A model generated the notes under the pieces. It had not been told where the DNA came from, made no database searches, and saw only the letters and a list, made by a program, of their open reading frames with translations. A program made the translations under genes and the position numbers. Of a stretch of 64,000 nt of DNA, positions 1-64,000 are shown in pieces; positions within the stretch are counted from its first letter, which is position 1; the number at the start of each line of letters is the position of its first letter. This stretch comes from Thermococcus sp. 21S7. GTDB taxonomy: Archaea; Methanobacteriota_B; Thermococci; Thermococcales; Thermococcaceae. The stretch is taken from assembly GCF_012027615.1 (NCBI RefSeq), contig NZ_SNUT01000006.1:1-64000 (forward strand). Reading direction: 5' to 3'.

Positions 1-98
1 ACCCGGTCTCGTTTCGACCCCGGAAGTTAAGCCCGCCAGCGATCCCGGGTGTACTGTCCTCCGAGAGGGGACGGGAAACCGGGGACGCCGCCGGCCAC
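1..98 (+). rRNA. rrf: 5S ribosomal RNA, 3' part (5' end outside window)
   Basis: The sequence matches the 3' two-thirds of an archaeal 5S rRNA: the loop around CCCGGAAGTTAAGCC, the stretch GGGTGTACTGTCCTCCGAGAG, and a 3' strand ending GCCGCCGGCC that would pair with the missing 5' end. The gene is cut by the window start. It is followed after six bases by tRNA-Asp, a common arrangement in Thermococcales where 5S lies apart from the 16S-23S operon. The exact 3' end is estimated. Confidence 0.93.
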
Positions 99-104
99 TC
101 AAAC

Positions 105-182
105 GCCCGGGTGGTGTAGCCAGGCCCATCATACGGGACTGTCACTCCCGTGACTCGGGTTCAAATCCCGACCCGGGCGCCA
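105..182 (+). tRNA. tRNA-Asp (anticodon GTC)
   Basis: A full cloverleaf can be drawn: acceptor GCCCGGG/CCCGGGC, anticodon stem CGGGA/TCCCG with loop CTGTCAC giving anticodon GTC, T-loop GGTTCAAATCC, discriminator G at 179 and an encoded CCA at 180-182. It lies directly behind the 5S gene and is probably co-transcribed with it. Confidence 0.96.
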
Positions 183-327
183 TTCCAACAAACTTTTCTG
201 GCAAAAAGTTCGTGGTTTCTTTGGCGGTTTCTTGTTCGGTGGCTGACTTTACAGGCGATTCATCGACAGAAGGCGCTTTTTAACGGATTCTTGATGGTAC
301 TTTGCAGGGCAAAATTTTGAGGGATAA

Positions 328-338
328 AATTTATAAAT
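328..338 (+). promoter_or_regulatory. TATA box of tRNA-Gln
   Basis: The AT-rich stretch AATTTATAAAT lies about 27 bp before the first base of the tRNA-Gln gene, the expected spacing for an archaeal TBP site when transcription starts at or just before the tRNA. Confidence 0.7.
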
Positions 339-364
339 CCTCCCCTTTAGCTATCATCGGGCAC

Positions 365-440
365 AGCCCCGTGGTGTAGCGGCCAAGCATGCGGGACTCT
401 GGATCCCGCGACCGGGGTTCGAATCCCCGCGGGGCTACCA
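365..440 (+). tRNA. tRNA-Gln (anticodon CTG)
   Basis: The acceptor AGCCCCG pairs with CGGGGCT, the anticodon stem CGGGA/TCCCG closes the loop CTCTGGA with anticodon CTG, and the T-arm CCGGGGTTCGAATCCCCG is canonical. An encoded CCA follows at 438-440. No intron is seen. Confidence 0.95.
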
Positions 441-545
441 TTCAACAGGGCTCCAGACCTTCGAACCCCAACTTCTTTTCCGGCCGTTAGTTCGTTTTTC
501 GAACTACATGTTACACTTTAAAGAGTATTCACCTGCTGGTCGGTT

Positions 546-755
546 CTACTGACTCCACCAAGAATTCAGGCGGTACCTCAATCCCGGTGGAAACTTGTCC
601 AGGACAGATTCGCGGATTTGACTATTTGTTACAGAATCCACAAAATAATCGGAAGGTTCAAGCTGTAATTTCAAAGCCAAAGGCGGTGTTTTAAGGATAC
701 GTTTCCAAAATCGCCCATCTACGGCAGAATAGCCAGAAAATTCCCATAAATTCAA
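546..755 (-). CDS. Doubtful 69-aa ORF in the tRNA-Gln downstream gap
   Basis: The 404-base stretch 441-844 has no clear gene. Its only open frame of note is this ORF on the minus strand, starting MNLWEFSGYSAVDGRFW. A TATA-like TTTAAA lies at about 776-786, which would make it leaderless, but the same box serves equally well as promoter of the plus-strand gene at 845. I recognise no family and see no ribosome binding site. It could be a chance ORF or a relic left by tRNA-associated insertion. Confidence 0.2.
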   Translation of the reverse strand: MNLWEFSGYSAVDGRFWKRILKTPPLALKLQLEPSDYFVDSVTNSQIRESVLDKFPPGLRYRLNSWWSQ

Positions 756-844
756 AAATCGGACTTTTTAGGAACTTTTAAATAGTATGCCGCCGAGTTT
801 TATAGTGATGTTACACACGCATTGCTTAACATGGGGGTGAGGAT

Positions 845-1060
845 GTGAGCAAAGTAGTAAATCTCGAAGGCGAGATTATAAACCTCCTCAGGATTCACGG
901 GTCACTCAGTGTTGCGTTTCTGACGCGGTTCCTCAATGAGAGAGGCATCTTCTGCACGAGGCAGAAAGTTGAGAGAACCCTCAGGAAACTAGTGGAGCAG
1001 AGAAAGGTAGAAGCGTTCTACACCAACGGGAATAAAAGAAAACATTACAGGTTACGGTGA
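845..1060 (+). CDS. Small winged-helix DNA-binding protein
   Basis: A 71-residue basic protein starting at GTG. Helix-turn-helix-like segments cover residues 6-35, a putative recognition helix with RQKVERTLRKLV covers 38-50, and a wing ends at KRKHYRLR. The whole chain is little more than one winged-helix domain, so it probably acts as a dimeric transcription regulator. The GTGA at 1057-1060 overlaps the next regulator gene, so the two are translationally coupled. A TATA-like TTTAAATAG lies near 777. Target unknown; the neighbouring export locus is the obvious candidate by position only. Confidence 0.75.
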   Translation: MSKVVNLEGEIINLLRIHGSLSVAFLTRFLNERGIFCTRQKVERTLRKLVEQRKVEAFYTNGNKRKHYRLR

Positions 1061-1500
1061 AAAGCATGGGCGCGACAACTGCGATACTCGGAAACGACAG
1101 ACGGATGCTGATGATCGAGTACCTCAAGGAGAAAAAAGGAAGGGCCGAGCTGAGGGAGCTCGTTGAGTATATAGCCGAAAGGGAAGGGGACACCAACAGG
1201 AAGCACAGAAAAAGCGTCTACGTCAGCTTGGTTCAGACGCACATTCCCAAGCTCGAAAGGGAGGGCGTCATAACCTTCAACCACGGCGTCGTCACGCTCC
1301 TGAAGATTCCGGACGATGTGACCGTCTACATGGAGGTAGTCAACAAGCACGACATAAGCTGGAGTACCTTCTACATGGGCACGTCGATAATCTTCATCAT
1401 CGCCGGCTGGTACTTGGGCAGCATGCCCCTGCTCTTTGCTTCCATAGTGTATCTGGCCATCAGCCTGATTCACCACAAGAGAGTGAAGAGGTTGGTTTAA
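1057..1500 (+). CDS. Membrane-tethered winged-helix regulator (DUF7344-like)
   Basis: A 147-residue protein from GTG. Residues about 10-90 form a winged helix of the archaeal DUF7344 type (RRMLMIEYLKEK, then a basic helix with RKSVYVSLVQTHIPKLE and a wing with GVITF). Residues about 108-138 form two hydrophobic segments (SIIFIIAGWYLG and LLFASIVYLAISLI), and the chain ends with a basic tail. It is therefore probably a membrane-anchored transcription factor with its DNA-binding domain in the cytoplasm. It overlaps the preceding regulator by four bases. The domain name rests on overall pattern; function is inferred. Confidence 0.75.
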   Translation: MKSMGATTAILGNDRRMLMIEYLKEKKGRAELRELVEYIAEREGDTNRKHRKSVYVSLVQTHIPKLEREGVITFNHGVVTLLKIPDDVTVYMEVVNKHDISWSTFYMGTSIIFIIAGWYLGSMPLLFASIVYLAISLIHHKRVKRLV

Positions 1501-1587
1501 CCAACTCGGCGGAAATTGGGCTGTTCTAATCAAACTGGGCCCTTTTACCCCCGGTAATGAGGGATTACCACCCAGTAAGCCGGAATT

Positions 1588-1744
1588 TACTATATACAAT
1601 AACCGCACTAAGAATACAATGAGCAACGTATGTATGTTGCTCGTACAGAGGCACTGCAGACATGGACATCGAAGCATTGTTCGTGGTAATGAACGCATTG
1701 ATGTATGTTGTGTGTGGCGGTGCCTCCAAAAGGAGGCGAAAAAA
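1588..1744 (+). promoter_or_regulatory. Promoter and structured mRNA leader with sequestered ribosome binding site
   Basis: A TATA-like TTTACTATATACA lies around 1587-1599. The leader then holds an inverted repeat GAGCAAC (1621-1627)/GTTGCTC (1636-1642). Just before the next gene is a perfect hairpin, GCCTCC (1722-1727), AAAA loop, GGAGGC (1732-1737), which buries the Shine-Dalgarno GGAGG of the TTG start at 1745. A leader of about 120 bases is long for a Thermococcus mRNA. The arrangement suggests translational control, but the effector is unknown and the transcription start is inferred. Confidence 0.5.
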
Positions 1745-2338
1745 TTGAGAAAGAAGATTGCCCTTGGAATGTTGGGCCTGTTGGTGGCCTTGGGCCTTGT
1801 TATAGGAGCCGGAGCCAACTTCAGGGATTACAGCGCGTCGAGGAGCGTCCACTGGGACATAGTCACCGACGACAATGAACTTATTGACCTCACTCCGCTC
1901 CAGCCCTACGCTTACATTGACAACGAGACTGGAGTTCTGGTTGTAGACATCAGCCCCGACAACCCCAATTACCCAGGCTACGGCCAGGGTCTAAGCCCGA
2001 ACTCGGAGTACAACTTTGATGAAGTGTTTGAGGTAAGCAACGACCTGTGGGAAAACATGAGCATAGTCGTTATGATAACCAGCGACAACGACGAGATACA
2101 GCTGTACGGCGCGGATGGAAACATACACGATGTTAGGAACGGAGACATTGTGCAGTACTCAGACACCGCGGTCAGCAGGGTGTGCTTTGTCGTTGACTCG
2201 GGAGCGGCCGTTAAAGTCGGTATGGACTTTGATGCAGGAAACCACCTTCCGGGAACCAGCCAGAGCGCCACACTCCACATACAGGCGTGGAGAAAGGGAA
2301 CGGAGCCCGACGACCTCGTCGGGAAGTGCGGTCAGTGA
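1745..2338 (+). CDS. Exported DUF1102-type protein, possible TasA-like fibre subunit (1 of 3)
   Basis: A 197-residue secreted protein. I chose the TTG at 1745 because it follows GGAGGC by seven bases and starts a clean signal peptide MRKKIALGMLGLLVALGLVIGAG; the reading frame extends further upstream without sense. After the hydrophobic core comes ANFRDYSASRS, a motif repeated in two neighbours and similar in place and form to the cleavage region of SipW-dependent TasA/CalY precursors. The mature part is acidic (DDNELIDLTPLQPY, DEVFEVSNDLWEN) and probably beta-rich. It opens an operon with a paralogue at 2353, a signal peptidase and a third paralogue. Family assignment to DUF1102 is fairly secure; the fibre role is inference. 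Confidence 0.8.
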   Translation: MRKKIALGMLGLLVALGLVIGAGANFRDYSASRSVHWDIVTDDNELIDLTPLQPYAYIDNETGVLVVDISPDNPNYPGYGQGLSPNSEYNFDEVFEVSNDLWENMSIVVMITSDNDEIQLYGADGNIHDVRNGDIVQYSDTAVSRVCFVVDSGAAVKVGMDFDAGNHLPGTSQSATLHIQAWRKGTEPDDLVGKCGQ

Positions 2339-2352
2339 AGGGGGCGTGAGAG

Positions 2353-2889
2353 ATGAACAAGCTATTTGGATTGGCCATACTTATGATTGGAATGCTCCTC
2401 GCGGTTGGCGCCGGGGCAAACTTCAGGTATTACTCCGCCGATAGGTCGGCGAGCTTTGACATAGTTTCAGACGACAACGAGCTTATTGACCTCACCGCAA
2501 TGCAGCCGTACGTCAAGTACAGTGATGGAAAGATCTACGTGGACATAAGCTCAAGCAACAGCAACAGACCCGACTACGGCGGCCTAGGCCTTAGCCCGAA
2601 CACCACCTACGTCTTTGAGGAGATGTTTGAGGTAAGCAACGAACTCTGGGAGAACAACCAGTCAGACTACCCAATCTGTGTTAAGATAAACACCAACCAC
2701 GAGCAGCTTAAAGTCTTCGCAGGCGACTACGACAACATGACCGCGGGGCCGGGAAGCAACATTAAGTTCACCGTCTACCACGGCCACCCGATTAAGGTTG
2801 GCATGATATTCGACACGACCAACGCTACGCTCGGCTCGGAGCAGTTCACCATGACCATAACCGCAGACGCCGGAGAATGCACACGGTGA
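2353..2889 (+). CDS. Exported DUF1102-type protein (2 of 3)
   Basis: A 178-residue paralogue of the preceding gene, 14 bases downstream, with a GGGGGCGTGAG ribosome binding site. The signal peptide MNKLFGLAILMIGMLLAVGAG is followed by the shared ANFRYYSADRS block, DDNELIDLTAMQPY and EMFEVSNELWENN; two Cys in the mature chain (PICVKI and the C-terminal GECTR) are the only cysteines. Duplicate subunits next to a dedicated signal peptidase are typical of fibre or surface-coat systems. Function not demonstrated. Confidence 0.82.
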   Translation: MNKLFGLAILMIGMLLAVGAGANFRYYSADRSASFDIVSDDNELIDLTAMQPYVKYSDGKIYVDISSSNSNRPDYGGLGLSPNTTYVFEEMFEVSNELWENNQSDYPICVKINTNHEQLKVFAGDYDNMTAGPGSNIKFTVYHGHPIKVGMIFDTTNATLGSEQFTMTITADAGECTR

Positions 2890-2934
2890 TTTCCTTTTTG
2901 GGGCCTTTGCCCCCCTTCCTTAGAAGGTGTTAAC

Positions 2935-3999
2935 ATGAAGAGACTCATTGAACTCACTTTCACCATCATCATCCTAGTTTTTCTCGTTGGTTCCTTAGCT
3001 GGCTTTTTCCTCGACAGGCCGGTGTTTCTATCGTACGCGTATTCTGAAAGCATGACCCCAACAATAGACAGAGGTGACCTCTTCTTGATGAATCCTCTAG
3101 CAAGAAACTACGACGTTGGAGACATAATAGTATTTCACAGGCGGGACGGCTGGACGGTCCACAGAATCTTTGCAATCACCGAGGAGGGATACATCACAAA
3201 GGGAGACCACAACGTCGCCACAGATCAGCAGGATGGAATCTACCCTCCGGTTCAGAGGGAGGATATAGTCGGAAAGGTAATCACCATTCGGGGAACCCCC
3301 CTCGTCATAAGGGGCGGGGGAAACTTTATAGAATCGGTTAGACACAAAATGACGAACACATATATAATAGTCACCCTGATTCTCGTGGGTGCATTCTTGA
3401 CGTTTTCGGGAGGAGGAAAGGACAGAAAGAGGAAAAAAAGACGAACCATCAGAGTACAAATGAAAACAATCTACGCCGCCGTGTCGGTTCTGATCCTAGC
3501 GGGCTTCCTCTTTGTAACCGTTGCCTCATGGGGCACCCTAACGTTCACATACTCCTCAACCCTGGCCGGCGGACAGAGGGACGGCTGGTACATGCCGGGC
3601 AGTACGTTCGTGAAAAACCTAAGCGTAGAAAACAAGGCCGTTTATCCATTCTACTACTTCGTCGTACCGAAAGGTGATAGGATAAGTCTGATAAACGAGG
3701 ATGGCTTCAAGCTCAAAGGGGACTCCTCCCACGAGGTGATCCTAAGGGTTTCGGTCCCAGAGGACACCCGGATATACAGAGAAGAGGTGGAGGTTTACTC
3801 ATATCCGGCCATTCTTCCAAGACAGGTTATTGAACCCCTCTACCGGACCAGCCCATACCTGCCACTGGTGCCGTACATGGTTGAAATCTCCGCAGTACTG
3901 CTTGTCTTTTATTATCTCTCGAACGTGGGTAACGAAGACGTCATTAGAATCAGAACAAGAAGAAGAAGCCTTCTGAGCAAGGTAATGGGGGATGGTTAG
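2935..3999 (+). CDS. sipW-like: Signal peptidase I, SipW/eukaryotic (S26B) type, with C-terminal extension
   Basis: A 354-residue membrane protease that removes signal peptides at the outer membrane face. An N-terminal membrane segment (6-26) precedes the catalytic box SESM (Ser39), the VHRI box (His76) and the GDHN box (Asp91): a Ser-His type enzyme, with no lysine of the bacterial kind. Further membrane segments lie near 142-160, 178-198 and 318-334, with a basic loop (DRKRKKRR) and an extracytoplasmic domain between the last two. This is about twice the length of the core enzyme, so the extra domain may bind the neighbouring substrates. It sits between two DUF1102 genes and the third, which points to a dedicated peptidase. 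Confidence 0.9.
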   Translation: MKRLIELTFTIIILVFLVGSLAGFFLDRPVFLSYAYSESMTPTIDRGDLFLMNPLARNYDVGDIIVFHRRDGWTVHRIFAITEEGYITKGDHNVATDQQDGIYPPVQREDIVGKVITIRGTPLVIRGGGNFIESVRHKMTNTYIIVTLILVGAFLTFSGGGKDRKRKKRRTIRVQMKTIYAAVSVLILAGFLFVTVASWGTLTFTYSSTLAGGQRDGWYMPGSTFVKNLSVENKAVYPFYYFVVPKGDRISLINEDGFKLKGDSSHEVILRVSVPEDTRIYREEVEVYSYPAILPRQVIEPLYRTSPYLPLVPYMVEISAVLLVFYYLSNVGNEDVIRIRTRRRSLLSKVMGDG

Positions 4000-4000
4000 C

Positions 4001-5005
4001 ATGAGAACAATGTTGTTTCTGATCGCCTTACTGATGGGTGCTATGCTCATCGTGGGCTCCAGTGGAAATTTCAGGGCATACACCGCGAATAGGTCAGCGG
4101 TGGTAGGGATAGTCAGCGGAGAAAATTCCTACGTGGCGTATCACTGTTTGGATAGCCCCGTAAGCATTAACGCGGGGGAAGGCGTGGATTTCATAGCGAT
4201 AACTGTTCAGAACCTTATGGACAGGCCAATAAGCGTTCACGTTGAGGCTGATTTCTCAAACCTCCCCTCCGGCGTTACTGGGGATATCGACGGGAGCGAA
4301 AAGACAATCGATCCAGGGGAGTCCGCGGGCTTTGGCGCTAGCATCGAAAGTGATGAATACGCCGAAGGGGGGCTCTACGAGGTCCCAATAACGATATACG
4401 CCGATTGGGACGGAGGGAGCGCGGTAATAGAAGCCTGCTCACTAGTCGTTCAAATCTCCGCGCAGGAACTCATAATAACGAAGACACTCATAAGCGGAAA
4501 CAGGAGCTTTCCGGTAAACACACCCCAAGAGTGGGTCATGGAAATTAAGTTTAGAAACAACGGCGAAGACGATGAGTTCCTAATATCCGACTTCGTGGAT
4601 CCGGTGTTTTTCAAAATAGACAGCATAGAAATATCAAAGGGCCGGCTGTACGACTGGACACACTACGAAGTCACAGGGGTCGTACTGTGGGGAGTCAACG
4701 TAACCCACGGCGAAACGGTGACCATGAGAATACACGTAAGCAACGTGATGTGGTGCTTCCCGTGCTTTGGATACATATACTCGACCAACATGCCCGGTGA
4801 GTACACCCTGAACTGCGGTGCATGCGTCATGAAGATGCCCTCCAGAGAACACTGCTGCGGAGATCACGACTGGAACCACTGGGAGTCCTGTGGATGCGGG
4901 CACCATGATAGCGGCTGCGGCCATCACAACGACCACAACTGCCCGGTCTGCTTGGTGACGAGCAACGGAATAACCGTTGAGGCGTACACTGGTGGGGGCG
5001 GTTGA
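4001..5005 (+). CDS. Exported DUF1102-type protein with Cys/His-rich tail (3 of 3)
   Basis: A 334-residue protein. I prefer ATG 4001 over 3992 because the ribosome binding site GGGGGATGG fits it better. The signal peptide ends before SGNFRAYTANRS, again the SipW-type motif. Residues about 25-155 form a beta-rich domain, about 158-265 a second domain like those of surface-protein repeats (FRNNGEDDEFLISDF), and about 257-315 a remarkable segment with 11 Cys and 8 His (CFPCF, NCGACV, HCCGDH, CGCGHHD, CGHHND, NCPVC). The chain ends in GGGG. The tail could bind metal or form disulfide cross-links. It overlaps or abuts the peptidase gene and is followed by the DUF5305 gene. Confidence 0.8.
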   Translation: MRTMLFLIALLMGAMLIVGSSGNFRAYTANRSAVVGIVSGENSYVAYHCLDSPVSINAGEGVDFIAITVQNLMDRPISVHVEADFSNLPSGVTGDIDGSEKTIDPGESAGFGASIESDEYAEGGLYEVPITIYADWDGGSAVIEACSLVVQISAQELIITKTLISGNRSFPVNTPQEWVMEIKFRNNGEDDEFLISDFVDPVFFKIDSIEISKGRLYDWTHYEVTGVVLWGVNVTHGETVTMRIHVSNVMWCFPCFGYIYSTNMPGEYTLNCGACVMKMPSREHCCGDHDWNHWESCGCGHHDSGCGHHNDHNCPVCLVTSNGITVEAYTGGGG

Positions 5006-5008
5006 ACA

Positions 5009-6010
5009 ATGAAAAACGTAAAGATTGATCGGGAAAAGCTTATACTGGGGGCCATTGCGGTCTCGTTGATACTGGCTGGGGTATTTGGAATCTACGGAGT
5101 GATAGCCTACACAACCGAGCCCACCACGATAAAGGCAACGTACGACACAGTTTACACGGAACGGGGGGAGCTAATCCACTCAGGTTTCTTCACCAACGAG
5201 ACGGTATACAAAGACGGAACAAGCCTCGAATACTACCCCGCAAAAATAACATCCGCCATAGCCGGAGAATACACGTACAAGGTAACCCCCGAGAAAAACG
5301 GGAAATACTCCGTAACCCTGCACAGGGAATATTACGTGACATCGGGCAAAAAAAGGATCAACATCACCAATACGACAGAGATTATTAAAGAGGGAAGCTT
5401 CACAGGCACGTTTTCGGTGCCCACCTTCCTTAACATGACCGAGATTCAAGATGACCTCACGGCAGTCCAGGAGGGAACCGGCCTATACCGGGCCCAAGTT
5501 GACGTTTACTTCAAGGTGGATGTTGAAAAGAGCGACGGAACAACCTTCACCCAGAGGATAAGCCTGGTAAGGGACGTATCCGGAATGGTAAAGCTGGAGG
5601 GAGCGGATAAAGAGTACAAAAAAGTTGTGAGACACGTCAACACGACCATCAACACCGTAAGCTTCCTGGGGAAGGAAATCCCGGTGTCAACTGCCAGGAG
5701 TGTGTTCCCCATAGGCGCAATACTATTCGCAATACCCCCCATCGGCTTTGCATACACCCACAGGGAGAGGAAGCCGGACGAACTCAAGAACCTCAGAAAA
5801 TTCATCGTCGAGGGCGCCCCGAGCGATGTAGGGGCCGTTGATCCCGTAGACCTCCGTTCGGTCAGGGATCTTGAAAGGGTGTTCGACCTCGTGGATAAGC
5901 CGATAGTCCACTACAGACAGGGAAACCAGGACGTTTACGCCATCATAGATGGGGACATCATCTATGAGTACCGGAAGCCGTTGCCCCCGGAAGGGGATGA
6001 GGCCAACTGA
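5009..6010 (+). CDS. DUF5305-type membrane protein of the export locus
   Basis: A 333-residue protein with an N-terminal membrane segment (about 10-33), a large extracytoplasmic domain (about 35-225), a second membrane segment (about 230-250, VFPIGAILFAIPPIGFAY) and a cytoplasmic tail with YRQGNQDVYAIIDGDIIYEY. This layout matches DUF5305 proteins, which in archaea often accompany signal peptidase I. It starts three bases after the preceding stop, so it closes the operon. It may anchor or assemble the exported proteins; that is inference from context. Confidence 0.75.
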   Translation: MKNVKIDREKLILGAIAVSLILAGVFGIYGVIAYTTEPTTIKATYDTVYTERGELIHSGFFTNETVYKDGTSLEYYPAKITSAIAGEYTYKVTPEKNGKYSVTLHREYYVTSGKKRINITNTTEIIKEGSFTGTFSVPTFLNMTEIQDDLTAVQEGTGLYRAQVDVYFKVDVEKSDGTTFTQRISLVRDVSGMVKLEGADKEYKKVVRHVNTTINTVSFLGKEIPVSTARSVFPIGAILFAIPPIGFAYTHRERKPDELKNLRKFIVEGAPSDVGAVDPVDLRSVRDLERVFDLVDKPIVHYRQGNQDVYAIIDGDIIYEYRKPLPPEGDEAN

Positions 6011-6121
6011 GGGCCCTCCCCTTCCCCCTCCTCCTTTTCTGGTTTTCTGAACCAACAACTTTAAAAGCCCTATCCGAAAGGCTAACCTAGAAGTTCTACA
6101 AGAGGTAAGAGGTGGTTAGAG

Positions 6122-6658
6122 ATGAACCCGTTCCACGAGCTTGAGCCCGGACCGGAGGTTCCAGAGGTTGTTTACGCTCTCATAGAGATTCCGAAGGGAA
6201 GCAGGAACAAGTACGAGCTTGACAAGAAGACCGGCCTTATAAAGCTCGATAGAGTGCTCTACAGCCCGTTCTTCTACCCGGTTGACTACGGAATAATCCC
6301 ACAGACCTGGTACGACGACGGCGACCCCTTCGACATCATGGTCATCATGCGCGAGCCGGTTTACCCGCTCACCCTCATAGAGGCGAGACCGATAGGCATC
6401 ATGAAGATGGAGGACAGCGGCGACAAGGACTGGAAGGTCCTCGCGGTCCCCGTTGAGGACCCGTACTTCGACGACTGGAAGGACATCGACGACGTCCCGA
6501 AGGCCTTCCTCGACGAGGTTGCCCACTTCTTCCAGAGGTATAAGGAGCTCCAGGGCAAGGTCACCCAGATAGAGGGCTGGGGCAACGCCGAGGAGGCCAA
6601 GAAGGAAATCCTCCGCGCCATCGAGCTCTACAAGGAGAAGTTCGGCAAGAAGGAGTGA
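6122..6658 (+). CDS. ppa: Inorganic pyrophosphatase (soluble family I)
   Basis: Hydrolyses pyrophosphate to phosphate in the cytoplasm and so pulls biosynthetic reactions forward. The 178-residue length is typical. Visible active-site elements are [10 protein letters not shown] with the catalytic Lys/Arg/Glu, FFYPVDYG, and DGDPFDIMV, the metal-binding Asp cluster, then [14 protein letters not shown] box ACTTTAAAAG lies at about 6058 and the ATG follows GGTGGTTAGAG. The gene precedes the Rpo7-Spt4 operon. Confidence 0.97.
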
Positions 6659-6696
6659 TTTCTTTTCCCCCTTTATTCCCCACGGGAGGTCAAGGC

Positions 6697-7257
6697 ATGT
6701 ACAAGCTCCTCAAGATTAAAGACGTTGTGAGAATTCCGCCCAGGATGTTCACGATGGATCCCAAAGAGGCCGCAAAGCTCGTCCTCCGCGAGACCTACGA
6801 GGGCATCTACGACCGCGACGAGGGCGTTATCCTAGCGATTATGGACGTCGAGGACATCGGCCAGGGAGTCATCGTGCCCGGCGACGGTGCCACCTACCAC
6901 GAGGTGGTCTTCGACGTTCTCGTCTGGAAGCCCGAGATGCACGAGGTCGTTGAGGGCGAGGTCATAGACGTCGCCCCGTACGGCGCGTTCATCAGAATAG
7001 GCCCGATGGACGGCCTCGTCCACATCAGCCAGCTAATGGACGACTACGTTGTCTTCGACGAGAAGAACAAGCAGTTCCTCGGCAAGGAGACCAAGAGAAT
7101 CCTCAAGCTCGGGGACGAAGTCAGGGCGAGGGTCATCGCCATAAGCATCAAGAGCAGGGTAATTAGAGAGAACAAGATAGGCCTCACCATGCGCCAGCCC
7201 GGTCTCGGAAAGAGGGACTGGATAGAGAAGGAGAAGCGCAAGGAGGCTGAGGCATGA
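6697..7257 (+). CDS. rpoE1: RNA polymerase subunit Rpo7 (RpoE')
   Basis: Stalk subunit of archaeal RNA polymerase, the partner of Rpo4, which binds nascent RNA and helps open the promoter. The true start is ATG 6697 behind GGGAGGT; the frame extends 14 codons upstream without support. The protein has 186 residues: an N-terminal RNP-like domain (MYKLLKIKDVVRIPPRMF) and a C-terminal S1 domain (EGEVIDVAPYGAFIRIGPMDGLVHISQL at about 84-112). It overlaps spt4 by four bases (ATGA). Confidence 0.97.
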   Translation: MYKLLKIKDVVRIPPRMFTMDPKEAAKLVLRETYEGIYDRDEGVILAIMDVEDIGQGVIVPGDGATYHEVVFDVLVWKPEMHEVVEGEVIDVAPYGAFIRIGPMDGLVHISQLMDDYVVFDEKNKQFLGKETKRILKLGDEVRARVIAISIKSRVIRENKIGLTMRQPGLGKRDWIEKEKRKEAEA

Positions 7258-7442
7258 CGAAGGAGAGGGCGTGCAGACACTGCCACTACATAACCACTGA
7301 GGAGCGCTGCCCGGTCTGCGGCAGCAGGGACCTCAGCGACGAGTGGTTCGACCTCGTCATAATCACCGAACCCGAGAAGTCGATGATAGCCGAGAAGCTG
7401 GGCGTTAAAGTCCCAGGAAAGTACGCCATAAGGGTTAGATGA
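7254..7442 (+). CDS. spt4: Transcription elongation factor Spt4 (RpoE'')
   Basis: A 62-residue zinc protein with CRHC (7-10) and CPVCG (19-23) and the typical SDEWFDLVII strand. Spt4 binds the NGN domain of Spt5 and the dimer clamps RNA polymerase during elongation. Coding overlaps tie it to rpoE1 upstream and to the CoA kinase downstream. Confidence 0.96.
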   Translation: MTKERACRHCHYITTEERCPVCGSRDLSDEWFDLVIITEPEKSMIAEKLGVKVPGKYAIRVR

Positions 7443-7972
7443 TGCTGTTCGTACTAACGCCCGAACTCAGGCGGGAGCTGAAGGAACCCCTGGGCGTGCT
7501 CGTCCAGGGCGAGATTCCCGAGCCCTACCTTAGGGTTAAGGGAGAGCTTGAAAAAGCCCGTTACGTTGTCACCGTCGGCGACGTGGTCACGGAAAACGTC
7601 CTCAGGGTGGGCATAAAGCCGAGCCTGGCCATATACGACCACAAGACAAAGAGACGGGAGTACACGCCGGACATAGAAGCCGGTGCGGTGGTCATGACCG
7701 TTCAGAATCCCGCCGGAACAATAACGAAAGCTTTATTAAACGCAATCAGAAAGGGCTTTGGACTGGCCGAAAGGGGCCGGAGGGTTTACATAAAGGTGTG
7801 TGGAGAGGAAGACCTGGCGGCCATTCCGGCCGTGCTCTACGCCCCCGTCGGGAGCATCGTGCTCTACGGCCAGCCGGATGAGGGAGTAGTGCTTATAAGG
7901 GTAACACCCGAATGCAAGCTCAAGTGCGGGAAGCTCATGTCGAAGATGGAGGTGGTTCGCGATGGAGATTAA
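7439..7972 (+). CDS. GTP-dependent dephospho-CoA kinase (DUF359)
   Basis: Catalyses the last step of CoA synthesis in many archaea, phosphorylation of dephospho-CoA with GTP, an activity established for the Thermococcus kodakarensis DUF359 protein. The 177-residue chain shows the family features [10 protein letters not shown], a conserved Asp-rich region around [10 protein letters not shown], and [15 protein letters not shown]. There is no P-loop, as is usual for this family. Start is ATG 7439 or 7442, overlapping the spt4 stop. It overlaps the S24e gene by 11 bases. Confidence 0.92.
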
Positions 7973-8258
7973 GGTTACCGAGATTAAGGAGAACAAGCTC
8001 CTCGGGAGGAAGGAGATATACTTCGATGTCATCCACGAGGGAGAGGCCACCCCGAGCAGGGCCGACGTCAAGGGCAAGCTCGTGGCGATGCTCGACCTCG
8101 ACCCCGAGACTGTGGTCGTCCAGTACATAAGGAGCTACTTCGGCAGCAGGGTCAGCAAGGGCTACGCCAAGGCCTACGAGAGCAAGGAGAGGATGCTCTA
8201 CATCGAGCCGGAATACGTCCTCATAAGGGACGGAATAATCACGAAGGAGGAGGAGTGA
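7962..8258 (+). CDS. rps24e: Small ribosomal subunit protein eS24
   Basis: A 98-residue protein starting [19 protein letters not shown], with the family's conserved [20 protein letters not shown] and [20 protein letters not shown]. It overlaps the CoA kinase gene and is followed after one base by eS27ae, the standard Thermococcales order. Confidence 0.97.
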
Positions 8259-8259
8259 A

Positions 8260-8415
8260 ATGGGGCAGAAGTGGAAGATGTACGAGGTTCAGGGCGGTAA
8301 GGTCAAGAGGAAGAACAAGTTCTGCCCGCGCTGCGGTCCGGGCGTCTTCATGGCCGAGCACAAGGACCGCTGGAGCTGCGGCCGCTGCGGCTACACCGAG
8401 TGGAAGAGGAAGTGA
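8260..8415 (+). CDS. rps27ae: Small ribosomal subunit protein eS27A (S27ae)
   Basis: A 51-residue zinc-ribbon protein starting [11 protein letters not shown], with CPRCG at 22-26 and CGRCGY at 40-45, ending in TEWKRK. In archaea it lacks the ubiquitin fusion found in eukaryotes. It starts one base after the eS24 stop. A T-rich stretch (GATTTTTCTCC) directly behind the stop may end transcription. Confidence 0.96.
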
Positions 8416-8489
8416 TTTTTCTCCTTCCTTCGGCTTTTCTACATCCACTTAATGGTTAACCTCAAAAGGACGTTGTGGTAGATGGTACC

Positions 8490-9077
8490 ATGCCAGTCTA
8501 CTACGGTATCAGGCTCAAGCTCCATCCCCAGGTCTACGAGCCTGCCGAGGATACCTTCCTCTTAGCCGAGAACCTCGCGGTCAGGGGAGGGGATAGGGCC
8601 CTCGACGTCGGTACCGGAACCGGACTTATAGCACTTCTGATGGCGAAGAAAGCTAGCTTCGTTCTGGGAGTTGATATCAACCCGTTGGCCGTTGAGCTGG
8701 CGGGGGAGAACGCGAGGATAAACGGCATCAAAAACGTCGAGTTTCGCCTGAGCGACCTCTTCGAGAGGGTTGAGGGGAAGTTCGACGTGGTAACCTTCAA
8801 CGCCCCCTACCTGCCCGGCGAGCCGGAGGAGCCGATAGACCTGGCGCTGGTTGGCGGCGAGACCGGCAGGGAGGTCCTCGACAGGTTCATCCAGGAAGTT
8901 CCGGAGTATCTCAAGCCGGGCGGAACCGTCCAGATAGTCCAGAGTTCGATAACCGGGGTGGAAGAAACGCTGAGGATGCTGAAAAAGGCCGGACTGACCG
9001 GGAAAATAGCAGCCAGGAGGCACGTGTTTTTCGAGGATATCGTCCTGATAAACGCTAAGCCGAGCGATTGCGTTTGA
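8490..9077 (+). CDS. HemK2/Mtq2-like class I methyltransferase
   Basis: A 195-residue SAM-dependent methyltransferase. The family is built like eukaryotic HEMK2, which methylates the glutamine of the GGQ motif of termination factor aRF1. Motif I is LDVGTGTGLIALLMA (about 38-52), the acidic ribose-binding loop is VLGVDINPLAVELA, and the catalytic motif is NAPYLPG where most relatives have NPPY. I prefer ATG 8490 (MPVYYGIRLKLHPQVYEP) over GTG 8475. It follows the ribosomal genes. The last 23 bases overlap a small convergent ORF. Confidence 0.88.
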   Translation: MPVYYGIRLKLHPQVYEPAEDTFLLAENLAVRGGDRALDVGTGTGLIALLMAKKASFVLGVDINPLAVELAGENARINGIKNVEFRLSDLFERVEGKFDVVTFNAPYLPGEPEEPIDLALVGGETGREVLDRFIQEVPEYLKPGGTVQIVQSSITGVEETLRMLKKAGLTGKIAARRHVFFEDIVLINAKPSDCV

Positions 9078-9192
9078 CCTCGAAGAGGAACTTCACCCTG
9101 GGCCTCTCCAGCGGCTCGACCTCGTCCTCGAAGAAGTCGATTTTAATCTCCCTTGCGTTCAGCGCGGGTTGGGGCTTTATCATCTCGAACAT
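9055..9192 (-). CDS. Candidate 45-aa protein, convergent to the methyltransferase
   Basis: On the minus strand an ORF of 45 codons starts MFEMIKPQPALNAREIKI and ends FEVKRNRSA. A good Thermococcus-type promoter CTTTAAAAG lies at about 9209-9222, roughly 25 bases before the ATG, so the mRNA would have almost no leader. The peptide is charged and has a sensible composition (FFEDEVEPLERPR). It overlaps the methyltransferase end by 23 bases. No family recognised. The promoter is the main support; an alternative start is the ATG at 9183. Confidence 0.5.
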   Translation of the reverse strand: MFEMIKPQPALNAREIKIDFFEDEVEPLERPRVKFLFEVKRNRSA

Positions 9193-9326
9193 GAAGAAAA
9201 AAGCGATGCCCGGCTTTTAAAGTTTTCGCATATTGCCGAAGTATTTTTCGACGATGAAATATCCCACGTCCGACCCATCACCTTTTTAAAAGGCTCGTTC
9301 AAAGCCAACCCAGAGAGAGGAATTAG

Positions 9327-10337
9327 GTGAGGCTAATGGCGTTAACATTCGTGTCCAACCCGAACATGCCGGAGGAGATTGCGAGTCTCTTCAGGAAGCA
9401 GCACTACGCGCTCGTGGGCAGGCACAGTTCGGTAAAGCTCTGCCACTGGCTCAAGGAGAGCATAAAAAAGAACCGCTTCTGCTACAAGCAGAAGTTCTAC
9501 AACATACACTCCCACCGCTGCCTGCAGATGACGCCTGTTACGGCGTGGTGCACCCACAACTGCATATTCTGCTGGCGCCCGATGGAGGGCTTCCTCGGCA
9601 CGGAGCTCCCGGAGCCGTGGGACGACCCGGCCTTCATCGTCGAGGAGAGCATAAAGGCCCAGCGCAAGCTCCTCGTTGGCTACAAGGGCATGCCCGGCAT
9701 AAACATGAAGAAGTTCGAGGAGGCATGGAATCCAAAGCACGCTGCCATAAGCCTTTCCGGCGAGCCGATGCTCTACCCCTACATGGGCGACCTCGTCGAG
9801 GAGTTCCACAAGCGCGGTTTCACGACCTTCATCGTTACCAACGGCACCGTCCCGGAGAGACTTGAGGAGATGATAAAGGAGGACAAGCTGCCGAGCCAGC
9901 TCTACGTCTCGCTGACTGCTCCCGACGTCGAGACCTACAACCGCGTCAACGTCCCGATGATTCCGGACGGCTGGGACAGGATAAAGACGTTCCTTGAGAT
10001 GATGAACGGTCTTCCCACCAGAACCGTCGTGAGGCTGACCCTCGTTAAGGACGAGAACATGCACAACCCCGAGGGCTACGCGAAGCTGATAAAGAAGGCG
10101 AACCCGATGTTCGTCGAGGCCAAAGCGTACATGTTCGTCGGCTATTCGCGGAACAGGCTCACCATCAACAACATGCCGCGCCACGAGGAGATAAAGGCCT
10201 TCGCGGAGGAGATCGTCAAGCACCTGCCCGGATACCACATCGAAGACGAGTACGAGCCGAGCAGGGTCGTTCTCATAATGCGCGACGACGTTGACCCCCG
10301 GGGCAGCGGAGTCGATGGCAGGTTCATAAAGCACTGA
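9327..10337 (+). CDS. taw1: tRNA 4-demethylwyosine synthase (radical SAM)
   Basis: Forms the tricyclic imidazopurine of wyosine from N1-methylguanosine at position 37 of tRNA-Phe, using pyruvate and two Fe-S clusters. The 336-residue protein has the radical-SAM motif CTHNCIFC (Cys75, 79, 82) and a second set Cys39, Cys52 and Cys65 with 13-residue spacing that holds the extra 4Fe-4S cluster of Taw1/TYW1. ISLSGEPMLYPY is the GEP motif. The promoter TTTTTAAAAGG lies at about 9283. Start may be GTG 9327 or ATG 9336. Confidence 0.97.
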   Translation: MRLMALTFVSNPNMPEEIASLFRKQHYALVGRHSSVKLCHWLKESIKKNRFCYKQKFYNIHSHRCLQMTPVTAWCTHNCIFCWRPMEGFLGTELPEPWDDPAFIVEESIKAQRKLLVGYKGMPGINMKKFEEAWNPKHAAISLSGEPMLYPYMGDLVEEFHKRGFTTFIVTNGTVPERLEEMIKEDKLPSQLYVSLTAPDVETYNRVNVPMIPDGWDRIKTFLEMMNGLPTRTVVRLTLVKDENMHNPEGYAKLIKKANPMFVEAKAYMFVGYSRNRLTINNMPRHEEIKAFAEEIVKHLPGYHIEDEYEPSRVVLIMRDDVDPRGSGVDGRFIKH

Positions 10338-10417
10338 CTTTTTCTTCCCCATTATTTCCGCCCGAACATGGAAAAAGTTTATTTATTCCGGGGCTGTATC
10401 TTCAATCTGGTGAGAGT

Positions 10418-12661
10418 ATGAAGAAAAGGATAATCGCGGTGCTCATGCTGTTCCTGGTACTCAGCGTCTCATACACCAGCGCTTCTGTGCTTGACGATTC
10501 ATGGTGGGTTCTGGTCTCGATGTCCAGTGGCAGCACCGAGATACCGGAGAAGGCCCTTATCCTCACAGCGCTTGGAGAAAGTGTTGGGAAGGTGCAGAAC
10601 ACCAGCGACGTCCTGGCAGAAATGGAGTCCCTCTCCAGAGACCTGATAGAGTACCAAAATCCCGACGGTGGATGGGGGCACTTTGAAAACGAGGTGAGCT
10701 CCGTTCCCCCTACTGCATATTCCCTAATAGCTTTAAACCTCGTCAAATCCCTGGGAAATGAATATTCACAGCTTGGAAATATCAAAGGCATCGATACCGC
10801 GCTCCGCGCTGGTGAAAGATTTCTGCTGGACTCGTTCAACGGTGAGGGATGGGGCTACATTCCCGGAACAAAAACGGAACTCTACCCTACCCTGCTGGCC
10901 ATCTGGGCACTGGGCGAGATGGGATATACTTACGGTTCTTCGATACAAGTAGACAGGGCGGTCAAGTACGTTAACTCGATAGACGAACTTACTCCGAGGG
11001 AGTTGGCGCTGAAGCTCATAGCCTTCAAATCCGTGGAACATCCCGCCGACCGGTCGGACATCGAGAGGTGCAGAAAGCTGCTCACCGAGCCATCCCTTGG
11101 GCTTCAGGAGAGGGCTTACCTGACCTACGCGCTCACCCTCTACGAACCCTTCAGCTTCGAAACCGCTAAGGCTCTCCTGTACCTGGAGACCATCGGAACC
11201 CACAACAGAACGTTCTATATCCAATCACAGCCCGGCCCACTCCTATACACGGATACAGCGATTTCCACGGCCTACGCAGTTATGGCCTTTGCCCAAGTCT
11301 CCGACAGAGTCTCAGAGGTTTCAAATCCCCGGGCGGAGCTCTGCGATTCCCTCGTGGAGTCTCAAAACCCCGACGGTGGATGGGGGCTTTATCCCGGGGA
11401 TGCCTCCAGCGCCAAGGCAACATACTACGCCATCAGGGCGCTTTCAAAGTGCACCCGGGCATCAGATTCAGTTGCCAAGGCCGTTGAGTGGGCCAAAGCT
11501 CACCTTGAGGATTCAAGGGAAACCGCGGAAAGGGCCGGAACCGTGACGGAGGATTATTACTATACCCTGAAAATACTGGCCGAGTTTGGGGAGAAGGCAG
11601 TAGACCAAGAAAAAGAAGTTCAGTTCATTGAAAATCTGTCGTACAGGACTGGGCTGTGGAGGGGAGCCTTTGCCATACCCCAGCCCTCCGAGACCGCCAT
11701 GGCACTCGACCTTCTCCTTGACCTGGGCCTGAACGGAAGCGAACCCTACGTCCGGAATGCAAAGGAATGGCTGCTATCCATAACCCCCGATGGATGGGGC
11801 CTCATAATAAGTCACAGCCTTGGAGTCATGGTGGGAAAGAACGTTCCGGTCACGCTGACTGTCCTCGAAGCACTCACAAAAGTCTCCTCGAAGGAGGAGC
11901 TGGCACCCCACCTCAAGTGGCTCGCCTCCCAAGAGCTGCCGGACGGGGCGTGGGGCTACTTCAAGGAGAGCACCAACATGCTCGGCGAGGCAAGCCATGG
12001 CACCCCATCCATGGAATATACGATTAGGGCAATTAACGTTCTGCGTTCCAACGGTTACAACATCACGGCGGAGACGCTCCAGTGGGTGCTGGGCAACATC
12101 GACCCCTCCAATATGACGAACACAGAGAAAGCCCTCGCCCTTGAGTTCCTCGCGAACATTCATTTCATTCCATCGGTGACTCTTTACGAGGTTGTCCGGA
12201 ATCTGGGGGAGGGAAGCTGGACCATCCACGCCCCGGGAGAATACGAAAAAGTGGCAGAGGTCGTTAGGGATTCCCTGGAGGACTTAGGTGCCGAGGTTTC
12301 ACTTGTGAACGGAACCCTCGGCGAACTAAACGGCAACCACATAATACTCGCGGAATTCGGCGCTGTAAATGTGAGCAGGTACAACGGGGACGTACATGTC
12401 GAGGTTCAGGGAATGCTTGTGAAGATAAACGGGGAGGCGTACTTCAAGGACTCCACAGTCGCGATAATACCCGGGATGACTGGGAACGGTTACGTGCTCA
12501 TGGTGCTCTTCGAAAAGAAGACCGAAGACGCGGTGATAAACATCTGGAAATCCGAACTGTTCAGGTACCTCCACGGAGACTACATGGTGCTCAAGTGTGT
12601 TGACAGGAACCATGACGGAACAATAGACCCCCTTGAGATGGAGGTACTCCACCCGGAGTGA
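10418..12661 (+). CDS. Secreted alpha/alpha-toroid (prenyltransferase-like repeat) protein with C-terminal EF-hand loop
   Basis: A 747-residue exported protein. A signal peptide (1-23) is followed by helical repeats with QNPDGGWG at about 79 and 315 and weaker copies (GEGWGYIPG, TPDGWGLI, LPDGAWGYF), the repeat of squalene-cyclase/prenyltransferase toroids. Catalytic motifs of terpene cyclases are not evident, so binding or structural function is more likely. Residues about 600-747 form a separate mixed domain ending DRNHDGTIDPLE, a good calcium-binding EF-hand loop like those of dockerins. The cetZ gene starts 24 bases downstream. Confidence 0.8.
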   Translation: MKKRIIAVLMLFLVLSVSYTSASVLDDSWWVLVSMSSGSTEIPEKALILTALGESVGKVQNTSDVLAEMESLSRDLIEYQNPDGGWGHFENEVSSVPPTAYSLIALNLVKSLGNEYSQLGNIKGIDTALRAGERFLLDSFNGEGWGYIPGTKTELYPTLLAIWALGEMGYTYGSSIQVDRAVKYVNSIDELTPRELALKLIAFKSVEHPADRSDIERCRKLLTEPSLGLQERAYLTYALTLYEPFSFETAKALLYLETIGTHNRTFYIQSQPGPLLYTDTAISTAYAVMAFAQVSDRVSEVSNPRAELCDSLVESQNPDGGWGLYPGDASSAKATYYAIRALSKCTRASDSVAKAVEWAKAHLEDSRETAERAGTVTEDYYYTLKILAEFGEKAVDQEKEVQFIENLSYRTGLWRGAFAIPQPSETAMALDLLLDLGLNGSEPYVRNAKEWLLSITPDGWGLIISHSLGVMVGKNVPVTLTVLEALTKVSSKEELAPHLKWLASQELPDGAWGYFKESTNMLGEASHGTPSMEYTIRAINVLRSNGYNITAETLQWVLGNIDPSNMTNTEKALALEFLANIHFIPSVTLYEVVRNLGEGSWTIHAPGEYEKVAEVVRDSLEDLGAEVSLVNGTLGELNGNHIILAEFGAVNVSRYNGDVHVEVQGMLVKINGEAYFKDSTVAIIPGMTGNGYVLMVLFEKKTEDAVINIWKSELFRYLHGDYMVLKCVDRNHDGTIDPLEMEVLHPE

Positions 12662-12685
12662 GGCAGCAACCGGGGTGATAGAGAA

Positions 12686-13837
12686 GTGAGGGCTCTAATC
12701 ATAGGGGTCGGCCAGTGCGGGACTAAAATCGCCGACCTCTTTTCCCTCGTCGATTTTGAGGCTCTGGCAATAAACACATCCAGGGGCGACCTTGAGTACC
12801 TCAAGCACGTCCCCCACGAGCGGAGGATACTCATAGGCGAGAGCCTGACCGGCGGCAAGGGGGTCAACGCCAACCCGATACTCGGCAGGGAGGCCATGAA
12901 GCGCGATTTGCCCCTTGTCATGCGCAAGATAGGCTCAATAATCGGCTACGAGGACGTCGATATATTCTTCCTGACTTTCGGCTTCGGCGGCGGAACGGGT
13001 GCCGGAGGAACCCCTGTCCTGGCTGAGGCGCTCAAAGAGGAGTACCCTGACTCCCTGGTGGTGGCCATCGGCGCGCTCCCCCTCAAGGAGGAGGGGATAA
13101 GGCCCACCATCAATGCGGCCATAACCATCGACAAGCTCTCAAAGATAGCGGACTCGATAATAGCAATAGACAACAACAAGCTCAAGGAAGGCGGCGACGA
13201 CATAAGCAAAGCCTACGAGAGGATAAACTACACGATAGTCGAGAGGATAGCGTCACTTTTGGCCCTGGTAGACGTCCCTGGAGAGCAAACCCTCGACGCG
13301 AGCGACCTGAAGTTCGTCCTCAAGGCCTTTGGAAGCTTTGCAACGGTCGGCTATGCCAAGGCGGACGCGGGCAGGATAAAAAGCCTGTCAAGGCTCATCA
13401 CCCGGTCCTTCGAAAGTGAAGGCCTGTACCTTGAGGCGAACATCGAATCGGCGCTGTACGGACTGGTCGCGATTCACGGGCCGCCGGAGGTTCTGAAGGC
13501 CGCCGACATATTCGAGGCGCTCAACTACCTCACCAACAAGATACGGGGCAAGCAGATATTCCGCGGCTTCTACCCGGACCCGCGCGAGAGGGAGGTCGAG
13601 GTCGTAACCCTCCTCAGCGGCATCTACGAGAGCAGGAGCATCGAGGACATAATCATCACCGCCAAGCGGTACGCCCGGTCCTTCATGGAGGCAAAGGAGG
13701 AGGCGGAGAACAAGAAGAAGGAGCTCCTAAGCGGCCTGCCCGACTTCGACGATGTGTACGCCAAGGGAATCCCAGACGAGGAGTACCCCGACATCGAAGA
13801 GGTGAGCAAGAAACTCCGGAGGGAGAGACATGAGTGA
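12686..13837 (+). CDS. cetZ: CetZ-family tubulin/FtsZ-like GTPase
   Basis: A 383-residue cytoskeletal GTPase. The nucleotide-binding start is IIGVGQCGTKIAD (5-17), and the tubulin signature GGGTGAGGTP lies at about 101-110. The middle contains ALPLKEEGIRPTINA and the T7-like DDISKAYERINYTI. The internal GGGTGAGG signature and the absence of an FtsZ-type C-terminal tail point to CetZ rather than FtsZ. In haloarchaea CetZ1 governs cell shape and motility. Starts at GTG behind GGGGTGATAG. It overlaps the next gene by eight bases, so the membrane protein there is a likely partner. Confidence 0.9.
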   Translation: MRALIIGVGQCGTKIADLFSLVDFEALAINTSRGDLEYLKHVPHERRILIGESLTGGKGVNANPILGREAMKRDLPLVMRKIGSIIGYEDVDIFFLTFGFGGGTGAGGTPVLAEALKEEYPDSLVVAIGALPLKEEGIRPTINAAITIDKLSKIADSIIAIDNNKLKEGGDDISKAYERINYTIVERIASLLALVDVPGEQTLDASDLKFVLKAFGSFATVGYAKADAGRIKSLSRLITRSFESEGLYLEANIESALYGLVAIHGPPEVLKAADIFEALNYLTNKIRGKQIFRGFYPDPREREVEVVTLLSGIYESRSIEDIIITAKRYARSFMEAKEEAENKKKELLSGLPDFDDVYAKGIPDEEYPDIEEVSKKLRRERHE

Positions 13838-14450
13838 GCCGATAAAGGACTCCGTTGAGGTGGCCCTCGACCTCGACGAGAGGGAGGTCTACGCCCACAT
13901 AGCCCACGAGAGCGCCGAGGACATCATCAGGATTATCTCCTCCCTTGATGCCGAGCGGGCGAAGCTCCACGGGGAGGTCATCTATTACAAGGACGACTGG
14001 GACGACCTCATCAGGGAGAGGATAGCGAAGGGGAAGCGCCATACCGCGTTTGATTTCTACAACCCGGCACTGCTCGACATCTGGGAGCAGAAGGTCAAGG
14101 AGGTCAAGGAAGCAAAGAAGAGGGAAAAGATAGCCTACGCGGTTATAGGTGCACTTATCGCCTCCACCGCAGTCGCAACGGCAATCCTGGGACAGCCGTA
14201 CATCATCGCGGGGCTGGCGGCCCTTCCAGTTGTCCTCTTCGTCCGAGACATCACCCGTGAGAAGCTTGATTTAATCTACTACGAGCTGACGCAGTTCTTC
14301 ATCGACGAGCTTGGGAATCTGGCTAAAAAACATGGCCTCAACACCGAGAAATACAAGTTCAAAGTATTCAGCGGGGATTACTTCTCAATCAGGACCGTTA
14401 AAACGCCCTCAGGCATTTTTGCAGTTGTGACGACCAAATCAGAGGAGTAA
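13830..14450 (+). CDS. Membrane protein coupled to cetZ
   Basis: A 206-residue protein with no family I recognise. Residues 1-100 are charged and helical (DLDEREVYAHIAHES, then a coiled stretch EQKVKEVKEAKKREK), about 103-141 form two membrane segments (IAYAVIGALIASTAVATAIL and YIIAGLAALPVVLFV), and the rest is a soluble domain ending in SGIFAVVTTKSEE. The start lies inside the cetZ end, which suggests coupled translation and a shared job, for example anchoring CetZ to the membrane. Function inferred from position only. Confidence 0.75.
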   Translation: MSEPIKDSVEVALDLDEREVYAHIAHESAEDIIRIISSLDAERAKLHGEVIYYKDDWDDLIRERIAKGKRHTAFDFYNPALLDIWEQKVKEVKEAKKREKIAYAVIGALIASTAVATAILGQPYIIAGLAALPVVLFVRDITREKLDLIYYELTQFFIDELGNLAKKHGLNTEKYKFKVFSGDYFSIRTVKTPSGIFAVVTTKSEE

Positions 14451-14494
14451 CCATTAAATAGATGATTGACTTAATAACCCTTGGAGTGAGTGAG

Positions 14495-15148
14495 ATGACG
14501 CGCCGCAGGGTAAAAGGTCAGATTTCGTTGGAGTTCCTGCTCATCTTCGGACTGCTCACAATCCTCCTGCTGTACTCCATTAGAAACACATCCTTCAGCG
14601 AGGGCTCTCCATCGGTCGAGAACCTGCGGATCCAGATCGCCCTAGAGGAAAAGAGCCTGGCGAACGCCATATCCAATACCATAAGCCAGGTGTACGCCCA
14701 GGGGCCGGGCTCAAAGGCGACGACCTACGTTGCGCTGACCTACCTCAGAAACCCCTCGTACCTTGAGAAGGGGCTGGACGTGACCGATCCGCAAATCTTC
14801 ATCACATACGGACCCCTCGGAGGCAGGGGGGACGGGACATACGTGGGGATCATCAACGGAACCGGAACAGCGATCCTTTACACAGAAGGAGACGACAAAA
14901 ACGTTGTCTGGAGCATGGGGATATACAGCCGGGATTTATCCACTAACACCTCCGTGTGGGGCGTCCCATCGGAGGCGAAGATAGTTATTGGGGGAGTGCC
15001 GTTCGTGTTTAAAGGGCTGTCGATATCCCCCGACCAGCTGAACTCAACGCTCAAAATCGTCGTCGAGTGGAACCCCGACAGGGGCGACTCATGGTTTTAC
15101 AACACAACGGCCAAGGAGCTGAGGATAAACATCAACCCGGGTGGGTGA
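14495..15148 (+). CDS. Pilin-like protein with class III signal peptide (1)
   Basis: Start ATG 14495 gives MTRRRVKGQISLEFLLIFG, a textbook archaeal type IV pilin leader in which a PibD/FlaK-type peptidase cuts after KG and Glu follows at +5. A hydrophobic helix covers about 13-30. The 217-residue protein has a beta-rich remainder with several NXT/S sites. A TATA-like TTAAATAG lies at 14453-14461. It heads a tightly packed run of genes with the same kind of N-terminus. GTG 14486 is an alternative start. Confidence 0.85.
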   Translation: MTRRRVKGQISLEFLLIFGLLTILLLYSIRNTSFSEGSPSVENLRIQIALEEKSLANAISNTISQVYAQGPGSKATTYVALTYLRNPSYLEKGLDVTDPQIFITYGPLGGRGDGTYVGIINGTGTAILYTEGDDKNVVWSMGIYSRDLSTNTSVWGVPSEAKIVIGGVPFVFKGLSISPDQLNSTLKIVVEWNPDRGDSWFYNTTAKELRININPGG

Positions 15149-15149
15149 G

Positions 15150-15599
15150 ATGAGAAAAGCGCAGCTGAGCCTCGACCTCCTCTTTGCGGTGACCCTCATG
15201 ACGCTGACCGTGGTCAGCCTGATAAGCCTCGCAACCCACGAGGTTGAGGGAGCAAGGGCGTTCGACGCATCCACCAGGCTGAAGGTCTTCACAATCGACT
15301 TAAGAGACACCGTGACCAAGGTCTACGCCGCAGGTGATGGATTCGCGGTTAAGAAGACCGTCCCCTTCGAGCTGGAAAGCGGGGAGTACGTAAAGGTCAC
15401 ACTGGACAATACATCCAACGAACTGAAGGTCGAGGCGGAGATCAACGGCGGAAAATACACGACCGTTCAGAAGATTCCCGTGCCCCTCGTCTCGAACAGC
15501 ACGGTCACCCTCACTCCCTCAAATAACGAACTCTGGATAGTTTGCAGATACAACGAGACCGCCGGTGGGATGGATGTTAAGGTCAGCGAGAATCCGTAA
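15150..15599 (+). CDS. Pilin-like protein with class III signal peptide (2)
   Basis: ATG 15150, one base after the previous stop and behind GGTGGGTGAG, gives MRKAQLSLDLLFAVTLMTLTVV, a pilin-type leader with Ala instead of Gly before the cut and Asp at +5. The 149-residue protein has a short extracellular beta domain. The next gene starts inside its 3' end. Confidence 0.82.
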   Translation: MRKAQLSLDLLFAVTLMTLTVVSLISLATHEVEGARAFDASTRLKVFTIDLRDTVTKVYAAGDGFAVKKTVPFELESGEYVKVTLDNTSNELKVEAEINGGKYTTVQKIPVPLVSNSTVTLTPSNNELWIVCRYNETAGGMDVKVSENP

Positions 15600-16080
15600 G
15601 GGTCAGACCGCAGTCGAGATGCTCTTTATAGTCGGGATAATCCTCGCGGGGGTAGTTGCCATCATCCCGCTCTACACCCAGGAGAGCGGGGATTCAGTTA
15701 TGGTGGCGGCGGTAAGGGACGCCGCGGCTCAAGCTGCAGTTTATATCGAGACCGGGGTGGTCAGCGACAAACAAGAGTACGCGGCGTTGAATGAGGTTAT
15801 AGAAAAGTACACAGAATACGGAAGTGTCGGGTTCAGGTTCGCAGGACTTGGTGTGACCTCCGAAAGCGATGAGAAGGTTACGATAACCGTAAAATTCACG
15901 CATGACCTTTCCCAGAACTCCTCAAGGGACTCGGAAATAGCCAAGAACGTTGGAGAATTCTTCAAAGAGTACCTTAAAGACGTGAGGGGATTCAGGCTAG
16001 AGAACGGCCACCTGTATTATGCGGGCAAACTGGTGGAGTTCAACGTCACCGTTGGCGAGACGTCGGAGGTGGTATCGTGA
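15574..16080 (+). CDS. Pilin-like protein with class III signal peptide (3)
   Basis: ATG 15574 gives MLRSARIRKGQTAVEMLFIVGIILAG, with the cut expected after KG and Glu at +5. The 168-residue protein has a helical hydrophobic stem and a mixed domain (DAAAQAAVYIETG...). The gene overlaps the previous one by 26 bases and the next by four, so the cluster is one transcript. Confidence 0.82.
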   Translation: MLRSARIRKGQTAVEMLFIVGIILAGVVAIIPLYTQESGDSVMVAAVRDAAAQAAVYIETGVVSDKQEYAALNEVIEKYTEYGSVGFRFAGLGVTSESDEKVTITVKFTHDLSQNSSRDSEIAKNVGEFFKEYLKDVRGFRLENGHLYYAGKLVEFNVTVGETSEVVS

Positions 16081-17972
16081 GACGTGGCCAGCTCTTCTCA
16101 ATGGACGCGCTCATCTCGATAGTTCTCATAATCATGATACTCGGCACGGTCTCGGCGACCTCGGAGAGCCTGAAGAGCGAGATAGCATCGATGGTCGGAT
16201 GGTACGAGAGGGCCAATATAGCGGACAACATGCTGGACGTGCTGACGAAGAGTCCTGGGGAGCCGGAGGACTGGAATGAAGCGACGGGAGACATAAGGAT
16301 GGTGGGATTGCGGGATTCCACTGAAGGCTATCTCGATTACACAAAACTTGAATCCCTCATGTCAGCGGTGTCTTCTGGCGATACATCAATAACAAACGCT
16401 TTGTGCAATCTCTCTGGAGGAAACAACTTCGAGCTGGCAACTTACCTAACGGAATACACCATAGAGGCTAGTTTGTTGAGAAAGGTGAAAGAAGGACTCC
16501 CCGGGTTTATTACAACGTGCGACCCCACTGAACTGCCCACCGACAGCGACGTTACCGCCTACTGCCCATCAGGGACGTTTGAATTCCAGAGTTCCAGTGG
16601 AAGTCCCAGGGCTAACAATCAGTACACAAACAGCGGTGGCTCGGTCTGCATCCTGAATCCCACCACCATAGCAGGAAGGGGTAGCAACCCATACCAGGTC
16701 ACCCTCAGCGCCGGCTACTTCGCAGTTGATGGAGACCTCGCACTGAGTGTGGCCCAGCTCACCGTTTCAGCAGGAGACATATACGTCAACGGCGACCTCT
16801 CGATTGAAATCCAGGGTAATCCGGCCATTCCAGACATATCCCTCAGCGGCTATAACCTCTATGTTAACGGCACAGTCTCAGTGTCCAAAGGACAGATAAG
16901 TATAAGCGGTGGCTCCCTCTACGTTTTCAACCCCGACGATTCAAGCCCTGCAATTTATCTGGGAAGGAGTCAAGGAAACTCACCTGGGGGGGATATGACA
17001 GCCAATACTGTTTACATTCACTTCGACGGGTATTGGTTCGCGATAATCGGGGATCCTCTGGAAAAATCCAACTGGTACGTTAATATAAACGGGAACTGGG
17101 TGCCCATAGCAAATTCGGGAATAAGCTGGGATACATCTTCGACCGGCCAGTCTACGGATGTGAAGATTAACGGTAGGATAATCATAGAAAACGCTGACCG
17201 CCTCACAATCAACGGCGGAAGCTTGGACCCATTCGATGAGGGGTATTCGTTTGAAAACGTTGCACCCCCGTGCATCCTTTACTCGGGAGAATCTGGAATG
17301 GTGCTGAGGATTTCGAGCATCAACGTAACCTATCAGCTCCCGTCGTTTTTTGACGTCTCAATCACCGGGAAAAAGGTAGCAGTCATAAACTGCACCTCCG
17401 TAACCGATGAGAGAACAATCCAAGACTCGAAAAACTCATCCCCATGGATTGAATATACGGAAAGACGGGTTCCAATGTTAAAAAAGGTCTATTCCCAGCA
17501 GTACACATTAACACCGGGCAAATTACCCGAGGAGATATACTCCGGAACAATTGACCAGTACACTAGCGGCATGATGAACATCACGTTCCCAGGTGGTGTG
17601 GATGAGGGAAACCTAACACTATTATCGGTGTTCACAACACCTGATTACACTGGACATTCGATTGTGGCATTCATCAAAACCCAAGATGGGTGGATTTATG
17701 GAGCAAATATGACCAAAATCTATCCAACGTACAACGTCTCGGGAACACCGAAAAACTGCGAGATTGAGATTAACAACAACCATGCCACCATGTCACTGTT
17801 GTGTCTCGTCCCTCCCGCAGAACTTGATAAAAGCGTTACATTCACAATATGGGCATACAGTCTGGAGGGCTTTCCCCAGGTCAAAATAGAGGATGCTGGA
17901 AATCTCGACGTGTACCTTAAACCCGTGAGACAGATAGGAGTTATAAGACTCTGGGTATGGCCGAGAAGGTGA
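16077..17972 (+). CDS. Large surface protein with pilin-type N-terminus (4)
   Basis: A 631-residue protein starting at GTG, MRRGQLFSMDALISIVLII, a short pilin-type leader with Asp at +6. After the membrane helix comes a long extracellular part. Residues about 210-300 contain repeating strands (LSVAQLTVSAGDIYVNGDLSIE, SGYNLYVNGTVSVSKGQISISGGSLYV) that look like a right-handed beta-helix or stalk. Pilin-like stem plus a large head is the plan of pilus-tip or adhesin subunits. Six cysteines lie in the head. Confidence 0.75.
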   Translation: MRRGQLFSMDALISIVLIIMILGTVSATSESLKSEIASMVGWYERANIADNMLDVLTKSPGEPEDWNEATGDIRMVGLRDSTEGYLDYTKLESLMSAVSSGDTSITNALCNLSGGNNFELATYLTEYTIEASLLRKVKEGLPGFITTCDPTELPTDSDVTAYCPSGTFEFQSSSGSPRANNQYTNSGGSVCILNPTTIAGRGSNPYQVTLSAGYFAVDGDLALSVAQLTVSAGDIYVNGDLSIEIQGNPAIPDISLSGYNLYVNGTVSVSKGQISISGGSLYVFNPDDSSPAIYLGRSQGNSPGGDMTANTVYIHFDGYWFAIIGDPLEKSNWYVNINGNWVPIANSGISWDTSSTGQSTDVKINGRIIIENADRLTINGGSLDPFDEGYSFENVAPPCILYSGESGMVLRISSINVTYQLPSFFDVSITGKKVAVINCTSVTDERTIQDSKNSSPWIEYTERRVPMLKKVYSQQYTLTPGKLPEEIYSGTIDQYTSGMMNITFPGGVDEGNLTLLSVFTTPDYTGHSIVAFIKTQDGWIYGANMTKIYPTYNVSGTPKNCEIEINNNHATMSLLCLVPPAELDKSVTFTIWAYSLEGFPQVKIEDAGNLDVYLKPVRQIGVIRLWVWPRR

Positions 17973-17978
17973 AGACTA

Positions 17979-20609
17979 ATGCGGAGGGGGTTCATTTTCA
18001 CGCTCGATGCTCTGCTCGCGGTAATGCTCGTGACGATCATAGTCGTGGGTATAATCGGGGTGACTAGCAACGCTTCAAGTGTTTACACGACCCAGATTCG
18101 AGGAGAGAACAAACAGATGGCAGAAAACCTGCTAGAGACCTTCAGGACAGTGCCGCTGAGCAATTTGGTGTCCCCTACTCAGATAGAAAAATGGATAAAT
18201 GGAACGGATCCCGTTCTGGATTTAACCTATGTAAATCCCCAAATGCCACCGCTCCAGATAGTCGCAACTTACTGGGCGCTAAACTCAACAGGATACAAAC
18301 AGAAAGCTGAGGCCATAATGAAGTACCTCCTAGACAACCTCGCAGGCGGCTACAAGTACCAGCTGATAATAAACAACTACACCAGCCCGTATCTCACCTT
18401 CGACAACTCTTACGAGAACGCGAGCGATGTTGGCTCTGCAACTGCTATGGTCAGCGGATACGTCTCCAATGAGACGCCGCGGGGATACGTTGCGAAGGCA
18501 TATCTGACGAAGATGGTGGCCGCACAGGAAAAGCTCGTCGGGATACAGAGAGTTCTGGCGGGTGGAGAATATTGTTCGAAGCCGGAACCGTTAGATTATG
18601 ATGACTATACGTTAACCGTTTCGTCCATTTACCTTGATTACCAGACTGTCCCAGGGGATGAGAATACTGTTCAGTCAGGCAGCAGTTTCAGGCTAAGTGG
18701 CTACTATGCTGAAGGAAACGTGAATGTTGATGAGGACTTAAGTGGGTGGAGCGTTGAGTATTACAATGATATTGTGTATGATCCTCTGAATGACCGCTAT
18801 CTGTACACCGGGTATATTATACTGACGAACGGTGTGAAGACCATAGAATTGTACTTAAACAGGAGGTTCTCCAGTTTTACTACACGATATGAAGTCCAAG
18901 AAATAATATATAAAGACGCTAATGGGAACCAAGCAGTCATATCTTTAAACGACGGAATTTACGTTGAGGTCAGCTGGAGCTGGGATTGGGGATGGTATAT
19001 TTCCTCTTCGAGGGCTTATACGACTGTTCCAAACATTGACAGTGCAGTTTATCGTATTCCGGTTCCTCCCTATACCTGCAACTGGAGGGATTACAGTGAT
19101 AACTCCCTCGATGTTAAGTTCAATATCGAGCTTCCGGAAGACCTTACACCTATTGAAGGCACTTTAAGCGTCTACACCAGAAAGCTCGGCAACACTTTTG
19201 ACCTGGTAAAGTTCAACAATGCCGAATGGCACAACAGAGAGGGCGAGCTTACGATTCCTCCAGACGAGATAAAGCCCACCAATTTAGTCGAGCTTAAAGT
19301 ATCCCCTTACAGCTCCGATGAACTTGGTCTGGGAAGTGGTAGCTGGGTTTACCTCAAATACAGAACATCCACTCCCAAAGCCGATGATCCAGGTTTGGTC
19401 AAACTCTACACCATAACAAGTGAAGGGACGGGGATATACTACCTCAACTCCCTATTTGTCCCCGGCAGCATCACAGGGATCAACATCAAGCTCACCGTCG
19501 AAGGCGTCCACGAAGTCAGGATTTACTACTCCAACGGGACAGCTCTGAATTTAGTCTACGAGAACACCAGCGTGCCCACAGATTTAACGACGATAACAAT
19601 AGACAATGAAACCCTTATGAAAGGTCAACCGAGTTTGGGAATAAAAGGTCTGCTGAACTATACAACTCTGCAGGAACTCAGCAAAAAGAACTTCAACCTG
19701 ATCATAACCTTAGACGCTAAGTACGAAGACGGGGATTTGCTGTACGCAGGGCAGGATTATCACGTCGAATGGAACAATCAGAGAATCCTCCATGGATATC
19801 CGGACTCGTATATAAACATCACATATATCCCCAAGGTCACAACCACACGGTTCACCATTCCAATAGAAGAGACCCATGAACTCAGCTCCGACAGCTACAC
19901 AGAGATGCATTTCAATTACTACCTGCCTGACAAAGCTCAGCCCTGGTACGTTGATGTATGGACAGGAATAAGTTACACCCCTGGATCAATCGATCCGTCC
20001 CACAATATAATCCTAAAAGAAGGCCCGTATCAGCAGGAATTTTTAAGATTTCCCCTTGACATATATTTAATTCGTGTTGCCTACACTAGGATATCACCCG
20101 ATATTATGGTAAACGGTTCCACTAACAAGTTCAAGATTGAAAGTGGAGACCAATACTACGGATTCAGAGCAGGTGTGAGCCGCGCCATAGTCCATTACTT
20201 CCTCAAGGGCTATGCCGGCTATGGAAGGATATTCACCTACTACGCCCAGGACAACGCCTGCGGCTACAACCTAACCTACTGGTACGACATCGGCAATGGA
20301 GCCCAACCTGGCACTGTCCTTATCGGCAACTGCCCACCCAGCGAGAGCCCCAAACCGCTAACAACATACAATCTCACACCATGGAAATATGCCCTAGACG
20401 ATGCCATATACCGCCTCTTTGTTCAGCTGGGAGCGGAAGAGCATTCAGCCGACCAGATAAAACTTGACAACACCTTGATGCCGGGCACGGGAGAAAACCC
20501 CATCCGCATAGAACTCAAAGGCCTTGCGGGCAAAGCGATTGGAATAAAGAACGTGCCCACCACAGGAGAGGCAATCCAGGTAACCCTTCGTATATGGAGG
20601 GGTAGATAA
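17979..20609 (+). CDS. Large surface protein with pilin-type N-terminus (5)
   Basis: An 876-residue protein, MRRGFIFTLDALLAVMLVTIIVVGIIG, again a pilin-like leader with Asp at +5 and one membrane helix. The rest is extracellular, rich in Tyr, Asn, Thr and Ser with many NXT/S sites, and without repeats that I can assign. The N-terminal plan is shared with the gene before it. Codon use is more AT-rich than in the ribosomal region. The next gene overlaps the stop by one base. Confidence 0.75.
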   Translation: MRRGFIFTLDALLAVMLVTIIVVGIIGVTSNASSVYTTQIRGENKQMAENLLETFRTVPLSNLVSPTQIEKWINGTDPVLDLTYVNPQMPPLQIVATYWALNSTGYKQKAEAIMKYLLDNLAGGYKYQLIINNYTSPYLTFDNSYENASDVGSATAMVSGYVSNETPRGYVAKAYLTKMVAAQEKLVGIQRVLAGGEYCSKPEPLDYDDYTLTVSSIYLDYQTVPGDENTVQSGSSFRLSGYYAEGNVNVDEDLSGWSVEYYNDIVYDPLNDRYLYTGYIILTNGVKTIELYLNRRFSSFTTRYEVQEIIYKDANGNQAVISLNDGIYVEVSWSWDWGWYISSSRAYTTVPNIDSAVYRIPVPPYTCNWRDYSDNSLDVKFNIELPEDLTPIEGTLSVYTRKLGNTFDLVKFNNAEWHNREGELTIPPDEIKPTNLVELKVSPYSSDELGLGSGSWVYLKYRTSTPKADDPGLVKLYTITSEGTGIYYLNSLFVPGSITGINIKLTVEGVHEVRIYYSNGTALNLVYENTSVPTDLTTITIDNETLMKGQPSLGIKGLLNYTTLQELSKKNFNLIITLDAKYEDGDLLYAGQDYHVEWNNQRILHGYPDSYINITYIPKVTTTRFTIPIEETHELSSDSYTEMHFNYYLPDKAQPWYVDVWTGISYTPGSIDPSHNIILKEGPYQQEFLRFPLDIYLIRVAYTRISPDIMVNGSTNKFKIESGDQYYGFRAGVSRAIVHYFLKGYAGYGRIFTYYAQDNACGYNLTYWYDIGNGAQPGTVLIGNCPPSESPKPLTTYNLTPWKYALDDAIYRLFVQLGAEEHSADQIKLDNTLMPGTGENPIRIELKGLAGKAIGIKNVPTTGEAIQVTLRIWRGR

Positions 20610-21724
20610 TGCGCAGAGGATATCTGCTCAACGTCACAGTATTACTCCTTATTATCCCTCTCCTTCTTCTTGCGGCGACATACCAGCAAGCAACGGGATA
20701 CATAATCAACTCCCAATCCCAGAGAACCCTGATTGAAAGGCAGTACTTCAGCATAAACAACATCCAGGATGACCTTCAGAACACCATCGAGTTGAGCTTT
20801 AAAAGAGCATATTTAACCCTAACCGAATACGTTATCGACAATGACTTTGTGGATAATTCCTCCCTTGAACTCAAGAACCTCATCGTCTATGGAACCTTGA
20901 ACGGGGTTCCCCAGGGAAACATGAAGAATCTCACAATCCGGAAATGGTTCACGAACACCGTTGATTACATGAACTCAGTCGGCCTTAAAATAGAGCCGTC
21001 CAATCCGGATGAGTTCGTGAACAACCACCTCGAAATCACTGTGGCACCCCTTGACTCATTCCATGTCGCAGTTCGGGTGAGGATAAAGAACATAACCATT
21101 AGAGATAGCTCAGGGGTTGTTAGATACTCGGGTGACATTCCCTCAGGGAAGGGACAGTATATATACTCCGTCATAAGTGTTGTCGGATTCGAAGACCCCT
21201 TCATTGTCAGGGAGCTTAACGGCCTCTATACGAGAGTTATAACCCCCTGCAGGATATCGTTCCCCGGAAAGACCTATGGGTACTACAACGTATCCAGCCG
21301 AGAGGATATGGATGAGCTGGTACTCAATTGGTGCTATCTCGGACTCCCGGACAATTCTTCTGCAGGCATGTACTACCCCACAATCCTGGAGAGATTCGAA
21401 GGTAACATGGATCAGCATGACTATTACGTAGAACTAGCCAGGGAGTTCCAAAAGGATTTGGGGTTCACCCAAAATCTTTCTGTAGGCCTCGAAACGTTTC
21501 TTGTTCCCGACGCAACAATTGACCCCACACTACTGGGCGCACTGGATAGTGTTGATGCAGGCCTTCCTGCCCCGTACAGCAACGTAACCAGTGTATCATA
21601 CTATTTCCTCAAATGTATGGTTGATAAGGACGTAACCTACTGCAAAGAAACGACATGGAAATCTTCGGAGTATCCTGCTTTCCAGCTGGACGATATAACC
21701 AAAAAACTTGTATTTGGACAATAA
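20609..21724 (+). CDS. Surface protein with degenerate pilin-type N-terminus (6)
   Basis: A 371-residue protein, MRRGYLLNVTVLLLIIPLLLLAAT, with the basic start and hydrophobic helix of its neighbours but without the acidic residue at +5, so processing by the pilin peptidase is less certain. The extracellular part has 4-5 cysteines (TPCRISF, LNWCYLG, LKCMVD, TYCKET). TAATG at 20607-20611 couples it to the upstream gene. Confidence 0.75.
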   Translation: MRRGYLLNVTVLLLIIPLLLLAATYQQATGYIINSQSQRTLIERQYFSINNIQDDLQNTIELSFKRAYLTLTEYVIDNDFVDNSSLELKNLIVYGTLNGVPQGNMKNLTIRKWFTNTVDYMNSVGLKIEPSNPDEFVNNHLEITVAPLDSFHVAVRVRIKNITIRDSSGVVRYSGDIPSGKGQYIYSVISVVGFEDPFIVRELNGLYTRVITPCRISFPGKTYGYYNVSSREDMDELVLNWCYLGLPDNSSAGMYYPTILERFEGNMDQHDYYVELAREFQKDLGFTQNLSVGLETFLVPDATIDPTLLGALDSVDAGLPAPYSNVTSVSYYFLKCMVDKDVTYCKETTWKSSEYPAFQLDDITKKLVFGQ

Positions 21725-21735
21725 GGGGGATTAAA

Positions 21736-22494
21736 ATGAACCTCGATGATCTGCTATACAATATTGGCCTAATCGCAGAAAAAGCAGGGGATGGTATAAG
21801 GCGAGCAGTAAAAAATGCATTTTTCCCAGTTCCCTCGGAAGAGCCACCCTCCGTGTGGTTATCCAAGAGAATAACCGAGAGAAAAGACCTCACACCCCAT
21901 GAACTCATCAGTCTCCACCTCCAGCTCTGCTTTATGGCCTACCTCGCGGTTAACTTCGTTATTGTCTTCGTAGCCGGCACTCCATTATACCTGCTGGCGG
22001 TTTCGATTCCATACTTCCTCTACCTCCGCTACTTCCTCGTTAGTTACGGAAACTTTCTCATCGAAGAGAAGCCGTACAGGGTTTTCTACGTGGGAATTTC
22101 CGCCATCTCTTTCCTCGCATTCCTCGGTTATTCAATCCTAAAGCAGTTCGCCCCAGAAATCTACTATTACTACGTCTACGTCGCGATTATAGCCATTGCA
22201 GTCCTCGTTTTCCGCTGGCATTTCAAAAACTCCTACGGCCGCGAGTACACCTACGGAACGATCGAGGAAGTCAAGGGCGACCTGGTCAGAGTCTTCATCC
22301 ACGACGACATAGCGGCCAACATCAAGCCTGGCTTCTACTGGCTCCCGGCGGTAGAGGAGGCAGAGCCCGGAAGGGTTGTGAAGATTCTCGTGGAGGACAG
22401 AACCTTCAGAAGTGCCCGACCCGCAAGGATACTGGAGGTCTACCTCGGTCAGTCCTCCCAGAGCTCGACTGAACCGAAGGAAGAAACCGAATGA
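21736..22494 (+). CDS. DUF2101-type membrane protein
   Basis: A 252-residue protein starting at ATG 21736 behind AAGGGGG. A soluble N-terminus (1-65) is followed by four membrane segments between about 68 and 155 (FMAYLAVNFVIVFVAGTPLYLL, VSIPYFLYLRYFLV, VFYVGISAISFLAFLGY, YVAIIAIAVLVF) and a cytoplasmic C-terminal domain with YGREYTYGTIEEVKGDLVRVF. It resembles DUF2101 proteins of Thermococcales. It ends the pilin-like cluster and may serve as its membrane platform; no assembly ATPase is in the window. Confidence 0.72.
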   Translation: MNLDDLLYNIGLIAEKAGDGIRRAVKNAFFPVPSEEPPSVWLSKRITERKDLTPHELISLHLQLCFMAYLAVNFVIVFVAGTPLYLLAVSIPYFLYLRYFLVSYGNFLIEEKPYRVFYVGISAISFLAFLGYSILKQFAPEIYYYYVYVAIIAIAVLVFRWHFKNSYGREYTYGTIEEVKGDLVRVFIHDDIAANIKPGFYWLPAVEEAEPGRVVKILVEDRTFRSARPARILEVYLGQSSQSSTEPKEETE

Positions 22495-22724
22495 AGCAGG
22501 AGAAGATATATCGAGTGGCAGGGCTCGACGAGGTTCGTCTTGACGAATCCCTCACCGTTTTTCTTTATCTCCAGGGGCTCGACACCGCGACATTCGGGGA
22601 GGATTATGACGGAGTCTTCACCCCCCACAACACGGAAGCCGAGCCCTTCGCAGACCTTTTCCAGGAAATCCCTGAATTCCTCCCAGCCATCAATGCTGAT
22701 GCGGTAGTATATCGTGTGCCCCAA
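22449..22724 (-). CDS. Conserved-looking small protein, function unknown
   Basis: A 91-residue minus-strand protein (MGHTIYYRISIDGWEEFRDFLEKV, PECRGVEPLEIKKNGEGFVKTN, ending SFGSVELWED). Composition and length look like a real soluble alpha/beta protein. It has a promoter (ACTTTTTAAAG at about 22750-22766, minus strand). It overlaps the DUF2101 gene end by 46 bases and competes with a plus-strand ORF at 22491-22751 that lacks promoter and ribosome binding site. No function can be given. Confidence 0.7.
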   Translation of the reverse strand: MGHTIYYRISIDGWEEFRDFLEKVCEGLGFRVVGGEDSVIILPECRGVEPLEIKKNGEGFVKTNLVEPCHSIYLLLLHSVSSFGSVELWED

Positions 22725-22868
22725 ACTATCACCACATATAGTAAGGACTAAACTTTAAAAAGTTTTCTAATTTGCAATCTTCGAGCGTAACCAGGGAACT
22801 TTTCAGGCAGAGTCCCGCGAAGGGAAGCGAGAGGATAGAATCCCCGCCAAAAAGAGTGGAGGGGGCGA

Positions 22869-23438
22869 CTAGCTGAGCTCCCCGCAGAGCCTCGCGAAGT
22901 TGCGGTATACCTCCGAACCGTGCTCGGTGTGGAACACCTCGGGGTGGAACTGCACGCCGTATATCGGCAGGCTCTCGTGCTTCATGGCCTCGACCGGACA
23001 GGTTTCACTTCTGGCCAAGAGCCTGAAGCCCTTGGGGAGCTCCTTCACCTCGTCCATGTGGCTCTCCCAGACCCTGAGCCTCTTCGGAAGTCCCAGGAAG
23101 ATGTCGTTCTCCTCCAGTATCTCCACTTCAACGAGGCTGTATTCGGCCTTTTCGCCCCTTCCGACCTTTCCGCCGAAGTGCTTCGCTATCAGCTGGTGGC
23201 CGAGGCAGATGCCAAGGATCGGGACGTTGAACTCGTCGTAGTGCTCCAATATGACGGAGCAGTTGCCGGTCTTCTCGATATCCGGGCCGCCTGAGAAGAT
23301 TATGCCATTTGGTTTCATAGCCTTTATCTCCTCAAGCGGCGTCGTGTTGGGGATTATCTTGGCCTCAACTCCAAGGTATCGTAGAGTCCTCCAAATCCTG
23401 TGGACGTATTGACCTCCGTTGTCCATAATCAAAATCAT
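22869..23438 (-). CDS. guaAA: GMP synthase glutaminase subunit A
   Basis: Releases ammonia from glutamine for GMP formation. In archaea this subunit is separate from the ATP-pyrophosphatase. The 189-residue class I amidotransferase shows GGPDIEKTG, the nucleophile elbow LGICLGHQL (Cys near 76) and GVQFHPE with the catalytic His-x-Glu. Its start overlaps the end of the PIN-domain toxin gene by four bases, so it is now translated behind a toxin-antitoxin module instead of next to guaAB. Confidence 0.96.
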
Positions 23439-23881
23439 CCACTCACCTCCAAGAGTTTGAAGAACTCAGGGGATTCCTCGACCAAATAGAATGCCCTCAA
23501 GCCCAGGGATTTGGCCAGTTCGGCCATCTTTCTGTCGTTCGTAACTAAAACGGCGTCCAGATAACGTGCGGTTGCAATGAAGTAAATATCTGAGGCATTG
23601 TGGTGTGTCTGAAAGGCCACATCTCGAAGCTCTTCGATGAGCAGTTCCTCGGGAACCCACGCAACGATTTCACTGTAGTAATTTAACGCTCTCTCAACTT
23701 GGTCGTGCTCGAAATACCTCGAAAGAACCGCAACGAACTCAACCTCCCCTAGACGAGGAGCGTAAAGCTCTATCAGACCAAGATGTGAGTACTCTATGAC
23801 TTTCTCAGCAACCTCTGTCCTATCCGGGTAGAAACTGGAGAACAGATGAAAAATAACGGAAGTGTCAATGACAACCCTCAT
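23435..23881 (-). CDS. vapC: PIN-domain toxin (VapC family)
   Basis: A 148-residue PIN nuclease, [16 protein letters not shown], with the acidic residues expected in the active site: Asp6, the Glu of GEVEFV, Asp in [12 protein letters not shown] and Asp of [14 protein letters not shown] toxins cut tRNA or rRNA when the antitoxin is lost. The ATGA at 23878-23881 overlaps the antitoxin stop, and the 3' end overlaps guaAA. Confidence 0.9.
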
Positions 23882-24087
23882 GTCTCCTCCTCCCTTAGGC
23901 GAAGGAGGTAGTCTGTGGGATCCTCCTTGAACTTCTCAGGTGTCACTTCCTTCCTCATCTCCCTTGCCAGTTTGAGGAAGTCATCGCTGTAAATCCTCAC
24001 CCTGAGCCTCTGCCCCTCCCTCAGCTTCAGGGGTTTAATGGGCCTCAGCACGCCGTTCTCGTAGACGACCTCGATAATTTCCCCCAT
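23878..24087 (-). CDS. DUF104 (AF2212-like) antitoxin
   Basis: A 69-residue protein from ATG 24087 (MGEIIEVVYENGVLRPIKPLKL), behind GGTGAG. The frame is open 15 codons further up, but that stretch overlaps the guaAB end and lacks a ribosome binding site. The short beta-hairpin start and the helical tail are typical of DUF104 antitoxins, which pair with PIN toxins. A TATA-like TTTTAAAC at about 24097-24107 could give the pair its own promoter. Confidence 0.88.
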   Translation of the reverse strand: MGEIIEVVYENGVLRPIKPLKLREGQRLRVRIYSDDFLKLAREMRKEVTPEKFKEDPTDYLLRLREEET

Positions 24088-24128
24088 ACTCTCACCGTTT
24101 AAAATTGGAAGCGAAGGTAAATAAGCTT

Positions 24129-25052
24129 TCACTCGAACTCAATCGTCGCCGGGGGCTTGTTGGTGATGTCGTAGAGCACCCTTCCGACCTCGGGTATCTC
24201 GCTGGTTATGCGGAACGCTATCCTCTGAAGGACATCGAAGGGAACGTTCATGGCGTTGGCAGTCATGCCGTCGAGGCTCTCAACGACGCGGACGGCGATC
24301 GTTTCCTTGTAGGCCCTTATGTCGCCCTGAACGCCAACGGTCTTCACTCCCAGCAGAACCGCGAAGGCCTGCCAGGGCTTTAGACCGGCCTTCTCGATCT
24401 CCTCCTCGACTATGGCGTTCGCCTCTCTTACGATGGCAACCTTCTCCGGCGTGACCTCCCCAAGGACGCGGACTGCCAATCCCGGCCCCGGGAAGGGCAT
24501 GCGGTTGTATATCTTCTCAGGCAGACCGAGTTCCTTACCCAGCTCCCTGACCTCGTCCTTGTAGAGGTCGCGGAGCGGCTCTATCAGCTTGAGGTTGAGC
24601 CTCTCCGGGAGTCCGCCAACGTTGTGGTGGCTCTTGATTTTCCCCTTGCTCTCGATCCAGTCCGGGGCTATCGTTCCCTGGATGAGGAACTGGGCGTCGA
24701 TCTCCCCCGCGACCTCTTCAAACACCTCGATGAAGACCCTCCCGATTATCTTCCTCTTCTCCTCGGGGTCGGTTATGCCCGCCAAAGCCTCGAAAAAGCG
24801 CTCGCTCGCGTCAACATAGTGCAGGTTCAGCCCGAACTCGTCCCTGAATGTCCTGACGACGAATTCAGGCTCACCCTTCCTCATGAAGCCGGTGTTGACG
24901 AAAACCGCGTGGAGCTTATCGCCTATGGCCTTGTGAGCGAGCACAGCCGCAACGGAGCTGTCAACGCCGCCGGAGAGTGCTATTATAGCCTTACCATCGC
25001 CGACCGTTTCCCTAATCTCCTCAACCTTCTCCTCGATGAACCTCTCCCACAT
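24129..25052 (-). CDS. guaAB: GMP synthase ATP-pyrophosphatase subunit B
   Basis: Adenylates XMP and transfers ammonia to give GMP, with the ammonia coming from GuaAA. The start ATG 25052 ([13 protein letters not shown]) lies behind AGGTGGTG; the frame also reads eight codons further up. The 307-residue protein has the PP-motif [12 protein letters not shown] (about 33-44), the oligomerisation part [13 protein letters not shown] and the C-terminal [12 protein letters not shown]. The promoter GTTTATAAATT lies at about 25086-25097. A toxin-antitoxin pair separates it from guaAA. Confidence 0.97.
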
Positions 25053-25121
25053 GAGCACCACCTTTTTGCCAACCATTCGGACGTCAATTTATAAACCTAT
25101 CCGAGCGGGGATTAGACAGTT

Positions 25122-28255
<3,134 letters not shown>

Positions 28256-28271
28256 GATTGACCCTCCTTTA

Positions 28272-28333
28272 TTGACGAATTAATGTAAAAAAGTTTTGTT
28301 TTTAAGGTTTATTTTGACGGAAAAATGTTAAAC
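28272..28333 (-). promoter_or_regulatory. purL promoter with purine-type elements
   Basis: Plus-strand order: palindrome-like TTGACGA-ATTA-ATGTAAA (28272-28289), TATA TTTTTAAGG (28299-28307) and the upstream element AAAAATGTTAAAC (28321-28333). Relative to the gene the palindrome covers the start-site region and the element lies upstream of TATA. The same order and spacing are seen before purD, purT and purC. Confidence 0.5.
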
Positions 28334-28339
28334 AAAAGA

Positions 28340-29872
28340 TCATCCGAAAGCGACGGCTCTTTTAAGGCTCGTTATGTAGACAAAGTAGTGGTAGTTTAGC
28401 AAGCTTTCATCCCCACCCACAGAGGGTTTTTTCTCGAACACGTCCGGTGTTCCTGCTATTAGCATAGCAAATCCTCCCTCGGGATTCCTTAGGGCTTCGA
28501 CGAGGAAAACTCCCTTGGAATATTTAACCCCGTTGAGAACGACAGAATTACCCCGTATCTCCACGTATCTGTTGAGCTTGCGGGTAACGGAGGAGTTCAG
28601 CGGTGCAATGACAATGAGATTACCATTTTCGAGCTTGTCCGTTAACGTCACCTTAAAGCCCGCATTTTCAAGCATCTCAACATAGCTTTTGACGTACGTG
28701 CTCTCCGAGAGGTTTTGGGCAGCGTATACCTTAACACCATCTGCCTTGAATGCCATAAAGGCTATCCTGATAGTTGGTTCGGGAGATATGTTTTTCCAGA
28801 AGCCTTCCCCGTACCAATCCCCTATGAGCCTCGCAAGTTCTGGCATAAAGCTCTTGAAGGTTGGATATTTCTCCCTGTTGGGAAGGTAGTCCGTCAGATA
28901 AGCCCTGTAAACCCTTCCAACAAGGTAGAATCCGAGAGCTTCCTGACTTTTTATGAACCTCTCAGCGCTCTCATTGCCCTCTGTTTTGAGTTTGTAGTAG
29001 GCCTCGAACGCCCGGACAAAGGTCTCGTAGAGGTAAGTCTTCCAGCTAGAGTATCCCATAGAGGTCATGACGTCCTTCACGGGCGAGAACATTTTCTTGT
29101 ATTCCATGAACTCTCCATAATGCCTGTCGACCGCGGGATTGACGAAGCTGTGGGCAAACTCGTGGGCGGAAGCACTGCAGTAGGAATAAGTTCCGTTGGA
29201 GAACGAGCAGACGCCGAGAAAGGCGTAAACGGTATCGTTCGTCCAGCCGCCGTAGCTGTAGTACACTTCCAGAGGCTGGAGGACAAAAACCCAGCGGGTT
29301 CTCTTCTCTCTGAAGAACATCTCCTCAAACCGTGGAATTGCGAAGGAATCCGGGTTTTCCTTAAGGAACAACCCTATCTGCTCCATGTAAAACTCTTTGT
29401 GGTTCCTATAGAAGGATGAAAAGTTCGATTCTTGGGCGAAATCTTTTATTGCCATGGCAAGTTCATTGAGGAGCCTTTCATTCCCGTGAACCCTTCCCAC
29501 GAGGTACGAACTCCACTCCGTGGAGTTCAGCCCCATAGCAAACTTGGGAATGGCGTCGTACTCCAAACCCTCTCTCAGGGCTTTTTTGGCGAGGAGCACC
29601 GCCCTGTGATCCCTGTATGGGGAGAAGTAGGATTCAACTTCCTGAGAGTAGGGGGTAACGTTGCCGGAGTTCCAGCCTGCGAGTTGGAAGACAATGTTCG
29701 TCAGCTCGGTGTAGGGGTTTACCTCGACACAGACGTTGCCTGAGCACTCGGAAACCGGGGAGAGGCCGAGTTGGAAGATTGGCTTTGTTTGAACCCACGA
29801 CTGAGTAAGATAGTAAGTGGAAAGAATTATGAGCAAGGACAATGGCATCACCAGAGGCTTAATCCTTGACAT
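28340..29872 (-). CDS. Secreted DUF4932-type metalloprotease-like protein
   Basis: A 510-residue exported protein with a membrane or signal segment (about 8-25), a large domain with the zinc-peptidase motif HEFAH (His237, His241; ASAHEFAHSF) and a C-terminal domain (about 370-510). The arrangement fits DUF4932. Substrate unknown. The gene lies directly upstream of the purL promoter on the same strand and opposite the ABC exporter genes, so this block (28340-32132) separates purL from purQS. Confidence 0.75.
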   Translation of the reverse strand: MSRIKPLVMPLSLLIILSTYYLTQSWVQTKPIFQLGLSPVSECSGNVCVEVNPYTELTNIVFQLAGWNSGNVTPYSQEVESYFSPYRDHRAVLLAKKALREGLEYDAIPKFAMGLNSTEWSSYLVGRVHGNERLLNELAMAIKDFAQESNFSSFYRNHKEFYMEQIGLFLKENPDSFAIPRFEEMFFREKRTRWVFVLQPLEVYYSYGGWTNDTVYAFLGVCSFSNGTYSYCSASAHEFAHSFVNPAVDRHYGEFMEYKKMFSPVKDVMTSMGYSSWKTYLYETFVRAFEAYYKLKTEGNESAERFIKSQEALGFYLVGRVYRAYLTDYLPNREKYPTFKSFMPELARLIGDWYGEGFWKNISPEPTIRIAFMAFKADGVKVYAAQNLSESTYVKSYVEMLENAGFKVTLTDKLENGNLIVIAPLNSSVTRKLNRYVEIRGNSVVLNGVKYSKGVFLVEALRNPEGGFAMLIAGTPDVFEKKPSVGGDESLLNYHYFVYITSLKRAVAFG

Positions 29873-30050
29873 TTTCCTTTCGCCCCTTGTCTATTTTTTG
29901 CAATTAATTCCTCGCTGAAACAATCCATAAGTTTTACTGCAATTGATTTATAAATGGCTGGAATTCATTTATAAGTGGGGTGAAACTATCTACAAACAAA
30001 AAAAAGGCAATATTTGTAAGTAATTTCACTAATCAGCTTCAGGTGGTTCA

Positions 30051-30853
30051 ATGGCTACAGGTCAGGGCATTAGAACAGTCAAAGCCTTTGTCTTCATCCA
30101 GAAGGAAGCCTTCTTCTCAAGGCGCTTTGACCTGCTTTTGCAATTCATCGGTCTAAGTCTTAATATAATTTTCATCGGCATCTTTGCCAAGCTGATAACG
30201 ATTAACGCCAACATCACCCAGTACGGCACTCCAAACTACCTTGACTACCTCCTCATAGGCTCAATAATCCACAACCTTGTTTTTCTACCGAGGGGGAGCA
30301 TCTCATCCTTCGTTCTTGGAAGGGTGTTTCCAGTCCTTTACAACTCCCCCACCTCATTAACTTCCATTTTCATCGGAATCAACGCCTGGCGAATTCTCTG
30401 GAACTTGGGATTGACGTTCATCGTAACACTCGCATACATTCTGTTTTTCGGCCTGAAAATTCACTTTAACCTCGGCGTTCTGGTCGTCATTTTAAGTGGC
30501 ATCTTGCTAATTTTTGCGCTCGACATGTTCTCAGCGGGGTTCAGAATAGCAACCAAGGCTACCCAGGATCCACTGAACTGGTTCTTCAACATCACGGCCC
30601 AGCTCGTCAGCGGGCTTTACTTCCCGCCGGAAGAACTTCCCAAATGGCTCCAGCCCCTCTCAAAAATACATCTGAAACCTACATCCTTCAAATGGGCAGA
30701 CTCACCATGGGCGGCGGCTACTCGCTATCCCAAATCCTCCCCAGCCTGATGAACATGCTGCTCATCACTGGAGTAATGCTCCTCGTGGGGTACCTTACCT
30801 TCAGGTGGGGGTTTAACAAGGCAAGACAACTGGGAACACTGGGCCACATGTGA
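30051..30853 (+). pseudogene. ABC-2 type exporter permease, frameshifted
   Basis: The first frame (30051 to about 30671) encodes five membrane segments of an ABC-2 permease up to QPLSKIH. The continuation PETYILQMGRLTMGGGYS and the last membrane helix (MLLITGVMLLVGYLTFRWGFNKARQLGTLGHM) sit in another frame, ending at 30853. Restoring one C between 30671 and 30673 (CATCTGAA to CATCCTGAA) joins both. There is no homopolymer there, so a real mutation is as likely as a read error. The truncated product would lose the last helix. The next genes encode a regulator and the ATPase. Confidence 0.82.
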
Positions 30854-30863
30854 GGTGGGCCTT

Positions 30864-31139
30864 ATGAGGGTGCGCATCCTCAAGGAAGAGTGTGAAAACG
30901 GAAAACTCGTGCTGCTTCTCAAAGTAGAGATTGAGATAAACAGCCTGCACAAGCATGAGCTGGGCGAGTTGGAAAGACAAATATTGGAATTCATTCTTGA
31001 CAACAATGAGGTGACCCAAAAAGAGTTAAGTAAGCTGTTCGGTAGAGCCAACACTTGCAGGGCTATCAGGAATCTTGAAGACATAGGACTGGTTCGACGT
31101 GAGAGGAAAGGGAGAACGTACGTAATCAGGGTGGTCTGA
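30864..31139 (+). CDS. Winged-helix regulator of the ABC exporter
   Basis: A 91-residue protein from ATG 30864 (GTG 30855 is possible; GAGGTGG fits the ATG). Residues 1-30 form a beta hairpin and linker, 31-91 a MarR-like winged helix (ELERQILEFILDNNEVTQKELSKLFG, ANTCRAIRNLEDIGLVRRERKGRTYVIRVV). It lies between permease and ATPase, with the ATPase GTG directly after its stop, so it probably regulates this exporter. Confidence 0.8.
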   Translation: MRVRILKEECENGKLVLLLKVEIEINSLHKHELGELERQILEFILDNNEVTQKELSKLFGRANTCRAIRNLEDIGLVRRERKGRTYVIRVV

Positions 31140-32132
31140 GTGATAGAGGCGGTTAATCTGACCAAGTACTACCCTCCCCCAATAAAGTCACTGTTCGATT
31201 TGAAAAGCCTTAAGGACTTTCTCAAAACCCCCCGCGAAGAAATCCCTGCCCTGATTGATATCAGCTTTAAAGTTAAAGGAGGCGAGATATACGGCCTCTT
31301 AGGCCCAAACGGCGCTGGAAAAACCACGCTCTGCAAAATCGCCAATGGCCTCGTGATTCCAACGAGGGGCCACCTCTACATCAACGGATACGATTCAATC
31401 CAAGATCACGATAAAATTAGGGGCAGAATCTTCACAATCTTTGGAGGAAGCAGGGATTTGTTCGGCCTCTTCCAGTGGAGGGTCAGCGTGGAGAAAAACC
31501 TAAGATTCATAGCCGAACTGTGGGGAATTCCCAGGGGAGAAGCCGAAAGAAGAATCAATCACGCGCTGGAATTGCTCAATCTAGAAGAAAAAAGACACGA
31601 GTGGTATCAAAAGCTCTCCGCTGGGATGAGGCAGAAAGTTTACCTAGCTCTACCCTTGATAATTCAGCCAGAGGTTCTTATCCTTGATGAACCAACTGTA
31701 TACCTTGACGTTTTTACCCGAAGAGAAGTCTGGAACGCTATCATGGAACTTTCAAGAGAAGTGGGAACGACTGTACTCTTGACAACTCACAACCTCAGAG
31801 AGGCTGAAATCCTATGCGATAGAATTCTGCTATTCAACAAGAGTAAAATCGCTGAGGGAACTCCAAAAGAGCTCATTGAGAAAGTCCAGGCCCTCAAGGC
31901 AGAGAGGAAAATTATTGCCAAAATTAAAGGAAAAATCAACCCCAAGGACTTTGAGGGAATAGCTCAAAAAATTGAAATTCAAGGAAATGGAGAGTCCATG
32001 TACATTCAGCTCTATTTCAAAAATGAAGATCTTAAAGGGATACTCAGCCGTCTATCCCAGTACAATGTCGTGGACATTCAGAATTCCCAAGTGACCCTTG
32101 AAGAAGTCTTTACACATCTCTGCAAAAAATAG
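31140..32132 (+). CDS. ABC-2 type exporter ATP-binding protein
   Basis: A 330-residue ATPase with Walker A GPNGAGKTT (55-63), Q-loop region around FGGSRDLFG, signature LSAGMRQK, Walker B LILDEPT and the switch His in LLTTHNLREAE. The C-terminal 80 residues are an accessory domain. Together with the frameshifted permease it would form a drug, peptide or lipid exporter. Start is GTG 31140 immediately after the regulator stop. It ends seven bases from the convergent purQ end. Confidence 0.93.
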   Translation: MIEAVNLTKYYPPPIKSLFDLKSLKDFLKTPREEIPALIDISFKVKGGEIYGLLGPNGAGKTTLCKIANGLVIPTRGHLYINGYDSIQDHDKIRGRIFTIFGGSRDLFGLFQWRVSVEKNLRFIAELWGIPRGEAERRINHALELLNLEEKRHEWYQKLSAGMRQKVYLALPLIIQPEVLILDEPTVYLDVFTRREVWNAIMELSREVGTTVLLTTHNLREAEILCDRILLFNKSKIAEGTPKELIEKVQALKAERKIIAKIKGKINPKDFEGIAQKIEIQGNGESMYIQLYFKNEDLKGILSRLSQYNVVDIQNSQVTLEEVFTHLCKK

Positions 32133-32139
32133 AAAAAGC

Positions 32140-32811
32140 CTACCTCCTCGCCCACTCAACCATGCTCCTGAACAGCCTCAGGCCGTCTTCACTGCCCAAA
32201 AAGCGGTCGCTCGCGCGCTCAGGGTGAGGCATTGTTCCGAGGACGTTGCCCCTCTCGTTGGCTATTGCAGCTATGTTCAGAACCGAGCCGTTGGGGTTTG
32301 CTTCCTCACTCACGTTCCCGTTTCCGTTGCTGTACTGGAAAACTACCCTGGCCTTCGAGGGGTCGTCAACGTAGTAGTTCCCCTCCGCGTGGGCTATCGG
32401 CATCCTTATGACCTCTCCCTGCTCGTAGAGGGAAGTGAACGGCGTCTCGACATCGTTAACGCGAAGATGAACCCACCTGCAGAGGAAACGTGGGATTCTG
32501 TTCGGCCTCAGTGCTCCCGGAAGGAGACCCGCCTCGGTGAGAACCTGGAAGCCGTTACATATCCCGAGGACGGGCCTCCCCTCGCGGGCGAACTCCTTGA
32601 CCTCCTCCATTATCTCCTGACGAGCGGCTATCGCTCCAGCGCGCAGGTAGTCGGCGTAGCTGAAGCCCCCCGGCAGAACGACGCCGTCGAAGTCCTTGAG
32701 GCTCGTTCTGTACCAGACGCGCTCGGCCTCGGCTCCAGCCTTCCTTATGGCCCTCTCCGTCTCGAAGTCGCAGTTGGTTCCGGGGAACACGACCACAGCG
32801 AAGCGGACCAT
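32140..32811 (-). CDS. purQ: FGAM synthase glutaminase subunit PurQ
   Basis: Supplies ammonia to PurL. The 223-residue class I amidotransferase starts [17 protein letters not shown], has the nucleophile [10 protein letters not shown] (Cys near 87) and the end motif MPHPERASD with the catalytic His and Glu. It starts one base after the purS stop; the order purS-purQ and the chain of short gaps back to purD indicate one transcript. Confidence 0.97.
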
Positions 32812-32812
32812 C

Positions 32813-33055
32813 TCAGCTCACCGGCTCGATTCTGTACTCGTAGTCGTGGATGAGCGGGTTCGCGAGGAGCTTTCTGCACATCTCCTCGACCTCTTCCTCA
32901 GGTTTCTCGCTCTCCAGCTCGAATTCGAAGCACTTCGGGACGCGCAGGTTCTCAACCGCGTAGCCGAGGTTCCTCAGGGCGTTTCCTATGACCCTCCCTT
33001 CGGGGTCGTTGAGGCCTTCCTTAAGGCGAACGGTGACGGTAACCTTCCATCTCAT
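32813..33055 (-). CDS. purS: FGAM synthase subunit PurS
   Basis: An 80-residue protein that bridges PurL and PurQ. Start ATG 33055 ([23 protein letters not shown]) behind GAGGTGGTT; the open frame ten codons upstream lacks support. NALRNLGY and the ending YRIEPVS are typical. Confidence 0.95.
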
Positions 33056-33065
33056 TCCAACCACC

Positions 33066-34208
33066 TCACGTGAGGACCTTCTCAAGCTCGTCCAGCTCGA
33101 CAGCGCGCCTGATTTCGAGGGCGACTCTCCTTCCGGTGCTCATCGGCTTCCTCCAGAGGGCGTTTCCGTAGGGGTGGCCCATCGCCATGTGGATGTTCGT
33201 TCCGCCGCCGGTTCTCGGGGCAACGTCGTAGATGTAGAAGTTCAAATCCTTATCAACGGCCGTCTGGAGGGTGAAGGGCCCGATGATTCCCGGGGAGTAG
33301 TACTCCTGGGTGGCCTTCACATAGCGCTCGGCCATGTCGAAGACCTTCTCCAAAAGCGACTCGCGGAGCGTTGAGGATGCATGGCCGCAGACCGTGTATT
33401 CAGGCTCGAACTGGTGCTCCGGCAAAGTTAACTGCTGGGAAGCTGGAAGACGGACGTGGCCGTCCAGGCTGGTCTCGAAGCGCCAGTCTATGCCCAAAAG
33501 CTCAATCTCCCCGTCGATCGGCGAGTAGAAGAAGTCGAAGTTGAAAACCGGACCGATGATGTAGCGCTCGATTCTGGCCCTGGCGAGGTCCTCCTCGGTG
33601 ATTACGCCGAGCTTGATGAGCTTCTCGGCCTTCTCGCGGAACTCTTTGTAAGATGCCGCCGTAAAGAAGCCGCGCTCAAGCCTCTTTTTGGCATGAGGAA
33701 GCTTGACGATGACGAGGCCAACCTCATCGATTTCCTCCGGCTTTACCGGCTCCGGATAGGGAAGCCCGGCCTTCTCAAGGAGCCAGTAGTAGCTCTTTTC
33801 CTCGCTCCTCTCCTCGCTTCTGAGGAGATTTCTGCTGCCGAAGAGCGGGACGCGGAAATCGTTCTCAACCCTGTCGATGCCGGTGTAGACCACGAAGGAG
33901 CGGTTCGGCACGAAGATGACGTTTCTCTTGACCAGCTCCTCCTGGACATCAATTATCTGGGCAAACTTCTCAAGGACCATAACCTCGTCGATGAAGCCCT
34001 TGCTCAGACCGTCCCTCGTCTTCCGAAGCTTGAAGTACTCGGCGTAGGTCCTGTGTCTGCCCCTCTGGGCGACGACGAGAACCGGAAGGCCTTCCTCCTT
34101 TGCCCCGTCGGCTATATCCAGCGCGGAGTGGCTTCCTATGACTCCAACGGTGATTTTCTCCGGATCGTATCTTTCAAGAACGCTCAAAATCTCCTCGCGG
34201 CTTATCAT
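33066..34208 (-). CDS. PurP paralogue with altered ATP-grasp loop
   Basis: A 380-residue protein from ATG 34208 (MISREEILSVLERYDPEKITVGVIGSHSALDI), behind GAGGTGGTTGGG. It is clearly homologous to PurP over its full length and matches the Methanocaldococcus PurP start better than the 331-residue copy does. However, the glycine-rich ATP loop (GAKGGKGYF in the other copy) reads KLPHAKKRLERGFF here, and the end reads APRTGGGTNIHM. It may be an inactive subunit or have another substrate. It lies between purD and purS, ten bases from each, so it belongs to the purine operon. Confidence 0.85.
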   Translation of the reverse strand: MISREEILSVLERYDPEKITVGVIGSHSALDIADGAKEEGLPVLVVAQRGRHRTYAEYFKLRKTRDGLSKGFIDEVMVLEKFAQIIDVQEELVKRNVIFVPNRSFVVYTGIDRVENDFRVPLFGSRNLLRSEERSEEKSYYWLLEKAGLPYPEPVKPEEIDEVGLVIVKLPHAKKRLERGFFTAASYKEFREKAEKLIKLGVITEEDLARARIERYIIGPVFNFDFFYSPIDGEIELLGIDWRFETSLDGHVRLPASQQLTLPEHQFEPEYTVCGHASSTLRESLLEKVFDMAERYVKATQEYYSPGIIGPFTLQTAVDKDLNFYIYDVAPRTGGGTNIHMAMGHPYGNALWRKPMSTGRRVALEIRRAVELDELEKVLT

Positions 34209-34218
34209 CCCAACCACC

Positions 34219-35535
34219 TCAGCATGAATTCGGCTCGAACTCCTTTCCAAACTCCCTCATCAGCCTAATCCTCTTCTCAACGCTCTCCCTTGTGCCCACG
34301 TCTCTGCGATAGAACAGCTCACCTTTCACGTAACCGACGGCATTCTGGGCCATCTTCTCAGCCTCTTCGAGCGTATCGGCGATTCCAACGACCGCTATGG
34401 CACGGGAGCCGAGGAGAGTGAAGTTCTCGTCAATGGAGGCGTAGTAGAGCTTCGCTCCCGCCTCTTCCACCGCCTTATCATCCACCTGAACTTTAACCCC
34501 CTTAACCGGGCTCAGGGGATAGCCCCTTGGAGCGAGGTACTTGACAACGGTGGCTTTGTTCTCAAACTCCGCCTTTCCGAGGTTGCCGTCAACGATTCCC
34601 TCAGCAATCTCAAGCAGGCTCGTTTTCAGGAGGGGGAGAACGTTCATGGCCTCGGGGTCGCCGAAGCGGGCGTTGTACTCGATTATGACGGGACCGTCTT
34701 TGGAGAGCATGAACTGGCCGTAGAGGATGCCCTTGTAGGGCGTTCCGTTCTTCCGCATGGCTTCAACGGTCGCTCTCAGGGTTTCGAGGGCCTTTTCATA
34801 GTCCTCCCTCGGAACGAAGGGGAGAACGTGGCTTGAACATGAGTAGCTCCCCATGCCGCCGGTTATGGGGCCCTTATCGTCCTCGTAGGCGTGGGGATAG
34901 TCCTGGGCGAGGGGCATCGGGATTACCCTCTTCCCGTCCGTGAAGACCTGGAAGGTGAACTCAACGCCGTCGGTTCTTTCCTCAATGAGAACCCTTCCAT
35001 CCTTCTTGATGAGCTCCTCGGCGTAGGCCTTGGCCTCTTCGTTGTCCCTCAGCTGGTAGCCGACCACCTTAACGCCCTTCCCGCCGGTGAGTCCGAGGGG
35101 CTTCACGACGACCGGACTTCCGAAGTCGTCTATCCACGAACGCATCTCGGAGACGTCATCAAAGACGCGGAAGAGCTTCCTGCCTGGAATCTCATACTTC
35201 TCCATGAGGGAGCGGGCGAAGGCCTTGTTGGTCTCAAGCTGAGCGGCATCCTTAGTCGGTCCAACCGCGGGAATGCCCTCACGCTCAAAGGAATCAACGA
35301 TACCCTTCTCAAGTGGCGCCTCAGGACCTATGAAGGCAAGTTCTATTCCCCATTTCCGGGCGAGTTCTAGGACTTTCTCAATATCCGTTTCCCTGGCCAG
35401 ACCGTAGTCCTTTGCGAGCCTTGCCAGCCCGGGATTTCTGTGCTTCGAAACGACGTACAGCTCGGCGCCGCTTCTCACGAGCGCCTCGCCGATGGCGTTC
35501 TCCCTACCGCCACCTCCAACGAGCAGAACCTTCAT
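34219..35535 (-). CDS. purD: GAR synthetase PurD
   Basis: Joins phosphoribosylamine and glycine with ATP. Start ATG 35535 (MKVLLVGGGGRENAIGEAL) behind GGTGAAGCTC. The 438-residue ATP-grasp protein shows VKPLGLTGGKGVKVV, DGKRVIPMPLAQDYPHAYEDDKGP, TGGMGSYS and YNARFGDPEAMNVLP. It is the first gene of the purD-purP paralogue-purS-purQ operon. Confidence 0.97.
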   Translation of the reverse strand: MKVLLVGGGGRENAIGEALVRSGAELYVVSKHRNPGLARLAKDYGLARETDIEKVLELARKWGIELAFIGPEAPLEKGIVDSFEREGIPAVGPTKDAAQLETNKAFARSLMEKYEIPGRKLFRVFDDVSEMRSWIDDFGSPVVVKPLGLTGGKGVKVVGYQLRDNEEAKAYAEELIKKDGRVLIEERTDGVEFTFQVFTDGKRVIPMPLAQDYPHAYEDDKGPITGGMGSYSCSSHVLPFVPREDYEKALETLRATVEAMRKNGTPYKGILYGQFMLSKDGPVIIEYNARFGDPEAMNVLPLLKTSLLEIAEGIVDGNLGKAEFENKATVVKYLAPRGYPLSPVKGVKVQVDDKAVEEAGAKLYYASIDENFTLLGSRAIAVVGIADTLEEAEKMAQNAVGYVKGELFYRRDVGTRESVEKRIRLMREFGKEFEPNSC

Positions 35536-35540
35536 GAGCT

Positions 35541-35601
35541 TCACCATTTACTTGTCAAAAACTTCAGTTTTTAAGCTTTGTTTTTACATTAAAATGGCAA
35601 G
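35541..35601 (-). promoter_or_regulatory. purD promoter with purine-type elements
   Basis: On the plus strand: TCACCAT-TTAC-TTGTCAA (35541-35558), TATA TTTTTAAGC (35568-35576), upstream element AAAATGGCAAG (35591-35601). The spacing agrees with the purT and purC promoters to within one base. The palindrome half next to the gene also contains the ribosome binding site, so part of its match may have another cause. Confidence 0.5.
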
Positions 35602-35679
35602 ATAGAAAGCCCCCCGGCAGGGGATTAAAAATGAAGTTTATATAGTGGGAAAGCGATTTCGATTTATGGGGTGGTTCTC

Positions 35680-36345
35680 ATGAAAGCCAGTGGGCTGCCA
35701 GAGGTATTACAGCCCAACGGAGTTCTCTCGATAATTCAGAGAGACATAGAATCAGGAGGGGAATACTTCGCTCTAAACATCCTAAAGAACCTTCTCGAAG
35801 AAGACCAGACGGTGTTTGTTTTTCTCTACGAACCGTTCACGGTGTTTAAGCGTAACTGCGGACACGTTGGCCTGGACGTAAACGAGTACATTGGAAAGAA
35901 CCTGATACTATTCGATGTGTTCGGCAGCATGTACCATATTCCCGCCCCCACCGCGGGGATCCACCAGCTCTCAGGATACCTTGACGACTCGGTTTTCATA
36001 ATAAAGCTCAAGGAATGGGCCAACAGCATCCTGAAATCTCGCGATTGGAAGAGGCTGTGGATATTCACCTACACCTCAGCGGGGGTTTGCAAACTCTTCA
36101 CGAGGCCAAGTCTCGTTTACAAACTGATATGGGGACTCAGGAAAATCCTCATTCAGGAGATAGAGGATGCCGGTACGATCCTGACACTCTCAACTGTTGA
36201 GTGTCCCGAAATAGAGGATATAGCATACTTCGCTTCCGACGTTGTTGTGGAGACCCTTATCATGGATGGAAAGAGAGTGGGCATTATAACTAAAGGGCCC
36301 AATGAAGGGAGGGTTTTCGAGCTGTTCAGGGGGGATGAGAGGTGA
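35680..36345 (+). CDS. KaiC/RAD55-like protein without P-loop (1)
   Basis: A 221-residue protein from ATG 35680 behind GGGGTGG. The fold plan is that of KaiC/GvpD-type RecA domains: a strand VLSIIQRD where Walker A should be, helix NILKNLLEE, strand VFVFLYEPF, and LILFDVFGSMY in the Walker B position. The GxxxxGK[ST] loop is absent (RDIESGGEYF), so ATP binding is doubtful. The second member of the pair overlaps by four bases. Role unknown; possibly a heteromeric sensor or regulator. Confidence 0.65.
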   Translation: MKASGLPEVLQPNGVLSIIQRDIESGGEYFALNILKNLLEEDQTVFVFLYEPFTVFKRNCGHVGLDVNEYIGKNLILFDVFGSMYHIPAPTAGIHQLSGYLDDSVFIIKLKEWANSILKSRDWKRLWIFTYTSAGVCKLFTRPSLVYKLIWGLRKILIQEIEDAGTILTLSTVECPEIEDIAYFASDVVVETLIMDGKRVGIITKGPNEGRVFELFRGDER

Positions 36346-37106
36346 TATCCTGGGAGATTCCCGCCCTCGACGAAACCCTGGGGGGCATTAAAGAGCATTC
36401 CCTAATCCTTATTCACGAAAGAGATCCCCGCTCAAGGGGGAAGGAGATCCTCTACTACATCATGAGAAGAAAACTAGAGAAAGGCAATCTTGTGGGATAC
36501 TTCAACATCTCATATCCAATCCATCTCCTCATAATAGTGCTCGAAAAGCTGGGAATTCCCACGAAGCGTTATCTGGAGGGTCAGACGCTGGCCATAGTGG
36601 ACACTTTTGGGAGCTTCTATGACATCTCCATGCCCTCCCGCGGGATATGGTACCTATCAGGCTCACTTTCGTCGGATGTCCTCCCAAATAAATACGCGGA
36701 GGTAGTCGAAGCCCACAAGAAGAAATGGGCCGAGTTGAACCTTTTTGAAGGAAGGAAGCTATTCGGCTTCGCTATTGACATATCCAGCTACCTAGAACTT
36801 CTTGGAGGCGAGAAAGAGACTCTAAAATACCTTGAGCTCTCGGCGGAGATACGCTCCAAGTCACGAGCGTACAGAAAGTACCCAACCGGCACGAATTTCT
36901 GGCTCTGGAGTGGAGACAGGGGCAAAAACGTTCTGGCTTCCACGTACCGCAGGGCAGACTACGTTCTGAGAACTTCGAGTGAGATTAAAAACGGAGAAAT
37001 AGTGCGCAGGCTTGAGATTATAAAATCCCGCGTGCCGCAGAATGAGATACTTACGTTCAGATACCATTTCGAGAATGGCGTCCCCATATTGGATGCCGAG
37101 GATTAA
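36342..37106 (+). CDS. KaiC/RAD55-like protein with degenerate P-loop (2)
   Basis: A 254-residue protein from GTG (MISWEIPALDETLGGIKEHSLILIHERDPRSRGKEIL). The opening ALDETLGGI matches KaiC-like proteins (GLDELLGGG), but the P-loop reads HERDPRSRGKE, without glycines or Ser/Thr. LAIVDTFGSFYDI occupies the Walker B position. It is coupled to the preceding gene. Its stop lies inside a palindrome that may regulate purE. Confidence 0.68.
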   Translation: MISWEIPALDETLGGIKEHSLILIHERDPRSRGKEILYYIMRRKLEKGNLVGYFNISYPIHLLIIVLEKLGIPTKRYLEGQTLAIVDTFGSFYDISMPSRGIWYLSGSLSSDVLPNKYAEVVEAHKKKWAELNLFEGRKLFGFAIDISSYLELLGGEKETLKYLELSAEIRSKSRAYRKYPTGTNFWLWSGDRGKNVLASTYRRADYVLRTSSEIKNGEIVRRLEIIKSRVPQNEILTFRYHFENGVPILDAED

Positions 37107-37120
37107 CATATTAATGTTAA
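37103..37120 (+). promoter_or_regulatory. Palindrome upstream of purE
   Basis: TTAACAT-ATTA-ATGTTAA is a perfect inverted repeat with 7-bp arms and a 4-bp spacer, 55 bases before the purE ATG and upstream of a TATA-like TTATTATA at about 37139. Similar 18-bp elements occur at purF, purM, purL and purT. Confidence 0.5.
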
Positions 37121-37174
37121 ATTCCAATCGAAATTTTTTTATTATAGGCTGTTTTATGTTCAAAGGGGAAGCCT

Positions 37175-37606
37175 ATGAAGGTGCTTATAGTTATGGGAAG
37201 CAGGAGTGACTCCCATGTGGCGGAGAAGGTTACGGGGGTTCTCGACGAGTTCGGCGTTGAGTACGATGTCGAGGTTGCCTCGGCCCACAGGAATCCAAAA
37301 AAGGTCGAAGAGCTGGCCAAGAAAGACTACGACGTTTTCATAGCAATAGCCGGGCTGAGCGCTGCCCTCCCAGGGGTTATCGCGGCCCACACAGTTAAGC
37401 CGGTTATAGGAGTTCCGGTCTCGGCGAAGCTCAACGGCCTCGATGCCCTTCTCAGCATAGCCCAGATGCCTCCCGGGGTTCCGGTCGCGGCCGTGGGGAT
37501 AGACAACGGGAAGAACGCGGCTTTACTGGCGATTGAAATCCTCGCACTGAAGGACGAGGGACTCAGAAAGAAACTTGAGGAATACAGGGAAAAGATGCGG
37601 GCATGA
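37175..37606 (+). CDS. purE: PurE, carboxyaminoimidazole ribonucleotide mutase / AIR carboxylase
   Basis: Gives CAIR in step six of purine synthesis. The 143-residue protein shows [17 protein letters not shown] (substrate phosphate binding and active-site His), [12 protein letters not shown] and [23 protein letters not shown], closer to the class I type. No purK is in the window, so the carbon source (N5-CAIR or CO2) is open. The upstream palindrome suggests purine control. Confidence 0.95.
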
Positions 37607-37736
37607 GCCCGCATCGAGACAATCTCTTATTCTACCCTCACTTTATTTTAGAAACGTCTGATTTAAGCACACATTTCGGAACATTTTAGCCTTTTTAAGT
37701 CTTTCCTTTTTTCATCGAACTGTAACAAGGTGTTAA

Positions 37737-39026
37737 TCAAATGATGTGTTTCCTCCTCTCGTAATCCTGGGAGTGCCACTCAGAGTTCCTGGTCCTGAGC
37801 TCAACCATGTGCGCCACCATCTCGGCACGTCTCTTTGCCTCCCCGATGTCCCTGTCCCACGCGAGCGCAACGCCCAGCCTTCTGCCCGGATACGCTTCCG
37901 GCTTTCCAAAGAGGCGAATCATCGAACTGGGGACGCTCAGGGCCTTAGTTAATCCGCGGAACCTTGGTGAGTATCCGGAAACGTTGGCCTTGATGACGTG
38001 GGTAGCGGCTGGAGTCAGGAGCGGGAACAGGCGGTATTCGTCGACCCATTCTCCGGGAATCGGCAGTCCGAGGACGGCCCTGAGGTGCAGGCCGAACTCA
38101 GAGAAGCCGGTCGGATGGGATGCCAGCGTCACCATTCCGGTATCGTGGGGCCTCGGAGAGACCTCGTTGGCCCAGACTTTGTCGCCCTTCACGAACATCT
38201 CGACGCCGAAAAGACCAAGGCCGCCGAGGACGTCTGTTATGCGCTTCGCTATCCTGTAAACCTCGCGCTCGGCCTTCTCGCTTATCTCCGCAGGCTGCCA
38301 GCTCGCGTGGTAGTCACCGTCAATCTGGTAGTGGCCGACCGGCTTCGGGAAGGTCGTGACTATTTCGCCGTTCTCATCGTAGTGCCTCACAGCAAGCTCT
38401 GTAATCTCGACGTCGAAGTCTATGTGCTCCTCGACGATTATCTTGTCCGCGCTACCGCGGGCCTTCTTCTTGGCCACTTCCCAGGCCTTCGGTACATCCT
38501 CCGGACCTTTCACGAAGTAGGAGCCTTTGCCGGAGGAGCTCATTATCGCCTTGGTGTGGCAGGGGTAGCCTATCCTCTCGCAGGCCTCGTAGAGTTCATC
38601 GAGAGTAGTCGCATAGGCGTAGCGGGAGGTGGGAACCTCCGCCTCCTTCGCGAGGGTTTCCCTCGTCCTCTCCCTGTGCATGGCAATCCAGGTCGCTTTC
38701 GCATTGGGAACGACGAAGTAGCCGTCCTTCTCAAGCTCGAAGAGGGCGTCGAGGTTTATGGCCTCGATCTCCGGGATTATCGCGTCGGGCTTCTCCCTCT
38801 CGACGACGGAGAAGAGGAAGTCCGCGTTCCTCATGTCGCCGACGTAAGAGCGGTGGGCAACCTGCATGGCAGGCGCGTTGGCGTAGCGGTCGACGGCGAT
38901 AACTTCCACACCGAGCCTCTGGGCCTCAATTGCTATCTCCTTTCCCAGCTCGCCGCTTCCGAGAAGGACTATCCTCTGGGCGGAATCGGTCATAGCAGTT
39001 CCGAGTTCATCGCGGGGCTTGATCAT
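37737..39026 (-). CDS. purT: Formate-dependent GAR transformylase PurT
   Basis: Adds formate to GAR with ATP, a folate-independent route in keeping with PurP. Start ATG 39026 (MIKPRDELGTAMTDS), behind GAGGTGATG. The 429-residue ATP-grasp protein has LLGSGELGKEIAIEAQRLGVE, IPEIEAINLDAL, the ATP loop MSSSGKGSYFV, GHYQIDGDYHASWQP and VSPRPHDTGMVTL. The gene converges with purE. Confidence 0.97.
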   Translation of the reverse strand: MIKPRDELGTAMTDSAQRIVLLGSGELGKEIAIEAQRLGVEVIAVDRYANAPAMQVAHRSYVGDMRNADFLFSVVEREKPDAIIPEIEAINLDALFELEKDGYFVVPNAKATWIAMHRERTRETLAKEAEVPTSRYAYATTLDELYEACERIGYPCHTKAIMSSSGKGSYFVKGPEDVPKAWEVAKKKARGSADKIIVEEHIDFDVEITELAVRHYDENGEIVTTFPKPVGHYQIDGDYHASWQPAEISEKAEREVYRIAKRITDVLGGLGLFGVEMFVKGDKVWANEVSPRPHDTGMVTLASHPTGFSEFGLHLRAVLGLPIPGEWVDEYRLFPLLTPAATHVIKANVSGYSPRFRGLTKALSVPSSMIRLFGKPEAYPGRRLGVALAWDRDIGEAKRRAEMVAHMVELRTRNSEWHSQDYERRKHII

Positions 39027-39052
39027 AAACATCACCTCGAAACTCACGGTAT

Positions 39053-39114
39053 TTGACGTTTTAGTGTTAAAAGTCCAAGATATTTAAGGATTTTTTGATA
39101 AGAAAATGGCAAAC
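39053..39114 (-). promoter_or_regulatory. purT promoter with purine-type elements
   Basis: On the plus strand: TTGACGT-TTTA-GTGTTAA (39053-39070), TATA TATTTAAGG (39081-39089), upstream element GAAAATGGCAAAC (39102-39114). It has the clearest set of the three shared parts along with purC. Confidence 0.55.
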
Positions 39115-39392
39115 AGTTTTCCAACCTCGCCAGGATTATGGGAAGTAATCGGTTACTACTGATTAAATTCGTCTTGTTTTGGAACATTTTGGACGTTTAT
39201 ACATCTTGTTTAGGTTGAAAAGTTTTAATATGGCTTATTGACTACCCATGATTGGTGGTTCATTATGTTAGTCCTTGTAGGGGGAGCCATAAAGATGCAT
39301 CACGGGAATACAGAAATCCAGTACGTTACATGGGTACGGTTTCGTGCCACCTCCCTAAACAGGAAGTTCTCAAAGGAGCTAAGGTGAGAGAT

Positions 39393-40361
39393 ATGCGCGG
39401 GCTTAAGTCTATCTCAATCCTCCTTACCTTGCTGTTGGTATTCTCTTTCCCCACAGCAACGGCGGACTGCACGCCTTCCGAGACATATGCCGTACTGTCA
39501 GTTTTTCCTGCCGGGGACTGGCTCCTGATCGTAGTCGGCCACGTGAGCTGGACGTGCGAGATGGTCGCGGGGGAATGGGTGGGCAGGCCCAGTTTGCCGG
39601 ACTCAAACAGGGACTACTACATCCTGACCGATGGAAAGGATGCCTTTCTGCTCGGGAGCGTTAACTCTCTCCTGACCAACACCACCCCCGCAGGCTTCAT
39701 CAACGGGACGCTCTATGTCCTTAGAACGGAAGAGGCCGAGGAGCCCTTCAGGAACGTTACGGTCTCCATAAACGGTGAACCCCACAACTTCACGCTCTTC
39801 AAGCACGTTACGATAACGGAGGTCTACCGCTTTAGGGGCGGATGCTTTGAGATGGTTTCAAGGTGCACCGTCACTTCATACCCAAACGGGACCCTCACCC
39901 GGGCCTGTGAAGGGAAACGGGTAAACGCTTCAGCTTTTGGGCTTCCCGGTGTTCCCCTCCGGGGGAGTCCGGTAAGGTTTGAAGACGGGAAGTTAAGGTT
40001 CGCCCTCGGCGGCAAAGACTGCGTCCTTTTGCCCCCCGCCGGAGCTAATGCCTCCCGTGTAAATTTCACGGCGTTTAAAGCTGCCCGGGGGCCGGTCATA
40101 GTAAACATGGGGCAGGTGGTTCTGCCGGCAGGGAGCAGGATAGAAGACGCCCCTCTCATCTTTGTGCCGGAGGACGGCAGGGCTTCCCCTATCGGAATTT
40201 CACGGGACTTCAGCAGGCTCCTCTGCGGAAGCCCGCAGACAGGGGGCACAAACCCCTCCACTGCCTCGAAAACCACCTCAAAAGAAAAAAGCATCTGTGG
40301 ACCGGGTTTGGTTGTGCTGGCGAGCGTGGCGCTCCTCCTTTTGAGACGCTCACAGAATTAA
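39393..40361 (+). CDS. Surface protein with CGP-CTERM anchor
   Basis: A 322-residue exported protein. I chose ATG 39393 (MRGLKSISILLTLLLVFSF) behind AAGGTGAG, because it opens a signal peptide; the frame runs 47 codons further up with no sense. The C-terminus has a Thr/Ser/Lys linker, then CGPGLVVLASVALLLLRR, the CGP-CTERM sorting signal seen only in Thermococcales, thought to be lipid-modified at its Cys. The body has paired cysteines (GGCFEMVSRC, LTRACEG, GKDCVLL) and no family I know. The 336-base upstream gap (39057-39392) holds the purT promoter and a TATA-like TTTTAATATGG at about 39222. Confidence 0.85.
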   Translation: MRGLKSISILLTLLLVFSFPTATADCTPSETYAVLSVFPAGDWLLIVVGHVSWTCEMVAGEWVGRPSLPDSNRDYYILTDGKDAFLLGSVNSLLTNTTPAGFINGTLYVLRTEEAEEPFRNVTVSINGEPHNFTLFKHVTITEVYRFRGGCFEMVSRCTVTSYPNGTLTRACEGKRVNASAFGLPGVPLRGSPVRFEDGKLRFALGGKDCVLLPPAGANASRVNFTAFKAARGPVIVNMGQVVLPAGSRIEDAPLIFVPEDGRASPIGISRDFSRLLCGSPQTGGTNPSTASKTTSKEKSICGPGLVVLASVALLLLRRSQN

Positions 40362-40375
40362 CATTAATCTGTCTA
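40358..40375 (+). promoter_or_regulatory. Imperfect palindrome upstream of purM
   Basis: TTAACAT-TAAT-CTGTCTA has one perfect arm of the purine-type palindrome and a weaker second arm. It overlaps the stop of the CGP-CTERM gene, about 82 bases before the purM ATG; a TATA box CCTTTTAAGC lies at 40419-40428. Confidence 0.35.
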
Positions 40376-40457
40376 ATTTTTCGGTTGTTATCCAAATTTT
40401 TACCACAAATACGGCAAACCTTTTAAGCTCCCCCTCGAACTCCCACCGGTGATGCTC

Positions 40458-41459
40458 ATGCTGACCTACGCTCAGGCTGGGGTTGACGACGAAAAGACGG
40501 CTGAGGCTCTGAAGGGAATCATTGGACTCGCCAGGGAGACATTCAGGTTCAGAGAGGGCAAAATAGGCGAGCCGAGCGGAATAGGCCACTACGCGGCGCT
40601 TATGGACTTTGGCGAGTTCTACCTCGCCATGACGACGGACGGAGTCGGAACGAAGGTTCTGGTGGCCGAAGCCGTCGGCAAGTTTGACACGATAGGGATA
40701 GACATGATAGCAATGAACGTGAACGACCTCCTCTGCGTTGGCGCCGAGCCTATAGCTCTCGTTGACTATCTCGCCGTAAAAGAGCCGAACGAGAGGGTCT
40801 TTGCGGAGATAGCGAAGGGCCTCTACGCAGGGGCGGAGCAGGCCGGAATAGCGATAGTCGGAGGGGAAACAGCGGTGATGCCCGACCTGATAAACGGCTT
40901 CGACCTGGCCGGCACTGCCATCGGAACCGTCGGGAAGGGAAAGGTAATAACCGGCGAGAGGATACGGCCAGGGGACGCGGTCATCGGGATCGCCAGCTCG
41001 GGAATACACTCCAACGGTCTGACCCTGGCGAGAAAGCTCCTCATTCCCAAATACGGCCTTGACTACGAATACGAGGGAAGAAAGCTCTGGGAGTGGCTTC
41101 TGGAGCCGACGAGAATTTACGTCAAAGCGGTTCTTGAGCTGCTCGAAAAGGTGGAGATTCACGGATTGGCTCACATCACCGGCGGCGGACTGACCAACCT
41201 GAAGCGCCTCACGAACTACGGCTTCTCCATTGAGATGCCGCCCGTTGAAGGGATATTCAGACTCATCCACGAAAACGGAGTCCCCCTTGAGGAGATGTTC
41301 CGGGTCTTCAACATGGGGGTTGGTATGATAGCTGTAGTGCCGGGGGAGGAGAGGGAAGAAGCCCTGGAAATCCTCGGTAGGCACTTTGAGGCTTTTGAGC
41401 TTGGAACCGTCATGGAGGAACCGGGGATAGTCGTGAAGAACTACGGAATTGTTTATTAG
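40458..41459 (+). CDS. purM: AIR synthetase PurM
   Basis: Closes the imidazole ring of FGAM to AIR. ATG 40458 ([20 protein letters not shown]) lies behind GGTGATGCTC; the frame begins at GTG 40449. The 333-residue protein shows [49 protein letters not shown] and [12 protein letters not shown]. It is transcribed alone on the plus strand. Confidence 0.97.
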
Positions 41460-41489
41460 GTTGTAACTTTTGGTGTTTTGTTTTGCGTA

Positions 41490-41690
41490 ATTTTTATTAT
41501 TTAGGTTGTATTTTAAGGTGGCGTGGCAGTCTCCGATATGTGGGGTCGTTAAGCCCGAATGGGGACTGGCCAACCCGAAGATGTGGGAAATCACCGTTCC
41601 CCCCGAAAGCTAGCCAATGAAGACAGGAGGCTGGAAGGTTAGCCGTAACAGGGCACACAAAGTTTATACAAGTTACGGCTGACAGAACGG
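41490..41690 (+). other. Structured intergenic region of unknown nature, possible small RNA
   Basis: A TATA-like GTATTTTAAGG at 41509-41519 precedes GC-rich sequence with several stems: GGGGA (41561-41565)/TTCCCC (41597-41602), GCTAGCC (41609-41615)/GGTTAGC (41637-41643), and AGCCGTAAC (41641-41649)/GTTACGGCT (41672-41680), the last two being alternatives. A 25-codon ORF from a GTG ends at 41612 (VKPEWGLANPKMWEITVPPES). Either a small structured RNA or a decayed gene end; I could not place it in a known class. Confidence 0.35.
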
Positions 41691-41731
41691 TAAGGCTTTA
41701 AGCCCCCTTTCAAACTTTTCTTGGTGGTCAC

Positions 41732-41902
41732 ATGGAGCTCACAGTGAAGAGGAAGGCGTTCCTTGAGAACCTGCCGGAGCTGGTGGAAAAGGCAGTAAGC
41801 GAGTACGGAACCCGGCTGAGGAAAATAGTGATAGAGGAAGACGAAAAGGGCTGCTACACGGTTCTCGTAACCTATGAGTCCGGCTTCAGGCCTCCCCGGT
41901 GA
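41732..41902 (+). CDS. Small 56-aa protein between purM and purC
   Basis: ATG 41732 starts MELTVKRKAFLENLPELVEKA and the ORF ends SGFRPPR at 41902. A promoter GCTTTAAGC lies at 41694-41702 and GGTGGT is an acceptable ribosome binding site. The composition is that of a soluble archaeal protein with one helix and two strands (RKIVIEEDEKGCYTVLVTYES). It overlaps the convergent purC end by 17 bases. No family recognised. Confidence 0.6.
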   Translation: MELTVKRKAFLENLPELVEKAVSEYGTRLRKIVIEEDEKGCYTVLVTYESGFRPPR

Positions 41903-42581
41903 GGCGCTTGTATAGCTCTTCGTAGGCGTTTATCAGGTCGCCTTTATCAAACCTGAAGACGTCCTTGTCGAGGCTCTTCTTCGTCTTGGCGTCCCAGAAG
42001 CGGCAGGTGTCCGGGCTTATCTCGTCGCCGAGGATTATCTCGCCCCGCTCGTTCTTTCCGAACTCCAGCTTGAAGTCGACCAGGATTATTCCGCGCTCGG
42101 CAAAGTACTCCCTGAGAACCTCGTTCACCTTGAGGGCTATGCGCTCCATCTCCCTTATCTCGCCCTCGCTTATTCCGAGAACCCTCGCGTGGTGGTGGTT
42201 TATCATGGGGTCGCCGAGGCTGTCGTCCTTGTAGTAGAGCTCGACTATCGGCTCCGGCAGTTCGGTTCCCTCCTCAAGGGGAAGGCGCTTCTTCAGGCTA
42301 CCGGCAACCACGTTTCTGACGACGACCTCAACGGGATACATCTTGAGCCGCTCAACGATGAGCCTGTTGTCGCCGGCGACGCCGATGAAGTGGGTCTTGA
42401 CACCCCTCTCCTCAAGGACTTTGAAAAGAACCGCGCTGATCTGGGCGTTGAGCCAGCCCTTGCCTTTGAACTGGGCCTTCTTCTTGCCATCAAAGGCCGT
42501 CGCATCGTCCTTGAACTCCATGATAACCTTTCCATCGTCGAGCGGAATAACCTTTTTGGCCTTACCTTCGTAAACCTGCAT
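41886..42581 (-). CDS. purC: SAICAR synthetase PurC
   Basis: Condenses CAIR with aspartate. ATG 42581 (MQVYEGKAKKVIPLDDGKV) behind GGTGAAGCCC; the frame extends 18 codons upstream through the promoter. The 231-residue protein has FKDDATAFDGKKKAQF, VVRNVVAGSLKKRLPLEEG, LVDFKLEFG and GDEISPDTCRFWD. It is divergent from purF. Confidence 0.97.
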   Translation of the reverse strand: MQVYEGKAKKVIPLDDGKVIMEFKDDATAFDGKKKAQFKGKGWLNAQISAVLFKVLEERGVKTHFIGVAGDNRLIVERLKMYPVEVVVRNVVAGSLKKRLPLEEGTELPEPIVELYYKDDSLGDPMINHHHARVLGISEGEIREMERIALKVNEVLREYFAERGIILVDFKLEFGKNERGEIILGDEISPDTCRFWDAKTKKSLDKDVFRFDKGDLINAYEELYKRLTGEA

Positions 42582-42586
42582 GGGCT

Positions 42587-42649
42587 TCACCACGTTTGTG
42601 TAAAATTTTGGGCTATTTAAGGATTGTTTTATCATAAAAATGGCAAAAC
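42587..42649 (-). promoter_or_regulatory. purC promoter with purine-type elements
   Basis: On the plus strand: TCACCAC-GTTT-GTGTAAA (42587-42604), TATA TATTTAAGG (42614-42622), upstream element AAAAATGGCAAAAC (42636-42649). From TTTAAG to ATGGC it is 24 bases, as in purD and purL (23 in purT). Confidence 0.55.
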
Positions 42650-42705
42650 ATGGGCAAAGCTTTTAAACATAATTCTCTAAAATATGGCGTCAACACTTGA
42701 GATTA

Positions 42706-42723
42706 TTAACATATTTATGTCAA
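42706..42723 (+). promoter_or_regulatory. Palindrome upstream of purF
   Basis: TTAACAT-ATTT-ATGTCAA matches the purE palindrome in 6 of 7 bases of the right arm and the whole left arm. It ends 19 bases before the purF ATG, so a bound protein would cover the start-site region if the TATA box is CTAAAATATGG at about 42678. Confidence 0.5.
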
Positions 42724-42742
42724 TAGGCTGGCGGGGTTCGTC

Positions 42743-44077
42743 ATGAGGGAGAAGTGCGGAGTCTTTGCAGCGGTTACCGAAAACGCGCCCAGAAAAGCCT
42801 ACTACGCGCTGATAGCACTGCAGCACAGGGGACAAGAGAGTGCCGGAATAAGCGTCTGGAAGCACAGGATAAGAACGGTGACAGGACGCGGACTCGTCTC
42901 GGAGGTTTTCAGGAACGGTGAGATAGCCAAGCTGAGATCCAAGGTTGCAATAGCCCACGTCCGCTACTCAACCTCCGGTTCCCTCACGGAAACCCAGCCG
43001 CTGGAGACGGGCTGCTGCGGGAAGAGAATAGCCGTCGCTCACAACGGGACCCTCACGAATTTCCTCCCCCTCAGGAGGCACTACGAACGGCTGGGAGTCA
43101 AGTTCGGACACTCGGTTGATTCCGAGTTGCTGGGGATTTCTTTTCTGTGGCATCTCAACGAAACCGGCGACGAGTTCGAGGCTATGCGGGAAGTTTTCAG
43201 TGAGGTCAAGGGGGCCTACTCCGTGGCTCTCCTCTTCGACGGGAAGATACTCGTGGCGAGGGATCCTGTCGGCTTCAGGCCGCTCAGCTACGGGACAGGA
43301 GACGGCCACTATTTTGCATCCGAGGATTCCGCACTGAGGCTCTTCGTGGAAGATGTGAGGGACGTCAGGCCCGGAGAGGTTTTCCTTCTCTCGGAAGGCG
43401 GGGTTGAAAACAGGGTGCTCGCCACTGAAAAACGCCACGGCTGTGTCTTTGAGTACATATACTTCGCCCGTCCGGACAGCACGATAGACGGGGTCAGCGT
43501 ATACAATGCCAGGGTCAGGATGGGCCGCGAGCTTGCGAGTGAGAGCCCTGCGGATGGGGATGTTGTGATAGCAGTTCCGGATTCTGGAAGGGCCGCGGCA
43601 CTCGGTTTCTCCCAGGTCAGCGGGATTCCCTACTCCGAGGGACTCATAAAGAACCGCTACATAGGAAGGACTTTCATAACTCCCGGCCAGTTCTACCGCG
43701 AGCTGAAGGTTAAGCTCAAGCTCTCCCCGGTGAGGGAAGTCGTAGAAGGAAAGAGCGTTGTGCTGGTTGACGATTCAATAGTCAGGGGGACGACTATGAA
43801 GCGCATCGTCGCCATGCTGAGGGGGGCGGGCGCGAGGGAGGTGCACGTGAGGATCGCCTCACCTCCGATAAGACATCCCTGCTACATGGGCATAGACATC
43901 CCGACGAGACACGAGCTCATAGCGGCCTTTGGAAGCGTCGAGAAGGTGAGGGACGCAATAGGCGCCGACAGTTTGGCCTACCTAAGCGTCGATGGGCTGA
44001 AAAAAGCCGTAGGAAGGAAAGACCTCTGCCTGGCGTGCCTCACCGGCGAGTATCCTGAGTGGGCCTTCCGTTTCTGA
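42743..44077 (+). CDS. purF: Amidophosphoribosyltransferase PurF
   Basis: First committed step: PRPP plus glutamine to phosphoribosylamine. The 444-residue protein begins MREKCGVFA, so four residues must be removed to free the catalytic Cys5. Recognisable parts are [31 protein letters not shown] and the PRPP loop [16 protein letters not shown]. Four Cys in the places of the Bacillus enzyme's Fe-S ligands ([22 protein letters not shown]) suggest a 4Fe-4S cluster. The last 38 bases overlap the formate dehydrogenase gene. Confidence 0.96.
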
Positions 44078-46061
44078 ACTTCCTCACTTTGGCGGCCGAG
44101 AACTTGAATTCGGGCGTTCCTGCCTTGTTAAGGGCCTCGCTCGTCAGTCTGTTGGCCTTGAAGTGGAAGGGAATCGCCACGACTCCAGGGGGAATTCCAC
44201 CGAGCTTCGCCCTCATGTGCACCCTGCCGCGCCTCGTTTCTATCTCCACCCAATCCCCCTCGGCGATGCCGAGCTTCCGGGCGTCCATGGCGTTCATAAA
44301 GACCCTGGGCTCACCCATGAACCTGACCAGCGAAGGGCTCCTAAGGGTCATCTCCCCGGTGTTGTAGTGACTTATGAGCCTCACAGTCGTCAGTATGAAG
44401 GGATACTCGGAATCCGGCTTCTCCCACGGCGATATTCTCTCCACCGCTATGAGCCTGGCCTTTCCGTCGGGGGTTGCGAACTCCCAGGTGTGGAGCCGCT
44501 TCCTCGGCAGAAAGATGCCCTCTCCAGCCTTCAGTTCTTCAACACTCCTGTCCTCCAGCTCTGGGAACAGACGGAAGTACTCGGCTGTTATCTCCTCGAC
44601 CGAGCGGTAGTCAAAACCAGGGAGTCCCAGGGCCCTGCCGAGCATCGTCAGAATCTCCCAGTCGGGCTTCGAGTCGGCGTAGGGCTCGCAGACCTTGTGG
44701 CTCCACTGGATTCTTCTCTCACTGTTCATGTAGGAGCCGTCCTTCTCGCAGAAGGCACTGGCCGGAAGGATGTAGTGGGCGTAGCGGGCAGTTCTCGTCA
44801 TGAATATGTCCTGGACGACGAGCAGGTCGAGCTTTCTCAGCGCCCCCCTAACGCGGGTGAAGTTCGCCTCGCTGACGGCCGGGTTCTCACCGACGATGTA
44901 GAGCGCCCTAACGTCGCCGCTTTCGACGGCATCCCACAGCTCCGTGAGGTAGAGACCGCGCTCCGTTGGAAGGTCTTCCACACCCCATATCTTGGCCACG
45001 CGCTTTCTGAAGCGCTCATCCGTGAGGGGAACGTAGCCGGGCAGAAACTCGCTGAGCGCCCCCATGTATGCCGCACCCTGGACGTTGTTCTGGCCGCGCA
45101 TCGGGTAAAGTCCGCCTTTTTCACCGATGTATCCGAGGAGCAGGGCGAGGTCTATGACGGCCAGAACGTTCTCCACCCCGGAGACGTGCTGAGTGAGGCC
45201 CATTCCCCACATTATCGCACCGCTCCTGGCGAGGGCAAAGGTTCTCGCGACCTCCCTAATCAGTTCAGCCGAAATCCCCGCAACCTTCTCGGCGTATTCG
45301 GGCGTGTACTTCCTCACGGCCATTCGTATCTCGGAGAACCCCCTCGTCCTCGTCCTTATGAACTCGTCATCGTAGAGCTCCTCCCGGATGATCACGTGCA
45401 TCATCGCGTTGGCCAGAGCTATGTCGGTTCCAGGGCGGATGATGAGGCCATAATCCGCGAAGGCCATCGTTCTGGTTTCCCTGACATCAACAACGATTAT
45501 CTTTGCCCCCCTCCTCTTCGCCCTGAGGATGTAATCCATCACAACGGGGTGGGTTTCGGCGGGGTTGTACCCCCAGATGAGTATAACCCCGAATCTCTCC
45601 AGGTCCTCGTACGGGTTGGTCTGTGCCCCCGCCCCAACGGCCATCTTGAGGGCGTGAACACTCGCTTCATGGCAGAGCCTCGCGCAGTTGTCGATGTTGT
45701 TGGTGCCGAAGAGTCTCGCCATCTTCTGAAGCAGGTAGTTCTCCTCGTTGCTAACCTTGGAGGATGCTATGAACGCCACGGCGTCGGGGCCGTACAGCTC
45801 GCGAATTTCGAGGAGCTTGCTGGATATATCATCAATCGCCTGCCCCCAGCTTACCGGCTTTATCCTGGCCCCCTCACGCCTCAGGGGACGCTTGAGCCTG
45901 TCATTCGAGAGAACGAACTCGGTTGCGTGGAGCCCCTTTGGGCACAGCTTTCCCCGATTCGGTTCGCCCTTGTGCGGCTTTACCCTCATCGTACCGGGGT
46001 CAACGAGAAGCCTGCAACCAAAGCCACAGTACGGACACACGACCGTCTTGAACTCGCTCAC
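44040..46061 (-). CDS. fdhA: Formate dehydrogenase alpha subunit (molybdopterin/tungstopterin, Cys form)
   Basis: Oxidises formate to CO2 at a bis-pterin Mo/W centre. GTG 46061 ([19 protein letters not shown]) behind GGTGGT is the best start; the open frame adds 24 hydrophobic codons upstream. The 673-residue protein has the 4Fe-4S set Cys9, 12, 16 and 40, and Cys130-His131 in [11 protein letters not shown], the place of selenocysteine in the E. coli enzyme. No electron-transfer or hydrogenase subunits are adjacent, so its partner must lie elsewhere. Other members of this family are not formate-specific; substrate is inferred. Confidence 0.88.
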
Positions 46062-46134
46062 GCTACCACCTATGAACAGATATATGGCAAAAATAAAAAG
46101 TTTTCCAGACAAAATTGATGAAAAAATGTTCAAA

Positions 46135-46734
46135 CTAGAGGGCCTTTTTCAGGAGGTATTCATGCAGCGCCGTGCTCTCGGTTAGCTCCGGATGGAACGC
46201 CAGACCAATGATGCTCCCCTGCTCAACGCCGACTACCTCCTCACCGTGCCAGGCTATTGGTTTGACCTCATCGCTCAGAAGCCCGACTATCTTTGGAGCA
46301 CGTATAAAGACACCCGGGAAAGGTTCATCGCTGAAGGACAGCTTTAACGGGACCTCAAAACTGTCAACCTGTCTGCCGTAGGCATTTCTATTAACCCTGA
46401 CGTCGAGGAGCCCCAGAAAGCGCTGCCCCTCAACGGCCCCTTCAACCTTCTTTGCAAGGAGAATTAAACCCGCACAGGTGCCCATTATTGGAAGCCCTTC
46501 CTCACCGAGCTTCATAACCGGCTCAAAGAGACCGTTTTTCTGCATCAGCCGAGATATGGTCGTGCTCTCCCCCCCTGGCAGGATTATCGCATCAATGGCA
46601 TTCAACTGCTCCGGCCTCTTCAACCAGAATACCTCCCCCTCAACGCCGAGCTTCTCAAAGGCCCTCTTCACCGCCTCGATGTGCTCGCCAACCGCCCCCT
46701 GAAGGCCAATAACTCCGACTTTAAGCACATTCAC
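46135..46734 (-). CDS. pdxT: Pyridoxal 5'-phosphate synthase glutaminase subunit PdxT
   Basis: Provides ammonia to PdxS. The 199-residue protein starts at GTG 46734 (or GTG 46728) behind GGGGGT: KVGVIGLQGAVGEHIEAV, GGESTTISRL, GTCAGLILLAKK (nucleophile Cys) and LAFHPELTES with the His-Glu pair. It follows pdxS by 24 bases in one operon. Confidence 0.97.
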   Translation of the reverse strand: MNVLKVGVIGLQGAVGEHIEAVKRAFEKLGVEGEVFWLKRPEQLNAIDAIILPGGESTTISRLMQKNGLFEPVMKLGEEGLPIMGTCAGLILLAKKVEGAVEGQRFLGLLDVRVNRNAYGRQVDSFEVPLKLSFSDEPFPGVFIRAPKIVGLLSDEVKPIAWHGEEVVGVEQGSIIGLAFHPELTESTALHEYLLKKAL

Positions 46735-46758
46735 ACCCCCAGAAATAGAGGAAAAAGC

Positions 46759-47766
46759 TCAGACGCCCCTTTCCTCAAGGCGAACCTCAAGCTCCTCAAT
46801 CTCCAGGCCCTTCATGGGCTCGCCGATCTCTTTGCTTATCTCGGCTATAACGTCCGGCTCGTCCCAGTGGCTGACGGCCTCAACTATCGCCCTCGCCATC
46901 TTCTCCGGGTTGGAGCTCTTGAAGATTCCAGAGCCGACGAAGACGCCGTCCATACCCATCTCCATCATCAGGGCAGCGTCGGCTGGAGTGGCAACTCCTC
47001 CGGCGGCGAAGTTGACGACCGGAAGCCTGCCGAGCTTCTTTATCTCCAGGAGAATCTTGTAGAGGTCGTCAACTATCTCGCGGTAGGTGTAGCGGCCGTA
47101 AACGGGCTCGTTCTCAAGGACCTGTCTGGGCAGGCCGCTTATTTCCCTTATCTGCCAGGCCAGCCTGAGGTACGGCTCGGCGAACTTTTCAGCCACGGCA
47201 TAAACCTGATCATCCGTCATGCGCTGAATGAGCCTTATGTTATCGGCGACGAGGCGGACGTGCCTAACGGCTTCAACGATGTTGCCGGTTCCGGCCTCGC
47301 CCTTGGTTCTTATCATGGCGGAGCCTTCCCATATCCTTCTAACGGCCTCTCCAAGGTTCCTGGCGCCGCAGACGAAGGGAACGCTGAACTCCCTCTTGTC
47401 TATGTGGAAGTATGGGTCCGCAGGGGTCAGAACCTCGCTTTCATCTATCATGTCGACGCCAAGCGCCTCAAGGACTCTGGCCTCAGCGACGTGGCCGATC
47501 CTGACCTTGGCCATGACGGGAATCGTCACCGCATCCATTATCTCCTTAACTTTCTCTATCGGGGCCATCCTGGCAACGCCACCGGCCTTTCGGATGTCCG
47601 CTGGAACCCGGTGAAGGGCCATAACCGAAACTGCACCGGCTTCCTCGGCGATTCTGGCCTGCTCGGCGTTCGTGACGTCCATTATCACCCCGCCCTTAAC
47701 CATCTTGGCAAAACCGCGCTTCAGTCGGTCCGTACCCTTGGCCTCTATAACGTGGAGCTTTCCCAT
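46759..47766 (-). CDS. pdxS: Pyridoxal 5'-phosphate synthase subunit PdxS
   Basis: Makes PLP from ribose 5-phosphate, glyceraldehyde 3-phosphate and ammonia. ATG 47766 ([22 protein letters not shown]) behind GGTGATGCCC. The 335-residue barrel is longer than bacterial PdxS because of an insert of about 35 residues ([33 protein letters not shown]), typical of Thermococcales. Catalytic parts include [18 protein letters not shown] (Lys) and GEAGTGN. A palindromic operator sits on its promoter. Confidence 0.97.
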
Positions 47767-47780
47767 GGGCATCACCATTT

Positions 47781-47823
47781 CAAGTTATGGCTTGCAATAA
47801 TATTCAAGAAAAAACTTGAATAT
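47781..47823 (-). promoter_or_regulatory. Operator-like double palindrome on the pdxS promoter
   Basis: ATATTCAAG (47800-47808), six A, CTTGAATAT (47815-47823) is a perfect inverted repeat with 9-bp arms that includes the presumed TATA box (TTTATATTC on the minus strand). A second CAAG-N6-CTTG (47781-47794) lies nearer the gene, its centre 24 bp away. Same spacer length and two helical turns or so apart: consistent with cooperative binding of a repressor. Confidence 0.6.
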
Positions 47824-47899
47824 AAACCTTGCTGCATAAACGCCCCGATGTTTCCGAAGAACCTTCGGCAGAAATGAATAAGACAAGAAGGAAATCCGC

Positions 47900-48733
47900 T
47901 CAGACCGCCCCAATTATCTCAAGGCTGACGTCGAAGTTCTTGACGGAGTGCGTGAGGTAGCCGAGGCTTATGACGTCGATGTCGAGCTTGGCGTACTCCT
48001 CGATGTTCTCCGGGGTTATCCCACCGGAGACCTCGATTTTCACCCTATCGCGAAGACCCTCGCGCTTTAGAGCCCCTATCGTCTCGGCTATCTCGGCCGG
48101 ACTCATGTTGTCGAGCATCACAACGTCGGCCCCGGCTTTCGCCGCTTTGATGGCATCTTCAAGGCTCTCGACCTCGACCTCAACGACCTTGTAAACGCTG
48201 AAGGCCTTGGCGCGCCTTATGGCCTCCTCCAGCGGGACTAAGGCGAGGTGGTTGTCCTTTATGAGTACCGCATCGCTGAGGGCAAACCTGTGCGGCTCGC
48301 CGCCGCCGATGAGTATCGCCCTCTTGTCTATGGGCTTGAGGAGGGTCTTCCTAGTTCCTGCAACGCGAACCTTGGGATTCACGGCCTCAACCTTCTCGAC
48401 AAGCCTTCTGACCTCGGTCGCTATGCCGCTCATCCTGCCCATTATGTTCAGTGCAGTCCTCTCGACGAGGAGTATGGAGCGTGCGTCCCCTTCAAGCTCC
48501 AGGATAACGTCTCCCCTCTTCACTCTCTCCCCGTCATGCATTCTGACCCCAACTTCAACCCCGAAGTGTTCGAACAGGGCTTTGGCCTCCTCAACGCCCG
48601 CGATAACGCCGTTTTGCTTGGCTATGATTACGGCTTTGGCCTTGGTTCCTTCAGGGATTACAGCCTCGCTCGTGACGTCACCGAAGGGAGCGTCCTCCTC
48701 AAGGAACTTGAGCAGATAGGAAATTGGCGTCAT
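47900..48733 (-). CDS. nadC: Quinolinate phosphoribosyltransferase NadC
   Basis: Converts quinolinate and PRPP to nicotinate mononucleotide. The 277-residue protein shows EDAPFGDVTSE, ERTALNIMGRMSGIAT, RKTLLKPIDKRAILIGGGEPHR, LIKDNHLAL, EVEVESLEDA and IEVSGGITPENI. Its start lies four bases inside the end of an AAA ATPase gene, so translation is coupled to it. Confidence 0.97.
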   Translation of the reverse strand: MTPISYLLKFLEEDAPFGDVTSEAVIPEGTKAKAVIIAKQNGVIAGVEEAKALFEHFGVEVGVRMHDGERVKRGDVILELEGDARSILLVERTALNIMGRMSGIATEVRRLVEKVEAVNPKVRVAGTRKTLLKPIDKRAILIGGGEPHRFALSDAVLIKDNHLALVPLEEAIRRAKAFSVYKVVEVEVESLEDAIKAAKAGADVVMLDNMSPAEIAETIGALKREGLRDRVKIEVSGGITPENIEEYAKLDIDVISLGYLTHSVKNFDVSLEIIGAV

Positions 48734-50031
48734 TCTCTTCCACCCCCCAGCAGGAACTTCCAGAGAGGAATGAGCCGAATCTTTTTCCCCTCCACATCAA
48801 TGAGGTCATCCATGTCCCAGTTTATTACCGTTAGGTTTTCACAGTCGAACTTCTCTGAGGCGATCAGCAGTGCCGAGGCCTCCCGCTCAAACGTTGTGGA
48901 TTCCTCGATAGAGTAGCTGACCTGTATGAGTTCCGAAACGTCATTTCCATCTTTCACCAAGAAATCAACCTCCCTCCCCCGCTCGTCCTTGAAGTAGTAT
49001 AGCTCCTTCTCCTGCCTCCTGAGTTCGAGGAAGACCGCGTTCTCCATCAGCCTGCCGATGCTCTCTCCTGAACGGGGGGAGTAGGCGTTTATCAAACCGG
49101 TATCAACGACGTAAATCTTGGGAAGGCTCTTCTCAATCTCTTTCATGTTGTAGGAGAACTTCCTGAGCGGGAAGATCACGTAGGCCTCTTCAAAGTAGTC
49201 GAAGTAACTGTAGAGCGTGTTCCTGCTCACATCAATCCCCATTCCCCTCATGTATCTGGCCGTTTTGTTTATCGAAAACTCCTTGGCAAATGACGTCATG
49301 AGGAGCTTCAGGAACATCCTGATGGCCCTGAGGTTCTTCACGTTGTGCCTCTCAACAACGTCACGGTAGAGCATCACATCCACGTACTCTGAAAGCGTTT
49401 TCCTCTTGAGGAATGAATCTTCGAGGAGAACAACCTCCGGAAAGCCGCCAAACGCAAGGTACTCCTTCAGCATAGCCTTTACCCGTGCCTCCTCCCTTGT
49501 GGAGAGGTATTTACCCGGACTGAAGCCTTTGGCCAGCAGGAACTCCCTGAAGGAGAACGGAAACATCTCAAAGGTAAGCGTTCTTCCACGCAGTGCCGTT
49601 GCGATTTCCTTGCTCAGAAGTTTCGAGGAGGAGCCGGCCAGATAGACCTTGAAACCGTCCCTCTCAACGGCCCTCTTGACGAAGAGCTCCCAGTTGGGGA
49701 CGTTTTGAATCTCGTCAAGGAAGAGATACTTCCTTTCGGCATCTGGGAAGAGCTCATAGAAAACCTTCACGAGGGTCGAAAGGTCATCGAGCGTCGGGGG
49801 GTATATCCTGTCATCGTCGAGAGGAAAGAAGACGGCCGCCTTGCCTGCCTTTCTCAGCTTGGAAAACTTTTGGAGGAGGTAGAAGGTCTTCCCAGTTCTC
49901 CTTGGGCCGATTATTGTTATGACCTTGTTTACACTGATCTCTTCGGGAACCCTCAGCTCGCGCTCAACACCCTCAACGCTGAGGTTGAGGTAGTCCATCA
50001 GAATTTGGGATATCGTTTCCTCACGGCTCAT
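48730..50031 (-). CDS. AAA ATPase with DUF4143 domain
   Basis: A 433-residue ATPase from ATG 50031 (MSREETISQILMDYLNLS). Walker A is GPRRTGKT (42-49), Walker B is KYLFLDEIQ (about 100-108), and the C-terminal half is the nuclease-like DUF4143 domain with VDFLVKDG in a position reminiscent of restriction-type active sites. These ATPases are numerous and variably placed in archaeal genomes. It has its own promoter (ACTTTTTAAGG at about 50051-50061) and lies between nadA and nadC, overlapping nadC by four bases. Confidence 0.88.
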   Translation of the reverse strand: MSREETISQILMDYLNLSVEGVERELRVPEEISVNKVITIIGPRRTGKTFYLLQKFSKLRKAGKAAVFFPLDDDRIYPPTLDDLSTLVKVFYELFPDAERKYLFLDEIQNVPNWELFVKRAVERDGFKVYLAGSSSKLLSKEIATALRGRTLTFEMFPFSFREFLLAKGFSPGKYLSTREEARVKAMLKEYLAFGGFPEVVLLEDSFLKRKTLSEYVDVMLYRDVVERHNVKNLRAIRMFLKLLMTSFAKEFSINKTARYMRGMGIDVSRNTLYSYFDYFEEAYVIFPLRKFSYNMKEIEKSLPKIYVVDTGLINAYSPRSGESIGRLMENAVFLELRRQEKELYYFKDERGREVDFLVKDGNDVSELIQVSYSIEESTTFEREASALLIASEKFDCENLTVINWDMDDLIDVEGKKIRLIPLWKFLLGGGRE

Positions 50032-50116
50032 GTTAAATAAAGAGGTAAAAATCCTTAAAAAGTTTCCCTCCATACCTAGCAAAAATCCAGGAATCTTTCA
50101 CTCTCAACTTGACAAG

Positions 50117-51025
50117 TTAGCTCATCTCCAGCATCCTCTCGATGGCCTTCCTGGCCTTCTGGGCTATCTCCTCCGGCACTTCAACCTCGTACTTCATGTC
50201 CCTAAGCGACTCGTATATGTGGTTGAGCGTTATGGCCTTCATTCCTATGCAGACGGCGTCCTCCTTGGCCGGGTGGAACTTGATATCGGGGTAGAGCTTC
50301 CCGAGCCGGTAGACCATCTCGTGCTCCGTGAAGACGACCCACTCGTTCCACTCCTTCGCGCGCCTTATCATTCCTCCCGTGGAGACTATTATGTCGGCCC
50401 TTTCCTGCACCTCCGGCTCACACTCGGGGTGAACCATCAGCTTGGCGTTGGGGTAGAGCTTCCTGGCACGTTCGACGTCCTCAAGGGTGAACTGTCTGTG
50501 AACGTAGCAGTGCCCGTACTCCGGCACGGGAATGACCTTCTTGCCGGTCTGTTTGGCCACGTAGTTCGCCAGATTCTTATCGGGCCCGAAGATTATGACA
50601 TCGGAATCGAGCTTTTCAACTATTTTAACCGCGTTGGCTGAGGTCACCGTCACGTCGGCGTAGGCCTTGGTCTCGGCGGTGGTGTTCACGTAGAGAACCA
50701 CCGGGGCGTCCGGATACTGCTCCTTGGCCCTGAGGATGTGCTCGACCTTCAGCATGTTGGCCATGGCGCAGGTGGCCCTTTTGCTCGGAAGCAGGACGGT
50801 CTTTTCGGGATTGAGGATCTTCGCGGTCTCGGCCATGAAGTCTACTCCCGCGAAGACTATGACGTCGGCATCAACGTTGACTGCCTTCCTCGCGAGCTCA
50901 AGGCTGTCGCCAAGGAAGTCGGCTATGTCCTGGATTTCAGGCAGCTGGTAGTTGTGGGCCATTATTATAGCGTTGCGCTCCTCCTTCAGGCGTTCAATCT
51001 CCCGCACGAGCTCCTCCATCTTCAT
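50117..51025 (-). CDS. nadA: Quinolinate synthase NadA
   Basis: Condenses iminoaspartate and DHAP using a 4Fe-4S cluster. The 302-residue length matches archaeal NadA. Cluster cysteines are in RATCAMANM (near 83), HPECEPE (near 170) and DAVCIGMK (near 256). Other features: [22 protein letters not shown] and [14 protein letters not shown]. The TATA box GCTTTTATACCC lies at about 51054-51065. Start is ATG 51025 or 51019. Confidence 0.97.
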
Positions 51026-51067
51026 GGTCTCACCTGTGGAATGCTATGTTCCAGGGTATAAAAGCTT

Positions 51068-52264
51068 TCAGAGAACGAGGGCTATGTAGGCAACGCCCCC
51101 AGCGAAGAGGAGCAGCGCCGGAGGAAGGAGCCGCAGGTAGACCCTCCTGAGTTCGGCCCCATAGTATTCGGCCGAGAACACGAAGCAGAGGTGCACGGGA
51201 CTGAAGAGCATCCCCATGTAGCCGCTCAGGTAAGCGAGCGCCACCATGTTAAAGCCCGTAAAGAAGGGCAGGAGCAGGGGGAAGGTCATGCCCACGTAGG
51301 CGAAGCTTATGCCCGTCATAAGGCCAACGATGAACGGCGTCACCATGAGAACGAGGACGACCGGCAGGTTCATTGATATCATGGCGTTCGGAAGCGTCTC
51401 AACCGCCCCAGTAACCTGGAGCACGTATTTGAAGTACATCACCGCAACGAGAAGGAAGACTATCTTAGGCTGGAGGGCATAGGCGAGCACCTTCTTCACG
51501 TCCACCATTCCAAGGTTGGGGATGAGGGCTGCGATAAAGCCCAGGAAAGCGCCGTAGACCATGTCCAAGCCGAGAACTATGGAGGCGAGTATGATTATCA
51601 GTATTGGATAGGTGCTCTTCAGGAGAAGTCTGAGGCCGGTTTTGACGTCTCCCTCCCCGGAACCGGCATCCGGAAGCGGGCGGATGAGGAGGACGTAGCC
51701 GATGAGCGCCATAAGAATCGTCAGGGGGAACATCTTGGTGCTCATCTCCCGTATAGAGATTCCAACGAGGGCCGAAGCGATGACTATGGCCTGATACATC
51801 GGCCACGAGTGCTCCCATACGTGCCTGAACCAGTAGTTGACGAGGGTTTTGTCCTCAGCTTTCATCTCGAACTTCCCGGCGACCGGCTCTATCATGGGGG
51901 CCGAGACCAGTGCGCCCGCTGGCATCGGCATCAGCCCGATGAGGGCTGGAAGCATGGCCAGGGAGTACTTGGCCTTGGGAAAGAGGTTGCTCGCCGCCGT
52001 TTCCATGTCCTTCAGGTAGCCGATCTGGGAGAAGACAGAGGTCATGCCCATGATGAAGGCTATTATGAGCACCAGCCTTATCGTCTCCCACGAGGTGGCG
52101 GAGTGGTAAAGGGCCACAACGGCATCCCTGGGACTCATTCCAAACAGGAAGGCCAGCACTAGAGAACCGACGAATATTGAGACGCCAACGTTGATTTTAA
52201 GCCATATGAGGGCTATTACTACCGCGAAGGAGGCGATGAGGTAGAGCAGTTCCACTCGTTTCAC
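51068..52264 (-). CDS. DUF401 family permease
   Basis: A 398-residue polytopic membrane protein with about ten hydrophobic helices, matching DUF401, a family within the ion-transporter superfamily of citrate and C4-dicarboxylate carriers. Conserved parts are LMPMPAGALVSAPMI, WFRHVWEHSWPMYQ and GYMGMLFSPVHLCF. It lies between nadB and nadA on the same strand, so a substrate linked to NAD synthesis, such as aspartate or a dicarboxylate, is possible but not shown. Confidence 0.8.
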   Translation of the reverse strand: MKRVELLYLIASFAVVIALIWLKINVGVSIFVGSLVLAFLFGMSPRDAVVALYHSATSWETIRLVLIIAFIMGMTSVFSQIGYLKDMETAASNLFPKAKYSLAMLPALIGLMPMPAGALVSAPMIEPVAGKFEMKAEDKTLVNYWFRHVWEHSWPMYQAIVIASALVGISIREMSTKMFPLTILMALIGYVLLIRPLPDAGSGEGDVKTGLRLLLKSTYPILIIILASIVLGLDMVYGAFLGFIAALIPNLGMVDVKKVLAYALQPKIVFLLVAVMYFKYVLQVTGAVETLPNAMISMNLPVVLVLMVTPFIVGLMTGISFAYVGMTFPLLLPFFTGFNMVALAYLSGYMGMLFSPVHLCFVFSAEYYGAELRRVYLRLLPPALLLFAGGVAYIALVL

Positions 52265-52303
52265 CGGGCATGATAATGATTCGATGAGAATTTAAACCTT
52301 TGG

Positions 52304-53704
52304 TTAGAGCCTGCATCTTCCGTCGAAGAAGCTCGGTCTCTCGAAGGATTTGTTCATAGCCGGAAAGTCCTCGCGGTAGTGACTTCCCCGACTTTCTTCC
52401 CTCACGAGTGCGCACTCAAGGACTCCCCTCGCGAGCAGCTTTAACCTCGGGTCTGCCTCGATTCCCTCAAGCTCCCTGAGGCCCTCTTTAAGGGTCTTCG
52501 CGCTCCTAACGATTCCGGCGTGATTCCACAGGAGTCCCCTCAGCGAGTCAACGTCCCCGGCCTCGTAGCCGTGATATGCCGGCTCCTTCACGTCCCCCCG
52601 CCTCGGCTTATCCCTCGCGATTGTCCTAGCCACCTCAAGTCCGCTCACGATGCACTCAAGGAGGGAGTTGCTCGCTAATCTGTTCGCCCCGTGAAAACCG
52701 TTGCTCATGGCCTCTCCAACGGCGTAGAGGTTTTTGATTACCGTCCTGTACCAGAGGTCAACGGCTATTCCCCCCATCGTGTAGTGGGCTATCGGGGAGA
52801 CGGGGATTAGGTCCTTTGACGGGTCTAGCCCATCGTTTCTCAGGAAGGCGTATATCTGGGGGAAGCGCCTCTTGAAGTCCTCTATGCAGGTCGCGTCAAG
52901 GAAGACCCTCTTACCGGCCTTCATCTGGTTGTATATCGCCCTCGCGACGATGTCCCTCGTGGAGAGTTCGTTAACGAAGCGCTCCCCGTCTTCCGTCACC
53001 AGCTTTGCCCCGGCACCGCGGACGGCCTCGCTGACGAGGAAAACGCCGCTCCTTCCGAGGTAACCAGTCGGATGGAACTGAACGAACTCCAAGTCCCTCG
53101 CTGGGGCACCCTTCATTATCGCGTCGCCAATGAGGAGGCCGGTGTTAGATTTTGAGCCCGCTGTAAACTTGAAAAGGCCAGAGAAACCGCCGGACGCTAT
53201 AACAGTCGCGTCGAAGCGCAGGAATTCGCCCTTAATGAAAACACCGTAGGCTTCCCCCCGCTTCACGGCCAGCTCATCGACCCCTCCTTTGACGAAGTGA
53301 ACCCCAAGCTCCCTGGCACGGAGGTGTAGGAGCTTTGTCACGTGCTTCCCGGTCTCGTTCTTAATCGTGAAAACCCTGGGGAAAGAGTGTCCCCCCTCGG
53401 TCTCGCTTGCCTCGAACTCCAGCCCCATCGAGAGGAGAAACTCGTAGGCCTCGCTCGCCTTGGACACAACGCTCCACACGGTCTCCTCATCGTTGAGGTA
53501 CTTGCCGGCCCTGATAGTGTCTAGAACGTGAGCTTTAGGAGAATCACCGTCGAGAATGGGAAACGCTATCCCTGCCTGGGCAAGATAAGAGTTGCTATCT
53601 TTTATTCCCGGACCGATGACCGTCACGTCGAAGCCCCGTCTCGCCAGGGCTACGGCCGCCGTTAATCCCGCGGCACCGCTTCCAATGATTCCAACGCTGG
53701 TCAT
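52304..53704 (-). CDS. nadB: L-aspartate oxidase NadB
   Basis: FAD enzyme that makes iminoaspartate for NadA, passing electrons to fumarate or oxygen. ATG 53704 (MTSVGIIGSGAAGLTAAVALARRG) behind GGTGGTGAG; the frame extends 26 codons upstream over the promoter (GTTTAAGC on the minus strand at about 53733). The 466-residue protein has ASGGFSGLFKFTAGSKSNTG, EFVQFHPTGY and SPIAHYTMGGIAVD. It is somewhat short at the C-terminus compared with E. coli NadB. Confidence 0.96.
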   Translation of the reverse strand: MTSVGIIGSGAAGLTAAVALARRGFDVTVIGPGIKDSNSYLAQAGIAFPILDGDSPKAHVLDTIRAGKYLNDEETVWSVVSKASEAYEFLLSMGLEFEASETEGGHSFPRVFTIKNETGKHVTKLLHLRARELGVHFVKGGVDELAVKRGEAYGVFIKGEFLRFDATVIASGGFSGLFKFTAGSKSNTGLLIGDAIMKGAPARDLEFVQFHPTGYLGRSGVFLVSEAVRGAGAKLVTEDGERFVNELSTRDIVARAIYNQMKAGKRVFLDATCIEDFKRRFPQIYAFLRNDGLDPSKDLIPVSPIAHYTMGGIAVDLWYRTVIKNLYAVGEAMSNGFHGANRLASNSLLECIVSGLEVARTIARDKPRRGDVKEPAYHGYEAGDVDSLRGLLWNHAGIVRSAKTLKEGLRELEGIEADPRLKLLARGVLECALVREESRGSHYREDFPAMNKSFERPSFFDGRCRL

Positions 53705-53848
53705 CTCACCACCGGAAGAAAAGAGGAGGGAAAGCTTAAACGCTTTTTGATTGGATTTTTGTCTCTTCTGTTCATTGGACACGAAACATCATAACATATG
53801 ATTGCTGTGATGTAGCGTATAGCCAGCAACTGAGATAAAAAAAGAAGG

Positions 53849-55567
53849 TCATTCAATTTTTATTTTAATTCCGTTTACTGTGTAGTTCCGATTCTCGTTA
53901 ACCATCCACTCGTTGGGGTCAAGGAGGATTGCTGTGGGCTTGCCTTCAAGTTCAAAGCTGACTTTAGCCCTGCCATCAACCCACACTTTTTTGATAGCTT
54001 TCTCCTTTGGTGTTATCACTTCAATTTCCAAGGGCATCGTGAAGTTGTTTTTGTCTATAATCTCGAAGCGTAGGAGGGATTTTCCATCCTTTTGTTCTAT
54101 ACTCAGGTTTTCAACCTCATACTCGGGAACTTTGGTAGTGTAAAACCACTCTTTAAAAAACCAGTCTAAGTTCTGATCTCTAACCCTTTCAAAAACCTCC
54201 TGAACATCCGTTAAATTGCATTTCCTACCATGGCACTCCCTTAAAATCTCCCTAATACCTTCAAAGAAAGTTTCATTACCAAGGACAAACTGCAGGGAGC
54301 GGAAGACGGAAGCGCCTCTGTAATATATCATTCCTTCCGCATGTGCGTTGGATATCTCCTCTTGGTAGACCCGCTCCAGGCTGTAAGCAGAATCAATTAA
54401 AGGGGAATGCTCAGTAAAATTGAGTAACTCAGGGAAGTCTGTGTAGGTCAGGGCAAGATAATTCGCAAGCGTTTCATCCATCCTGCCAAAAGACGCATAG
54501 TCGCCGAACCAGGAGTGAGCAATTTCATGAGCAAGAATTAGAGTTCCGTTTGTCTTAGGATTTATCAATATAACTCCACGCGGAAATTCAAACCCTCCCT
54601 TGGTACTCAGACTTTCCAGGTAAATGATTCTGAGATCAGAATACGGATAACCACCAAAGAGTTGAGAATAGTCCTCTAAAATTCCTGAAGCGATGAAAAG
54701 CACGTCTTTCCTCTGCTTTCCTACTTGGCATACGCCAAGTGATGCTCCCGAGGAGACATTATTAACGCACGAGAAATTACCGGCAATTATTATCGGGTTT
54801 CTCGAATTCTTCGAGTAATAAACAAAAACAGCCCTCTCATCTGCTGATTCTTCATGAATGTCCTCCCAGAATCCCTCTCCTTTTTCGTCTATCACAACTC
54901 CCATCCAACCCTGAGGAATCTCTAATCGTATTTGAGACTCATAGCTTTTGAAAACCCCAACCTCCCTTAATAACCACAGTGATGACAATACCAACTCGTT
55001 GCCGTCATACGTTGTCCTGAAAATGCTCCAGCCGTCTTTCATTTCTACGTAGCTGATAAAGGGCTCAAAACGTGTTAGGTTAGCGTGATATTCTATTGTT
55101 ATGGCCCCAACGTTATTTTGTGATGTCTCCAAAACGAGTATCAAAATATCTGCCTGGGAAGTAGTAGCTATTGAGATATTCTTAATCCTTGCATTTTTTG
55201 CCGTGATGTTATCAAGAACAACCCCTTTAGGATAAACCAGGGATATCCTGCCAACATCACTTTCCTTGACGTTTCTTACCACCAAAATTTTTTCTCCATA
55301 CAATTCCAAGTCTTTTTGAGAAGAAACCTCAATTTTGAGCTCTGTAAATGACTCAACATCAAGTTCAGACACATTACTTTGAACTAAATATGTGATTTCA
55401 TGAAAAGAAACATTTACTTCAGGGATATCACTCCCCCGAATTACCTGGAACTTTTCTGAACGAGAACTGTTATGAGTACTCCAATTCTCAAAAATCGATA
55501 CAATAAATATCACGACAACGCAAGTCAAAAACAAAATCGCAAACATTTTCATCAGTTTCATACACAT
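53849..55567 (-). CDS. Membrane-anchored M1-like metallopeptidase homologue
   Basis: A 572-residue protein with an N-terminal membrane segment (about 8-26), a beta-rich part (about 45-270) and a gluzincin domain with HEIAHSWFG (His347, Glu348, His351). The third ligand is probably Glu365 in RMDETLANY, only 13 residues after the motif where classical M1 enzymes have 18, and the GAMEN substrate loop reads GGFEFPRG. It may thus be a reduced, extracytoplasmic aminopeptidase. The gene is visibly richer in A+T than its neighbours. Start ATG 55567, 55561 or 55552. Confidence 0.8.
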   Translation of the reverse strand: MCMKLMKMFAILFLTCVVVIFIVSIFENWSTHNSSRSEKFQVIRGSDIPEVNVSFHEITYLVQSNVSELDVESFTELKIEVSSQKDLELYGEKILVVRNVKESDVGRISLVYPKGVVLDNITAKNARIKNISIATTSQADILILVLETSQNNVGAITIEYHANLTRFEPFISYVEMKDGWSIFRTTYDGNELVLSSLWLLREVGVFKSYESQIRLEIPQGWMGVVIDEKGEGFWEDIHEESADERAVFVYYSKNSRNPIIIAGNFSCVNNVSSGASLGVCQVGKQRKDVLFIASGILEDYSQLFGGYPYSDLRIIYLESLSTKGGFEFPRGVILINPKTNGTLILAHEIAHSWFGDYASFGRMDETLANYLALTYTDFPELLNFTEHSPLIDSAYSLERVYQEEISNAHAEGMIYYRGASVFRSLQFVLGNETFFEGIREILRECHGRKCNLTDVQEVFERVRDQNLDWFFKEWFYTTKVPEYEVENLSIEQKDGKSLLRFEIIDKNNFTMPLEIEVITPKEKAIKKVWVDGRAKVSFELEGKPTAILLDPNEWMVNENRNYTVNGIKIKIE

Positions 55568-55621
55568 TTACTTCCAATGGAACCCTTAAATAGGTATTCC
55601 CTCAAATAAAACGCAACTACC

Positions 55622-55933
55622 GCATTACCTTTTTCTTTTGAAAGCTTTGTCCTTTGGGGTGGGGATGCAGTGAACAAGCCAATGGGCATTGGAGGGTTGA
55701 CGCCGTAAGGCGTCCTTTTGAGAACTGCCCGTTGGGCAGTTTGAAACCCTGAATGGTGGCCTCTGAAACCATAACCCCAATCCGCTCTGCGGTAGGGGTA
55801 ACGGGCCCGAGACCGGGCCCGCGGGCTGAACCGAAACTGGCGACGGGAGTAAGTAATGGGCCCGCAAACCAAACCGCCCAATGGCGAGGGGGTTAACCCA
55901 TTGGAACCCTCGCCTTGGCTGGGAGGATGTCAG
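55622..55933 (+). mobile_element. Structured relic resembling the right end / omega-RNA of an IS200/IS605-type element
   Basis: The gap 55568-56057 (490 bases) holds no intact gene. Within it are strong hairpins: GACGCC (55699)/GGCGTC (55709), AACTGCCC (55723)/GGGCAGTT (55734), GGGCCCG (55803)/CGGGCCC (55814), GCGAGGG (55884)/CCCTCGC (55907), followed by GGGAGGATGTCAG (55921-55933). The last hairpin plus GGATGTCAG resembles the 3' ends of archaeal TnpB (IS1341-type) elements. A short open frame ending DAVNKPMGIGGLTP at 55708 could be a TnpB tail. No transposase or left end is present. Alternatively a chromosomal structured RNA. Confidence 0.45.
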
Positions 55934-56057
55934 ATAAAGGAAGCCAAGATTTGTTATTCAACAAAGGCAAAATTGCCACGCCAACCAAGTAACTCCCAAA
56001 GAAGTGTTCATGCACTTCTGTAAAGAATAGACAAGAGAAACAGGAGATATCTGGGAA

Positions 56058-57542
<1,485 letters not shown>

Positions 57543-57747
57543 TTAACATGAACCTGGCAGGGGTTTTTAAGGGTTCCGCCCCGGAGGGCATCACCGGACC
57601 GCCGTATTGACGAGATGACACCTAATGAACGATAAATTGGATATATGTCCAGACATCGGCCCGAATTTTTGCCTTTTTTGACAGATGGCCAAAGGTTCGG
57701 CCAAAAAGTACAAATACTTCCGAACACTCCTAGAATCGGTGATTACC

Positions 57748-58075
57748 ATGAGGAGGGAGTACCAAACCCATCCATAGGGCCAAAGTTAGGAGCTTTGGTT
57801 TTGAGGAGCTGCTGGGTGAAATCCTGAAGGAGGGTCTCTTCTGGGCGGCCCTCGGTCGGCCGTCGGAGGTCATGCCGTTTCTGAGGGGGAAGCTTTTGGG
57901 CAACGGCATCGGCGTGGACAGAATGCGCAGGGAGTACTTGGAGTACCTGCTCGACGACCTGGAAAGGTTCTACAAGAGGGTCTCATGGAGCGACGAGATT
58001 GACGAGCGGCACTGGAAGGCGTTGAAGTCATTCCACAGGGACATAGTCTCGGTGATTTCTTCTGGGAGGGCTTAG
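57748..58075 (+). pseudogene. Small protein gene with a frameshift near its start
   Basis: A promoter-like region (AGTACAAATACTT) and GGTGATT precede ATG 57748 (MRREYQTHP, stop after nine codons). From about 57760 another frame reads TKPIHRAKVRSFGFEELLGEILKEG, continues WAALGRPSEVMPFLRGKLLG and ends SVISSGRA at 58075. Shifting by one base near 57761-57765 would join both to a protein of about 108 residues. Only the ATG at 57872 could start the downstream part without the shift. The gene has normal codon use, so the damage is recent or an error. Function unknown. Confidence 0.5.
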
Positions 58076-58093
58076 CTTTTTAACCCCTCTTCC
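58072..58093 (+). repeat. 22-bp direct repeat, copy 1
   Basis: Begins TTAGCTTTTTAACCCC and ends TCTTCC; identical to 59575-59596. It overlaps the stop codon of the small gene. Beyond the identical part both copies continue with related sequence (CCTGCTCC...CAGG here, CTACTCC...CAGG there). Confidence 0.85.
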
Positions 58094-58106
58094 ACCTGCT
58101 CCCAGG

Positions 58107-59423
58107 TTATTGCCTTCTCATTTTCACCAACCACCCGATAAGGAGCAGTGAGAAGACCGCCACGAGCAGGCTTAACCAGATGTTTTCTGTTTGGTTCTCT
58201 GGTAGCTTGATTGTTTTAACGTCATTCCCGTTGAAGTAGGCTAACTCTTTCCCGTTCGAGAGCAGACAGCCGTTGCCGCAATCGGCAAGGGTAACGTTAA
58301 AGGGGAGTTTGAAGGTGTTCCCACCATAAAGCAACAGGGTGCCGTTAATCGTGACGTTCTTGCCGTTTAGCTTCAGTGGAGCTTTGATGACTTGCCTCCC
58401 CTCAAAAACAATCTGGGGATAATTTCGCCGACAGGTGGCCATGACGTTGGTCTCGTTGCTCATTTTGACAACGCCCCTGGAGACGAGGAAATAGGATAGG
58501 GTTTTAGCCTTGTCATAAAATCCTCTCGAAGAGCTAAATAGTCTCCAGTACCTGTACTTTCTCACGACCCAGTTTCCATTGTAGCTCCCCAAAAGTTCGA
58601 GGGAAACGTTCTCGTCTAAAGGAATTGAGTCCAGAGGAATGATTTTGTAATCGCCGGTGGTGTTTACGATCGCCAGGTAGAACTTCAACGTTGATACGTA
58701 GGGCAGTCCCATCCAGCTACCCAGCAGGGTTGCAAAATGGGTGCCGTTGAAGCACGCCTCTGACCACTTTGCAGAGAGGTTCCCGAACGTGATGTTTTTA
58801 ACCCGGATTTCCCCGTTGGAGAGGGTTACGAGGCGGAGGCTTGTTAGCCCTGTGCGAAAATCCGTGTAGCCGAGGAGATAGCCGTGTGGGACGACCTGGA
58901 GGTTGTCCGCGTAGCGTTTTGAATGGAAGAGAACCGTGGACCAGCCTCGGTCTTCGCCCGGAAGCTTAAGGATTGAGCCGTTGACTATTGCGTACCAATC
59001 GTAGCCGGCCATCTGACAAGCGTCCCACGGCTGAAAGAGGAGGTAAAACTCACCGTTCCAGTAAATGTAGAGATCGTCTCCACAGTCCGTTACCCCGTTG
59101 AAGTCTCCTAAATGATGGAGCTCGCCGTCATAAACGTATAGCTGAACGTCTGGCGCGGAATATATGTCCGACAAATTTCGATACATGAGGACTCTCTTTC
59201 CGTTGGAGTGTATGAACGTGAGGTTCAGAAAAGTTGCATTTAAGAGCTTAAACCCTCTGCCCGGTTCGAAGAGCCAGAGCTGAGTTGTGTTGTTGGTGAA
59301 GCGAGTGAGAATTAGAAAACCGTCCTGATAGTGGGCCATTCCAGTAATTCCGAGGGGACTGGCTACGGTGTGAGGGGAAAGCAGAAGAATTAAAAAGAAA
59401 AGTATGTAAATACGTTTCTTCAT
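58107..59423 (-). CDS. Membrane-anchored extracellular protein, function unknown
   Basis: A 438-residue protein with a signal peptide (MKKRIYILFFLILLLSPHTVAS) and a C-terminal membrane anchor (NIWLSLLVAVFSLLLIGWLVKMRRQ). The body consists of repeated strand pairs with many NXT/S sites (HYQDGFLILTRFTNNTT, GDDLYIYWNGEFYLLF, SNGKELAYFNGNDVK), suggesting a beta-propeller. No enzyme motif. A TATA-like sequence lies at about 59511-59523. The gene is framed by a 22-bp direct repeat and may have been inserted as a unit. Confidence 0.75.
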   Translation of the reverse strand: MKKRIYILFFLILLLSPHTVASPLGITGMAHYQDGFLILTRFTNNTTQLWLFEPGRGFKLLNATFLNLTFIHSNGKRVLMYRNLSDIYSAPDVQLYVYDGELHHLGDFNGVTDCGDDLYIYWNGEFYLLFQPWDACQMAGYDWYAIVNGSILKLPGEDRGWSTVLFHSKRYADNLQVVPHGYLLGYTDFRTGLTSLRLVTLSNGEIRVKNITFGNLSAKWSEACFNGTHFATLLGSWMGLPYVSTLKFYLAIVNTTGDYKIIPLDSIPLDENVSLELLGSYNGNWVVRKYRYWRLFSSSRGFYDKAKTLSYFLVSRGVVKMSNETNVMATCRRNYPQIVFEGRQVIKAPLKLNGKNVTINGTLLLYGGNTFKLPFNVTLADCGNGCLLSNGKELAYFNGNDVKTIKLPENQTENIWLSLLVAVFSLLLIGWLVKMRRQ

Positions 59424-59574
59424 TACCTCACCATCCCCGACAGTTGATTCCCCTTGGTATCATATTCTATTCGACATCATTCAATAGATTTTCGTTGAAA
59501 ACTTTTTGTGGTAGTATATAAACTTTTTCAGCCAGAACATCATGTTGCCAAGCATCTTAAGAGTTAAACACAGG

Positions 59575-59596
59575 TTAGCTTTTTAACCCCTCTTCC
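59575..59596 (+). repeat. 22-bp direct repeat, copy 2, probable promoter of the C/D sRNA
   Basis: Identical to 58072-58093. It contains TTTTTAA (59580-59586) about 25 bp before the C/D box RNA candidate, so this copy probably supplies its TATA box. The 389-base gap 59424-59812 otherwise holds the promoter of the minus-strand gene, the sRNA and the operator of the aldehyde dehydrogenase gene. Confidence 0.8.
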
Positions 59597-59608
59597 CTAC
59601 TCCTTCAG

Positions 59609-59662
59609 GGATGATGAGGGAAGTTTCGTCCGAGCGGTGAGGAAACTCGCATGGGCTGACTG
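59609..59662 (+). ncRNA. Candidate C/D box guide sRNA (2'-O-methylation guide)
   Basis: Box C ATGATGA (59611-59617), 12-nt spacer, box D' CCGA (59630-59633, relaxed), 3 nt, box C' GTGAGGA (59637-59643), 12-nt spacer AACTCGCATGGG, box D CTGA (59656-59659). This 12/3/12 layout is that of archaeal C/D RNAs. The D guide is complementary over ten bases to CCATGCGAGT, present near position 50 of Thermococcus 16S rRNA as I recall that sequence; the methylated base would be the U of CCAU. Transcription probably starts from the TATA in the upstream repeat. Confidence 0.65.
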
Positions 59663-59752
59663 CCTCTTCTGTTCTCCCACATTTTCCTTTTGGAACCCTA
59701 TCCTCCCGGGAGGTTGGTGTCCATGAAAACAGTTTCATTTAAAGTAATCCCA

Positions 59753-59776
59753 TTTGTTTACGCAAAATGTTTAAAT
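59753..59776 (+). promoter_or_regulatory. Operator/TATA block of the first aldehyde dehydrogenase
   Basis: TTTGTTTACGCAAAATG is followed without gap by the TATA box TTTAAAT (59770-59776). The block is identical to 61400-61423 except for one base. It includes the inverted repeat TTTG-TTTACG-CAAA. The ATG follows 36 bases after the block. Confidence 0.7.
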
Positions 59777-59812
59777 ATTCCCTCAATCATGTATCCCTTC
59801 GGGTGATATATT

Positions 59813-61330
59813 ATGCTCGAACTGAAGCACGAAATCTTCAAGGATATATTCCGGGTTGGGGACGATGGAGTGGTGGAGTTCGCCACGTATTCAGCTGGAA
59901 GGTGGGTCTTTGGGGAGAGCTTCATCGAGGTCAGAAGTCCGATAAACAATGAAGTCATCGCAAGGGTTTCAAAACTGAACGGGGAACAGCTTGATGAGGC
60001 CATTGATGCAGTCCATACAAAAGGAAGGGAGGCCATAAGAAACTTTCCCGGAGAAAAAAGGATAAGGGCGTTTTTAAAGGCTGCCCAGCTCATGAGAGAG
60101 GCATTCGACGATTTCACCAAGGTGTTAATGCTCGACGCTGGAAAGCCCCTGAGCAATGCCAAGGGTGAGGTCACGGCAACAATCGAACGTCTGGAAAAGA
60201 CAACGATGGAGTCAAGGAGACTTCTAGGAGACTACATTCCCGGAGACTGGAGTGAAGAGACACTTGAAAGCGAAGGAATTGTAAAGAGGGAACCCTATGG
60301 GGTGGTCCTAGCCATAAGTCCGTACAATTATCCTCTCTTCATATCCGCCGCAAAAGTTATTCCAGCACTGCTCAGCGGAAATGCCGTTCTGCTTAAGCCC
60401 GCATCACTCGACCCGATTGCACCGCTCTTATTCATAAGGGTTCTCGAACTCTCCGGGCTTCCAAGAGAGAGCTTTGCACTTCTGACCATAGCCGGCAGAG
60501 ACATGGACAGGATAGTGGCAAACAAGAGGATTAGGGCGATAACATTCACGGGAAGCACTGAGGTTGGAGAGCACCTTCTCAAAACCGGGGGAATAAAGGC
60601 ATACCACATGGAGCTCGGCGGAAAAGACCCAGCGATAGTTCTGGATGACGCGGACCTCAAAACAGCCGTAGAAAAACTCATCAAGGGAATGGTAAGCTAC
60701 TCCGGGCAGAGATGCGACGCCATAAGGATGGTCTTTGCAGAGGAAGAGATATACGAGAATCTCAAGGACATGCTCGCGGAGAGGCTCAAGGGAATCGACC
60801 CCAAAAATCCGCTCGAAGATGAAAACGCCATGATGGGGCCGCTGATCGATGAGAAAAGTGCAGCGACAATTGAAGAGCTCTATCGGGATGCCGTTGAAAA
60901 AGGCGCAAAGCCTCTGACAGAATTCAAGCGCAGAGGAAACTACGTGTGGCCGGTTCTCCTTGAGGTCACAAAGGAGACACTTCCCAAGCTGAGGGCATTC
61001 CAAGAGGACGTGTTCGGCCCGCTGACGCTTTTAGTCAAGGTCAAAAATGAAGACGAAGCCGTCGAGCTGGCGAATTCCTCCCGCTTTGGCCTTGATGCGG
61101 CAGTCTTCAGCACAAATGATGCCAGAGCAAGGAAAGTCGCAAGAAGGCTTGAAGTTGGGGCAGTATTCATAAACGAGTTTCCGAGACACGGCATCGGATA
61201 CTATCCATTTGGAGGGATGAAAGACAGCGGAATCGGAAGGGAAGGAATAGGTTACTCCATTGAACAGTTTACCACAACAAAAACAATAGTCAGGAACTAC
61301 AGGGAGTACGGGGTGTGGGAGTACATCTGA
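59813..61330 (+). CDS. gapN: GAPN-type aldehyde dehydrogenase (non-phosphorylating glyceraldehyde-3-phosphate dehydrogenase family)
   Basis: A 505-residue NAD(P)-dependent dehydrogenase with Asn172 (SPYNYP), Glu267 (HMELGGKDP) and catalytic Cys301 (SGQRCDAI). It closely follows archaeal GAPN of Sulfolobus in DAGKPLSNAKGEV, GDYIPGDWSEETLE and the ending FPRHGIGYYPFGGMKDSGIGREGIGY. GAPN oxidises glyceraldehyde 3-phosphate straight to 3-phosphoglycerate. Its company of amino-acid-type aldehyde dehydrogenases and the shared operator leave another aldehyde substrate possible, especially if the genome has a second gapN. Confidence 0.75.
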   Translation: MLELKHEIFKDIFRVGDDGVVEFATYSAGRWVFGESFIEVRSPINNEVIARVSKLNGEQLDEAIDAVHTKGREAIRNFPGEKRIRAFLKAAQLMREAFDDFTKVLMLDAGKPLSNAKGEVTATIERLEKTTMESRRLLGDYIPGDWSEETLESEGIVKREPYGVVLAISPYNYPLFISAAKVIPALLSGNAVLLKPASLDPIAPLLFIRVLELSGLPRESFALLTIAGRDMDRIVANKRIRAITFTGSTEVGEHLLKTGGIKAYHMELGGKDPAIVLDDADLKTAVEKLIKGMVSYSGQRCDAIRMVFAEEEIYENLKDMLAERLKGIDPKNPLEDENAMMGPLIDEKSAATIEELYRDAVEKGAKPLTEFKRRGNYVWPVLLEVTKETLPKLRAFQEDVFGPLTLLVKVKNEDEAVELANSSRFGLDAAVFSTNDARARKVARRLEVGAVFINEFPRHGIGYYPFGGMKDSGIGREGIGYSIEQFTTTKTIVRNYREYGVWEYI

Positions 61331-61399
61331 CCTTTTCAGGAGTTCTCTCTTTTCAGATATTTTTGTAGTAGTCAAGCACTTCTGTTTAACTTAAGTGCT

Positions 61400-61423
61400 T
61401 TTGTTTACACAAAATGTTTAAAT
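61400..61423 (+). promoter_or_regulatory. Operator/TATA block of the second aldehyde dehydrogenase
   Basis: TTTGTTTACACAAAATG followed by TTTAAAT (61417-61423), one base different from the block at 59753. With one more T upstream it forms TTTTG-TTTACA-CAAAA. The ATG at 61471 lies 47 bases after the block. Confidence 0.7.
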
Positions 61424-61470
61424 TCCTCGCGGGGATAGTTATATCGAGCAGAGGCCCAGGGGGTGACCCG

Positions 61471-62979
61471 ATGCCCAAGGATGTATTAGAGGAATTGGAA
61501 CTGTCAGAGGTCAATTCTGGAGTCTTCTACGGGGAATGGATGCCCACCGATGGGAGGGAGTTAATATCCTCTCATTCCCCCATAGATGGAAAAGAGATTG
61601 CAAAGGTCGCAATCGCAGGGATAGAGGACTATGAAGCTGTTATCAAAAAGGCGCAGGAATCGTTTTGTGTCTGGAGCGAAATTCCCGCACCGGAGAGGGG
61701 ACAGATCATCAGGGAGATTGGAGACGAACTGAGGCAAAAGAAGGAAGCACTGGCAAGACTGGTTACCCTTGAGGTCGGAAAGATACTGACCGAAGGCAGG
61801 GGAGAAGTCCAGGAGATGATAGACATCGCGGACTTTGCAGTCGGTCTTTCGCGGCAACTCTATGGGCTTACGATCGCAAGCGAGAGGAAAGACCACTTTC
61901 TCTGCGAGAGGTGGCATCCCCTCGGCCCGATAGGTGTTATTACAGCCTTTAACTTCCCCTGTGCGGTGTGGTCGTGGAACGCGTTCATAGCGGCCGCAGT
62001 CGGCGATGTGGTTGTGTGGAAGCCATCAACGAAGGCCCCTCTGACCGCAATAGCAACCACCAAAATCGTCAACAGCGTCCTTGAGCGCCACGGCCTTCCG
62101 CCGATATTCTTCCTTGTAACCGGCAGAGGTTCTACCGTCGGCAACTGGATGGCGGAAGACAAGAGGCTGCCGCTGATATCTTTCACCGGCTCGACCGCAA
62201 CAGGGAGAAAGGTGTATGAGAAGGTCGCAAAGCGCATTGGAAGGGCAATACTCGAACTCGGCGGGAACAACGCAGCTATAGTCAGCGATAAGGCGGACAT
62301 GAGGATTGCGCTCAAGGGAGTCGCTTTTGGAGCCCTCGCAACTGCCGGACAGAGATGTACAACAACCCGCCGCTTAATTCTGCATGAAAGAATCTACGGC
62401 GAGTTCCTGGACAAGCTGATAAAAGTGTACAAGGGCGTGAAAATCGGCAATCCATTCGAGCCGGATACGCTGATTGGGCCTCTAATAGACGAAGAGGCCG
62501 TTAAGAAGTACGAGGAGGCCGTAGAGAGAGCAGTTGCAGAGGGAGGCAGGATTCTCTATGGCGGAAAGAGACTGGAGGGCTGCTACGTTATGCCCACGAT
62601 AATCGAAGCGCACCCGGATATGGAGGTAGTGAGGGAAGAAACATTCGCTCCAATACTCTATGTCTTCAAGTACTCCACCATCGAGGAGGCCCTTGAACTC
62701 AACAACTCGGTTCCACAGGGTCTCTCTTCTGCAATATTCACGAACGACCTGAGGGAAGCGGAGTACTTCCTAGCCCATTCCGACTGCGGCATAGCCAACG
62801 TAAACACGAGCACCGCTGGAGCGGAGATAGGCGGAGCGTTCGGAGGGGAAAAAGACACCGGGGTCGGAAGAGAGGCGGGAAGTGACGCGTGGAAGTTCTA
62901 CGCAAGGAGGCAGACTGCAACTGTGAATTACAGTGAGGACCTCCCTCTTGCACAGGGGGTTAAATTTGATATTGAATGA
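61471..62979 (+). CDS. Aldehyde dehydrogenase of the ALDH7 (alpha-aminoadipate semialdehyde) family
   Basis: A 502-residue enzyme from ATG 61471 behind GGGGTGA; an upstream in-frame ATG lies in the promoter. Asn161 (AFNFPCAVWSWN), Glu262 (LELGGNNAAI) and Cys296 (AGQRCTTTRRL) are in place. LGGNNA, ERWHPLGPIGVITAFNFP and EETFAPILYV mark ALDH7/antiquitin, which oxidises aminoadipate semialdehyde (piperideine-6-carboxylate) in lysine breakdown. Eleven bases separate it from the next dehydrogenase, so both are in one operon. Substrate is inferred from family. Confidence 0.82.
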   Translation: MPKDVLEELELSEVNSGVFYGEWMPTDGRELISSHSPIDGKEIAKVAIAGIEDYEAVIKKAQESFCVWSEIPAPERGQIIREIGDELRQKKEALARLVTLEVGKILTEGRGEVQEMIDIADFAVGLSRQLYGLTIASERKDHFLCERWHPLGPIGVITAFNFPCAVWSWNAFIAAAVGDVVVWKPSTKAPLTAIATTKIVNSVLERHGLPPIFFLVTGRGSTVGNWMAEDKRLPLISFTGSTATGRKVYEKVAKRIGRAILELGGNNAAIVSDKADMRIALKGVAFGALATAGQRCTTTRRLILHERIYGEFLDKLIKVYKGVKIGNPFEPDTLIGPLIDEEAVKKYEEAVERAVAEGGRILYGGKRLEGCYVMPTIIEAHPDMEVVREETFAPILYVFKYSTIEEALELNNSVPQGLSSAIFTNDLREAEYFLAHSDCGIANVNTSTAGAEIGGAFGGEKDTGVGREAGSDAWKFYARRQTATVNYSEDLPLAQGVKFDIE

Positions 62980-62990
62980 GGTGGCGAGGT

Positions 62991-64000
62991 ATGATATGGG
63001 CAGTTGAGAAGCCGAAAAATGAGATGGACAGCATACTGAGCTACTCCAGCGGAACAAAGGAAAGGGAGGAGCTTCTGAGAGAAATCGAAAGGATCAAGAA
63101 AACGACCGAAGAAATTCCCCTGATCATCGGAGGGAGGAAGGTAAAAACCGGGGAGGTTATAGAGATAAGGGCCCCACACGACCATGATGTTGTGCTCGCA
63201 AAAGCTCACTTGGCTGGAGAGGATGAGCTGAAAGAGGCAATAGAATGTGCCCTTTCAGCATGGGAGGATTGGTCCGAGCTGGACTGGTACCACAGGGTTG
63301 CAATATTCCGTAAGGCTGCAGATCTGCTTGCCGGAAAGTACAGGAAAAGAAACATTGCAGCGATAATGATGAACCTCTCAAAGAACCCCTACGAGGCAGA
63401 GATCGACCTGGCAGAGCTTGTCGATTTCTGGAGGTTCAACCCCTACTACATCAGATTTATCTACGAGCAACAGCCGGACCAGGCGCCAGGGGAGATGAAC
63501 AGAACCGACTGGCGTCCCCTAGAGGGATTCATACTCGCAGTTACACCCTTCAACTTCTACTCCATTGGAGGAAACCTGCCAACTGCACCGGCGATGGTTG
63601 GAAACGTCGCCCTCTGGAAGCCTTCCCGCTCTGTGATATTCGCAAACTTTGAAATAATGAAGATACTCATGGAGGCGGGACTCCCAGATGGCGTTATAAA
63701 CTTCGTACCGTTTCCAAGCAAATGGTCCGACGTTGTTCTAAGCCACCCCGACTTCGCTGGACTTCACTTCACAGGAAGCTATGAAACCCTCGTCAAACTC
63801 TGGAGGAAAATAAGCGAAAACATCACCAGATACAAGAACATCCCGAGGATCGTGGGCGAAACTGGGGGGAAGGACTTCGTATTCGTCCACAGCTCCGCGG
63901 ACGTGAAAGCAGTTGTGACGAACATAATCCGTGGCGGCTTCGGTTATCAGGGTCAGAAGTGCTCAGCCGTTTCAAGGGTTTACGTTCCGAAGAGTCTGTG
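62991..64000 (+). CDS. 1-Pyrroline-5-carboxylate dehydrogenase (ALDH4 family), 3' end outside window
   Basis: The first 336 residues of an ALDH4-type enzyme that oxidises glutamate semialdehyde/P5C to glutamate in proline or arginine breakdown. Asn188 (TPFNFYSIGGNLPTAPA), Glu290 (RIVGETGGKDFVFV) and catalytic Cys324 (GYQGQKCSAVSRVYV) are the marks of this family. Start ATG 62991 behind GAGGTGGCGAGGT. It is cut by the window end. Confidence 0.87.
   Translation, partial: MIWAVEKPKNEMDSILSYSSGTKEREELLREIERIKKTTEEIPLIIGGRKVKTGEVIEIRAPHDHDVVLAKAHLAGEDELKEAIECALSAWEDWSELDWYHRVAIFRKAADLLAGKYRKRNIAAIMMNLSKNPYEAEIDLAELVDFWRFNPYYIRFIYEQQPDQAPGEMNRTDWRPLEGFILAVTPFNFYSIGGNLPTAPAMVGNVALWKPSRSVIFANFEIMKILMEAGLPDGVINFVPFPSKWSDVVLSHPDFAGLHFTGSYETLVKLWRKISENITRYKNIPRIVGETGGKDFVFVHSSADVKAVVTNIIRGGFGYQGQKCSAVSRVYVPKSL

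Follow-up and report, generated by a model that had tools for sequence, protein, structure and literature searches.

The C/D sRNAs of the Thermococcales, as known from Pyrococcus and from the sR series of T. kodakarensis, share C, D', C' and D boxes, 12-nt guides, a 3-nt spacer and an rRNA target with a short element that an earlier note picked out of 64 kb of Thermococcus DNA (the whole stretch analysed, hereafter the window). This locus raises the question of whether it is a guide RNA of that class and, if so, which bases its two guides address. We are highly confident, from comparisons with the host's own rRNA and with related genomes, that it is an archaeal box C/D sRNA whose D guide is predicted to target U52 of 16S rRNA; as such, it very probably directs sugar methylation of one 16S rRNA base in Thermococcus-type archaea.

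Layout and conservation of the sRNA

The sequence at 59607-59662 (+) reads AGGG-ATGATGA-GGGAAGTTTCGT-CCGA-GCG-GTGAGGA-AACTCGCATGGG-CTGA-CTG (Table 1). Boxes C (RUGAUGA) and D (CUGA) lie near the two ends of the RNA and both guides are 12 nt long, as is characteristic of archaeal box C/D sRNAs (about 12 nt each), while the D' and C' boxes each depart by one base from the consensus and are both kept in relatives. The D' box had earlier been described as relaxed; CCGA is indeed one base off the consensus, though it is the usual form in the Thermococcaceae, where it is found in 29 of 36 distinct copies (CTGA in 4, CAGA in 3).

When the window was searched for the strict C-N12-D'-N3-C'-N12-D pattern, with 2 mismatches tolerated, a single match was returned, at 59611-59659 (+) and with 0 mismatches; 100 dinucleotide shuffles of the window, used as a control, yielded 0 matches. 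The 12/3/12 layout claimed for this locus was recovered with every element in its proposed place. A looser pattern had 5 matches in the entire 2.37-Mb genome, in which the same pattern reversed had 0. The single-strand fold of the sRNA is unremarkable (z -1.22). Its conserved terminal stem has about 2 pairs. A CRISPR-repeat match at 59593-59622 was rejected as chance (19 bits against a cut-off of 37).

Table 1 Features of the sRNA locus (window coordinates)
Feature	Position	Strand	Basis
TATA-like promoter element, TTTTTAA	59580..59586	+	conserved block amid drifting flanks, 43 distinct upstream stretches
Box C/D sRNA (predicted)	59608..59661	+	extent by conservation: columns mostly invariant, 43 distinct stretches; copies in 86/94 Thermococcaceae genomes
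Box C, ATGATGA	59611..59617	+	sequence, pattern match, conservation
D' guide GGGAAGTTTCGT, 12 nt; top candidate target 16S 345-355, A349	59618..59629	+	weak
Box D', CCGA	59630..59633	+	sequence; comparison of copies
Internal spacer GCG, 3 nt	59634..59636	+	sequence; comparison of copies
Box C', GTGAGGA	59637..59643	+	sequence; comparison of copies
D guide AACTCGCATGGG, 12 nt; predicted target 16S 49-58, U52	59644..59655	+	pairing with 16S
Box D, CTGA	59656..59659	+	sequence, pattern match, conservation

Using 59605-59664 as the query (E 0.001 or better), we identified matches in 86 of 94 Thermococcaceae genomes, representing 6 of 6 genera, and in 73 of the 74 genomes of good quality (completeness of 90% or more, contamination of 5% or less). 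No match above threshold was found in the other 8 of the 94, 7 of which are less than 90% complete, the exception being G037 (96%). Across 43 loci kept from a set of 50 as distinct in the 40 nt upstream, boxes and guides were nearly invariant and the flanks drifted on both sides of 59608-59661. Since the conserved part comprises just the RNA and its TATA-like box, we count this conservation in favour of a C/D sRNA. A pattern running from C' through the D guide to box D was found in 84 of the 115 genomes of a phylum sample, comprising 84 of 94 within the Thermococcaceae and 0 of 21 genomes placed in the class but outside this family (none for the reversed pattern); as this pattern requires guide letters near those seen here, a diverged guide outside the Thermococcaceae would escape it.

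Guide targets in rRNA

The D guide forms ten unbroken Watson-Crick pairs with positions 49-58 of the host's own 16S rRNA, where its ten-base complement CCATGCGAGT is present (the gene reads GCCATGCGAGTC at 48-59), with a computed duplex energy of -18.6 kcal/mol. U52, the U of CCAU, is the base that faces position 5 of the guide, counted upstream from box D. It corresponds to E. coli U56 by way of the motif CATGC, which starts at 54 in rrsB and at position 50 here; the MAFFT pairing with E. coli 16S is wrong around 46-60 and was not used for this purpose. The earlier note, which had placed a ten-base pairing near position 50 and named the U of CCAU as the base concerned, was right on both counts in the host's own 16S sequence, and together with the conservation across the family this bears out its assignment of the RNA to the archaeal C/D class.

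To extend the comparison, 13 relatives were tried, of which 10 yielded both rRNA genes and three did not, making 11 genomes in total. The 10-bp pairing was kept in all 11, each guide being compared with its own rRNA, so that complementarity to rRNA with the target base five positions from the box, as expected of the class, holds throughout. The mean score of this site was 10.05, followed by 7.14 for the runner-up, and 51 of 20,000 shuffles of the guide columns attained 10.05. For the single guide, an unbroken 10-bp match anywhere in 16S and 23S arose in 926 of 100,000 shuffles, which is rare, yet not beyond doubt; matches at 10 or more of the twelve positions were common (147 of 1000).

The D' guide, for which the earlier note saw no sure target, has only a weak best candidate. 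The highest mean score over the 11 genomes (7.05) fell on 16S 345-356, GCGAAACCTCCG, facing A349, which aligns with E. coli A364. In the host's own genome this pairing consists of seven pairs (one of them G-U), an A opposite C, and then three further pairs. Of 5000 D'-guide shuffles, 22% attained 7.09 anywhere in rRNA. Inside two neighbourhoods around helix h5 of 16S rRNA the rate was 0.4% of 5000, in a region chosen after the match had been seen; with the whole-rRNA rate of 22%, this makes the assignment a lead and not a result. We consider A349 a tentative assignment that may well be correct, held at somewhat less than even confidence.

A slightly more doubtful reading is that the sRNA has one working guide, D on 16S U52, and that D' is an orphan without an rRNA target or has a target other than rRNA. 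The shuffle rate over whole rRNA favours this, as do the mismatch at one position of the D'-16S pairing in all 11 genomes and the frequency of orphan guides in the class (as cited in PMC7994747). Against it, conservation of the D' core at 59619-59628 equals that of the D guide (the edge bases 59618 and 59629 vary), suggesting that some constraint acts on the D' guide. A target among other stable RNAs also finds little encouragement, as no convincing sense-strand match was found in SRP RNA, RNase P RNA or the 30 of 44 tRNA loci scanned (both strands, core region, with one shorter locus taken whole). A strong-looking match at the RNase P locus (L191+), on the strand opposite the gene, was dropped, as was one at a tRNA locus (L134+). 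Within rRNA, 23S positions 123, 109, 179, 824 and 940 were set aside for their lower scores over the 11 genomes. Also set aside was 23S 3019, which came top (7.09) in the scan of the host's own rRNA only and falls in a part of the 23S end that varies from genome to genome.

The pattern of the mismatch bears on a further alternative. Positions 59622-59623 are AG in 61 of 61 loci of the same genus (some from the same genomes) and GA in 17 of 17 loci of other genera, in which the D'-16S mismatch is consequently shifted by one base. With GG the 16S pairing would be repaired and its computed energy lowered to -19.7 kcal/mol, against about -13 as found; GG is absent from the 129 loci read. Such a pattern could be understood if the D' guide serves 23S A2042 (GCGAAATTCCTT), alone or with 16S A349: AG and GA both pair with the UU of the 23S site (one A-U, one G-U), whereas opposite CC in the 16S site each gives one G-C and one mismatch, and A2042 has the second D' mean score, 6.59, close behind A349. 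We nevertheless regard this as unlikely. The 23S pairing continues with a further mismatch and two or three G-U pairs, computed duplex energies at the 23S site scarcely distinguish the two dinucleotides, and the AG/GA switch, having been seen once, at the genus split, amounts to a single event.

Promoter and genomic neighbourhood

The TATA-like box lies 22-28 bases upstream of the sRNA, is conserved and is followed by a C run. The RNA would be expected to start near 59608, which is consistent with T. kodakarensis, where the TATA box and the start are a median 23 bp apart (PMC4247193). Among C/D genes surveyed in six archaea, no more than about 20% are cited in PMC7994747 as having a TATA-type motif, so the sRNA would join a minority with its own promoter; we infer that it is transcribed as a free-standing gene.

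It is flanked by a minus-strand gene for a 438-aa protein (58107-59423), for which searches of Pfam (E 0.001) and NCBIfam gave no match, and by an aldehyde dehydrogenase gene (59813-61330, +), the first of a tandem pair spanning 59813-62979. The suggestion that the locus is a regulatory k-turn element or a chance motif and no guide RNA is highly implausible: a number of sRNAs predicted close to 5' ends could instead be k-turns with a cis-regulatory function (PMC4247193) and this one lies about 150 bases ahead of the aldehyde dehydrogenase start, but its guides are conserved as well as its boxes, its neighbours change (a close relative of the first aldehyde dehydrogenase adjoins it in just one other of the loci compared, L013), and its layout is not expected by chance given the shuffled controls.

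A 22-bp direct repeat, TTAGCTTTTTAACCCCTCTTCC, lies on either side of the 438-aa gene, at 58072-58093 and 59575-59596. Its right copy is the sRNA promoter, and its left copy overlaps the end of a 67-aa ORF (57872-58075) that directly precedes the sRNA in most of the same-genus loci compared. Two other genomes (loci L192 and L193) have a homologue of the 438-aa gene and the same doubled promoter, and another homologue, judged by eye, lies near the sRNA in L194 (G012:C1:253600-255700). On this arrangement, the 438-aa gene looks like an insertion that doubled the sRNA promoter.

Known sRNAs, helix h5 and a possible bridging role

No Rfam family was found at cut-off for the sRNA locus or for 16 orthologous loci. 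The best match, sR28 (RF01136), reached 34.8 bits (E 1.4e-07), under the gathering score of 39. The two RNAs are alike in having the same boxes, a partly similar D' guide (GUUUCG) and the internal GAGCGGUGA; they differ in the D guide, which implies a different target. Another C/D sRNA of the same genome (L081, G000:C2:203860-203909, -) has the same internal CCGAGCGGTGAGGA with different guides, and the two perhaps derive from an old duplication. An H/ACA guide RNA of family Pab19 was also noted just upstream of the 16S gene (L001:3123-3227, -; 89.9 bits against a cut-off of 55).

In genome G012, which we take to be T. kodakarensis KOD1, the sRNA copy lies at 254604-254656. In T. kodakarensis 54 C/D RNAs have been verified (PMC4247193), 61 putative ones are given in PMC9014305, and 46 are cited for Pyrococcus in PMC7994747. 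Among the circular RNAs of Table 1 in PMC9014305, those on either side of this copy are sR05 (116 kb) and sR13 (280 kb); as it lies between them, the sRNA may be one of sR06-sR12, which are absent from that table. The same paper reports a terminal stem of at most 2 pairs for 16 of 17 non-circular C/D RNAs; the conserved stem of the present sRNA is about that size. Strings of the sRNA sequence had no match in the literature searched, and no paper joining Pyrococcus, U52, 16S rRNA and O-methylation was found there; as most subscription papers and all supplements lay outside these searches, the absence of a match does not show that the sRNA is unpublished, and it is possibly already listed in published supplementary tables.

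RNAs of this class are 50-70 nt long and fold their C/D and C'/D' motifs into k-turns and k-loops, to which L7Ae, Nop5 and fibrillarin bind. Those of the present sRNA would bind the same proteins. Once the D guide had paired with 16S 49-58, fibrillarin would add a methyl to U52 (E. coli U56) at its 2'-OH. The D' guide would most likely pair, with one mismatch, with 16S 345-355, placing a methyl on A349 (E. coli A364). By hand-counting on the Rfam SSU model, the strands of h5 are 48-50 and 52-54 with 339-344 (GCC and UGC with GCAGGC). The D duplex spans five of the six paired bases in the 5' strand, and the candidate D' duplex starts one base past the 3' strand. Some 290 nt of 16S sequence separate the two sites, the D' site not being significant over whole rRNA. 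Because they lie on or beside the two strands of h5, one sRNP could hold both sides during 30S assembly. We infer the methylation, the D' target and this bridging role from sequence.

Pairs of this kind have been described for sRNAs such as sR15 and sR17 of N. equitans, in which, as in the candidate here, two guides address distant, structurally adjacent rRNA sites (PMC4644070, Table 3), and an RNA-chaperone role has been proposed in that paper for sRNAs with such paired sites. What sets the present case apart is its helix, h5 in the 5' domain of 16S rRNA, for which that table has no entry, and a D' contact that is imperfect and a candidate only. It is conceivable, if somewhat unlikely, that the sRNA clasps both sides of h5, the D contact being perfect and the D' contact kept short of perfect pairing throughout the family (AG or GA, never GG), either for release and the closing of h5 or since D' also serves 23S A2042.

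In summary, the sRNA is an ordinary, very well conserved gene of a known type, with a candidate target for its second guide. Should the two guide sites not both hold, it would be a well-conserved housekeeping guide missed by Rfam cut-offs. The analysis adds a family-wide prediction of 16S methylation at U52, which belongs to a long-range 5'-domain helix, and offers A349 as a second site open to testing. Should both sites hold, the sRNA would provide, in a genus with good genetics, a clean case for archaeal C/D sRNAs aiding rRNA folding by holding distant strands.
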